Shown one piece after another: positions 1 to 36,055 of a stretch of DNA of 36,055 nt (within the stretch, counting starts at the first letter, position 1; every line of letters starts with the position of its first letter). The DNA comes from Spirochaetales bacterium (lineage in GTDB: Bacteria > Spirochaetota > Spirochaetia > JABEVK01). The notes under the pieces were generated by a model. It did not search any database. It worked only from the letters and a program-made list of their open reading frames with translations, and was not told the origin of the DNA. The stretch spans positions 1 to 36,055 of the forward strand of contig JABEVK010000107.1 in NCBI GenBank assembly GCA_013044245.1, given 5' to 3'. The translations under genes were made by a program, and so were the position numbers.

Positions 1-1203
1 CTAAAAGATCATCATCGTAGTTTGGATAGTCTATCGCGGTCTGATTTAGTTCAATATGGAGGGCTTGAGCTTGCTGTACAGCATTTTAATAGTGCAGCTG
101 GCGCGTTTCATATCCTTTTGGGACGCGATCCCTATGATGTTAACGCCCTGTATTCCCTTGCCCTTATCAGCACGGCTGAGGGGAATATGCCACAAAGTGA
201 AACTTATCTCACGACACTCCTTCGCCACGACCCCAAAAATAGCTCCGCTTTAGCCCTCAAAGGGCAAATTGCCTTAGCACAGGGGAAAACTGCACAAGCA
301 GAAACTGACTTTCAAAGTGCCCTGACGAGCAAAGAAAATGGAGAAGCTCTTTTGGGGTTGGCTCAAATTCGCATTTCTGCAAAAAAATGGAAAGAAGCCG
401 AAGGTTTTCTCAATCGGGCGGTAAAACTCAACCCTCAAGATGACGAAGCGTATGCTTCCCGCAGTCGCGTAGATCAAAAACTCAACAACTGGGAATCAGC
501 TCAAGAAGACATCAATCAAGCAATTTCGTTGGCACCTCAAGACCCCTGGCACTACCTCGATCGAGCCCGCATGGAGTGGCTTCACCTGTATAAACCTGAT
601 GATGCCTTAGCCGATACGGCCGAAGTCCTCAAACAGGATCCGCAGAACTTTTATGCGCACTGGTACCGAGCTCAAATTCTTGATAGCAAAAATGAAACGG
701 ACGCGGCATGGACAGCCTATCGTTGGGTTCTCAAAAACAAGCCCAAATTCCTTTACGCCTACCCTCCCTCTACCATGCTCGCTTTTGAATATAAGGATTG
801 GGCAACAGCGGCAGACTTAGCCCAGAAATCGTGGCTCCAATATCCCGGTGAATATGCTTTTCCTATTATTGCAGCATTGTCCTACCGGTTTGAAGGACAA
901 CCTTCTAAAGCCATACCCATTATTAACAACGCGGCTATACGGTATCCCATGGGTAGCGCGATCAATGAGATATTCCGCTTTCTTGATTCTCCCTCTGAGG
1001 CTTTTGCCCTCAATGATATCCTTTCAAAAGAAAAGAACAAAGACACAAAAATCCGTTTACGATTCTATCAAGGCTGTGAATATGTCTACCTTAAAGATAT
1101 CAATTCCGCACGTGCGGCCTTTCAATCGGTAGCAGACAACCAGGCACACAATATCCCCGAAATTCGCATGGCTCGCCAATGGCTTAAGGATTTAGGTCCG
1201 TAA
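1..1203 (+). CDS. TPR-repeat protein, 3' part only
   Basis: The reading frame is open from the first base, so the gene starts upstream of the window; about 400 codons are visible before the TAA at 1201-1203. The protein is a string of tetratricopeptide-type helical pairs. Typical signatures are an Ala/Gly at the helix turn followed by Pro at the repeat end, as in the segments ending RDPYD, RHDPKN, KLNPQDD, SLAPQD and KQDPQN. Such repeats act as protein-protein scaffolds. There is no enzymatic motif, and no signal peptide can be judged because the N-terminus is missing. An internal TTG at 22 could be called as a start, but nothing supports it over the open upstream frame. The following DHH gene starts two bases after the stop, so the two are probably co-transcribed. 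The specific partner or role cannot be told from sequence. Confidence 0.85.
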   Translation, partial: LKDHHRSLDSLSRSDLVQYGGLELAVQHFNSAAGAFHILLGRDPYDVNALYSLALISTAEGNMPQSETYLTTLLRHDPKNSSALALKGQIALAQGKTAQAETDFQSALTSKENGEALLGLAQIRISAKKWKEAEGFLNRAVKLNPQDDEAYASRSRVDQKLNNWESAQEDINQAISLAPQDPWHYLDRARMEWLHLYKPDDALADTAEVLKQDPQNFYAHWYRAQILDSKNETDAAWTAYRWVLKNKPKFLYAYPPSTMLAFEYKDWATAADLAQKSWLQYPGEYAFPIIAALSYRFEGQPSKAIPIINNAAIRYPMGSAINEIFRFLDSPSEAFALNDILSKEKNKDTKIRLRFYQGCEYVYLKDINSARAAFQSVADNQAHNIPEIRMARQWLKDLGP

Positions 1204-1204
1204 C

Positions 1205-2197
1205 GTGGAGGACAATGAAAAATCTTTTGACGCCCTGGTGAGACATCTCCAGCCAGGGCGTCGAATTCTCGTTCAAACCCATGACTTTCCCGATTTTGAC
1301 GCCATTGCCGCCGCTTATGGTTTGTATTGTCTTTTTGAAACCTACGGATTGACCTCCTACATTATCTACGGCGAAGAAATTCAGGGTTTTTCCTTAGGAG
1401 AAACCATACGCACGTTGTCCATTCCCGTTCATCGCATTAAAGATTTCGCCCTTGAACCCCAAGACCAAATCATTCTCGTCGATAGCTGTCCTGGCAACAA
1501 AAATGTGACAGTCGTTCCGGATTTGACCATCGTAGGGGTTATAGATCATCACCCTCTGCCCCCCGTGCCACTTCAAGCCCTTTATTGGGATGTGCGCAGT
1601 CACTACGGTTCCTGTTCGACACTCATTTATGAATATTTCGCTGCGTCAAGTTTTCAACCTACCAAAAATGCCGCCACCGTGCTTTTGATGGGAATAATGA
1701 TGGATACCAACTACTTGACCCGCGGGGTTTCTCAAGCGGATTTAGACGCATTCTCAGCCCTATACTTTCGAGCAGATTGGATTTCTGGCAACTATTTGCT
1801 CAACAATTCGCTCTCGGTCCACAATGTCCCCATTTTCCGCGAAGGTCTTGAGCACCTTCGTGTCTACAAAGGGTTTTGTTTCACCTTCATCTCGAAAGAA
1901 ACCGATGCCGATACCATCGCCGTTATGGCCGATGATTACCTCCGATTTCATGAAGTAGCCTTTAGCGTCGTGGCTGGTTTGAATCAAGGGGAAATTAAAA
2001 TTTCAGTCCGTAGTGAAGACCCAGGCTTAGCTGCAAGCAAAGTTGTCAGGCGAGCTCTTCATGGTATAGGTTACGGTGGCGGTCATAACCACATGGGCGG
2101 CGGAACTGTTTCGTTAACAAAATATTTGGGGCCGGACGATTTATATGAACGTTTTCGGGCTGCCATCGACCATTATATTCATGAGGTAACTTTATGA
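1205..2197 (+). CDS. DHH-family phosphoesterase, NrnA-like (oligoribonuclease/pAp phosphatase type)
   Basis: A 330-residue cytoplasmic protein of the DHH/DHHA1 superfamily. Metal-ligand motifs are in the expected order: H26-D27 and D30-x-D32 (HDFPDFDA), D93 in ILVDSCPG, the DHH triad at 114-116 (VIDHHP), and a GIMMDT segment near residue 160. The C-terminal DHHA1 domain ends in the glycine-rich GYGGGHNHMGGG, which binds the substrate in this family. NrnA-type members degrade very short oligoribonucleotides and dephosphorylate pAp using Mn2+. The start is GTG, one base after the stop of the TPR gene, with only a weak upstream Shine-Dalgarno; translational coupling is likely. The gene overlaps the TraB-family gene by ATGA at 2194-2197. 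The exact substrate is inferred from the family; a cyclic-dinucleotide or other small-nucleotide phosphodiesterase is an alternative. Confidence 0.85.
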   Translation: MEDNEKSFDALVRHLQPGRRILVQTHDFPDFDAIAAAYGLYCLFETYGLTSYIIYGEEIQGFSLGETIRTLSIPVHRIKDFALEPQDQIILVDSCPGNKNVTVVPDLTIVGVIDHHPLPPVPLQALYWDVRSHYGSCSTLIYEYFAASSFQPTKNAATVLLMGIMMDTNYLTRGVSQADLDAFSALYFRADWISGNYLLNNSLSVHNVPIFREGLEHLRVYKGFCFTFISKETDADTIAVMADDYLRFHEVAFSVVAGLNQGEIKISVRSEDPGLAASKVVRRALHGIGYGGGHNHMGGGTVSLTKYLGPDDLYERFRAAIDHYIHEVTL

Positions 2198-3378
2198 GCG
2201 ATACCGTAACCCGGCTGATCCTTGGAGAACGTGAATACGTTATTATTGGGACCGCCCATGTGTCACAGGCCAGCATCCAAGAAGTCACCGAGGTCATCCG
2301 GGCCGAATCGCCAGACCTTGTTGCCGTAGAACTTGATGCGGGGCGTTACCGTTCGCTCGCAGAACCCCAAACTTGGGAAAAGCTCGATATCTTTGATGTT
2401 CTTAAAAAACGGCAAGGGTTTCTCTTGTTAGCCAATTTGGCACTTTCTTCCTTTCAGAAGAAAATTGGCGACAACGTTGCCGCTAAACCCGGGCAAGAAA
2501 TGTTGGCAGCCGTACAGGTTGCGCAAGAACTGAATATTCCCTTTGAGTTGATTGACCGAGAAATTCAAATTACTTTACGTCGTGCTTGGAAACGTTCGAG
2601 TCTATGGGGAAAAAATAAGCTTTTGGCCTTACTGCTAAGTTCGGTCTTCAGCTCTGAGAAGAAATTAGAAGAACAGGATATTGAGTCTCTAAAAAAGAAG
2701 AATGAACTTGACCATATGATGGATGAATTGGCAAAAGAGCTCCCCACAGTCAAGTCCGTACTGATTGATGAGCGTGACCGATATCTCGCTTCAAAACTTT
2801 ACGAGTCTGTAGGAAAAAAATTTGTAGTCGTGGTAGGAGCCGGGCATGTTCCGGGGATGTCCCGTGTTCTGAAAGACCTTCATTCCGGTCTATCCACGTC
2901 CGATGTGACTGACATCAATGTGATTCCGCCGCCATCTTGGTGGAGTCGCGTATGGCCATTCTTGATCCCTGCCGCGATTATTGGACTGATCGTAACGGGC
3001 ATTCTTGTGAAAGGAAGTGCCGCGCTCCTGCCTATTCTTGCCAGTCTTGCTTTAACAACGGCAGGCTTTGCTGTTTTAGGCTCACTGCTAGCCTTGGCTC
3101 ATCCTGTGACAATTCTTGTTGCGGCAATCACTGCTCCGGTGGCTGCTCTGTTCCACCCCTTGGTTCATGTCTTTTATTTTACCGGTACATCCGAAGCTTC
3201 GCTACGTAAGCCCCGTGTCCGCGACTTAGAAAACCTTTCTGCTGACTCTTCTTCACTCAGGGGCTTCTATCGAAACAGGGTTTTACGCATTCTTTTGGTC
3301 GTATTATTTTCAACAGTCGGGGCCACGATTGGCATGTACGCCACGCTGCCCGTTCTGTTGAAAACTTTTTTTGGCTAA
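2194..3378 (+). CDS. TraB/PrgY-family membrane protein
   Basis: A 394-residue protein with the TraB-family core at the N-terminus: GTAHVS around H22, an acidic ELDAGRY segment near residue 48 and a second conserved GAGHVPGM near residue 216. The C-terminal third holds three to five hydrophobic stretches (about residues 255-275, 282-330 and 370-390), so the catalytic-type domain is anchored in the membrane. TraB was named for pheromone shut-off in enterococci. The fold is related to the Tiki/EreA-type metal-dependent hydrolases, and bacterial chromosomal members are mostly uncharacterised. It overlaps the DHH phosphoesterase by four bases, indicating one translational unit. It is convergent with the LysM gene, with 36 bases between the stops and no clear intrinsic terminator. 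The family call is good; the function is unknown. Confidence 0.85.
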   Translation: MSDTVTRLILGEREYVIIGTAHVSQASIQEVTEVIRAESPDLVAVELDAGRYRSLAEPQTWEKLDIFDVLKKRQGFLLLANLALSSFQKKIGDNVAAKPGQEMLAAVQVAQELNIPFELIDREIQITLRRAWKRSSLWGKNKLLALLLSSVFSSEKKLEEQDIESLKKKNELDHMMDELAKELPTVKSVLIDERDRYLASKLYESVGKKFVVVVGAGHVPGMSRVLKDLHSGLSTSDVTDINVIPPPSWWSRVWPFLIPAAIIGLIVTGILVKGSAALLPILASLALTTAGFAVLGSLLALAHPVTILVAAITAPVAALFHPLVHVFYFTGTSEASLRKPRVRDLENLSADSSSLRGFYRNRVLRILLVVLFSTVGATIGMYATLPVLLKTFFG

Positions 3379-3414
3379 TCCAAAAAGGAATCTAGGAAAA
3401 AAACTGAAGTCTTC

Positions 3415-3936
3415 TTACTGAGAAGCTTTTGCTTGGTAATGCTCTCCGGCGGTTTTGTACTGGCTCGCATCTTTCTTTCCCGCTTCTTTGTAAACTCTGT
3501 ATGCCTCAAGGTAGCCCTTAGCCAACAACGAGTAATCGTCCTGAGAGAGGTTACCTTTTGTTCCTACCAAGGCGGGAATATCAAATCGCTGGCCAGGATA
3601 GATCAGATCGGGATTGTGGATCTGGGCTTTATTGATTTCATAGATCGAAGGCCACAATACAGGATCTTTGTACCATTTATCAGAAATCCACCATAAGGTA
3701 TCCCGGGGAACGACCTGATGAACTCCCAAAATTTTGGGTTGCGTAGAAGTAGGTGTGGCCTCAGGTGCCACTGGCTGAGGGCTCGCTTGAACCGCGACGG
3801 GAGTCGGTGCGGGGGCCTTTTTCACTGGTGTGGCAAAAAAAGCAAAGTACAAAGCAATTCCCAAACCAAGGAGTACGACAATAACCAGCGCAACAACCAA
3901 GGGCGCGTTGTTTTTTGACTGCGAGGGGTTCGACAT
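3415..3936 (-). CDS. membrane-anchored LysM-domain protein
   Basis: 173 residues. A short charged N-terminus is followed by one strong transmembrane helix (about residues 12-34), a Pro/Ala/Val/Thr-rich linker (35-70) and one LysM domain (about 73-121). The LysM shows the usual sequence: a VxxxDTLWxIS start, an INKAQIHNPDLIYPGQ middle and an FDIP end. A short helical tail follows. The likely topology is N-in with the LysM in the periplasm, where it would bind N-acetylglucosamine in peptidoglycan. A good ribosome site (AGGAGA) precedes the ATG. The gene lies downstream of the lacI-type gene in the same direction but 118 bases away, so it probably has its own promoter. A structural envelope role is inferred; there is no catalytic domain. 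Confidence 0.88.
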   Translation of the reverse strand: MSNPSQSKNNAPLVVALVIVVLLGLGIALYFAFFATPVKKAPAPTPVAVQASPQPVAPEATPTSTQPKILGVHQVVPRDTLWWISDKWYKDPVLWPSIYEINKAQIHNPDLIYPGQRFDIPALVGTKGNLSQDDYSLLAKGYLEAYRVYKEAGKKDASQYKTAGEHYQAKASQ

Positions 3937-4054
3937 GGTTTTTCTCCTTTCACTATAGATACTATCTCATTATCGCCCAAAATTCGACAAAACTTAAGCA
4001 ATTGATCACGAAAGCAGCTTGAGACTTTAAACGGTAAAGCTTTTAAAACCTTTT

Positions 4055-5068
4055 TTATCTTATCGGTATCGGGCGAACAGAATCACGAATAATCAAATTG
4101 GGGTTAATCAAATGGATAGGCGAAGGTGCTCCACCCTTGAGCTTCTCGAACAAATACTGAACCGCAGACGCCCCCATTTCAATGGGATTTTGCCCGATTG
4201 TCGTCAAGCCTGGGTCAGAGTACTCACCAGCTAAAACGTTATCATAGCCGATGATACTGACATCAGAAGGAATCTTGTATCCTTGCTCCTTGAGTGCTTT
4301 CACTGCCCCTAAGGCCATGTAGTCGTTGGCCGCCAATAGCGCCGTAGGAAGATGGCCTTGACGAATCATTTCTTGCGTTCGACGGTACCCGCTATCCTTG
4401 GTAAAGTCCCCTCGGAGGATTTTGATTTTACTTTCTAGACCGTGTGAAGTCATATAGCGGCGGTAAGCATCCTCGCGAATCATCGCCACAGGAGAAACTT
4501 CTGGTCCACCCAAATGGGCTATTGAACGATGGCCATTTTGCCATAAATGATCTAAGGCTAATCGGATACCTTGGTCATTATCCGAACTTATAAACCCAAC
4601 ATGATCACCTTTCAATTCAAAGTCAATTATGCAAACAGGAATCTGCGACGCGGCGATTTCGGCAAGGTGTGGATCGTCTGACGTCATGCCTATAAAGATA
4701 ACACCTTCAACATGTTTTTCTTGACATAATCGAATGTATGACTTTTGATTAGACAGGTCTCTTGTCATAGTAAACATGAGAAGATCGTAGCCATTATTAG
4801 ACGAAGCCGTCGCGATTCCATCAAGAAATTGCGTACCGAAGTTTTCCATAAAATTAATTTCTGCACGACTAAGAAAGAATACGCCCAGTGTGTTACTTTT
4901 TTTTGTCACCAAACGTCGGGCAAATGTATTGGGCGAATAGCCTAGCTCAGTTGCTAACTTTTTAATTTTTTCTTTTGTTTCAGCGGCAACGAGAGGGCTA
5001 TCATTTAGACTTCGCGAGACTGTCGAATGCGTGACCCCTGCCAAGCGAGCAATATCTTTTATTGTCAT
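4055..5068 (-). CDS. LacI-family transcriptional regulator of the adjacent sugar ABC operon
   Basis: About 337 residues. It has the standard LacI layout: an N-terminal helix-turn-helix (MTIKDIARLAGVTHSTVSRSL), the hinge helix near NTFARRLVTKKS, then a periplasmic-binding-protein-like ligand domain. The start at 5068 is preferred over the in-frame ATG at 5086 because LacI proteins begin at MTIKDIA and because GAGGAG lies about ten bases upstream of 5068, whereas the upstream ATG has no ribosome site. The gene is divergent from the sugar-binding lipoprotein gene at 5315, whose promoter region carries a perfect CACACGTGTG palindrome of the central-CG type that LacI proteins bind. The effector is probably a maltodextrin or related sugar, judged from the transporter and glucan enzymes next door. 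The ligand itself is not visible in the sequence. Confidence 0.92.
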   Translation of the reverse strand: MTIKDIARLAGVTHSTVSRSLNDSPLVAAETKEKIKKLATELGYSPNTFARRLVTKKSNTLGVFFLSRAEINFMENFGTQFLDGIATASSNNGYDLLMFTMTRDLSNQKSYIRLCQEKHVEGVIFIGMTSDDPHLAEIAASQIPVCIIDFELKGDHVGFISSDNDQGIRLALDHLWQNGHRSIAHLGGPEVSPVAMIREDAYRRYMTSHGLESKIKILRGDFTKDSGYRRTQEMIRQGHLPTALLAANDYMALGAVKALKEQGYKIPSDVSIIGYDNVLAGEYSDPGLTTIGQNPIEMGASAVQYLFEKLKGGAPSPIHLINPNLIIRDSVRPIPIR

Positions 5069-5116
5069 AGTCAATTCGCTCCTCATGTAGACACCAAGAT
5101 GCTACCAAACGCAATC

Positions 5117-5145
5117 ATCATGAGCCTAAACGAAATTTCTGACAA
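5117..5145 (-). promoter_or_regulatory. candidate promoter of the lacI-type gene
   Basis: On the minus strand, TTGTCA (5140-5145) and CATGAT (5117-5122) are separated by 17 bases, matching five of six and four of six sigma-70 consensus positions. A start near 5110 would give a leader of about 40 bases before the ATG at 5068. Found by eye; the -10 is weak. Confidence 0.35.
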
Positions 5146-5222
5146 GCATCAAAAAAAATCTTAACCGAGCATTCCCCCTGTCCCATTGCGTTCACCGCAC
5201 GCACTTTTCTTGTATTTAACTC

Positions 5223-5250
5223 TTGACAACCGCCCATACGGGGTTAAAAT
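5223..5250 (+). promoter_or_regulatory. sigma-70 promoter of the sugar-binding-protein gene
   Basis: A perfect -35 TTGACA (5223-5228) and a near-perfect -10 TAAAAT (5245-5250) are separated by 16 bases. Transcription would start near 5257, about 58 bases upstream of the ATG at 5315. This is the strongest promoter-like sequence I noticed in the window. The LacI-type palindrome lies just downstream of it. Confidence 0.7.
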
Positions 5251-5264
5251 GAGGTTACTCTTAT

Positions 5265-5278
5265 TGCACACGTGTGTA
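5265..5278. promoter_or_regulatory. LacI-type operator, perfect palindrome CACACGTGTG
   Basis: The ten-base perfect palindrome CACACGTGTG lies at 5267-5276 with a central CG, extended by a matching T/A pair at 5265/5278. It starts about ten bases downstream of the expected transcription start of the strong promoter at 5223-5250. Bound repressor would therefore block initiation or early elongation. The central CpG and the position fit operators of LacI-family regulators, and a LacI-family gene is divergent from it. Assignment to that regulator is inference. Confidence 0.6.
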
Positions 5279-5314
5279 TGCGGATCAGAGTAAATCACCA
5301 AAAGGAGGAATCGC

Positions 5315-6616
5315 ATGAAGAGCTTCACAAAAGCACTTTTTACGATGTCCACAGTGGCCCTTCTGGGCCTCGGAGTTGCGGCGTGTTCGAAACCGGCACC
5401 CAAAACCATCACTCTTCGTTTGAGCCTGTATAAGCAGGAAATCGCGAAGCAATTCAAAGACCTCACGGATGCTTTTACAGCAGCCAACCCCGGGATCGTC
5501 ATCAATACGGAAATTACTCCCAATGATGGTGGCGCTGCCCAAGCTGCCGCCGCTGCGGCTGGTAAACTGCCCGACATCATTCAATCGCCTGCTTACGCAG
5601 CGGACTTCCAGTTGGCAAAACAAGGTTATGCAGTAGATTTGACCAATCTGCCCGTCATCAAGGATGTAAACCCGGATCTGCTCGATGGCGTGACTTACGA
5701 AGGCAAAATCATTGCCCTTCCCACCGATGTTGGAACCCTAGGCATCCTCTACAACAAAGCGATTTTCGCCAAGTATAACCTCAAAGTACCCACCACTTAT
5801 CTCGAACTGCAACAGGTGGCTCAGACTTTGAAGAAAAACAAAATTACACCGTTTGCTGGCCTGTTGAAAGAAAACTGGTCGATCGGTCACTTCATGGAAC
5901 TTCTGCATGGTTCAATGCTGGGCGCCAAGGGCTATGATGGCCTCAAAGGCTCTGCTGCAATAGCGAAATTTGCTGAAGACATGAATCAAGGTAAAGCTGA
6001 CTGGGGCAAAGTTGTTGACCTGAAGGCCATGTTCCGAATCATGGACTGGTACCACTCCAACATGAGCAAGAATGCCCTCAATAACGCTTGGAATGAAGAA
6101 GTTGCAGAGTTTGCTTCGGGCAAAACGGCCATGGTTGTCCAAGGTCAATGGTTCATCAACCCTACTATTGCCGCCGAAAAAGCCGCCAACACCAATTTCG
6201 ATATTGGGTTCTTCCCCTTCACATGGTCAAACAACCCTGCTGAAAACAAGTTCTTCTCTTCGGCCGACTCGACCTTTGTCTTGTCAACTCAGTCTTCCCC
6301 CGAAAAACAAGCCGCTGCTGAAAAGTTCCTTAACTTCTTGGCTACCCCTGAAGCTATCAAGATTTGGACTGGCGAATTCAAACTCGTCCCGGCGTTCAAA
6401 GACGCCGACTTGAGCAGTATGCCCTCTGCTTTTGGCGACATCGCTGCAAGCGAAAGCAAGTTGGGCAGCTACTCCTGGGAATTCTCTTTGGCTCCTGACC
6501 CCACGTGGGAAAATGCTATGAAAAACGGTGCACTCGGTTACGTTCTGGGAAAAATGACTCCCGATCAAATCGCCGCCAGCATCAATAAGTCCTGGAAAGA
6601 AAACTACAAGAACTAA
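5315..6616 (+). CDS. sugar ABC transporter substrate-binding lipoprotein (MalE-like)
   Basis: 433 residues. An N-terminal lipoprotein signal has a hydrophobic core and a VAAC lipobox with the acylated Cys at 24. The mature part is a solute-binding protein of the carbohydrate family: an LSLYKQEIAKQFKDLTDAF opening, an aromatic-rich C-terminal half and a late KFLNFLATPEAIKIW motif typical of MalE/UgpB-type proteins. It would capture an oligosaccharide in the periplasm and deliver it to the permease pair encoded at 6732 and 8255. The ATG is preceded by a strong AAAGGAGG. The gene sits behind a near-consensus promoter and a LacI-type operator and is followed at once by a strong terminator, so it is probably expressed above the permeases. 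Maltodextrin as substrate is inferred from malQ and the GH13 gene. Confidence 0.9.
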   Translation: MKSFTKALFTMSTVALLGLGVAACSKPAPKTITLRLSLYKQEIAKQFKDLTDAFTAANPGIVINTEITPNDGGAAQAAAAAAGKLPDIIQSPAYAADFQLAKQGYAVDLTNLPVIKDVNPDLLDGVTYEGKIIALPTDVGTLGILYNKAIFAKYNLKVPTTYLELQQVAQTLKKNKITPFAGLLKENWSIGHFMELLHGSMLGAKGYDGLKGSAAIAKFAEDMNQGKADWGKVVDLKAMFRIMDWYHSNMSKNALNNAWNEEVAEFASGKTAMVVQGQWFINPTIAAEKAANTNFDIGFFPFTWSNNPAENKFFSSADSTFVLSTQSSPEKQAAAEKFLNFLATPEAIKIWTGEFKLVPAFKDADLSSMPSAFGDIAASESKLGSYSWEFSLAPDPTWENAMKNGALGYVLGKMTPDQIAASINKSWKENYKN

Positions 6617-6640
6617 GTAATCTTTACGATATAAGCTAGA

Positions 6641-6669
6641 GAAGGAAGGCTTCGGCCTTCCTTCTTTTT
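6641..6669 (+). terminator. intrinsic terminator between binding protein and permeases
   Basis: A perfect ten-base stem GAAGGAAGGC / GCCTTCCTTC (6641-6650 and 6655-6664) closed by a TTCG tetraloop is followed by five T residues. It lies 24 bases after the stop of the binding-protein gene and 63 bases before the permease start, in the middle of a transport operon. Partial read-through would give many binding proteins per permease. Confidence 0.85.
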
Positions 6670-6731
6670 CGCCGAAACATTGAGGAAGCGATTTCTGGGC
6701 TTCCCTTGGCATACACTCAACGAGGTGCTCT

Positions 6732-8258
6732 ATGGTTATTAATAAGTGGAAATCCAGGTCGAGCTTTATACTCTTTTTGTTGCCGGCATTGGCCTTCTAT
6801 TTTTTCTTTGCTATTCTTCCACTTTTACAAGGATTTTGGCTGTCAACAACAAACTGGGATGGAACAGCTCCATGGACACCGGCACAAATTAGTATTCCGG
6901 TGTTCGAAAAAAAAGTCCTTGACCAGACCCCAAACCCATCAGACAGAGCGTTGCTGCTCAAGTACTATACAAAAAACCCCGCGGCAGGAATGTATCAACG
7001 CCATGATCTTTACGGCTTGGACCGCTACCGCTTGTTAATGATCTTTTCCGCTCGCGGCATAGTGAACCCTGATTTTCAAAATATCGGATTAAAAAACTAC
7101 ACTGACATTTTCACTGGCAACATCGATCCCAAGTTTTTTCCCCAGAATTATCACCAAGCAAAATTTCAAGAAGGGGATCCCCTCGATAATATTCGTTTAA
7201 TATCACAAGACGAGTGGCAAAGACGTTTTACAAACCACATTCACGATCAAACTGAATTATCTTTTTTATATCAGGCCTACACTCTGACCCCTAAAGGCTA
7301 TGAACTCAACAAATCATTTATCCCGCTTTCTTCGACTGATATTCAAACAGCTTTAACTGCCATTCCTGGGCTCGGCGATGCATGGAATGACTTTTATGGC
7401 GACGTCACTGATGCTGGAGCGCAGTTAAAAACCCCAGGAATCGTCGACGAACTAATTCAGAAATTAGGCCCTGTCAAAGCACATAAAATCGCGCCTTCGG
7501 GTTTGGTGCAATTACAATCTTTAGGACAATATGCCTATAAAGAAGCGTATTTGAAACACTTAGTCGCACATTATTGGTATGTCGCCAAAATCCGCATGGG
7601 TGTTTTAGTGTTCACGATCTTCTTCACAGTATTCAATGTCCTCTTTGTCAATGTTCTAGCTTTACTGTTAGCATTCGCCTTAGATACCAAAATTAAATCT
7701 CGCAATATCCTTAGGTCTGTTTTCTTTATCCCCAACGTTCTTTCTTTAATCATCGTTGCATTTATCTGGCAGTTAATATTCACTCAAATGCTTCCAAAGT
7801 TGACAGGATATTCAGATTGGATCATGAACCCTGACATAGCACCTTGGTTGACAGTTCTTGTTGCAACCTGGCAAGGTGTCGGTTATTACACCATTATTTA
7901 CCTTGCTGGCTTACAAAACGTCCCACAAGAATTGCTAGAAGCCTCTTCGATCGACGGGGCGCGTGTCTGGACAAATTTCAGAAAGGTTATCCTACCCATG
8001 ATGTTTCCTGCCATCACCATTTGCCTCTTCTTAAGTACGGCGGGTGCTCTGAAAACTTTTGATATTATTTTTGCGTTGTATCCGTCCAATTCGACGGCTG
8101 TAGGTGTGGATAACGTTGTCATTAACATCTTCTACGACGCTTTCCGTGATAAGCATGCCGGGGCGGCGACAGCAAAAGCCGTGCTTTTGATGGCTGTCAT
8201 ACTCATCATCAGCGGTATTCAGATCACTCTCACCAAAAAGAAGGAAGTTGAGCTATGA
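6732..8258 (+). CDS. sugar ABC transporter permease, MalF-like, with a large periplasmic insertion
   Basis: 508 residues, against about 290-310 for the usual sugar permease of this family. The first transmembrane helix (about 10-33) and a TNWDGT motif are followed by about 250 residues of soluble sequence before the second helix near residue 290. Inside that loop is the conserved GLKNYTDIF motif (about 119-127). The remainder is a standard BPD_transp_1 domain, with the EAA loop at about 400-424 (LLEASSIDGARVWTNFRKVILPM) that docks the ATPase. The long loop occupies the same topological place as the P2 domain of E. coli MalF, which contacts maltose-binding protein. The gene ends in a four-base ATGA overlap with the second permease. 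GAGGTG precedes the ATG. No ATPase gene is nearby, so a shared MsmX/UgpC-type subunit encoded elsewhere is expected. Confidence 0.9.
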   Translation: MVINKWKSRSSFILFLLPALAFYFFFAILPLLQGFWLSTTNWDGTAPWTPAQISIPVFEKKVLDQTPNPSDRALLLKYYTKNPAAGMYQRHDLYGLDRYRLLMIFSARGIVNPDFQNIGLKNYTDIFTGNIDPKFFPQNYHQAKFQEGDPLDNIRLISQDEWQRRFTNHIHDQTELSFLYQAYTLTPKGYELNKSFIPLSSTDIQTALTAIPGLGDAWNDFYGDVTDAGAQLKTPGIVDELIQKLGPVKAHKIAPSGLVQLQSLGQYAYKEAYLKHLVAHYWYVAKIRMGVLVFTIFFTVFNVLFVNVLALLLAFALDTKIKSRNILRSVFFIPNVLSLIIVAFIWQLIFTQMLPKLTGYSDWIMNPDIAPWLTVLVATWQGVGYYTIIYLAGLQNVPQELLEASSIDGARVWTNFRKVILPMMFPAITICLFLSTAGALKTFDIIFALYPSNSTAVGVDNVVINIFYDAFRDKHAGAATAKAVLLMAVILIISGIQITLTKKKEVEL

Positions 8259-9118
8259 GTTCAGAAAATTCTGCACTTCCCCGGCGTGCCAAAACCGTTC
8301 AGTTGGGTTGGATCATTTTTGAACTTGTTATGATCCTCTTAGCAATGATTTTTATTTACCCGACAATCTATATTCTCATTAACTCCTTTAAAGGGACGCA
8401 AGAGATCGTTGTCAATCCGATTGGACTCCCACCCCACCCCTCATTTGAAAACTTTATTAGTGTTTTGCAGCGTGAGGGCGCGGGCGGTTATACTTTTCTC
8501 CAGTCCTTGTTAAATACGCTTTTGATAACTGTGATCAGTGTCTCGGGCGTTATATTGATCAGCTCTATGGCGGCCTACGTTTTAGCTCGAACGAAATCAA
8601 AGGCGAGCTGGGTAATCTTTTCAATCTTTGCTTTCTTTACCGTAATTCCTTTTCAGCTCATCATGGTGCCGCTGGTTGTATTGGCGACTGACCTACAATT
8701 TCAAAATATTTGGGGACTTTCGTTGATGTACTGGGGTCTGGGGGCCCCAGCCGCTGTCTTTATGTATCACGGCTTTATCAAATCCATTCCTTATTCGCTA
8801 GAAGAATCGGCTTCGATGGATGGGGCGAGCCACACAAGACTGTTTTTTCAAATTGTCCTTCCCCTGCTTACTCCCATTACTGCCACGATCACGATTCTTG
8901 ACATCTTGTGGGTTTGGAACGACTTTCTCTTACCCTATATTATTTTGAAACAAGGGACATTGGTACTCTTTCAGTTCAATTTCTTCGGTCAGTTTACCCA
9001 AGACTTTGGAGCTTTGACTGCATCCTTGGTGATGTCGGCAACGCCGATTATTATTCTGTATTTTGCGATGCAGAAGTTTATTATCAAGGGGATCTCTGCC
9101 GGGGCGGTTAAGGGGTAG
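8255..9118 (+). CDS. sugar ABC transporter permease, MalG-like
   Basis: 287 residues, a normal length for the MalG/UgpE type. There are six predicted transmembrane helices, with the first at about 20-45. The EAA loop (about 183-206, EESASMDGASHTRLFFQIVLP) lies between helices four and five and contacts the nucleotide-binding subunit in the cytoplasm. A PTIYILINSFKG segment follows the first helix, as usual. The start overlaps the stop of the MalF-like gene (ATGA), so the two permeases are translationally coupled and probably made in equal amounts. A bidirectional-type terminator follows at 9175. Together with the lipoprotein at 5315 this makes a complete importer except for the ATPase. Confidence 0.92.
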   Translation: MSSENSALPRRAKTVQLGWIIFELVMILLAMIFIYPTIYILINSFKGTQEIVVNPIGLPPHPSFENFISVLQREGAGGYTFLQSLLNTLLITVISVSGVILISSMAAYVLARTKSKASWVIFSIFAFFTVIPFQLIMVPLVVLATDLQFQNIWGLSLMYWGLGAPAAVFMYHGFIKSIPYSLEESASMDGASHTRLFFQIVLPLLTPITATITILDILWVWNDFLLPYIILKQGTLVLFQFNFFGQFTQDFGALTASLVMSATPIIILYFAMQKFIIKGISAGAVKG

Positions 9119-9174
9119 GTTAAGGCCTAATCCACGCATTCATTTCCAAACAAATTCCATCCTGTATAAGAAAA

Positions 9175-9204
9175 GAAAGGGGGCTACTTGCCCCCTTTCT
9201 TTTT
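9175..9204. terminator. probably bidirectional intrinsic terminator between convergent operons
   Basis: The perfect ten-base stem GAAAGGGGGC / GCCCCCTTTC (9175-9184 and 9190-9199) has a five-base loop. It is followed by TTTTT on the plus strand and preceded by AAAA, so it can also end minus-strand transcripts. It lies between the end of the permease operon at 9118 and the end of the GH13 gene at 9227. Confidence 0.85.
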
Positions 9205-9226
9205 GCCTAGCCTACCTTCTTTTTAC

Positions 9227-12200
9227 CTACTCTTCAGTTTTCCGTTTGGTACTTTTCTTTGCCTTTGGCATTGGTGACGGCATCACAGTGGACTCTGCCA
9301 AAGAGTCTGTCAAAAGGGTTTCAAGGAGGAACCCTCCATTTTCTGCCTTAAGTTTCCAATCTTCCATCAACTGATATAGAATTTTAATTGCGTCACCGGC
9401 GACATGAAGATCTTTGTTTTCAGCAAAGGTCTCGGTAACAGCAGAGGCAAAGAACCACCAAAGCACGTAATCGAACCCCTCTTTGCTGAACCACGCCTTT
9501 CCATCAAAGTCATGAACACCCATGGCCTGTCGAACTTCCAACAAAGAAACCAGTTTCGTCAGGACTTCGCCTTCTTTTCGCGACGAAAGATCTAAATCTT
9601 TGGCCCAGCCACGAGTTTCGATAAGAATTTTCAGCCATTGTACGGAGTTGTGCGCGTCGACCCAAGGTACTCCTAAATCAAGAAACAAACGCAGTACTTT
9701 TCGGTCTAGGTACCAACTTTCAAAGATTGCCTTGGAATTTGGTTCCACCCCCGAAGCAGAAGCGACTTCAGAAATTCTCGCTAACACCGCTTTGGCCAGA
9801 AATACATAAATTAGCGTGGAAGGTTCCCTTAAACGAGTATCCAACAACCCAGCGGCTTTTGTTAAGGTTTTTTGATCCTGATATAAACTCGCCACACGAC
9901 CAAGGCTGAAACAGCCGTCGATATCGGCTAAGACCTCATGAATCACGGCAGAAGGATCAATCATAGTACCCATGAAATCTCGCACTCTCCAAAAGAAAAA
10001 CGACAGCTTGGCTTGAATATCGTTTCGAAAGGCCTCGTCAAGCGGTCGTTTAGCCAAGGCAACATCCGCTAAAGCGCGAAAAACAGTGGGCTGAAAGACT
10101 TCATAGAACCCCTGATAAACCGTACGATGCGTCATGTCATGAAGAGCCTCAGAAATATCATAGACACCACTACCGTTCAATTCATCACAAAGTCTTCGAA
10201 TCGGGTATGTCTGCGAATCTTGGACTTCTTGAATATTCCAGAAAACCTGGTGTTGGTAGCCCTTCAATTCGATGTAAAGACCAGAGCTCGTGACCGATGA
10301 ACTGGCTCGAATATACCAAAGCCCAGAGGTTTGTTCTTGCAAAAGAACAAACCAAGAGTCTTCGTGATGAAGATGCAAGGCCTCGCCAATCTCCGTCTGT
10401 TTCATACTCTTTGAGCCATCGGGATTTTTTACCGAGTAGCCGGCCGAAGTTTTGATCCAGCCTACGGCTTTTTCATAAGAGTTGTTATACAAAACAAGGG
10501 CGCGTTCATACTCATTGCCGTTAGAATACGCAAAGACATTTTCATTCACGGTACCCTGAGGTGTCCAAAAGTCATAAAGATAAAAGTTCCTTACTTCCGC
10601 AAATAAGTAGCGTTTGTGCATAAGGGGAAAGATTTCGCGTTCATGGCGTTCGATAAGCCCCTGATCCAGCTTTTCATCCCAATAGGCTCGACGATATTCC
10701 ATGCCGTACTTCTCACGGAAGCCCTCTACCTGCCCATGACCAAACATAGGCGTTCCCGGCATTGTAACCATCATCGTGGCTACACCAAAATACTTATCTC
10801 CCGTCCCAAACTGAACTGCAGCAGTTTCTTCATCCGGATTGTTCATAAAATTCACAAACCGTTTCAGAATGTCGGGGTCAAACTCTAGCGTATTCTTGAT
10901 GGTGTAACGATATTTTTCGTTTTCTTCTTTTTTGAACATGTGCATGAAAGCAGAATTGTAGACGCGATGCATTCCCAGGGTTCGCACGAAATACCCTTCC
11001 ATCATCCAAAATGCTTCGGCAAGCAATAAGGTGTCAGGAACTTCTGCGGCAACTCTATCGACGACTTCCCGCCAAAATTCCACCGGCATAGCTTTGTCAA
11101 AAGCATCGCGGTTCAAACCATGCTCGGCTCTCGTGGCAATGTCACCACCAGAACCAGGTTGAGGAAACCACAACCGTTGAATGTGTTTCTTTGCCAGAGT
11201 CATTGCGGCGTCAAAACGAATAATGGGAAAGTTCCGTGCCACATGGAGAACCACTTGAATAATGGCTTCACGCAACTCAGCATTCAAATAATTCAGCTGA
11301 GCCGTATCGTTCCACGGCATCGAAGTTCCATCATTACCATGGTAGATAAACCGCACTCGTCCACTTCGCTTGTCACGGTGCAAAAAGACGACCGCGGCAT
11401 CCGAGCGTTCATAGTAATGGTCCTCAAGTTTTACCTCGAGAGCCGGGTCTTGGCTAAGGTCGGCTCCGTTAAAGGTGTAATTGGGAAATGGGCATTGGTC
11501 GAGCTGAAGAAACCAATCCGGATGTTCCGAAATCCACCGACTGTCCATGGAGGTGTGATTCGGAACCATGTCGCTGGCAAGACGTATACCTCGTTTTCGG
11601 CATTTCTCACGCAAAACACCTACCGCATCCCAACCACCGAGCTCCCCGGCTATGTCATAATCATATAACGAATACGCAGAGGCTTCCGCTTCAGGGTTTC
11701 CGCACATCTGTTTGATTCGCTTCGAGGCCTTCGAGCGTTCCCATAGACCGATCAACCACAGAGCGTTAAACCCTCTTCGCGCGATCAGATCAATTTCTTC
11801 GTCAGGAATCTGATCCAAGGTGCGAATTTCACGCCCATACTGTTTTGATAGCTGATCTAACCAAACCAGGGTACTCTTAGCCAGCAAAATGACGCGAGGC
11901 ATCCACTCCTTGTCCATACTAAAGCGTTCTGGTTCATCATCCAGACCGCCATAACTGAGCGAGGAATCATAGCCTTCAGATTTTAACCCACCGCCTTTCC
12001 AAAAGAGGCGTTCTTCTTCTTTCATGAAGTCGAGCGACCCCAAAAGCTTCATGAGAAACTTTCCTAAAAGCAGACCCCAACGTTCTCGTATATACTGGAG
12101 CTGACCGTATAGCGAAAAAGGAACAGCAACCGCAGGACTCCTGAGCATATCTACCAAAGTTTGGTGGTCGGGTCCGAATGCTGGAAGCCCTGAAAAGAAG

Positions 12201-12841
12201 GTTTTTAGGGCCTCAAGGAACGCGGCATAGGAGCTCGAGGAGCGCAGATCGCGATCATCAAAAAGTTCTAAATACGGACCAAAGGCAGGGTTCGCATTGG
12301 CGAGCCATAGCATAAGGATCTCTTCGAGAATCATTTCGCGATGACTGACCGAACCTGTCTTTCCCGCCAAAAAATCGCTTTCAGAAAGCTTGCCTTGGTA
12401 AACTTCCACATTGGGAAACAGATGTACAAACCGGGCCAGTACTTCATCCGTGGCGTCACGCCCCAAGGACAAGGTAATGGCATCCAAACACCGCACAAAA
12501 ACGTCCTGCCCCATTTCTTCACGGTAAAGTTCAGCGACGTAGTGAAGAATCTCATCTATGAGTCCCATCGCATTCAGCTGCCCCGGAAGAATGGCCTTTT
12601 CGGGACTGCGCGCCAAGTCTTTTTTGTCATTCATGGACTTAGCAAACACTCGCGTTGCTAAGTAGTTGGGAAACACAACGTTACCGGTCAGGGAAAACAA
12701 ACTCTGATCAAAATTGTACAGCTCACGGGCCTGACGCGATATATGAAACTCCATGGTAACGCTTCGGCCAGGAGACCGTCGAGTCTTACCACCTGCGGTC
12801 AACCTCTTCTCAAGGGTGGTCAAACGGATCGTAAACGGCAT
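9227..12841 (-). CDS. very large GH13 alpha-amylase-family enzyme with N- and C-terminal extensions
   Basis: 1204 residues. A mainly helical N-terminal region (about 1-325) of no recognised family precedes the GH13 barrel (about 330-800) and a helical C-terminal region (about 830-1204). Barrel signatures are region I DMVPNH (D424, N428, H429), region II IRFDAA with nucleophile D544, and region III LLAEAFW with acid/base E609. Region IV reads NNPDEE with D670 retained, but Pro669 stands where most family members have His (NHD). The catalytic triad is therefore intact while a substrate-contact residue differs. The enzyme should act on alpha-glucans in the cytoplasm, since no signal peptide is seen. 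AAGGAGG overlapping the malQ stop precedes the ATG with tight spacing; an in-frame ATG at residue 30 is an alternative start. It is the last gene of the run that starts at purL. The exact specificity is unknown. Confidence 0.88.
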   Translation of the reverse strand: MPFTIRLTTLEKRLTAGGKTRRSPGRSVTMEFHISRQARELYNFDQSLFSLTGNVVFPNYLATRVFAKSMNDKKDLARSPEKAILPGQLNAMGLIDEILHYVAELYREEMGQDVFVRCLDAITLSLGRDATDEVLARFVHLFPNVEVYQGKLSESDFLAGKTGSVSHREMILEEILMLWLANANPAFGPYLELFDDRDLRSSSSYAAFLEALKTFFSGLPAFGPDHQTLVDMLRSPAVAVPFSLYGQLQYIRERWGLLLGKFLMKLLGSLDFMKEEERLFWKGGGLKSEGYDSSLSYGGLDDEPERFSMDKEWMPRVILLAKSTLVWLDQLSKQYGREIRTLDQIPDEEIDLIARRGFNALWLIGLWERSKASKRIKQMCGNPEAEASAYSLYDYDIAGELGGWDAVGVLREKCRKRGIRLASDMVPNHTSMDSRWISEHPDWFLQLDQCPFPNYTFNGADLSQDPALEVKLEDHYYERSDAAVVFLHRDKRSGRVRFIYHGNDGTSMPWNDTAQLNYLNAELREAIIQVVLHVARNFPIIRFDAAMTLAKKHIQRLWFPQPGSGGDIATRAEHGLNRDAFDKAMPVEFWREVVDRVAAEVPDTLLLAEAFWMMEGYFVRTLGMHRVYNSAFMHMFKKEENEKYRYTIKNTLEFDPDILKRFVNFMNNPDEETAAVQFGTGDKYFGVATMMVTMPGTPMFGHGQVEGFREKYGMEYRRAYWDEKLDQGLIERHEREIFPLMHKRYLFAEVRNFYLYDFWTPQGTVNENVFAYSNGNEYERALVLYNNSYEKAVGWIKTSAGYSVKNPDGSKSMKQTEIGEALHLHHEDSWFVLLQEQTSGLWYIRASSSVTSSGLYIELKGYQHQVFWNIQEVQDSQTYPIRRLCDELNGSGVYDISEALHDMTHRTVYQGFYEVFQPTVFRALADVALAKRPLDEAFRNDIQAKLSFFFWRVRDFMGTMIDPSAVIHEVLADIDGCFSLGRVASLYQDQKTLTKAAGLLDTRLREPSTLIYVFLAKAVLARISEVASASGVEPNSKAIFESWYLDRKVLRLFLDLGVPWVDAHNSVQWLKILIETRGWAKDLDLSSRKEGEVLTKLVSLLEVRQAMGVHDFDGKAWFSKEGFDYVLWWFFASAVTETFAENKDLHVAGDAIKILYQLMEDWKLKAENGGFLLETLLTDSLAESTVMPSPMPKAKKSTKRKTEE

Positions 12842-12850
12842 AGTGCCTCC

Positions 12851-14791
12851 TTAGATGCCATGCTTTCGGGCCTTGAGAAGACCCTGCATCGTGCTAATAA
12901 ATTGTTGAGATGACAGTAAGTCCTCTAAGGAGGGCTTCATACGGTAAGACCAGTTATTGGAGGATACTGTTCCCGGCACATTAATTCGCTCTTGTGCGGG
13001 GTCCTCTTCAAGAAAGGATGGTTCCAACAAAAACCAATCTTGGAGCGGTACAATGCACAGTCGGGATTGCGTGGTCAGCAGGCCGGCAAAAAACTGACGA
13101 GCCACTTCCGGAGTTATCGCCCCATCGAGGGGGTCAATACCAAGCGCAGAACAGGCGCCGTGCTCGGGCTCTTCTGACCACCATTGCCGCAATGTCGACG
13201 TATCATGAACTGAGGGGGTTGTCACCGATAAGTCGGGGTAGGATTGCACAGGATAATAGGGCTGACCCGGTGCGTCCCAGTTTCTGGCCCACCGTAATAC
13301 TCGTAAGCTCAGAATTCCCAGGTCGCGTAAGGCACCGGGAACGCTGGGGGGAACACTCCCTAAATCTTCGGCGCACACCAGCATATCAGTGGCCTGACGG
13401 AGAACCGCCAGCAACTTTCTGCCTTCGGCATCCCACAACTTAAACGACCCTTCTCGTGCCTCATGAATCAAACGTTCAAAATTCCAACGTTCTTCAGTAG
13501 ACAAGCTTTCGTAGGCCCTGGTGGTGTAATAGTAAGGCGTCGGATAAAAATCGTCATCGATCTTTAAAAGCGTCCTGTTGCGGTACCAGCTGTAGAGCAT
13601 GGCTTTGGCATGCTCAGAAACCGGCAACGCGGCTAAGGCTTTTTCGCCCCCCAGAGTATTTTTGAACCGATACAGGTCCTCTTCGCCCACCTGACGGAGG
13701 GCTAACGAAACCACGGTTTCCGCTTCAACACCCAACCGTTCTCGAACCTCTATCCCAAAGATATGAGGTTCCGATAACCAAACCAAACGCCCCTCATCAA
13801 ACCCGAGGTTTCGCAGTTGTTCACGGCGCAGGGGCTGACTGGGGCGAAAGTACCCCAAGTGACCTGTAAAGTTCTGTTGTGACGAAACCCACAATCTAAA
13901 AAAGCCCAACACGTGATCAATACGGTAGGCATGGTAGAATTTCGCGGCATGAGCCAAGCGCTCTCTCCACCAGGCATAAGAATCGCGACTCATGACTTCC
14001 CAATTGAAGGACGGAAAGCCCCAACTCTGACCATCAGGGTTTTCGCCGTCAGGCGGAGAACCGGCACGCCACGTCAAATCAAAAAGTTCGGGATGCGACC
14101 AAACGTCAGCGCTGTCTTCGTTGAGAAGAATCGGGATATCACCTTTGACTGCCACCCCCTCGAGGTGACAGGCCTGGGTTGCCGCCTGAAATTGCCTTTC
14201 AGCGTGTATTTGCAACCACACATAAAATCCAGCTTCCTCGCTATTCTCTTGAAATAGTCGTTCGAGGTTTCCCGCCGGCTCGCGATGCTCCGGCCAGCTC
14301 TGCCAACCGGCATACAGGTAACGAGCCCTCAAAGCACTAAAAACAACATAGCCCAAACCCCACGAGCGTTCGGCAAGCCATGCCTCTTTTTCTTTCGTCC
14401 AGGATTTTTTTGCCTTAGCCAGCTCATACAATTGCCGCAAAAGAGGCAGTTTCCTTCCCCAAACGACGTCGAGCTGCGCTCGCGGCAAAGGATCCAAATC
14501 CGCTCGGAGTTGATGAATTGCGGCTTTCACCTTGTCAGCTTCGGGAAGATCGGCCAACCTGAGGTACACCGGATGCAGGGCAAACGCACTTAACGCATTA
14601 TAAGGCGACGTGGAAAAACCTGTATCGTTGACAGGAAGAAGTTGGAGTACCTCGAGGCCCGTTTGAGCGGCAAATCGAGCAAAAATCGCCAAGTCGGGAA
14701 ACTCGCCAATCCCCGTACTCTGCTGAGAACGCAAAGCCGCTAAAGGTACGCTAACGCCAGTTAAATAAGCGGACTCGTGGAAAAACTTCAT
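12851..14791 (-). CDS. malQ: 4-alpha-glucanotransferase (amylomaltase, GH77)
   Basis: 646 residues, between the roughly 500-residue Thermus type and the roughly 690-residue E. coli type. It transfers alpha-1,4-glucan segments between maltodextrins in the cytoplasm. GH77 signatures run in order: STSPYNALSAFALHP near the N-terminus, GDIPILLNEDSADVWSHPELFDL, then RIDHVLGFF with nucleophile D292, VCAEDLGSVP with acid/base E475, and SVHDTSTLRQWW with D530. All three catalytic acids are therefore present. GGAGG precedes the ATG by ten bases. It lies 17 bases downstream of the DUF151 nuclease gene and nine bases upstream of the GH13 gene, which it presumably feeds with or receives dextrins from. The importer encoded at 5315-9118 is the likely source of substrate. 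Confidence 0.95.
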   Translation of the reverse strand: MKFFHESAYLTGVSVPLAALRSQQSTGIGEFPDLAIFARFAAQTGLEVLQLLPVNDTGFSTSPYNALSAFALHPVYLRLADLPEADKVKAAIHQLRADLDPLPRAQLDVVWGRKLPLLRQLYELAKAKKSWTKEKEAWLAERSWGLGYVVFSALRARYLYAGWQSWPEHREPAGNLERLFQENSEEAGFYVWLQIHAERQFQAATQACHLEGVAVKGDIPILLNEDSADVWSHPELFDLTWRAGSPPDGENPDGQSWGFPSFNWEVMSRDSYAWWRERLAHAAKFYHAYRIDHVLGFFRLWVSSQQNFTGHLGYFRPSQPLRREQLRNLGFDEGRLVWLSEPHIFGIEVRERLGVEAETVVSLALRQVGEEDLYRFKNTLGGEKALAALPVSEHAKAMLYSWYRNRTLLKIDDDFYPTPYYYTTRAYESLSTEERWNFERLIHEAREGSFKLWDAEGRKLLAVLRQATDMLVCAEDLGSVPPSVPGALRDLGILSLRVLRWARNWDAPGQPYYPVQSYPDLSVTTPSVHDTSTLRQWWSEEPEHGACSALGIDPLDGAITPEVARQFFAGLLTTQSRLCIVPLQDWFLLEPSFLEEDPAQERINVPGTVSSNNWSYRMKPSLEDLLSSQQFISTMQGLLKARKHGI

Positions 14792-14808
14792 GAATCAAAA
14801 ACCTCCGA

Positions 14809-15423
14809 TCAACCGTTATCGAGTGTTTCCCGACGGCGGATCTCATCGCGAACGTGAGCCGCTTCTTCGTAATTTTCTTGCGCTACTAGCGCTTCCAGTT
14901 GTTCTTTAAGCCGAGCCAGAATCTGCTCTGCTTCGGATGCTTCTTCGTCCGAGAGCACTGCTTCTGTTTCATCGGTCGCGTCGATCTCATCAATCTCGCC
15001 GACCGGGGGAGCCGCTTGCTGAAGCTGATCAATGTCGATGCCCGCTTCTTCTACCAGGGCTGATTCGATCCAAATCGAACACGACGCTCGCACCGCCAGA
15101 GCCAAACCATCCGAAGGACGGGCATCGATTTCAACCAGCTTGCCGTCTTGTTTCAGAATCAGATTGGCGTAGTAAGTCCCCTCAGAAAGGGTATGGATCA
15201 CGACACGATCAAGGCTCGTGTCGAGTTCTCTCAGCATATGAAGCATCAAGTCATGGGTGAGCGGCCGGGGAATTTCCACTTCACCCAGCCCCAGCAAGAT
15301 ATTTTGCGCTTCTAGCGGGCCGATAAAAATGGGAACTGCTTTTTCTTCCGTCAAGGGCTTTACCAAAACAGCGTTCCCCTGATCGGTTTTAGCCACTGTC
15401 CAGATTTTGGCTTCAACCAGCAT
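14809..15423 (-). CDS. bifunctional nuclease family protein (DUF151) with C-terminal UVR motif
   Basis: 204 residues. Residues 1 to about 130 form the DUF151/BFN domain, recognisable by PIFIGPLEAQNILLGLG, RPLTHDLMLHML and the late VEIDARPSDGLALAVR motif. An acidic linker rich in Glu and Asp (about 131-165) leads to a UVR-type coiled hairpin (about 168-200; LKEQLEALVAQENYEEAAHVRDEIRRRE contains its core), like the UvrB/UvrC contact motif. BFN proteins were described with RNase and DNase activity, and the UVR motif mediates protein contacts in excision repair and in Clp adaptors. The start overlaps the malic-enzyme stop by one base (TAATG), with AGGGAG upstream, so translation is coupled. Its placement between malate and glucan enzymes is functionally unexplained. 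Confidence 0.9.
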   Translation of the reverse strand: MLVEAKIWTVAKTDQGNAVLVKPLTEEKAVPIFIGPLEAQNILLGLGEVEIPRPLTHDLMLHMLRELDTSLDRVVIHTLSEGTYYANLILKQDGKLVEIDARPSDGLALAVRASCSIWIESALVEEAGIDIDQLQQAAPPVGEIDEIDATDETEAVLSDEEASEAEQILARLKEQLEALVAQENYEEAAHVRDEIRRRETLDNG

Positions 15424-16886
15424 TACAACTCCCTTTTCGCCGAATTCTGCAGGTAGTGAATCAGGGTATCAAAGTCCACATACCCTTTTGCTAGGGCGAT
15501 TTCTCCAAATAGGCGTTTATCGCCCGTTTTCTGCAAGGTTAGAACTTCTTGACACTGTCCGGACGACAGCACACCGAGACGAACCAATCCTTCTCCAATT
15601 TTTTCTTGATAGTGATTAGCAGGCATCTCTTTCACCTCCCAGTGCCTATTGATATTCCTGGAACGCGCCAGCATGGCTTGAATCTTGCGGACAAGATCGG
15701 TGCGCGGTAAGTCGAGTTGGGCAACCCCAGATTTCTGGGCAGCCTGCGCCACAGCCAAGGCAACGGCAAAAACGAGGGAGGGGTGGAAGGGTCGAGGCAC
15801 CACCACACCCTGAGCGCGCTCTTCGGGGGGAACTAACTCGGCGATTGCACGCGCCGCCGCCAATTTCATTTCTTGATTGACTTCGGTGGCCCGCACGTCT
15901 AAAGCACCACGAAAAATCCCCGGAAAAGCCAAAACATTATTGATTTGATTCGGCAAATCCGAGCGCCCGGTGGCTATCACCTTCGCCCCCGCTTTGAGTG
16001 CCTCGCCGGGAAGGATTTCAGGGTCAGGATTGGCCAGAGCAAACACCACGGGCTGGCTGGCCATAAAACCAATCCACTCGGGGCGGAGCACACGAGGAGC
16101 ACTCACACCGATAAACACATCGGCCCCTTTTAAGGCATCGGGTAAAGCGCCTCGAAGACGGCGTGGGTTAGAAACTTGCGCCAGCTCGCGCATCGCCGTA
16201 CTGAAACTTTCTTGAGAATCTTGAATAATGCCGTCTCGATCACAGACGACCACATCGACCACTCCTGCGTTGAGAATCATCCTCGAAATGGCCGTCCCAG
16301 CGGAACCGGCACCGTTGACGACAACACGCAAGGAGGTAAAGGGTTTACCTACGACGGTAGCAGCATTCATGAGCGCAGCCAACACCACCACAGCTGTTCC
16401 ATGCTGATCATCGTGAAACACCGGGATCGAAAGCGAGTCCTGCAAGGCCTTTTCTACGTAAAAACACCGGGGAGCAGAAATATCTTCGAGGTTAATGCCC
16501 CCAAACGATGGCGCCAAGGCCCGCACCACTTGAATGATTTCATCGGGGTCTTGCGTCGACAGAACCAACGGAACGCTGTCGATGCCAGCAAAATCTTTAA
16601 ACAGGAGAGACTTACCCTCCATGACAGGTAAACCGGCCTCGGGACCGATATTTCCCAAGCCCAGCACGGCACTTCCGTCACTGATGACCGCCACCAAGTT
16701 GCCCTTTCCCGTGTAGCGATAAACATCCTCGGGATTTTTCGCTATGGCGCGACAGGGGGCTGCGACGCCAGGCGTATACAGCAACGCCAAATCGTCATTG
16801 CTAGACGCATGACGTTTGGGTACCGTCTCGAGTTTGCCTCGCAATTTTTCATGGAGCTCCAGCGACGCTTGATCAATATCCTGCAT
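15423..16886 (-). CDS. malic enzyme with an added C-terminal MshEN/GspE-N-like module
   Basis: 487 residues, about 80-90 more than common short bacterial malic enzymes. Residues 1 to about 400 are the malic enzyme: catalytic Tyr37 in LLYTPGVA, a [13 protein letters not shown] lysine segment, metal ligands in [23 protein letters not shown], and the Rossmann GAGSAGTA. The enzyme decarboxylates malate to pyruvate, reducing NAD(P). After a linker, residues about 429-480 hold two copies of the short repeat found in the MshEN/GspE N-terminal fold: [12 protein letters not shown]...QEVLTLQ and [12 protein letters not shown]...LIHYLQ. That fold binds cyclic di-GMP in MshE and some PilB proteins. The key Arg of repeat one is Lys here and repeat two has LFG for RLG, so ligand binding is unproven. 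The gene directly follows a diguanylate cyclase gene. No clear ribosome site precedes the ATG. Confidence 0.9.
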
Positions 16887-16958
16887 AAGGACAGTTTAGG
16901 AGAAAATTCGGCAAACTACAAGCTGAAAATCTTTGGGTTTGGTGCCAAGACCGAATGT

Positions 16959-18008
16959 CTACTCAGCGAGGCAGACGCGATTACGACCAGCCTCTTTAGA
17001 ACGATACATGGCCTGGTCAACACGTTCAATAAAGGGTTGCGACGAGAGGTCTTTGGTGGGTTGGAACTCGGCAACTCCTAAAGAAACAGTCACCGAAAGG
17101 AGATGGTCATTAAATCGGACCACAATGCTTTCGACCGCTTGGCGAATACGCTCCGCCACCTCAGTAGCCTGTTCTAAGGCAGTCTCAGGAACTAAAATAA
17201 TGAACTCTTCACCACCGTAACGAGCGGCCAAATCAATATTGCGAACATTATCGAGCACCTTTCGTGCCACCGCCTTCAGTACTTCGTCTCCCGCCAAATG
17301 CCCGTAAGTATCGTTAAGCCGCTTAAAGTGGTCGATATCGAGCATGATGAGGCTAAAGGGCGGACGCCCCTTTTCCCACCGCTGAACCCGTTCCTGAAGT
17401 GTGTTAAAAAAGACATGCTTGAGCTTGAGTTTCGTCATCATGTCGGTGGTGGTCATATCGTACAGAAAAGCGTTGTACATGGCGATGGCGGCAAAACTGC
17501 CAATATTCAACAGGTAAGATTTGTCTCGTTCGTCGAAACCCGAACCACCGATTTTTTCGCCCAAGATCAAAAGCCCGTTAATTGCCCCCTTGGCTCTGAG
17601 GGGGACAATAATAGTAGGGTCAATACTGCGAAGGACCTCAATTTCTGGGCTAGGCGGCAAGACTTTTTCAAGATCTTGCAGGGTGTGGCACTGAAAACGC
17701 GAATTCATGTATTCGATCAAGCCGCTTTTTTCGGGGATGGAGTAGTCCCGTTCATGGTCGATCTCGAAGCCTAAAAAGCCGCGGTGCAAAGAAAAATCCA
17801 CCGAATCTATGCTTTTTTTGGAAAAGAATGCGGCCTTCATGACAGTTAAGGCCCCTAAACAGGTGTAGAGGATAGAATCGTTAAGAAAATTGTAGTCAAG
17901 GGTGGACGTCAGGCTCTTACTGATCTCAAGCAAATTCTTCAGATCAAAGATTTCTTTTTCGAGATCTTGTTTTGTAACCTTTCGCCCTTCCAAGCTTTTT
18001 GATGACAT
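16959..18008 (-). CDS. GAF-like/GGDEF diguanylate cyclase
   Basis: 349 residues. A short coiled start (about 10-30) precedes a GAF-like sensory domain (about 30-185), and the GGDEF domain covers about 190-349. Active-site features include LDIDHFKRLNDTYGHLAGDE for metal and nucleotide binding and the signature GGEEF at 265-269. An inhibitory-site RxxD (R256-N-I-D259) sits the standard five residues before it, implying an active, product-inhibited cyclase that makes cyclic di-GMP from two GTP. It has no membrane helix, so it is cytoplasmic. The ATG lies nine bases after purQ without a strong ribosome site, suggesting coupling to the purine genes. It is followed after 72 bases by the malic enzyme gene, whose tail resembles a cyclic-di-GMP-binding fold. 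The ligand of the GAF-like domain is unknown. Confidence 0.93.
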   Translation of the reverse strand: MSSKSLEGRKVTKQDLEKEIFDLKNLLEISKSLTSTLDYNFLNDSILYTCLGALTVMKAAFFSKKSIDSVDFSLHRGFLGFEIDHERDYSIPEKSGLIEYMNSRFQCHTLQDLEKVLPPSPEIEVLRSIDPTIIVPLRAKGAINGLLILGEKIGGSGFDERDKSYLLNIGSFAAIAMYNAFLYDMTTTDMMTKLKLKHVFFNTLQERVQRWEKGRPPFSLIMLDIDHFKRLNDTYGHLAGDEVLKAVARKVLDNVRNIDLAARYGGEEFIILVPETALEQATEVAERIRQAVESIVVRFNDHLLSVTVSLGVAEFQPTKDLSSQPFIERVDQAMYRSKEAGRNRVCLAE

Positions 18009-18017
18009 TTTTATCCG

Positions 18018-18758
18018 TTATTTCAAATAGTCGACAGCATTTTCAAAAACTTTAAGCCCTAAGGATCCAACTTCGCGGCGCCTGCGCCATAGGGGGTGAA
18101 GAAAGCGCGACGTGAAGGCCTCGGGGTGAGGCATAAGACCAAAAACCCGGCCTGTCGGGTCGGTAATCCCGGCGATATTGTCTTGGGAGCCATTAGGGTT
18201 TTCGTTTTCATACGTCAACGCAATCAACTGCCGCTCTTTCAAGTCTTTCCTCACCTGCTCATTTAAGGTCACAAAACGGCCCTCACCGTGCCGGATGGGC
18301 AAATCCGCTTCTTGCAAATCACGGAGCCACGGGCTCACACTTTTGTCATTATACCGTACTTTTACCCACTTATCTTGAAAAAGCCCGTGGTCGTTGGTGA
18401 TCAAACTCACTGTTGGCGTCCAATCCCCCTCGATGTTTGGTAAAAGGCCCATTTTGACCAGTGTTTGAAACCCGTTGCAGATGCCCAGAACTAAGCCCCC
18501 CCGAGCAAGCAAAGCGTCAACCTCGTCTTTCAGACGACTTTTTACCATTTGTCCAAAAACTCGGCCAGAACCGAGGTGATCGCCAAAGCTAAACCCTCCA
18601 GGAAAGGCCAAGATCTGTACTCCCGATAAAGCTCGAGAGTCTTCGATCAACGACGTGAGGGGTAAAAACTGGGGTGTGGCCCCCGCCATCTCGAAGGCTT
18701 GTCCGAGCTCAAGGTCCGCATTGATGCCAAAGCCGGTTAGAATACCTACATTTATCAT
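18018..18758 (-). CDS. purQ: phosphoribosylformylglycinamidine synthase, glutaminase subunit
   Basis: About 246 residues. A class I glutamine amidotransferase with the nucleophile Cys94 in GICNGFQ, an FPGGFSFGDHLGSG oxyanion-region motif and the His/Glu pair in MPHPEAF. It supplies ammonia to PurL for conversion of FGAR to FGAM in purine synthesis. The ATG at 18758 has GAGG at good spacing and gives the typical short N-terminus (MINVGILTGFG). An in-frame ATG at 18770 would overlap the purL stop by ATGA and add four residues; either is possible. Segments such as DWTPTVSLITNDHGLFQDKW match the glutaminase domain of the fused large PurL rather than the small free PurQ, in keeping with the long PurL next to it. 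Confidence 0.93.
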   Translation of the reverse strand: MINVGILTGFGINADLELGQAFEMAGATPQFLPLTSLIEDSRALSGVQILAFPGGFSFGDHLGSGRVFGQMVKSRLKDEVDALLARGGLVLGICNGFQTLVKMGLLPNIEGDWTPTVSLITNDHGLFQDKWVKVRYNDKSVSPWLRDLQEADLPIRHGEGRFVTLNEQVRKDLKERQLIALTYENENPNGSQDNIAGITDPTGRVFGLMPHPEAFTSRFLHPLWRRRREVGSLGLKVFENAVDYLK

Positions 18759-18766
18759 ATTTTTCC

Positions 18767-21760
18767 TCATACCAACGTGGCCAGAACATTCCAGGCCGTT
18801 AAAAGTTCGTCAAGCTCGACCTCGATAAGCCGCTTACCCCGGCTTTCGACGATCAACTGCGAGGAACTCGTGACCACGCCGATCACCGACAGCGGAGATC
18901 CGCTGAAGAGCTTTTGGACTTCTTCCCAGTTCTCTGGAGCAACACTGAGCAAAAAGCGTGATGGACTTTCGCTAAACAACAGTTCGGCATCAGTGGCTTG
19001 ATGCCAAAAATACCCAGGAATCTCGTCTAACGTCACCTGTGCGCCACACCGACCACCGATCATCGATTCGGCCAAAGCTACTGCCAAGCCCCCATCCGAC
19101 AGGTCGTGGGAACTGCGAATCAAGCCTCGACGAAGGGCTTGGGCCAGGGTCTTGTAGTAAGCAAAGGCTCGTCTGGGTCGCACAGTAGGCGTGCCTGGCA
19201 GTTGATGCCCCAGTACTTTCTCAACGATAGAACCCGCCATCTCCGGTCGAGTTTCGCCCAACAAGAGGATCAAATCGCCAGCTTCTAAAAAGTCAGTGGT
19301 GCAGGCCCGCGAGATGTCAGAAATCGCGCCCATCAGCGAAATGAGCAGAGTCGGGCGAATCGAGACTTTTTTGCCGTTCATGACGGCGTCATTTTTCATC
19401 GAGTCTTTTCCTGAAATCAGGGGCAAGCCATAGGCCAAGCAGGCATCACGAAGCCCTCGGCAGGCCCGAACCAACTGGGCCAACTTATAAGGTCCGTCAG
19501 GGGTTTGGGCGGACTCAACGGGGTCTGGCCAGCAAAAGTTATCCAAAACACTGGCTCGCTCGGGGTCCCCTCCGACCGAGATATGGGCACGAAAAGCTTC
19601 GTCGACGGCATTCATGGCCATCGCATACGTATCAGTATCGCCGTAGCGGGGACAAACGCCGTGCGTGACCGTCAGACCCTTGGGTGACCACGGGTACATC
19701 CGCAGAACCGCGCCGTCGGTGGGCCCATCCGCTTTTTCGCCGCAAAATGGTTTAACGACCGAACGCGCCTGAACCTCGTGGTCGTACTGACGGACAAGAC
19801 TCTCTTTACTGGCCACTACGGGGTCCGCCAAAACTTTTAAAAGCAGCTCTTTAAGGTTGGCAGGGTTCCCTAGGGGCGTTTCGTGACGGACAGGGGGTAC
19901 CCAAACTGCCCGTAGCTGCATCCGGGGTAACCCTCCGTGCAAAAACTCCAGGGCAATTTTGGCGACGATCGTTTTGTGGTAGTAAGCTTCAACAAACCCC
20001 GAAGCTGTGAACTGCCCCACCACAGCACCTTCAACATCCCGTTGGTGGGCAAGCTTGAGAAACGCCTCGATTTTGTCAGGAGCCACCGCCAAGCTCATAC
20101 GTTCCTGGCTTTCCGAGACAAGAATTTCCCAAGGCGCTAAGCCGGCATACTTTAAGGGGCATAGATCCAGATCTAAGCGGATTCCGTTCGAGGCCTCGGC
20201 CATTTCGCCAAACGAAGACGATAACCCTCCGGCACCGTTGTCGGTAATGCCTTTGTACAGGCCAAGGTCACGCGCTTCGAGCAAAAAGTCTGACATTTTA
20301 CGCTGAGTAATAGGGTCACCGATCTGAACCGCACTGGTGGGACTGGCCTCATCCAAGGCGAGCGATGAAAAAGTCGCCCCATGGATGCCATCTTTACCAA
20401 CACGACCACCTAGCATGACGGCCAGATCACCAGGTTCAATATGTTTCACTGTGGCGTCTTCACCCAAGATTTTCGCAGGCAGAACCCCACCGGTTCCACA
20501 AAAAACCAGGGGTTTGCCCAAGTAGCTTTCGTCAAAAAGGAACCCGCCCGACACCGTGGGGATTCCGGAATGGTTGCCACCTTCGACAATACCCCGGTGG
20601 ACTCCTTCAAGCACTTTTTTGGGAGGCAGGAGCCCTGAGGGAATTTGGTCAGCCGGGGTCCTGGGGTCACCGAAACACAGAAAGTTGGTATTAAAGATGG
20701 GCTTGGCCCCCTTCCCCGTCCCCAAGATGTCGCGATTGACCCCAACAATCCCGGTTATCGCGCCTCCAAACGGGTCGAGGGCGCTGGGACTGTTGTGGGT
20801 TTCCACTTTAAAGCAAACTAAGGTGGAATCATCAAATTCGACAACACCAGAATTGTCATGAAATACCGACTTAAGCCAAGGACGTTCCGGCGTCAAATCG
20901 CGGGTAGTTTGCTTGATAAAGGTCGAATACAGCGAGGTAATCTGAGTGACCTCGCCGGTGACCTTATCGTGGTAAGCAATTTCGGCTTGAAAGATTTTAT
21001 GTTTGCAATGTTCGCTCCAGGTTTGAGCCAACATTTCTAACTCAACATCCGTCGGCTCGACGGAAAGGCCAACCGAACGCCGGGATTTTTGAACTTCCGG
21101 GTCAAGGTAATACCCTTGGATGGCCCGCATTTCTTCTTTGGTCAACGCCAGCAGTCGTTCTTTTGATAGTTTTAACAACGCCGCTTCATCTAAGGCGGTA
21201 AGAGGTACGTTTTCGGCCCGTCCGCCCGAGGTAATCTTGACCACGGGGTAAAGGTCGGGAAATCGACGGCCCTGAGTCCACTCAAGGCGATTCAGGACAA
21301 TGGCTTGTTGTATCAACGGGTTATGCAGTCTGGCTGTCAGTTGAGCGATTTCGGCCGCTGTTGCCGCAGACGATAGGGCAAACAGGTACAAAACCGCGGT
21401 TTGCACGACGGCCTCTTCGGGCCAGAATTTTTGTAGTCTAAACCCCAGCGCTTCGCGAGCGGTAATCGCGACGGGGTCGGTGACACCGGCCTTAAAACTC
21501 ACTTCGATGGCGAGGGTCCAGTCGGCCAACGGGCTGACGCTGGGCCCGGTGCCGTCACAGCGGCCTTGCTGAACCACTGGGTCCGCAAACACCCCTACCA
21601 AAGAGGCTTCGTTTAAGCCGCAGGTTTGGTCCAGAAGGATAACATCTAAGGTTTCAACAGCCTTTAAAGTCGGGTATTGCCCCGACGCCTGTAAGTTTTT
21701 CAGCAGTTTGGCGCCTCGACCATCAAGTTGAGGCCGGGCATAGCAGATTTCCACTCTCAT
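18767..21760 (-). CDS. purL: phosphoribosylformylglycinamidine synthase, synthetase subunit (long form)
   Basis: 997 residues, clearly longer than the roughly 720-residue small PurL. It carries an N-terminal PurS-like region (about 1-170; VEICYARPQLDGRGAKLL), a linker helix region with LEMLAQTWSEHCKHKIF, and the two AIRS-like ATP-binding halves. Recognisable core pieces are VKVETHNSPSALDPFGGA in the first half (written KVETHNSP) and SSHDLSDGGLAVALAES in the second. Adding the PurQ next door gives about 1240 residues, the size of the single-chain large PurL, so this looks like a large type with its glutaminase on a separate chain. It catalyses ATP-dependent FGAR amidation in the cytoplasm. It is the first gene of a seven-gene minus-strand run. 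No clear ribosome site precedes the ATG. Confidence 0.95.
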   Translation of the reverse strand: MRVEICYARPQLDGRGAKLLKNLQASGQYPTLKAVETLDVILLDQTCGLNEASLVGVFADPVVQQGRCDGTGPSVSPLADWTLAIEVSFKAGVTDPVAITAREALGFRLQKFWPEEAVVQTAVLYLFALSSAATAAEIAQLTARLHNPLIQQAIVLNRLEWTQGRRFPDLYPVVKITSGGRAENVPLTALDEAALLKLSKERLLALTKEEMRAIQGYYLDPEVQKSRRSVGLSVEPTDVELEMLAQTWSEHCKHKIFQAEIAYHDKVTGEVTQITSLYSTFIKQTTRDLTPERPWLKSVFHDNSGVVEFDDSTLVCFKVETHNSPSALDPFGGAITGIVGVNRDILGTGKGAKPIFNTNFLCFGDPRTPADQIPSGLLPPKKVLEGVHRGIVEGGNHSGIPTVSGGFLFDESYLGKPLVFCGTGGVLPAKILGEDATVKHIEPGDLAVMLGGRVGKDGIHGATFSSLALDEASPTSAVQIGDPITQRKMSDFLLEARDLGLYKGITDNGAGGLSSSFGEMAEASNGIRLDLDLCPLKYAGLAPWEILVSESQERMSLAVAPDKIEAFLKLAHQRDVEGAVVGQFTASGFVEAYYHKTIVAKIALEFLHGGLPRMQLRAVWVPPVRHETPLGNPANLKELLLKVLADPVVASKESLVRQYDHEVQARSVVKPFCGEKADGPTDGAVLRMYPWSPKGLTVTHGVCPRYGDTDTYAMAMNAVDEAFRAHISVGGDPERASVLDNFCWPDPVESAQTPDGPYKLAQLVRACRGLRDACLAYGLPLISGKDSMKNDAVMNGKKVSIRPTLLISLMGAISDISRACTTDFLEAGDLILLLGETRPEMAGSIVEKVLGHQLPGTPTVRPRRAFAYYKTLAQALRRGLIRSSHDLSDGGLAVALAESMIGGRCGAQVTLDEIPGYFWHQATDAELLFSESPSRFLLSVAPENWEEVQKLFSGSPLSVIGVVTSSSQLIVESRGKRLIEVELDELLTAWNVLATLV

Positions 21761-21805
21761 TGTGGCCCTACTGTAGCAAAAACCAGCAAGACCGTCGAGA
21801 ACACG

Positions 21806-22147
21806 TCAAGAATTCCACCAAGATTGTAGGGTTTTGATCACAGCCACTTCATCCGGACGCGCCGCTCCCTGTTGAAGGGCTAATTCCCAAAGCAGCGCAA
21901 GGATCAACCGGCGGGTTTCTTCGTGAAAAATATTCTCGGCCAGAATACGAAAACCCTCTTCACGGCGCGCTTCTTGCTCAAACTGCTCAAGACAGCTATC
22001 AAAATCGTCAAACTTGAGCTTGGCGACGATCTGATCCAGATCTTCAAGTTCTGCTTCTTCAATCTTGCCATCAGCTAGGATGACGGCCTTAATCGCGCCT
22101 GACAGAAACACCCTCTCCTGACGACTGAGTTTGTGCAAATCGTGCAT
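21806..22147 (-). CDS. small TerB-like helical protein
   Basis: 113 residues from the ATG at 22147, chosen because AAGGAGG lies five bases upstream; the frame can be extended upstream to 22240, but that part crosses the control region and looks non-coding. The protein is acidic and all helical. A central AVILADGKIEEAELEDLDQI resembles the calcium-binding-like ADGxxxxxE segment of the TerB fold, and the C-terminus ends in a tryptophan pair. TerB-like proteins occur in tellurite and stress responses and as cytoplasmic tellurium-resistance partners; many are uncharacterised. It is divergent from the superoxide dismutase gene and shares its 82-base control region, which hints at an oxidative or metal stress context. 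The family assignment is tentative. Confidence 0.7.
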   Translation of the reverse strand: MHDLHKLSRQERVFLSGAIKAVILADGKIEEAELEDLDQIVAKLKFDDFDSCLEQFEQEARREEGFRILAENIFHEETRRLILALLWELALQQGAARPDEVAVIKTLQSWWNS

Positions 22148-22167
22148 AACAACCTCCTTGGTGACAA

Positions 22168-22197
22168 TTGGACGCTTGAACCTAATTATAGTATATT
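22168..22197 (+). promoter_or_regulatory. candidate sodA promoter
   Basis: TTGGAC (22168-22173) and TATATT (22192-22197) are separated by 18 bases, in front of the superoxide dismutase ATG at 22230. The opposite strand reads a perfect TATAAT at 22185-22190, possibly the -10 of the divergent TerB-like gene, so the two promoters would overlap. No good -35 was found for the minus strand. Confidence 0.4.
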
Positions 22198-22207
22198 CCC
22201 AGAATAT
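22193..22207. promoter_or_regulatory. candidate operator in the sodA/TerB-like divergent region
   Basis: A perfect six-base inverted repeat with a three-base spacer, ATATTC-CCA-GAATAT, overlaps the candidate sodA -10 and expected transcription start. A bound protein would block sodA and probably influence the divergent gene. No regulator gene is adjacent, so the binding protein is unknown. Confidence 0.4.
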
Positions 22208-22229
22208 CTGACTGTAAAAGGAGAGTATT

Positions 22230-22841
22230 ATGCCTTTCACGCTTCCTAAACTTCCCTACGACTTCAACGCCCTCGAACCTGCCATTGACGCTAAAACGAT
22301 GGAAATTCACTGGGGAAAGCACCACCAGGCTTACATTAACAATGCGAATACTGCCCTCGAGAACACCGAATTTGCTTCTTGGTCGGTCGATGAAGTCCTT
22401 CGCGGGTTGGCCAAGATTCCCGCCGACAAGCAAACCGTTCTCCGCAACAACGCAGGCGGCCACATCAACCACAGCTTTTTTTGGGAGATTCTAACCCCTG
22501 CCGCCAAATCCGGAAAACCCACAGGCAAACTTAATGCCGGAATCGATAGTCTCGGGGGCTTTGACAAGTTCAAAGCTGACTTTAGCAAAGCCGCCCTGAG
22601 CCGCTTTGGTTCGGGTTGGGCCTGGTTGGCTATCAAGCCCGATAAGACCTTGCAAGTGTATAGCACCGCCAACCAAGACAGCCCCCTGTTGGATGGTTTG
22701 AAACCCATTATTGGTTTGGATGTTTGGGAACACGCCTACTATTTAAAGTATCAAAACCGGCGTGCCGAATACATTGAGGCCTTTTTCTCGGTGATCAACT
22801 GGGGTAAGGTCAACGAAATTTACGAAGAAGAGCTAAAGTAA
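22230..22841 (+). CDS. sodA: superoxide dismutase, Mn-type
   Basis: 203 residues, the usual length. It converts superoxide to oxygen and hydrogen peroxide in the cytoplasm. Metal ligands are H27, H81, D164 and H168 (IHWGKHH, HINHSFFW, LDVWEHAYY). The residues that separate Mn from Fe enzymes favour manganese: the NNAGGH stretch has Gly76-Gly77 where Fe enzymes usually have Ala-Gln, and STANQDSP carries Gln149. No signal peptide is present. AAGGAGA lies ahead of the ATG. The gene is divergent from the TerB-like gene, with a palindrome over the promoter. Its presence suggests the organism meets oxygen at least occasionally. Metal preference from sequence is a guide, not proof. Confidence 0.95.
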   Translation: MPFTLPKLPYDFNALEPAIDAKTMEIHWGKHHQAYINNANTALENTEFASWSVDEVLRGLAKIPADKQTVLRNNAGGHINHSFFWEILTPAAKSGKPTGKLNAGIDSLGGFDKFKADFSKAALSRFGSGWAWLAIKPDKTLQVYSTANQDSPLLDGLKPIIGLDVWEHAYYLKYQNRRAEYIEAFFSVINWGKVNEIYEEELK

Positions 22842-22862
22842 GAACCTAAGAAATTATGTACG

Positions 22863-22882
22863 GCCGCTCCAAGGCGAGCGGC
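22863..22882. other. hairpin between convergent sodA and phosphatase genes
   Basis: GCCGCTC (22863-22869) and GAGCGGC (22876-22882) form a perfect seven-base stem with a six-base loop in the 71-base gap between two gene ends. No T-run follows on either strand, so it is not a standard intrinsic terminator. It may mark transcript ends in another way. Confidence 0.35.
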
Positions 22883-22912
22883 TGGCACAGACTGCCCGTA
22901 GCCTTCAAACCT

Positions 22913-24550
22913 TTAGCTAAAAGCGATTTCTAACAACGAAAAGTCATCTTCGAAATGGTCCTGACCGGCAAGTCCTTGAATCTGATCATAGACAGCCTTC
23001 ACTGTGGTACCCTTTTCAGCATCCAGGCTCTGGTAGCTGAGCAAGTCTACAAATTCCCGAAATACTAACATCTTTCCGTTGTCTTTACGTATTTCATACA
23101 CACCGTCCGAAAACAGGTACAGACGTGCGCCCTCAGGAACTTGAACCTCGCGGTTTTCGTAGGTGTAATCGGTTTCGACCCCAATAATCAGGTCCGTGGT
23201 CGCCAGCTCGGTGCAAGCCGAACCCGGGCTGACCAGAATGGCCGGCGGGGCCCCCGCACTGGCATACGTGAGCTGACGGGTTTTTTGGTTCCAGACCCCG
23301 TACCAGATAGTAAAATACATGTTGTTTTGATTTTCCATCTGAAAATTGAGGTTAAGTGCCCCTAAAACCGCCGAAGGATCATGAAAGACAGCACGAGGAA
23401 GGCTTTGAGCCCGTAGCACATTCATGACTGATACCGATAGAAGAGCGGCACCGATACCGTGCCCGGAAACGTCCAGCAAATAGACAGCAAAGCGGTCTTC
23501 ATCCAGCCAGTGATAGTCAAAACAGTCGCCGCCCAGCTTTGCCGAGGGTTGAAAAATCCACTGCGCCGTCAACTCTGGTTTGGCGAACGGCGGTGGCAAA
23601 AGGCCTCGGACATATTCTGCCGCTTCAGCCAATTCTTTTTCGAGCTGTGTTTGGGTTTCCATCAGTGCCTGAATGTATTTTTGTTCCTGCTCGCGGTACT
23701 GACGTTTTACCATGATAGCACTGATACGGGCTTTGAGCAGAATCGGGTCAAACGACTTCGGAAGATAGTCCTCGGCTCCCAAGCTAATGCAGTGCGCCAC
23801 CGAGTCCATTTCGTCGAGTGCTGAAATCATGATAACGGGGAGCTCGCGAAGCCTCGCGTCAGCCTTGAGCTTCTCTAGCACCTGATACCCGTTCAGGCCC
23901 GGCATCATGATGTCTAACAACACCAAATCAAACTGCTGTTCGCTTAACACCTGCAAACAACGCGACCCGTTTTCGACGGCGACAACCTGGTGGCCCTGGC
24001 GCTCGAGGTGCCGAATCAAAATATCGCGGTTCATTTCGTTGTCATCAACCACGAGAATGCGACCTAAGTTCTGGTCTTTAAGCGCCATGGGCGTGACGCC
24101 CTGCGCTGTGCCCCCCATAAAGCCAGTGTCTTCTTGAGGAAAGCGGGGGTTAGCTTCCCAGGTGCGGATTTCTTGGTCGATCAGTTCGAGGATTTTTCGT
24201 GCTGAATCAAGAACCTTTAGCACATCCTCAAGCAAGTAATCGGTCCCCTGCTCTTGGCAGAGCTTCTTGAGGCGCTGTGCCATACCAATGATCATGTACA
24301 GGGGGCCAAAGAGGTTGCGCTTAAACAGGGCTGTATCGAGCTGATCGCGAGGACGAGAATCGCGATAAAAAGACCGCTGAAACACGGTTTGAAGGTTCAA
24401 GGCCTCTTCGCGGATCTTTTCAATATCAGCCAAAAGCGCCGACGAAGCCGACTCTTTTAAGTCGTCGATAAGAATTTCGCTATAGCCGAGGATGTGATTC
24501 AAATACCCGCGAAGCTCATGGCGAAGGTACTTCAAAGAGTCACTGGTCAT
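22913..24550 (-). CDS. DHp-like/receiver/PP2C (SpoIIE-type) phosphatase
   Basis: 545 residues. The first 60 or so residues resemble the dimerisation and phosphotransfer helix of a histidine kinase, with an H-box RHELRGYLNHILGYSEIL (H11). There is no ATP-binding kinase domain. A receiver domain covers about 162-280 (VVDDNEMNRDIL; phospho-acceptor D213 in LLDIMMPG; later Lys in LPKSF). A coiled segment (about 285-325) leads to an RsbU/SpoIIE-type PP2C domain (about 330-545) with GGDCFDY and LLDVSGHGIGAALLSV metal-binding motifs. The output is dephosphorylation of a serine or threonine on an anti-sigma antagonist-type protein, controlled by the receiver. It is ten bases downstream of nadE in the same direction. 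No partner kinase or STAS protein is nearby. Confidence 0.88.
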   Translation of the reverse strand: MTSDSLKYLRHELRGYLNHILGYSEILIDDLKESASSALLADIEKIREEALNLQTVFQRSFYRDSRPRDQLDTALFKRNLFGPLYMIIGMAQRLKKLCQEQGTDYLLEDVLKVLDSARKILELIDQEIRTWEANPRFPQEDTGFMGGTAQGVTPMALKDQNLGRILVVDDNEMNRDILIRHLERQGHQVVAVENGSRCLQVLSEQQFDLVLLDIMMPGLNGYQVLEKLKADARLRELPVIMISALDEMDSVAHCISLGAEDYLPKSFDPILLKARISAIMVKRQYREQEQKYIQALMETQTQLEKELAEAAEYVRGLLPPPFAKPELTAQWIFQPSAKLGGDCFDYHWLDEDRFAVYLLDVSGHGIGAALLSVSVMNVLRAQSLPRAVFHDPSAVLGALNLNFQMENQNNMYFTIWYGVWNQKTRQLTYASAGAPPAILVSPGSACTELATTDLIIGVETDYTYENREVQVPEGARLYLFSDGVYEIRKDNGKMLVFREFVDLLSYQSLDAEKGTTVKAVYDQIQGLAGQDHFEDDFSLLEIAFS

Positions 24551-24559
24551 TCTTCCACC

Positions 24560-26236
24560 TTAAGCCCTACCGGGCCGAAAAGCAACGCGGTGATCGAGTT
24601 CAAACAGTGAGCGAACCAAGGGCAGACGGCGGCCAATGCCAAACGAAACCGGCGACACCTTGAGCACCGGTGGCGCCTGCCACCGCTTATACTCGGCCGA
24701 GGCGGTCAGCTTGAGCACTCGCTCGGCGAGGTCAATGGCTTCACCGTGCTGAACCAGGTCACTCACGCTTTCGTGCCTAACAATATACCCTTGCAAAAGA
24801 CGGTCTAAATCGTCATAAGGCGGCAGACTGTCTTGATCGGTTTGATCGGGCCTCAGCTCTGCCGACGGAGGTTTAGTTAAGGTCGCTGTAGGGATCAGCT
24901 CCCGTTCGGCATTCATCTCGCGGGCCAAGGCATAAACTTCGGTTTTTAACAGGTCGCCAATGGCCCCCAGGCCACCGGCCATATCCCCGTAAAGGGTACA
25001 GTAGCCCACCGAAAGCTCACTTTTGTTGCCGGTCGTCAGCAGCAAGGACGAAAACTTGTTGCTGTAGGCCATTAGGTAGGTTCCCCGAATTCTCGCCTGC
25101 AAGTTTTCTTCGGCTACCCCTGGTGTGGTGCCTTGAAACACTGGGGCCAGGGCCGCTAAGAACGCGTTAAACGGACCCTCGATGGGAATCAGCTGAAACG
25201 AAACCCCCAGGTTACGAGCCAGAGCCTCGGCATCGGCAATGCTCCCGCTCGAAGAGTACCGACTCGGCATACCAAAGCAGGTGCCGTTGTCGGCACCCAG
25301 GGCATCGACCGCCAGCACGGCGACCACAGCCGAATCGATGCCCCCTGAAAGCCCGAGGTGGAGGTGGGTAAACCCGCTTTTTTGAGCGTAATCGCGTATT
25401 CCCAGAGCTAAAGCCTGACGCAATTCCCCCCACGGCGAGACGGTACGCAAGGGTAAAGGTTTGACTGGGGCGGTTGTTTCCCAAACCACCAGGTCCGGAG
25501 CAAACGAAGCCCCTTGAGCTACCAAGCGACCCTGGGCATCGGTAACCAGGCTGTTGCCATCAAAAATGAGGCTATCATTGCCGCCCACCTGATTGACGTA
25601 GGCTACGGGCACCCGAAAATTCTGGGCAATACTCTGCAGAATATCGTGGCGTAAGGGGGCTTTTCCGACATGGTAGGGCGAGGCCGACGGCGACAGGATA
25701 AGATCCACCCCGGCATTTACGAGGTCTTCGACCGGATTTTGGGCATACGGAGTACCTAAATCGCGAGAGACTTCCCACCAAAGGTCCTCGCAAATCGCTA
25801 TACCAAGCTTTAGACCGTCCAACTCAAAAGGAACGCTGTTTTGACCGGGAGCAAAATACCGCCGTTCGTCAAAAACATCGTAGGTGGGTAAAAGCCGTTT
25901 GGCTTGCTGAAAAACGATTTGACCGTTCAACAGAACAAAGGCGACGTTCATCAGAGTCTTTTCACTACCCTGAGGTGCCCCCGCCACGCTCCCCACAACG
26001 GTGGCCAAACCCGAGGGGAGGTTTTGGGCCACGTAGTTCAACGCTTTTTCGGACTGCCTGAGAAAGGCTGGAAACGATAAAAGATCGAGAGGCGGGTAGC
26101 CGCAAAGGGACATTTCCGGAAAGACAAGTAAGCGAACCCCCTGTTGCGCGGCGTTTTGCGCCAACGCCAAAAGCTGGGTTGAGTTACCTGAAAAATCCCC
26201 GACCTTGGGGTTAAACTGGGCTAAGGCAATTTTCAT
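24560..26236 (-). CDS. nadE: glutamine-dependent NAD+ synthetase
   Basis: About 558 residues, the typical length of the two-domain type. The N-terminal nitrilase-like glutaminase has its triad at E41 (FPEMSLCGYPP), K113 (AKRLLP) and C149 (AICEDLW). The C-terminal ATP-binding synthetase carries SGGIDS, a TTGNKSELSVGYCTLYGD segment and a TKPPSAELRPDQTDQDSLPPYD tail, quoted here in part as KPPSAELRP. It amidates deamido-NAD to NAD+ using glutamine ammonia. The ATG at 26236 is preferred over the TTG at 26242 because MKIALAQF is the normal N-terminus. It is divergent from the SDR gene across a 35-base gap that contains a perfect ten-base palindrome. It probably shares a transcript with the downstream phosphatase gene. 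Confidence 0.95.
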   Translation of the reverse strand: MKIALAQFNPKVGDFSGNSTQLLALAQNAAQQGVRLLVFPEMSLCGYPPLDLLSFPAFLRQSEKALNYVAQNLPSGLATVVGSVAGAPQGSEKTLMNVAFVLLNGQIVFQQAKRLLPTYDVFDERRYFAPGQNSVPFELDGLKLGIAICEDLWWEVSRDLGTPYAQNPVEDLVNAGVDLILSPSASPYHVGKAPLRHDILQSIAQNFRVPVAYVNQVGGNDSLIFDGNSLVTDAQGRLVAQGASFAPDLVVWETTAPVKPLPLRTVSPWGELRQALALGIRDYAQKSGFTHLHLGLSGGIDSAVVAVLAVDALGADNGTCFGMPSRYSSSGSIADAEALARNLGVSFQLIPIEGPFNAFLAALAPVFQGTTPGVAEENLQARIRGTYLMAYSNKFSSLLLTTGNKSELSVGYCTLYGDMAGGLGAIGDLLKTEVYALAREMNAERELIPTATLTKPPSAELRPDQTDQDSLPPYDDLDRLLQGYIVRHESVSDLVQHGEAIDLAERVLKLTASAEYKRWQAPPVLKVSPVSFGIGRRLPLVRSLFELDHRVAFRPGRA

Positions 26237-26253
26237 AGACAATTTCCGGGCCT

Positions 26254-26263
26254 TAGTATACTA
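26254..26263. promoter_or_regulatory. palindrome with overlapping divergent -10 elements
   Basis: TAGTATACTA is a perfect palindrome lying in the 35-base gap between divergent nadE and the SDR gene. Each strand reads TATACT, a five-of-six match to a -10. The resulting transcripts would have leaders of about 12 bases (nadE) and only about 3 bases (SDR gene). Matching -35 elements are weak on both sides. Confidence 0.35.
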
Positions 26264-26271
26264 TCGCCCCC

Positions 26272-26946
26272 ATGGAAAAAACAATCTTGGTGACAGGAAA
26301 GGACACCTATCTGGGGAATGAAATTGCCCGGTTTTTCCTGGACCAAGGGTCTCGTGTAGGGGCGTCGGTAACACCCCGGCAACACGAAGCCGCCCTGTCG
26401 CTTGACCAAGATGAGCGTCTTCTCACCATTCCCTGGTACCGAAATTCCGCCGTTTCCGCCAAAAACCTGGTCTGGCAAACGGCCAACAAGCTGGGACCCC
26501 TTAACGAAGTTTGGGTTGTTCTTACCCTCGAAAAAGAGGGCATTTTTTTAGAATCAGCCCCGGCCATTTTAGAAGAGGCCTTGGATACGGGCCTCAAGGG
26601 TCTGACCTTCCTAACCCGTGAACTTCTTAGTCTGCAAGCTAACAATCCTGCCTTACAGATCATTTTCGTTTTATTTGAAGAAGATCGGACTGAGCTACCC
26701 CCGCCTTTGGCCTTGATCTATCAAGGGGCCAAAGGATTTATCACGTCGGTTTTAGCCGCCGCTCGTCGCAAAAACCTCCCCATCTGGGCCTATGAATCCG
26801 CCCTACCTCAGGCTGAAGCGTATACACAGTTCCTGCTGGCACACCCTCGAGGCGAGGCAAAAGTGGCCCCTCCGGGCCGCTGGACAGTCTTTGAAGAAAA
26901 GAAAACTCTTCTCGCCAGCTTATTTCCTAAAAGGAATGACACATGA
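26272..26946 (+). CDS. atypical short-chain dehydrogenase/reductase-like protein
   Basis: 224 residues. The start IL-VTGKDTYLG (8-15) corresponds to the nucleotide-binding TGxxxGxG of the Rossmann fold but lacks the last glycines. A YxxxK pair is present at Y150 and K154 in IYQGAKGF, the place of the catalytic Tyr and Lys. No serine is seen about 13 residues before the tyrosine, so the usual triad is incomplete. The protein may be a diverged reductase or a non-catalytic relative. No ribosome site precedes the ATG, which fits a near-leaderless transcript from the palindromic promoter. It overlaps the next gene by ATGA at 26943-26946, so it is coupled to a membrane transporter. The substrate is unknown. 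Confidence 0.65.
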   Translation: MEKTILVTGKDTYLGNEIARFFLDQGSRVGASVTPRQHEAALSLDQDERLLTIPWYRNSAVSAKNLVWQTANKLGPLNEVWVVLTLEKEGIFLESAPAILEEALDTGLKGLTFLTRELLSLQANNPALQIIFVLFEEDRTELPPPLALIYQGAKGFITSVLAAARRKNLPIWAYESALPQAEAYTQFLLAHPRGEAKVAPPGRWTVFEEKKTLLASLFPKRNDT

Positions 26947-28175
26947 AAGTTTGGGTCAAGTTGCTAATTAGTTCGGCCGTGGGCCTTCTTCTCGGTATTT
27001 TCCTACCTTTTTTTGGCAAGGAGGTACCGGCTGTTCTTATTCAGGTCGGGGATTTTATCCTCAGTCTGGGCCGTTACGCCCTCTTCCCCTTGATTTTCTT
27101 TTCGACTGCCATGGCCGTCGATGAACTGCGCCGCGAAAAGCGCCTGTGGCGCCTGGTAGTCCGCAGTGTCATTTACATGATGATTATTTCTTTGGCGCTC
27201 GTCCTGTTGGGCGCCCTCCTGATTCTGCTCTTTAACCCCGAAGCCATCCCCTTAGCCTCGCGCCACGAGTCAGCCCTCATTTTTAAAAGCTGGAATGAAA
27301 CTCTGATCAAGTTGGTACCCAAGAACGCCTTCGAGATTCTTACCGGAGGCTCGGACTTCTTGTTGCCCATTTATGCGCTGTCGTTCTTTTTAGGCCTGCA
27401 CTTTCACTTTGACCGTACCATCACCCAACCGACCGTTAGCCTGTTTAATTCGTTATCCCGCATTTTCTACCACATGAACACCTTCTTGGTAGAAATTCTT
27501 AGCTGGGGCATTCTGATTTTGTCGGCCGCCTGGCTGACTCAACTTCGTCTGGTGCAAAACATTCAGCTGTATACTCAGGTTTTCGTCGTCCTGACCTTGG
27601 CGACCGCCGTGACCATTTTGGGGATCATCCCGCTCATTCTGTACTTCTTTGGTGGCAAGATTAACCCTTACAAGTGGATTTTTGCCATGCTGAGTGCGGG
27701 TATAGCCGGATTCTTTTCAGGGGACAGCTTTTTTTCGCTCAGCTTTGTGACCCGTATGACCCATGAGAACTTGGGGGTACCCCGCAAGGCTGGTGGCATG
27801 AACCTGCCGCTTTTTGCCATGTTTGGCCGGGCAGGTACCGCGATGACTTCGACCATCGCATTCTTTGTCATTTTGAAGTCGTACACCACCTACGAAATTA
27901 CCATTGATCAGATCGTTTGGACGGTTGCCTTTGCCTTTTTGCTGTCGTTTGCCCTGCCCTCGGTGCCCAGCCTGGGAGCGTATATCAACCTTTCGTTGCT
28001 GTGTTCGTCGTACGGCAAAGCGCTCGACACCGGGTATATCAACCTTCAACCCATTCTACCAGTGCTGGTCAGCTTCGCGGCCCTTGTGGATGTTTATACC
28101 GCCGGCTTAACCTCGTTCTTGGTGGCCAAACACGAAGGCATGGTGAGAGACGTCTCACCCACAGCCTACCAGTAG
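26943..28175 (+). CDS. diverged member of the dicarboxylate/amino-acid:cation symporter family
   Basis: 410 residues, the normal length of the GltP/DctA (DAACS) family, with about eight transmembrane segments and two re-entrant regions. The overall pattern is clear: GDFILSLGRYALFPLIF, an LPLFAM stretch and a closing FLVAKHEG. Several binding positions differ from my recollection of the archaeal homologue GltPh. The sodium-binding NMDGT motif reads GRAGT. The serine-rich hairpin RSSSGTLP is SGDSFFSL. In the last helix the Asp and Arg that hold the substrate appear as Val and Ala. It may therefore carry another solute or use other ions. It is translationally coupled to the SDR-like gene. The gap to the next gene end at 28237 shows no terminator. 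Confidence 0.82.
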   Translation: MKVWVKLLISSAVGLLLGIFLPFFGKEVPAVLIQVGDFILSLGRYALFPLIFFSTAMAVDELRREKRLWRLVVRSVIYMMIISLALVLLGALLILLFNPEAIPLASRHESALIFKSWNETLIKLVPKNAFEILTGGSDFLLPIYALSFFLGLHFHFDRTITQPTVSLFNSLSRIFYHMNTFLVEILSWGILILSAAWLTQLRLVQNIQLYTQVFVVLTLATAVTILGIIPLILYFFGGKINPYKWIFAMLSAGIAGFFSGDSFFSLSFVTRMTHENLGVPRKAGGMNLPLFAMFGRAGTAMTSTIAFFVILKSYTTYEITIDQIVWTVAFAFLLSFALPSVPSLGAYINLSLLCSSYGKALDTGYINLQPILPVLVSFAALVDVYTAGLTSFLVAKHEGMVRDVSPTAYQ

Positions 28176-28236
28176 GGTTACCCCTCGCTGGCGCAACGTG
28201 TTGAGCAAATCAAGAGTCGGGCCCCTGCCCCCCCCC

Positions 28237-28872
28237 TCAAAACGTAAAGCGCACCCCAACCGAGGCACCGATGGTCAGTTCATCGTCCCAGGGCAGTTGG
28301 TCCCACAGGTTAAAGAGGGGGTAAAACACCTGCCCCCTGAGCATCAGCGCCAACAGTGGCGAAAACTGCCAGCTGAGCCCGCCTCCCAGGTTGGGGTACA
28401 AAAACCGCCCCCCGGCAAACCAGGCTGTAATCGGTCCGGCCATGCTCCCCGCGGTGGTACCATTCAAAAAAACGGGTAAACGGAACAAAAGGCCAATGCC
28501 GCCTTCCGCATAGGTCCGCAAATACGGCGACAAACGCCATTCCGCCCCAAAAGTAGGGTTCAACAAAAGGCCCATCATCGAGACGGAGTCAAACATCGAC
28601 TCAACGGGGATCGCTCGCCCATTCTGATACCCATACGTCTGAAAAAACATCTGAGCTTCGGGACGAAAGATCCAAAAGTTTTGAATGCGGAAGGGAACCG
28701 ACACCTCAAAGGTGTTGCAGATTGGGTCGGGAGCACTGTTTTCCACGGTGTTACGAATCCACAAGAGTCCTGTGCCGACTTCAAGACCGTTGATCTCGGC
28801 ACCCCATAGCGACAGCGCCATGGCACCCTGCGCCAAAACCAACATCATCGCCAACACGAAAAGTCGTCTCAT
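28237..28872 (-). CDS. outer-membrane beta-barrel-like protein
   Basis: 211 residues from the ATG at 28872, which gives a clean signal peptide (MRRLFVLAMMLVLAQGAMA, cleavage near residue 19). The GTG at 28890 would add six residues before it. The mature protein alternates polar and hydrophobic residues in strand-like stretches rich in Gly, Trp, Phe and Tyr. It ends in GVRFTF, the terminal Phe being a typical BAM recognition signal of outer-membrane proteins. It probably forms a small eight-to-ten-strand barrel. It lies 43 bases downstream of the lipoprotein gene in the same direction. I recognise no specific family; the function could be structural or a porin-like channel. Confidence 0.7.
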   Translation of the reverse strand: MRRLFVLAMMLVLAQGAMALSLWGAEINGLEVGTGLLWIRNTVENSAPDPICNTFEVSVPFRIQNFWIFRPEAQMFFQTYGYQNGRAIPVESMFDSVSMMGLLLNPTFGAEWRLSPYLRTYAEGGIGLLFRLPVFLNGTTAGSMAGPITAWFAGGRFLYPNLGGGLSWQFSPLLALMLRGQVFYPLFNLWDQLPWDDELTIGASVGVRFTF

Positions 28873-28915
28873 GATACCTGAATATACCACATTCCCGGTC
28901 GCTCAGCGGGCGTTG

Positions 28916-29956
28916 TTAGTAAAGAAACCGTGAAAGGGGGAGGTAGAGGATTCCCGCCGGCCCGGTATACGAGCGGTAAAAGGTGTCCCAAGACAAAACT
29001 ACCCCATGTTTTAACGCGACGGCTCCCGTATAGCGGCCCGCCACACCAAGGGGATACAAGTGAAACAGCTTGAGCCCCGACCGGGGGCTGTCGAAGGCCA
29101 CCACGCCGTCTTCGGTCACGGCGAGGCGTGAGCCATCGGGCCAAGCCGTCGCCGAGACCACCCCAGGCTTACTGGGCGCCCCCGGTGCGGGGCTCCACTG
29201 GTAGGTTTGCGTCACCTGACCCAACAAGCGAATATGCGCTGTCGAACCTAAAGACGGATTCCGCTGGGCCAGTTGCACCCATAAAGGATGCCACGATTCT
29301 GGCAACGGTGGCACGGCGGCCGGTGCGGGCCAGCCTGAGGTGACGCCCGATTCTTGACCGTTTTGCAAGGTCAACGCACTTTGAGTCCATGACCAATGGT
29401 TTTGCTGCCATTCCTTCCACACAAAGTGTAGCACTCCCTGCGAGGCATCCCACACTGCCGTTACAGCTTGAGCTTCGGGGTGGGAGACTTGATAGGGCAC
29501 CGGGTAAAACACCAGTTGTGAACGCGAATCTAACCAGGCCAAGGTGATGGGAAGTCCTGCTTTCACAAAGGCATGCGGTTCTTGATAAAGTGTCACAAAG
29601 ACCCGTGAATCAAAGGGGAACACCAGACCCGTTCTCAGGTGGCGGAGGTTTCGTCGTGAGGAGGCCTCTTCGACTCGCGGGACACCGTCGGGGTCACTAA
29701 CTGTGACCAACCCTGCCCCCGAGGCCGCCGCATAGGCGGTTTCGCCGTCTGAGTACAAATCGGTGACCCGAAGAGCGGTTTCATAAGGTTGCCAATGACC
29801 ATCCCAGGGAGCTTGCGGCGAAAAGACTTTTTGAAGCTGATGGGCACCAAAACGGTACCATGACGCCTGCGACGAAGCAAACCGGGCATTGATCTGCTCG
29901 GCGTCCGAACATCCAAAGAGGATCAGTGCTGTGACAAGCGCCATCACCCCGCGCAT
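28916..29956 (-). CDS. putative lipoprotein of unknown function
   Basis: 346 residues. A very short signal (MRGVMALVTALILFGC) ends in a relaxed lipobox with Cys16, of the loose kind common in spirochaetes. The rest is rich in Trp, Pro, Ser and Thr, and repeated strand-turn patterns (SDGETAYAAASGAGL, PDGSRLAVTEDGVV, KHGVVLSWDTF) resemble blades of a beta-propeller. It is therefore a likely periplasmic or surface binding protein. No enzymatic motif is visible. The ATG lies three bases after the proS stop without its own ribosome site, so translation may be coupled. It is followed by the outer-membrane barrel gene, and the two may work together in the envelope. An internal ATG at 29944 would shorten the signal too far. 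Confidence 0.7.
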   Translation of the reverse strand: MRGVMALVTALILFGCSDAEQINARFASSQASWYRFGAHQLQKVFSPQAPWDGHWQPYETALRVTDLYSDGETAYAAASGAGLVTVSDPDGVPRVEEASSRRNLRHLRTGLVFPFDSRVFVTLYQEPHAFVKAGLPITLAWLDSRSQLVFYPVPYQVSHPEAQAVTAVWDASQGVLHFVWKEWQQNHWSWTQSALTLQNGQESGVTSGWPAPAAVPPLPESWHPLWVQLAQRNPSLGSTAHIRLLGQVTQTYQWSPAPGAPSKPGVVSATAWPDGSRLAVTEDGVVAFDSPRSGLKLFHLYPLGVAGRYTGAVALKHGVVLSWDTFYRSYTGPAGILYLPLSRFLY

Positions 29957-29959
29957 ACA

Positions 29960-31396
29960 TTAATACGATTTAGCCCAAATCGCCCAATGACGGCCTTCTT
30001 GTCCGCAGTACAAGCACCCACCCTCCACGGGGAGGCCTTTGAATGCGTTCGGAAGGTTACGAATCGTCGCCTTGGTATCTTCTTTAACATGGGCTTCGCA
30101 ATCGCGACTGCCACACCAGGGCGCTTGCACAAAGCCACCCTCACCTTCCATTAACTGACAAAACTCGCTGTACGAGCCCACCCGCAGGGTATTTTTGGTT
30201 CGGTAGTCCAGCGCCCGTTGGAACAGCTGGGTTTGAATCTCTTGCAAGAGCTCACGAATTTTAACCGTAACAGCACCTCGCTCCACAAAGAGTTTTTCTC
30301 CTGTGTCGCGTCGCACCAAGACCACTTGGTTTTTTTCAATATCCTTGGGACCCACCTCAACGCGGACAGGCACCCCTACCATCTCCCATTCGGCAAACTT
30401 CCAGCCCGGCGAGGAACTGTCATCTAAGTCGAGTTCAACGCGCAACCCCGCTTGGCGCAAGTCGGCTCCCAGTTGGCGGGCATAGGTCAAAACCCCTTCG
30501 ACGTTGTCTTTGCGAAAGACGGGGATCACCACGGCCTCGGTGGGGGCCAAACGTGGAGGAATCACCAGGCCTTTGTCATCCGAGTGGGCCATGATCAGGG
30601 CCCCAATCAGGCGAGTCGAAACCCCCCAGCTGGTCGCCCAAACATGCTCAAGTCCACCCTCTTTGGTTTGAAAGGTGACATCGAACGCTTTGGCGAAGTT
30701 CTGCCCTAAAAAGTGGCTGGTCCCCGCTTGAAGGGCCTTCTTGTCTTGCATCATCGCTTCGATCGAATAGGTCTTAACAGCCCCAGCAAACTTCTCACTT
30801 TCAGACTTTTCACCTTCGTAGACAGGAAGCGCCATCCATTCTTCAGCAAAACGTTTGTAAACCGCCAACATTTTTTGGGTTTCTTCTTGAGCTTCTTCGG
30901 CGGTGGCGTGAGCGGTATGCCCCTCTTGCCACAAAAACTCGGTGGTGCGCAAAAAGAGCCTGGTTCGTTTTTCCCAGCGCACCACATTGGCCCACTGATT
31001 GATCAACAGAGGTAAGTCTCGGTAGCTTTGAATCCATTTTTGATACATCGACCAGATGATGGTCTCGGAGGTTGGACGAACCACCAGAGGTTCTTCGAGC
31101 TTCTCGCCACCGGCGTAGGTCACAACGGCCAATTCTGGTGAAAAACCCTCAACATGTTCCGCTTCTTTTTTCAGAAAGCTTTCAGGAATAAGCATGGGAA
31201 AGTAGGCGTTAACATGCCCGGTTTCTTTAAATAACCCATCCAGCACTTTCTGGATCGCTTCCCACAGTGCATACCCCCGGGGACGAATAACCATACAGCC
31301 TTTGACGGGCGAATAATCCGCCAATTTTGCTTGAGTGACAATATCGATATACCACTGGGAATAATCCGTGGAACGGGGGGTAATTTTATCGGCCAT
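29960..31396 (-). CDS. proS: prolyl-tRNA synthetase, archaeal/eukaryotic type
   Basis: 478 residues, the short form without the editing insertion of typical bacterial ProRS. Class II motifs are visible: [16 protein letters not shown] (motif 1 region), [14 protein letters not shown] (motif 2) and [28 protein letters not shown], in part [12 protein letters not shown] (motif 3). A C-terminal region with Cys pairs ([12 protein letters not shown] and CLYCGQ) fits the zinc-binding domain of this type, and the protein ends in Tyr as these forms do. It charges tRNA-Pro in the cytoplasm. This form occurs in scattered bacteria including spirochaetes and Bacteroidetes. It is first in a minus-strand group with a lipoprotein and a barrel protein; a hairpin sits between it and the DUF2259 gene. 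Confidence 0.95.
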
Positions 31397-31423
31397 GGCC
31401 CGAAGAATAGGCGACAGCGGGCC

Positions 31424-31444
31424 CCCTCGTCAAGGAAACGAGGG
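31424..31444 (-). other. hairpin between the DUF2259 gene and proS
   Basis: The inverted repeat CCCTCGT / ACGAGGG has seven perfect pairs and a seven-base loop, 27 bases upstream of the proS ATG and just after the DUF2259 stop. No T-run follows on the minus strand. It may be a weak terminator or a structure in the proS leader. Confidence 0.4.
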
Positions 31445-31450
31445 TGGGCT

Positions 31451-32146
31451 TTAGAGCACCAGTGTCTCGACCATATTCCTCATATTCACGGTTTTTCCTG
31501 AGATTTCTTCGCGTTCAATCACAAAAATCAACGAGCGATTGTTCGGTGACAAAAGAATCCGGTCGATGATGTAGTTCGCCACACCGGGCCGGATAAAGTT
31601 CGGGTGCCCGGCCTCCAAATGACGCACATGCCCTGCTTTATCGGTGAGCGTTAAACTGATAAAGAATTTCGACTGGACCTTGCCCTCTGCCGTCGTTTCG
31701 ATAGTTTTATGCATACTGACCTGGTAACGGTCACCGGTAGCGTAGTCCAAAAACTCAAAATTATCGTAGTTCGCTTGAGTATCCTCGGACAAGACTCGCA
31801 AAAAAATCGTCCGGCCCTGTTTCAGCGGGTCAATTCTCCAGTGACGGCGCTCAAGCGCAGTGCGGTCATAAACCGCGAGCAAAGCTTCAAAGCCGTCGTC
31901 TCCCACCGAAGGAGTTACGGGGTAAACTTCTCGCACCGAAGTCCCAGGAACAAACTCGTTCGTAATCACATCAACAATATGGGTTTCGGCATAAGGGAAG
32001 CCGGACGGGTTATCGATGCCGTAGGAGGCGAAGTCCATATACCGGCCATCGGGCGAAAAGCCTAAAATGCGAAATTGCGCCACGTCCCCGGCCCAAGCCA
32101 GCGAAGCGACTCCCCAGATCATGATCAAACTCAAGATACGCCGCAT
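31451..32146 (-). CDS. DUF2259-type secreted protein
   Basis: 231 residues from the ATG at 32146, which follows AGGAGGGGG at good spacing; the open frame extends upstream to 32245 but that part lacks a start signal and crosses the divergent promoter region. A standard signal peptide (MRRILSLIMIWGVASLAWA) gives secretion to the periplasm. The mature start FRILGFSPDGRYMDFASYG, and SGFPYAETHIVDVITNEFV (in part), match the DUF2259 family of predicted secreted proteins common in spirochaetes. A late ILLSPNNRSLIFVIERE is also characteristic. No function is established. It is divergent from a polytopic membrane protein and precedes proS. Confidence 0.8.
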   Translation of the reverse strand: MRRILSLIMIWGVASLAWAGDVAQFRILGFSPDGRYMDFASYGIDNPSGFPYAETHIVDVITNEFVPGTSVREVYPVTPSVGDDGFEALLAVYDRTALERRHWRIDPLKQGRTIFLRVLSEDTQANYDNFEFLDYATGDRYQVSMHKTIETTAEGKVQSKFFISLTLTDKAGHVRHLEAGHPNFIRPGVANYIIDRILLSPNNRSLIFVIEREEISGKTVNMRNMVETLVL

Positions 32147-32195
32147 GGTAACCCCCTCCTTATGAGTATATCGAGGCCTTTTCAATCTGACTGAA

Positions 32196-33023
32196 ATGTT
32201 TTTTAATGCGATTATGACGCTTTCATTCCGCAATGGACTTCTCACCCTGTTGTTGGTCTTAGCCGGAACTGCCGGGATTTTTTTTACCTATTCTGCGTTC
32301 ATTGCCGGTAGCGACTTTGGATGGAAGAGTACTTTTCCCGCCCAAGAGGCGGTGTCATTTTGGTTTTTGAGGAGTCCGGCCACTGAAATTCCTATTGCGC
32401 CCTTGTTGTGGCAACTCTTGGTGCTCATGCCGCTGGTGTTTGTCTCACTCTTTTATTTAAGGCTTTTGTACCGAAAAACCAACTCTCCCGAACTCTTCTT
32501 TCTGTCATTTTTTGTCTTTAGTCTGATGGGCGAAGGCTTACGGGTTCTTCAGCTTTTTTATCTGCTCAACGATCAATCGTACTTCTGGAGCTTGGTTCTG
32601 ACCCGATTGGTTTGGATTTTTCGCCTCTTTGGGCTTTTTATGGCATTTTCTGCCAGCCTCTTTGGCCTGGAGTTCACCTATCAAAAGCTAGGGAACTTTG
32701 TGGGAATGGCCCTGGGTCTAGCTGTCTTTTTAGGGGCCAACCTTACCTTTCAAACCACGGTTCTCGACTCGACCGGCTTGTACGCCCCCGGCGATGAACG
32801 GGGCTTACTTCTCATCTTTTTATTTCTGAGTTTGCTGACCTTGGCCAATTTCGTCTTTTCGACTTTGGCTAAAAAACGCCCCCACGGCCTAGGGCAAATG
32901 GGATCAGTAATTTTACTTTTGGCGGCCAGTCAAACGGCCTACTTTGGTGCTGTTTGGGCGGGGCTTCTCTTGATTCCTGGGGTTGCACTCATGGGACGCA
33001 AGGTTCAAGACGCATATTTCTAG
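32196..33023 (+). CDS. polytopic membrane protein of unknown function
   Basis: 275 residues with about seven to eight hydrophobic segments (about 14-37, 66-90, 100-120, 128-150, 160-182, 205-225 and 240-265) and few charged residues. It is an inner-membrane protein with no motif I recognise. Charged residues cluster in the loops after helix two (RLLYRKTNSPE) and before the last helix (KKRPHG). Neither the ATG at 32196 nor the in-frame ATG at 32214 has a good ribosome site; the second would give a start directly at the first helix. It is divergent from the DUF2259 gene and convergent with the kinase-like gene at 33046. A 7TM sensor-type domain is one possibility, but this is not supported by a motif. 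Confidence 0.75.
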   Translation: MFFNAIMTLSFRNGLLTLLLVLAGTAGIFFTYSAFIAGSDFGWKSTFPAQEAVSFWFLRSPATEIPIAPLLWQLLVLMPLVFVSLFYLRLLYRKTNSPELFFLSFFVFSLMGEGLRVLQLFYLLNDQSYFWSLVLTRLVWIFRLFGLFMAFSASLFGLEFTYQKLGNFVGMALGLAVFLGANLTFQTTVLDSTGLYAPGDERGLLLIFLFLSLLTLANFVFSTLAKKRPHGLGQMGSVILLLAASQTAYFGAVWAGLLLIPGVALMGRKVQDAYF

Positions 33024-33045
33024 TTGCTGAATTTCGCTAGCAGGT

Positions 33046-33675
33046 TTAGTGCAGTGTGGGGAACAACGGTTGTACCCACAGAAAGAACAGTCCAGTGCCT
33101 AAGGGAATAAGCAAGTTATCCAGGTCTTTGATCGGCAAAGCTTCTAAAACTGTGGCTACCAAGGCCGTGGCAAAGGCCAGACCCGGTTGGCGCGTCAGGG
33201 CAAAAACGATCACGAATACGGCAATAAAGGCCGCAAGACTGCCTTCTAGGGTTTTTCCGCCTGTCAGCGGAAGCTTAACTCGACCGAAAAGCTTTCCGGC
33301 CAAACTCGAAAGGCCGTCGCCGAACGCCAGAGCGTAAATACCTACGGCCGAAGCCGGTTGAGGGTACAACATCAAACAGGCCAGAGCACCAAGTCCCAAG
33401 GTCACAGGGCCTAAGACCGCTTTGTTGCGGTCGCGTTCACGCGAGGCCAGGCGGGTAATCAGCGAAATCACCGCCACTTCACGCCCCTGCATCCTCAAAG
33501 ATTCCGCCAAACAATAAATAACAATGCCGCTAGAAAGCAGAACAACGGTCACCACAAAATTGGCTTGTGCCAAGGTCGGCGTTAAAGCAATCAGTACATG
33601 AAGTCCCTTGCGAACGACTTCGGTTCGTATCTCACGCTCCCTACGAATGTGTCCCACCACGCGAACTTGTTCCAT
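33046..33675 (-). CDS. dolichol kinase/phytol kinase-family membrane protein
   Basis: 209 residues with about six transmembrane helices. Family hallmarks are RKGLHVLIA near residue 22, AFGDGLSSLAGKLFGR near 116-132 followed by TGGKTLEGSLAAF, and a late IKDLDNLLIPLGTG. These match the SEC59/VTE5 CTP-dependent polyprenol or phytol kinase family, related to phosphatidate cytidylyltransferases; the GKTLEGS stretch is the nucleotide/phosphate motif. The likely reaction is phosphorylation of a membrane isoprenoid alcohol, or a CTP-dependent lipid step, in the inner membrane. GAGG lies about nine bases ahead of the ATG. It is convergent with the upstream membrane gene. The precise substrate is not inferable. 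Confidence 0.82.
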   Translation of the reverse strand: MEQVRVVGHIRREREIRTEVVRKGLHVLIALTPTLAQANFVVTVVLLSSGIVIYCLAESLRMQGREVAVISLITRLASRERDRNKAVLGPVTLGLGALACLMLYPQPASAVGIYALAFGDGLSSLAGKLFGRVKLPLTGGKTLEGSLAAFIAVFVIVFALTRQPGLAFATALVATVLEALPIKDLDNLLIPLGTGLFFLWVQPLFPTLH

Positions 33676-33879
33676 GACGTTTCGCCTCTTTCGCTCTATT
33701 TATATGCAACTTTCGTACCAATTCATAAATATTTTGGTAACGCACAGAGTAAGCTATGCAACATCAACAAGTTACTCTCGTCATGGCCCATCAATATCCC
33801 CCCTAGTCTCTCGCAATGCCCCCACCCTAGTGTCTTTATTATCATACAGAGACCCCGCAGAATTGTACAAAAGGTCAGT

Positions 33880-33908
33880 TTGCTTTTTCTGGGGAGCGAG
33901 GTTAGAAT
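33880..33908 (+). promoter_or_regulatory. candidate promoter of the IIA-CBS/transporter pair
   Basis: TTGCTT (33880-33885) and TAGAAT (33903-33908) are separated by 17 bases, with the ATG at 33925. The -10 is a five-of-six match and the -35 only three of six. It lies in the 249-base gap that follows the divergent kinase-like gene; I see no gene in that gap. Confidence 0.3.
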
Positions 33909-33924
33909 CCCAGAGGAAAGCGCC

Positions 33925-34824
33925 ATGAAATTGCACGACCTTCTGAATGAAGCCTGGATTCTCTTAGACCGCCCCATCGCGAGCAAAGAAGAAGGCATTA
34001 GCCTCTTGGTAAAGACTTTTCTGGCCCAAAAACCCTTTCGCCGGACTTCGAAAGACTTAGAATCCCTCTTGAGTGACCGCGAAGCGTTAGGGGGAACGAC
34101 CTTTCCCACCGGGATCGCCGTTCCCCATGCCCGGCTTGAAGAACTCGATGATGTCATCATTTTGATTCTTCGCCCCAGTCAACCGCTTCCCGACCCGGTT
34201 GCGCCCATTCGTCTAATCACCCTTATGCTCGTTTCCCAGGGAAAGCCAGGCCGTTACCTCAATGCTCTGGCGGGCTTTCTTAAGCTTTCACAAAAATCCG
34301 AGGTTTTTGAAGCACTCTTAGCCGCCCCTAACGCTGGCGAGTTTTTGAATATCCTTACCGGTTATGATTACTCTCTCGAAAAGATAACGACAGTAGAAGA
34401 AATTCTTCCGGCGGAATCACCCTCGATTTCGCCGGACGCGACCATCCACGATCTTATTGACCTGTTTTACAAGTTCAATGCCAGCTATGCCCCTGCGGTC
34501 GACGAAGACGGGCATGTGGTGGGTGAAATCTCGCTGGCGGATATTTTGCAGGCAGCTTTTCCCGGGGACACCTCGTCGTGGGGCAATTTAAAATTTCTGC
34601 GGTCGTTCGAGCCCCTCGAACGTTTGGCCGAACAAGAGGAATCCATTCACGTACGCGACCTGATGAAACCGGTGACCTTTGCCTGTTCGCCCACCACTCC
34701 CGTAGGCGAGGTTACCTTCGAGTTCCTGCAAAAACAGCGACGGCATTGCCCTGTGGTTCGCGGACGGCAACTGGTTGGAGTTCTGAGCATCATGGATATT
34801 CTCAACAAGGTGATTCGAGGATGA
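33925..34824 (+). CDS. PTS IIA-like domain with two CBS domains, regulator of the next transporter
   Basis: 299 residues. The N-terminal PTS EIIA type 2 (fructose/mannitol-like) domain covers about 1-145, with the phosphorylatable His68 in GIAVPHARLEEL. Two CBS domains follow (about 150-215 and 240-299), which usually bind adenine nucleotides. The start at 33925 is chosen because GAGG precedes it and the IIA fold begins at once; the open frame runs on upstream to 33598 through the non-coding gap and the start of the divergent gene. The protein is soluble. Its stop overlaps the start of the transporter gene (ATGA), so the pair is translationally coupled. A role in controlling transport by phosphorylation or energy charge is inferred; IIA domains are fused directly to some antiporters and channels. 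Confidence 0.85.
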   Translation: MKLHDLLNEAWILLDRPIASKEEGISLLVKTFLAQKPFRRTSKDLESLLSDREALGGTTFPTGIAVPHARLEELDDVIILILRPSQPLPDPVAPIRLITLMLVSQGKPGRYLNALAGFLKLSQKSEVFEALLAAPNAGEFLNILTGYDYSLEKITTVEEILPAESPSISPDATIHDLIDLFYKFNASYAPAVDEDGHVVGEISLADILQAAFPGDTSSWGNLKFLRSFEPLERLAEQEESIHVRDLMKPVTFACSPTTPVGEVTFEFLQKQRRHCPVVRGRQLVGVLSIMDILNKVIRG

Positions 34825-36055
34825 CAAACACCCTGCTAGACTCCACCGGGTCATTGGTGGCACTTCTGATTTTTTTGGCCGTGGGGATTTTTAGTTCACA
34901 GTCGCGTCGAGAAATCCTCCCCCTCGCACTTGGCGCCACGTTCTTGCTGGTTTATACCGCCTTTGTTCCCCACTCGTGGCTATTTGCTCCTTACTCGTGG
35001 CTAAAGGATATCGACTTCAATTTGCTGCTGACAATACCTGCCTTAGCCGTCTTTACAATCTTATTGCACCGCACAGGCTTAGCAGGGTTTCTTGCCGTCA
35101 AAGCAGTTAAGCTCACGCAGGCACAACCCCTGCCTCTTCTTTTTTTGACAGCGTTAGGGCCCTTTGTTCTGGCCTTGTTTATCGGCTCAGGTGCGGCTTT
35201 AGCTCTCGGCCTTCCGGTGACATTTTTTCTTGCCGCCGAGCTCGGCGTACCCGTAGCCCCCTTTTTGACCTCACAGCTCCTGGCCGCCAGTGTGGGCTCG
35301 CTCTTTTCGGCAGTCGGTTCTTCGGCGGGTCTAATTGTATCCTCCGGACTGGGAATCTCTTACGGAACGTACCTTGGCGTCCTGTGGCCCTACGCAACGG
35401 CCGTCCTATTGGTCAGCCTTGCGCTTTTTCCGCTCTTTTGGGGCCATTCCTTTCGCATTTCGAATGAACGCAAAGCTCGTGTTCTCGAATACGATACCAA
35501 CCTCGCACTTTCCGAACCCGTTGTTTTATGGCGAACCTTAATTGCTTTAGCTGGTGTCACGGTGCTTTTTTGTCTCAGCTCGGTATTTTCGTGGGGTTTA
35601 GCCTTACCAGCTTGGCTTGGGGCCGCCGTTTTATTGCTCGTAACCCCTTCGTCAGCTCACCCCCAGCGGGGCTTGGCAACTGAGGTGATGACGCAAGCAA
35701 GACTCCCCTTTTTGGTAGGGCTCGTACTTTTAGCCGAGGCCCTTAAACTAAGCGGGGTAACCGGTGCCGTCGGTCAGGTTTGGGCGCACGTCGTCGGTCC
35801 CGGAGGAACTTGGCTTACCCTGGTGCTTTCTGCCACTCTGGCGGCGGTGACCGACCCGACTTCCCTTTTTGTAGCAGCCGTCCCCACCCTCAAAGCGGCC
35901 TTCGCGTCCCTGGCCCTCGCCCCTACCCGTTGGGCGAACGCACCCCAGGCTCTTGGGCTCTGGTTGCCCCTGGTACTTGGCACCACACTGGGTTCTGGGG
36001 CCTTGTTAGGTGGGCTTTTCTCGCACACCCTGGCTCGGCAGGCTCAGCTGAGCAA
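34821..36055 (+). CDS. ion transporter (IT) superfamily permease, ArsB/NhaD/SLC13-like, 3' end outside window
   Basis: The frame opens with ATG overlapping the IIA-CBS stop and stays open to the last base, giving about 411 residues with no stop. It is highly hydrophobic, with about ten or more transmembrane segments in two halves. The halves carry similar re-entrant motifs: GPFVLALFIGSGAALALGLPV in the first, of which FIGSGAALALGLP is the core, and SATLAAVTDPTSLFVAAVP in the second. This fold is that of the ArsB, NhaD and citrate/SLC13 transporters; which ion or acid it carries cannot be told. The adjacent IIA-CBS protein is its likely cytoplasmic regulator. The C-terminus lies beyond the window. 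Confidence 0.75.
   Translation, partial: MTNTLLDSTGSLVALLIFLAVGIFSSQSRREILPLALGATFLLVYTAFVPHSWLFAPYSWLKDIDFNLLLTIPALAVFTILLHRTGLAGFLAVKAVKLTQAQPLPLLFLTALGPFVLALFIGSGAALALGLPVTFFLAAELGVPVAPFLTSQLLAASVGSLFSAVGSSAGLIVSSGLGISYGTYLGVLWPYATAVLLVSLALFPLFWGHSFRISNERKARVLEYDTNLALSEPVVLWRTLIALAGVTVLFCLSSVFSWGLALPAWLGAAVLLLVTPSSAHPQRGLATEVMTQARLPFLVGLVLLAEALKLSGVTGAVGQVWAHVVGPGGTWLTLVLSATLAAVTDPTSLFVAAVPTLKAAFASLALAPTRWANAPQALGLWLPLVLGTTLGSGALLGGLFSHTLARQAQLS

Follow-up and report, generated by a model that had tools for sequence, protein, structure and literature searches.

A malic enzyme tail in a Spirochaetales bacterium is probably a captured small MshEN-fold protein rather than a canonical cyclic di-GMP receptor

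The malic enzyme described here carries a C-terminal tail and is encoded next to a diguanylate cyclase, which raises the question of whether a metabolic enzyme is regulated directly by cyclic di-GMP (c-di-GMP). The window is the whole stretch of DNA that was analysed, 36,055 nucleotides of contig JABEVK010000107.1 from a Spirochaetales bacterium. The original prediction held that the tail consists of two tandem repeats of the MshEN fold, the c-di-GMP receptor of MshE and PilB-type ATPases, and that together with the cyclase it suggests direct second-messenger control of malate decarboxylation. The reading favoured here, at a probability of roughly 60%, is that the tail is a captured stand-alone small protein of the MshEN fold, fused through loss of a stop codon, probably still made alone, and serving as a docking module and not as a canonical receptor. 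The features on which the analysis is based are as follows.

14809-15423, minus strand: protein of 204 aa with a BFN/DUF151 bifunctional nuclease domain (PF02577, E = 1.5e-35) and a UVR motif (PF02151, E = 5e-6)
15423-16886, minus strand: fused malic enzyme gene, a continuous open frame of 487 aa
15423-15626, minus strand: mini-MshEN module, or nested gene, M421-L487 and stop TAA, 67 aa; a separate gene in relatives, with a predicted four-helix fold
15441-15512, minus strand: repeat (motif) II, residues 459-482 after R458, a degenerate half-site by family statistics
15531-15602, minus strand: repeat (motif) I, residues 429-452, a near-canonical half-site by family alignment
15627-15698, minus strand: linker, residues 397-420, the old gene junction and leader, variable in length and sequence with the frame kept
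15633-15640, minus strand: putative Shine-Dalgarno sequence GGGAGGTG, by anti-Shine-Dalgarno pairing, within the malic enzyme frame and encoding part of W416-E417-V418
15699-16886, minus strand: compact malic enzyme (malate oxidoreductase) core, residues 1-396, by Pfam and PDB matches
16959-18008, minus strand: DgcA-like GAF-GGDEF diguanylate cyclase of 349 aa (NF041606), in the same operon orientation upstream of the malic enzyme

The frame at 15423-16886 is unbroken over its 487 codons, and malic enzyme and tail form one gene, as had been predicted. An assembly or frameshift artefact was ruled out as the source of the fusion because the same fused frame recurs in two further genomes, G001 and G006. 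The core possesses the malic N and NAD-binding domains of a compact malic enzyme (PF00390, malic, E = 3e-29; PF03949, Malic_M, E = 5e-23) together with its catalytic residues, the sequence motifs in which the Tyr, Lys, Glu and Asp are expected being present along with QINN. The nearest solved chains are 5cee (E = 2e-128), 2a9f and 1ww8, all with E-values below 1e-115, and their alignments end at approximately residues 386-396 of the fused protein, short of the tail.

The profile evidence for the MshEN character of the tail is divided. Pfam PF05157 matches neither the tail nor, even at E = 1, anything else in the window's own genome, whereas NF053729, an NCBIfam model of 53 positions for the MshE-related c-di-GMP motif, matches the tail at E = 1e-7 with a score of 31.5-32.5 bits, below its cut-off of 38; neither model recognizes the tail above its curated cut-off. 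The Pfam model was rejected as too narrow a criterion, since NCBIfam and PDB profiles do match. A phmmer search aligned the tail with MshE (5htl) at E = 5e-4, and a profile of 15 tail relatives matched 5htl at E = 7e-7, with PilF and PilB next. When the tail was shuffled 200,000 times, a relaxed version of the repeat arose in 14 cases, which argues against a chance resemblance. The AlphaFold2 model of the tail, computed from three input sequences only, contains four helices with a pLDDT of 78 overall and about 90 in the core. Among 350,542 PDB chains searched with Foldseek, MshE ranked first and second and the GSPII-A domain of PilF third. Superposition on the first-ranked 5HTL (MshE with c-di-GMP) yields an rmsd of 0.9-1.3 Å over about 54 residues, and 9g1w is also among the top matches; the Foldseek E-values are poor, as expected for only 73 residues. 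Because NF053729, the MshE matches, the predicted structure and the shuffles agree, assignment of the modelled tail to the four-helix MshEN_N fold is considered sound. Both the fold and the two tandem repeats of the original prediction are borne out, the latter at residues 429-452 and about 458-482, where they match NF053729 and MshE.

The published motif reads RLGxx(LVI)(LVI)xxG(LVI)(LVI)xxxxLxxxLxxQ, and the two repeats resemble it to very different degrees. In motif I of the window, K1, I2, G3, G10 and Q24 are acceptable; the Cys at position 17 lies outside the published relaxed pattern, which the repeat matches once Cys is admitted there. Within the family of related small proteins, motif I has R or K at the first position in 58 of 61 members and retains the Gly and Q24 in 61 of 61 each. 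Motif II of the window reads L1, F2, G3 and S24 and does not have the combination Arg1, Leu2, Gly3 and Gln24; the Lys for Arg in repeat 1 and the LFG of repeat 2 are as originally described. The departure in motif II is family-wide (n = 60): position 1 is Leu in 49 members, Arg in 6, Met in 3 and Lys in 2, so that 52 have neither R nor K; position 2 is Phe in all; Gln24 is missing in 58 and present in 2; and the relaxed motif II is matched by 2. An Arg stands one residue before position 1 in 51 of the 60. In the non-binding GSPII-A domain of Thermus PilF, both Gln and the motif II Arg were needed to restore measurable binding, and Ser at the motif II Arg position abolished c-di-GMP binding (PMC12002112); in XpsE, binding was lost via similar changes (PMC5013675). 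With motif II degenerate and equivalent losses abolishing binding in PilF GSPII-A, canonical c-di-GMP control of malate decarboxylation appears unlikely, and canonical binding by the tail itself is judged unlikely from its residues.

The origin of the tail is evident from its relatives. A search of 60 related genomes showed the tail joined to the malic enzyme in three only: G000 and G001, which belong to the window's genus, and G006, a member of the same family. Outside these, the tail is mostly encoded by a short open frame of its own, some 65 aa long. Five genomes share the order cyclase - malic enzyme - mini-MshEN - BFN - malQ, with the small gene fused in three and separate in two, G003 and G005 (separate tail genes at loci L003/L145 and L005/L146). 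In G003 the small gene lies 26 nt downstream of the malic enzyme, and in G005 it is in the malic enzyme's frame with a single TGA between them, the order in both being otherwise that of the window. This synteny rules out independent acquisition of the domain by the malic enzyme. In the malic enzyme tree the fused forms constitute one clade, with support of 0.93, apart from the separate ones, and because they cluster a single stop-codon loss explains the fusions. The order purL - purQ - tail - BFN in G041 suggests that cyclase and malic enzyme were later inserted between purQ and the tail gene, which probably predates its link to either. Two other genomes of the window's family were observed to differ: G002 has neither a tail nor a malic enzyme match, and G004 has a different, tail-less malic enzyme (40% identity).

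The junction retains traces of this history. Residues 412-422 are predicted to be disordered (pLDDT below 50), and among G000, G001 and G006 the linker differs in sequence and by indels of +1 and +5 residues. It is nonetheless open and in frame in all three, though synonymous sites are saturated (pS about 0.76 or more), and a random 27-codon linker would stay open in 27% of cases by a rough estimate; the fused frame is therefore probably kept by selection. One feature escaped the original prediction: codon 421 is an internal ATG, and a very strong Shine-Dalgarno sequence lies in front of it. GGGAGGTGAAAGAG precedes this in-frame ATG in the window, and its anti-Shine-Dalgarno pairing, at -14.5 kcal/mol, surpasses that of every other candidate start within the gene (90 in total; runner-up, -8.7) and is the strongest of seven starts scored in the gene cluster. 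At the start of the malic enzyme itself the score is +1.2, a weak signal. Since the codon 421 signal is the strongest, the window genome probably also produces the 67-aa protein on its own, and this and the 487-aa fusion would both exist; part of the signal's strength may reflect codon constraint, and a strong Shine-Dalgarno sequence is no proof of initiation. In G001, ATG424 scores -9.3, which is among the better sites of that gene and not unique. Scoring of candidate starts in the corresponding region of G006 gave no good internal start; the fusion is probably the sole product there, an argument for a role of the fused form itself.

The free counterparts of the tail constitute a family defined here as mini-MshEN, a unit of about 65 residues with an I-G...Q plus RLFGEIA signature that is normally encoded by its own gene. 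The tail belongs to this family, of which 60 loci were aligned; the syntenic gene is separate in G003 and G005 and fused in the window. Of 395 genomes of the class searched with a profile, 103 encode mini-MshEN, with up to eight copies each. FlaA (PF04620) occurs in 16 of 21 close relatives and 0 of 14 controls, from which we infer that the class of the sampled genomes is Spirochaetia-like. A literature search found no report of stand-alone MshEN proteins of Spirochaetes. Where mini-MshEN has a conserved neighbour, the commonest is a BFN nuclease-like gene and not a cyclase: BFN lies directly downstream in 15 of the 60 sampled loci, in six families, and the mini-MshEN and BFN/UVR pair (14809-15626 in the window, and related loci) is often separated by a few bases or overlaps. 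The other neighbours are mixed and include a FliG paralogue, AlaRS, ion channels and a response regulator. In four genomes of family f23 (loci L166, at 4912-6209, L158, L168 and L178), the last 10 nt of a FliG-like gene are shared with the mini-MshEN gene, and at L165 mini-MshEN lies 60 nt downstream of one; the identity of FliG is Pfam-confirmed for L166 and was assigned by eye at the other loci. The overlap makes a link of mini-MshEN to the flagellar motor possible.

Several loci extend the range of contexts. Eight mini-MshEN genes are present in the 4.8-Mb genome G234 (L179, L192-L197); 0.7 kb separates one pair, and others have a response regulator receiver and an oxidoreductase as neighbours. 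The sole contig from scans of viral contigs, IMG/VR contig L218, carries two (2995-3183 and 4160-4513) near a predicted DNA cytosine methyltransferase, a Vsr-like nuclease and an antirepressor-like gene, all named by eye, and is possibly a prophage. G004 encodes a CheA-type kinase (L204:4252-6393) with an MshEN-like stretch, residues 258-313, between its Hpt and dimerisation domains.

The cyclase upstream of the malic enzyme is of the DgcA type. It passes the curated equivalog model NF041606 (385 bits against a cut-off of 370; E = 2e-115), and its RNID, LAARY and GGEEF residues leave the RxxD inhibitory site and the active site intact, in agreement with the original prediction. In each of the five same-family genomes having the locus, it is the malic enzyme's neighbour. 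However, cyclase and malic enzyme share an operon with the tail only in the window genome's taxonomic family: no cyclase occurs in an operon with a mini-MshEN gene outside that family among the 60 sampled loci, and no similar cyclase lies within 1.5 kb of the malic enzymes of G007 and G010. The predicted association of tail and cyclase thus holds for the same-family genomes with the locus and fails at the loci sampled elsewhere, which excludes the cyclase as a general partner of the tail. A domain search of the window genome yielded 15 GGDEF and 7 PilZ matches, so that c-di-GMP signalling would be possible without the tail module, the seven PilZ domains being candidates for the ordinary receptor. 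No report of c-di-GMP control of a malic enzyme was found in the titles and abstract openings covered by a literature search. On the other side of the tail, the ATG of BFN shares one base with the tail's TAA.

These observations are combined in the following proposal. A stand-alone mini-MshEN protein of about 65 aa would have joined the preceding malic enzyme when the latter lost its stop codon. The sequence strongly suggests that in the window genome one mRNA would now be translated both into the 487-aa fusion and, by initiation at codon 421, into the free protein of 67 aa, whose translation would be coupled to that of BFN. The module would serve as a small domain for docking, or as an adaptor, its partner being perhaps BFN or another copy of itself; it would place the malic enzyme in the complex of this partner and would not be a canonical c-di-GMP receptor. 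A role as BFN adaptor is only one possibility, since the non-BFN neighbours (FliG, AlaRS, ion channels) are very mixed.

Direct regulation of the malic enzyme by a tail that binds c-di-GMP supplied by the adjacent cyclase, as originally predicted, is improbable. Wang et al. found that an isolated MshEN_N of the tail's size suffices for c-di-GMP binding in MshE, that some polar substitutions cost less than fivefold and that imperfect motifs may still bind (PMC5013675); the fold of the tail is right and its motif I near-canonical, the Arg preceding motif II is frequent, and the intact cyclase is adjacent in 5/5 of the same-family loci. However, Arg1 and Gln24 are missing from motif II, and Phe replaces Leu2, across the family, losses whose equivalents abolish binding in PilF GSPII-A (PMC12002112), the unit forms a stand-alone family, and its tie to the cyclase is restricted to one taxonomic family and probably younger than the tail gene. 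It is also doubtful that the fusion is a functionless accident of read-through, with only the free small protein from the internal start being of consequence. The frame is kept in three lineages despite indels and saturated synonymous sites, and G006 has no comparable internal start, although the freely drifting linker sequence and the very strong internal Shine-Dalgarno sequence, set beside the weak malic enzyme start, are what such an accident would leave.

Compact malic enzymes form dimers, and two tails, of such a dimer or as free copies, might pair their motifs I around c-di-GMP or another guanine nucleotide. This arrangement is highly improbable. It is a purely geometric idea and the conservation of motif I may serve the fold alone, even though motif I is near-invariant where motif II is not and the two MshEN half-sites superpose (PMC5013675). 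A malic enzyme dimer gated by its two motifs I, with the operon cyclase signalling and the free tail as a competing partner, is likewise a long shot; if true, carbon flux at the malate-pyruvate node would be under direct second-messenger control. Should the tail bind a nucleotide at all, c-di-GMP would be linked directly to central carbon metabolism.

The captured docking module that we favour instead brings to light a family of stand-alone proteins, 65 residues long and of the MshEN fold, that about a quarter of the sampled genomes of the class possess; its first half-site is conserved and its second rebuilt as RLFGEIA. In these genomes, MshEN-fold units are small single-domain proteins and not parts of secretion ATPases. 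The fusion provides a handle on mini-MshEN function because separate, one-stop-apart and fused stages, the last with or without an internal start, can be compared.

The tail resembles known MshEN/GSPII domains (PF05157, NF053729; MshE of V. cholerae, GSPII-B and GSPII-C of T. thermophilus PilF) in its predicted four-helix MshEN_N fold, its two tandem repeats of about 24 residues, its nearly intact motif I and its size, which is that of the isolated binding subdomain (1-62). It differs in scoring below the curated cut-offs, in a motif II of RLFGEIA instead of RLGxxLL without Gln24, in the absence of MshEN_C and in not residing on a secretion ATPase. The non-binding domains GSPII-A of T. thermophilus PilF, one of its three best structural matches, and XpsE-N of X. 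campestris share the fold and a degenerate motif II that has lost Arg and Gln. However, these belong to ATPases, and the Q24 of motif I is kept in the tail and lost in GSPII-A. The N-terminal segment of EpsG tyrosine kinases (TIGR03029) is matched by 15/15 aligned mini-MshEN members (best E-value 7e-8), with the window tail aligned to model positions 4-49; there the segment is part of a kinase, whereas here it makes up an entire small protein or the tail of the malic enzyme.

The hybrid MaeB malic enzymes also have a module added at the C-terminus, PTA-like in their case, and an Azospirillum MaeB-type enzyme responds to acetyl-CoA and CoA and is a PII target (PMC7646526). The present tail is an unrelated module of 67 aa, against over 300 aa in MaeB, on a compact malic enzyme that normally has no extension. 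Nested in-frame genes such as Cas11b (PMC11899642) and the two-product phage endolysins (PMC9430671) yield, as is predicted for the window, a small protein that equals the C-terminal part of a larger one, with a common stop and an internal ribosome binding site. In contrast to these, mini-MshEN was a separate gene first and was fused later.

Follow-up and report, generated by a model that had tools for sequence, protein, structure and literature searches.

Two overlapping genes in a spirochete genome

The DNA analyzed here (the window) is a 36,055-nucleotide contig of a Spirochaetales bacterium, JABEVK010000107.1. Two overlapping genes lie on its forward strand: an SDR-like gene of 224 amino acids (26272..26946) and, directly downstream, a gene of 410 amino acids for an SDF/SLC1-fold transporter (26943..28175). 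The stop codon of the first overlaps the start codon of the second by 4 bases (ATGA, 26943 to 26946). From its translation, we take the product of 24560 to 26242 to be NAD synthase, and 29960 to 31396 presumably encodes proline-tRNA ligase, a name also read off the translation. Directly downstream of the transporter, on the opposite strand, are two adjoining open reading frames (ORFs) of 217 and 346 amino acids (28237 to 29956), for which a search of Pfam at 1e-4 gave no match. Elsewhere in the window, the minus-strand gene at 9227 to 12841 adjoins one for a 4-alpha-glucanotransferase and encodes a protein of 1,204 amino acids; it has a weak alpha-amylase match (45 bits) over residues 349 to 710 and no Pfam match at 1e-4 outside them.

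Pfam, a predicted structure and structure alignments all place the transporter in the SDF/SLC1 superfamily. PF00375 (SDF) matches residues 4 to 396 with 130.2 bits, above the curated cutoff of 27.9. Against the five NCBIfam models listed, the protein stays under every cutoff, the best being SstT with 42.7 bits versus 308, and in PHROGs it matches one family of unknown function with 37.9 bits. It is the sole PF00375 match in its own genome, where GltS (PF03616) has no match. We modeled the transporter with AlphaFold2 from 33 sequences. The mean pLDDT is 84, with block values of 81 to 94 at the HP1 tip, the TM7 loop, the HP2 tip and around D383. Foldseek gave a TMq of 0.80 to the best match. Among the matches listed, VIA-align gave Z scores of 38 to 45 over 359 to 393 residues against SLC1-family structures; these include an L-Asp-bound ancestral transporter (Z 44.7, rmsd 3.0, 378 residues aligned) and GltPh 2nwl (Z 40.8). 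Helices of the model are broken at 260-261 (HP1 tip), 295-296 (TM7 loop) and 335-344 (HP2 tip). These breaks, at D261, G295-R296 and 335-344, coincide with the parts from which the SLC1 site is built, and they support a GltPh-type fold with HP1, HP2 and a broken TM7. The initial annotation of this locus had called a symporter fold, correctly, and had placed all the changes in the transport site of a preserved scaffold. The site replacements are real, but the claim for the scaffold was overstated, since the whole protein is only about 16 to 24% identical to canonical SDF members.

The SDR-like protein was assigned from PF00106, a structure profile search and its conserved neighbor. PF00106 matches the window copy with 26.6 bits at a cutoff of 26.6, and it matches 8 of the 21 rows from which we built a family profile (A4). 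Searched against the PDB, A4 matched many SDR structures, the best at 3.8e-08, and the window copy has a glycine-rich start, TGKDTYLG. Unlike typical SDRs, the family has mostly lost the catalytic Tyr-x3-Lys; Y150 and K154 are present in the window copy, but the motif is complete in only 4/21 rows and is thus not a family feature. W55, S59, D105 and E117 are conserved instead. A single-sequence fold of this protein reached a pLDDT of 42 and was set aside. The SDR-like protein may thus be an SDR that is altered or has ceased to be an enzyme and that acts together with the transporter.

Ligand side chains are lost and new charges appear in the transport site

We mapped the site by aligning the protein to GltPh and four E. 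coli members; below, positions are those of GltPh and residues those of the window protein. The NMD loop of TM7 has been described as the nexus for Na1 to Na3 and the substrate (PMC12668577). Here, NMDGT (310 to 314) is replaced by G295-R296-A297-G298-T299 (27825..27839), with N310 changed to G295, M311 to R296 and D312 to A297. At the HP1 tip (G260 to F264, 27720..27734), GDSFF replaces the canonical serine stretch RSSSG. For HP1, the register may be off by one residue, as MAFFT aligns D261 with S277 and hhalign places it one position earlier. The HP2 tip, S335 to G345 (27945..27977), reads SFALPSVPSLG. In TM8 (28068..28103), D394 is V376, R397 is A379, N401 is D383 and D405 is A387. The TM8 register, with D383 at N401, is agreed by hhalign, MAFFT and VIA-align, whose rows for GltPh either end at model residue 398 and GltPh residue 416 or keep the same offset of 18. 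In TM3, Y89 is M79 and T92 is I82, while S93 is retained as S83. Thus, alignment to GltPh-type structures did not restore the canonical residues. GRAGT for NMDGT, the altered serine hairpin and the loss of D394 and R397 to Val and Ala had been noted initially from the sequence, and all of them were borne out against GltPh and the E. coli members. What that reading missed was the gain of charge at D261, R296 and D383, and its conservation.

The affected residues have known roles. N401 binds the main-chain carboxylate of the substrate, and R397 and D394 set specificity (PMC12668577). The residues replaced here include side-chain ligands of Na1 and Na3 in GltTk and GltPh (PMC8431971; PMC12668577). 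Na2 is bound mostly by backbone, and its loss is therefore not readable from sequence. Met314 of GltTk stands between Na2 and the substrate, and it is not needed for Na2 occupancy (PMC8431971). In sum, the window protein has the fold, the hairpins and the TM7 break in common with the Na+-coupled aspartate transporters GltPh and GltTk, whereas it has other residues in place of the side chains that bind Na1, Na3 (S93 excepted) and the substrate, and so lacks both NMDGT plus D405 and the D394, R397, N401 set of the Na+-coupled (ExtNa, GltPh-like) type. The protein does not carry the signature of H+-coupled relatives (ExtH, E. coli GltP-like) either. This signature consists of an aliphatic residue at T92, M311L and D405N (PMC12668577); I82 fits, but position 311 is Arg and position 405 is Ala.

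E. coli GltP and DctA (both H+-coupled), SstT and TcyP belong to the same Pfam family as the window protein. NMDGT varies in canonical members too, being NMAGA in SstT and GQNGC in TcyP. These four E. coli proteins have N401 in 4/4, R397 in 3/4 and D394 in 3/4, and none has Arg or Lys at 311.

The new charges are conserved across the class

We built a profile (A1) from 42 relatives of the transporter and searched 218 sampled genomes of the class, which its named relatives suggest is Spirochaetia, at an E value of 1e-10 or lower. There were matches in 208 of the 218 genomes, and in 147 of the 150 of good quality. The weakest of the 208 are near 1e-15, with their residues checked in part, and the best 150 of the 208 genomes score at least 214 bits. 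The matches gave 139 distinct sequences: 109 core rows (at least 240 bits, including the window), 12 mid rows (120 to 240 bits) and 18 lower rows that were excluded. Because L042 is unreadable at 311 and 401, lying on a cut contig, 120 rows (108 core and 12 mid) could be read at these positions.

Position 311 (R296) is Arg or Lys in 120/120 sequences (96 Arg and 12 Lys in the core, 5 Arg and 7 Lys in the mid rows), and position 401 (D383) is Asp in all 108 readable core and all 12 mid rows, counts that are favored by the collecting profile, which itself contains these residues. Four weaker rows of the class have Asp at 401 in 4/4 and, at 311, Arg in three and His in one. D394, R397, N310, D312 and D405 are each kept in 0/120 distinct readable sequences; a Glu stands at the D394 position in 2/108 core rows. 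In TM2, R44-Y45 (27072..27077, the region of GltPh K55) is conserved as Arg in 97/109 and Tyr in 100/109 core rows, and W4, K6, R281 and S313 are among other near-invariant residues of the subfamily. An open frame, the matches in nearly all of the genomes and the invariant new residues exclude decay into a pseudogene. Rather, this conservation argues that the site has been re-specified and not lost. The initial annotation had also proposed a different coupling; loss of D405 (Na1) and of N310 and D312 (Na3) from every readable sequence makes this probable.

Two other features were considered and rejected as hallmarks. The HP1-tip Asp (D261) is not essential, since it is found in 98/109 core and 4/12 mid rows; L026 has an X here, which leaves 108 readable core rows. 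It is Asn in L087, which appears to be the Treponema pallidum member (genome G062, position 1.017 Mb). Position 311 is still Arg and position 401 still Asp in L087, and the SDR-like match in its genome is unlinked. Nor does HP2 supply a motif that is new and conserved, since ARHPGDGA, although typical of many rows from termite-gut Treponema, is not class-wide, and position 340 is Arg in 59/109 core rows.

A scan of genome contigs with the window protein, which needs exact peptide words, found 43 loci, all from Treponema, Spirochaetia, Spirochaetaceae or Brevinematales. In one class genome (G229), a canonical copy, L129, is present as well.

The SDR-like gene often accompanies the transporter

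Using A4 at 1e-6, we found an SDR-like match in 144 of the 218 class genomes and none in 74. For gene order, the matches listed cover 150 genomes with the transporter and 141 with the SDR-like gene; 136 have both, and five in which only the SDR-like gene is listed were dropped. Among these listed matches, 93 of the 136 genomes, from 24 families, have the SDR-like gene immediately upstream of the transporter and in the same orientation, and the median gap between the match ends of such pairs is 52 bases. The two genes are head to head in 8/136, all in one family (f3), and are not adjacent in 35/136, where 25 pairs lie on different contigs and 10 on the same contig. Some of the weaker non-adjacent matches may be other SDRs. 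The initial suggestion of a link between the transporter and its coupled SDR-like neighbor is therefore sound: the gene order is conserved well beyond this genome.

The clade includes an apparent orthologue of BB0401 of Borrelia burgdorferi

One distant member of this group has been studied. BB0401 of Borrelia burgdorferi, the proposed GltPBb, is reported to take up Asp in preference to Glu, and its depletion lowers Asp/Glu uptake, a modest effect of 1.1- to 2.5-fold in depleted cells (PMC12830385). It is also reported as required for viability, and its binding residues are described as missing, with "minimal binding site conservation," in an early-branching spirochete group (PMC12830385). The oddity of the missing canonical residues is thus partly in print already, for one distant member. 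The accessible portions of that report contain no mention of an invariant basic/acidic pair or of an SDR partner.

Four of our sequences (L091 and L133 to L135) appear to be BB0401 orthologues, and their family (f5) would then be Borrelia. In L134, D256, I336, D377 and N381 fall at exactly the BB0401 numbers given in PMC12830385. We placed these sequences with a quick IQ-TREE run on 91 rows, leaving out columns 311 and 401. The class clade, which includes the apparent BB0401 orthologue, is split from canonical and sister rows with an SH-aLRT of 100; inner branches are weaker. The apparent orthologue sits on a long branch and is 26.6% identical to the window transporter. Both proteins have lost the canonical residues, and both have a basic residue at 311, Asp at 401 (D377 in BB0401) and an HP1 Asp (D256). 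They differ in that BB0401 has Lys instead of Arg at 311 and Asn (N381) instead of Ala at D405.

The tree allowed us to ask how 311 and 401 change. There are three supported independent contrasts, of which two are concordant, one is unchanged and none is opposite. The unchanged contrast is L122, with Lys at 311, Asn at 401 and D312 kept. This pattern suggests that the charges at the two positions change together; it is not significant. A separate Spirochaetota subfamily outside the class has Arg or Lys at 311 with Asp at 401 in 5/8 rows and Gln with Asn in 3/8. The pair is absent from remoter rows outside the class, which have Val or Leu at 311 with Asn at 401, or Ile with Thr.

A possible built-in cation

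Fold, residue identities, conservation and clade are established, and on this basis we considered how such a site may work. We would give about even chances to an elevator-type SDF/SLC1 transporter of the BB0401 clade that most likely imports Asp over Glu without sodium. Judging from its position at the boundary of Na2 and substrate, Arg296 would be a cation permanently built into the protein; it would pair with D383 and take the place of sodium. It may also substitute for the carboxylate-binding Arg397. Binding of the amino group or transfer of a proton would fall to D383, D261 or both, and the cycle would then be H+-coupled or an exchange. For D261, a proton-carrying role is conceivable because an HP1 Glu (S279E) has been proposed as the protonation site of H+-coupled relatives (PMC12668577). 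An R296-D383 contact, independence from sodium, the direction of coupling and the substrate of the Arg-bearing members are all putative. The mostly catalytically worn SDR-like protein upstream could be a functional partner, such as a regulator, a chaperone or a metabolite sensor, a role that we infer from gene linkage alone.

A built-in cation has precedents, and these support the sodium-free transporter proposed here. In LaINDY, Arg159-Glu146 has been proposed as a stand-in for sodium (PMC7553777), and so has Arg262 in CaiT (as cited in PMC6472337). In LaINDY-type DASS exchangers and in CaiT, a fixed basic side chain occupies a sodium site, and in LaINDY it is salt-bridged to an acid. These proteins belong to other families, and the cation was seen there in structures, whereas here it is proposed from position. 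Among the papers listed in searches of the SLC1/GltPh literature, we recognized none that describes such a surrogate apart from one on the unrelated DASS family. Support for an acidic substrate comes from the drop in Asp/Glu uptake upon depletion of BB0401, which, however, carries Lys at the position of R296. In a more ambitious version, a side chain would have replaced sodium, with Arg/Lys fixed to the Asp that stands for N401, elsewhere one of the best-conserved positions of the SLC1 family; the result would be a sodium-free elevator for acidic amino acids that is nearly universal in the class and has a dead SDR partner encoded upstream. We put this forward only tentatively, as a joint reading that may well fail in some part.

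The substrate may be something other than an acidic amino acid. Dicarboxylates, keto acids and neutral or basic amino acids would all be candidates, and BB0401 would then have switched on its own long branch. The loss of both specificity setters, R397 and D394, from 120/120 sequences points in this direction, as does the variation of HP2 tips between subgroups. Yet for BB0401, with the same losses and gains, transport of Asp and Glu has been reported (PMC12830385), and a basic residue is still present at a pocket position. We regard a non-acidic substrate as possible but doubtful; the new substrate proposed in the initial annotation finds no support in BB0401, the one relative with transport data, though the apparent orthologue of BB0401 is only 26.6% identical to the window protein. 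It seems less probable still that the protein resembles E. coli GltP in coupling glutamate transport to H+, with D261 (compare S279E) as the proton carrier and R296 only structural. All three signature positions (92, 311 and 405) are changed here, and an acid has been gained in HP1, where the putative protonation site lies (PMC12668577). Against this, E. coli GltP and DctA keep N310, D312, R397 and N401, all of which are replaced here; position 92 is still Ser or Thr in 59/109 core rows; and the HP1 Asp is missing in 10/108 readable core and 8/12 mid rows.

Two further explanations seem very improbable. If the SLC1 scaffold had become a non-transporting sensor or receptor acting with the SDR-like partner, then replacement of the canonical site and conserved pairing with a soluble protein would both be expected, but depletion of BB0401, from the same clade, lowers amino-acid uptake, BB0401 is reported as required for viability (PMC12830385), and the invariant charges suggest a site that was re-specified rather than eroded. 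The non-transport role floated in the initial annotation thus found no support. We would likewise be surprised if the site were an artifact of misalignment, with D383 truly at D394 and the canonical site partly intact. A pairwise phmmer alignment to 6wyj does end with D383 opposite D394. It is outvoted by hhalign, by MAFFT with more than 100 rows and by the end points of VIA-align; the BB0401 numbering, in which N381 corresponds to D405 (PMC12830385), also fits D383 at N401, and none of these alignments offers another register for the TM7 changes. Overall, the initial observation was confirmed, and its interpretation was supported in part.

For sodium-coupled elevator transport, the SLC1 fold serves as the textbook example. 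This clade discards the side chains thought to define substrate binding and Na1, yet uptake of Asp and Glu has been reported for one of its members; it tests which parts of the mechanism are needed, singling out three individual residues, R296, D383 and D261. As BB0401 is reported to be required for viability, the clade is also relevant to the physiology of spirochetes, those of Lyme disease included. For the SDR-like partner, a conserved gene, there is now a context.

Additional SDF relatives

Some relatives outside the clade also depart from the canonical site. L120, L180 and L192 read NIDG in TM7, and a Thr stands in for N401. The separate Spirochaetota subfamily outside the class, L169 to L176, is a divergent SDF subfamily in which most rows have FSFRLDG in HP2 and N(R/K/Q)TGT in TM7, and the charge state of TM7 matches the Asp/Asn state in TM8.
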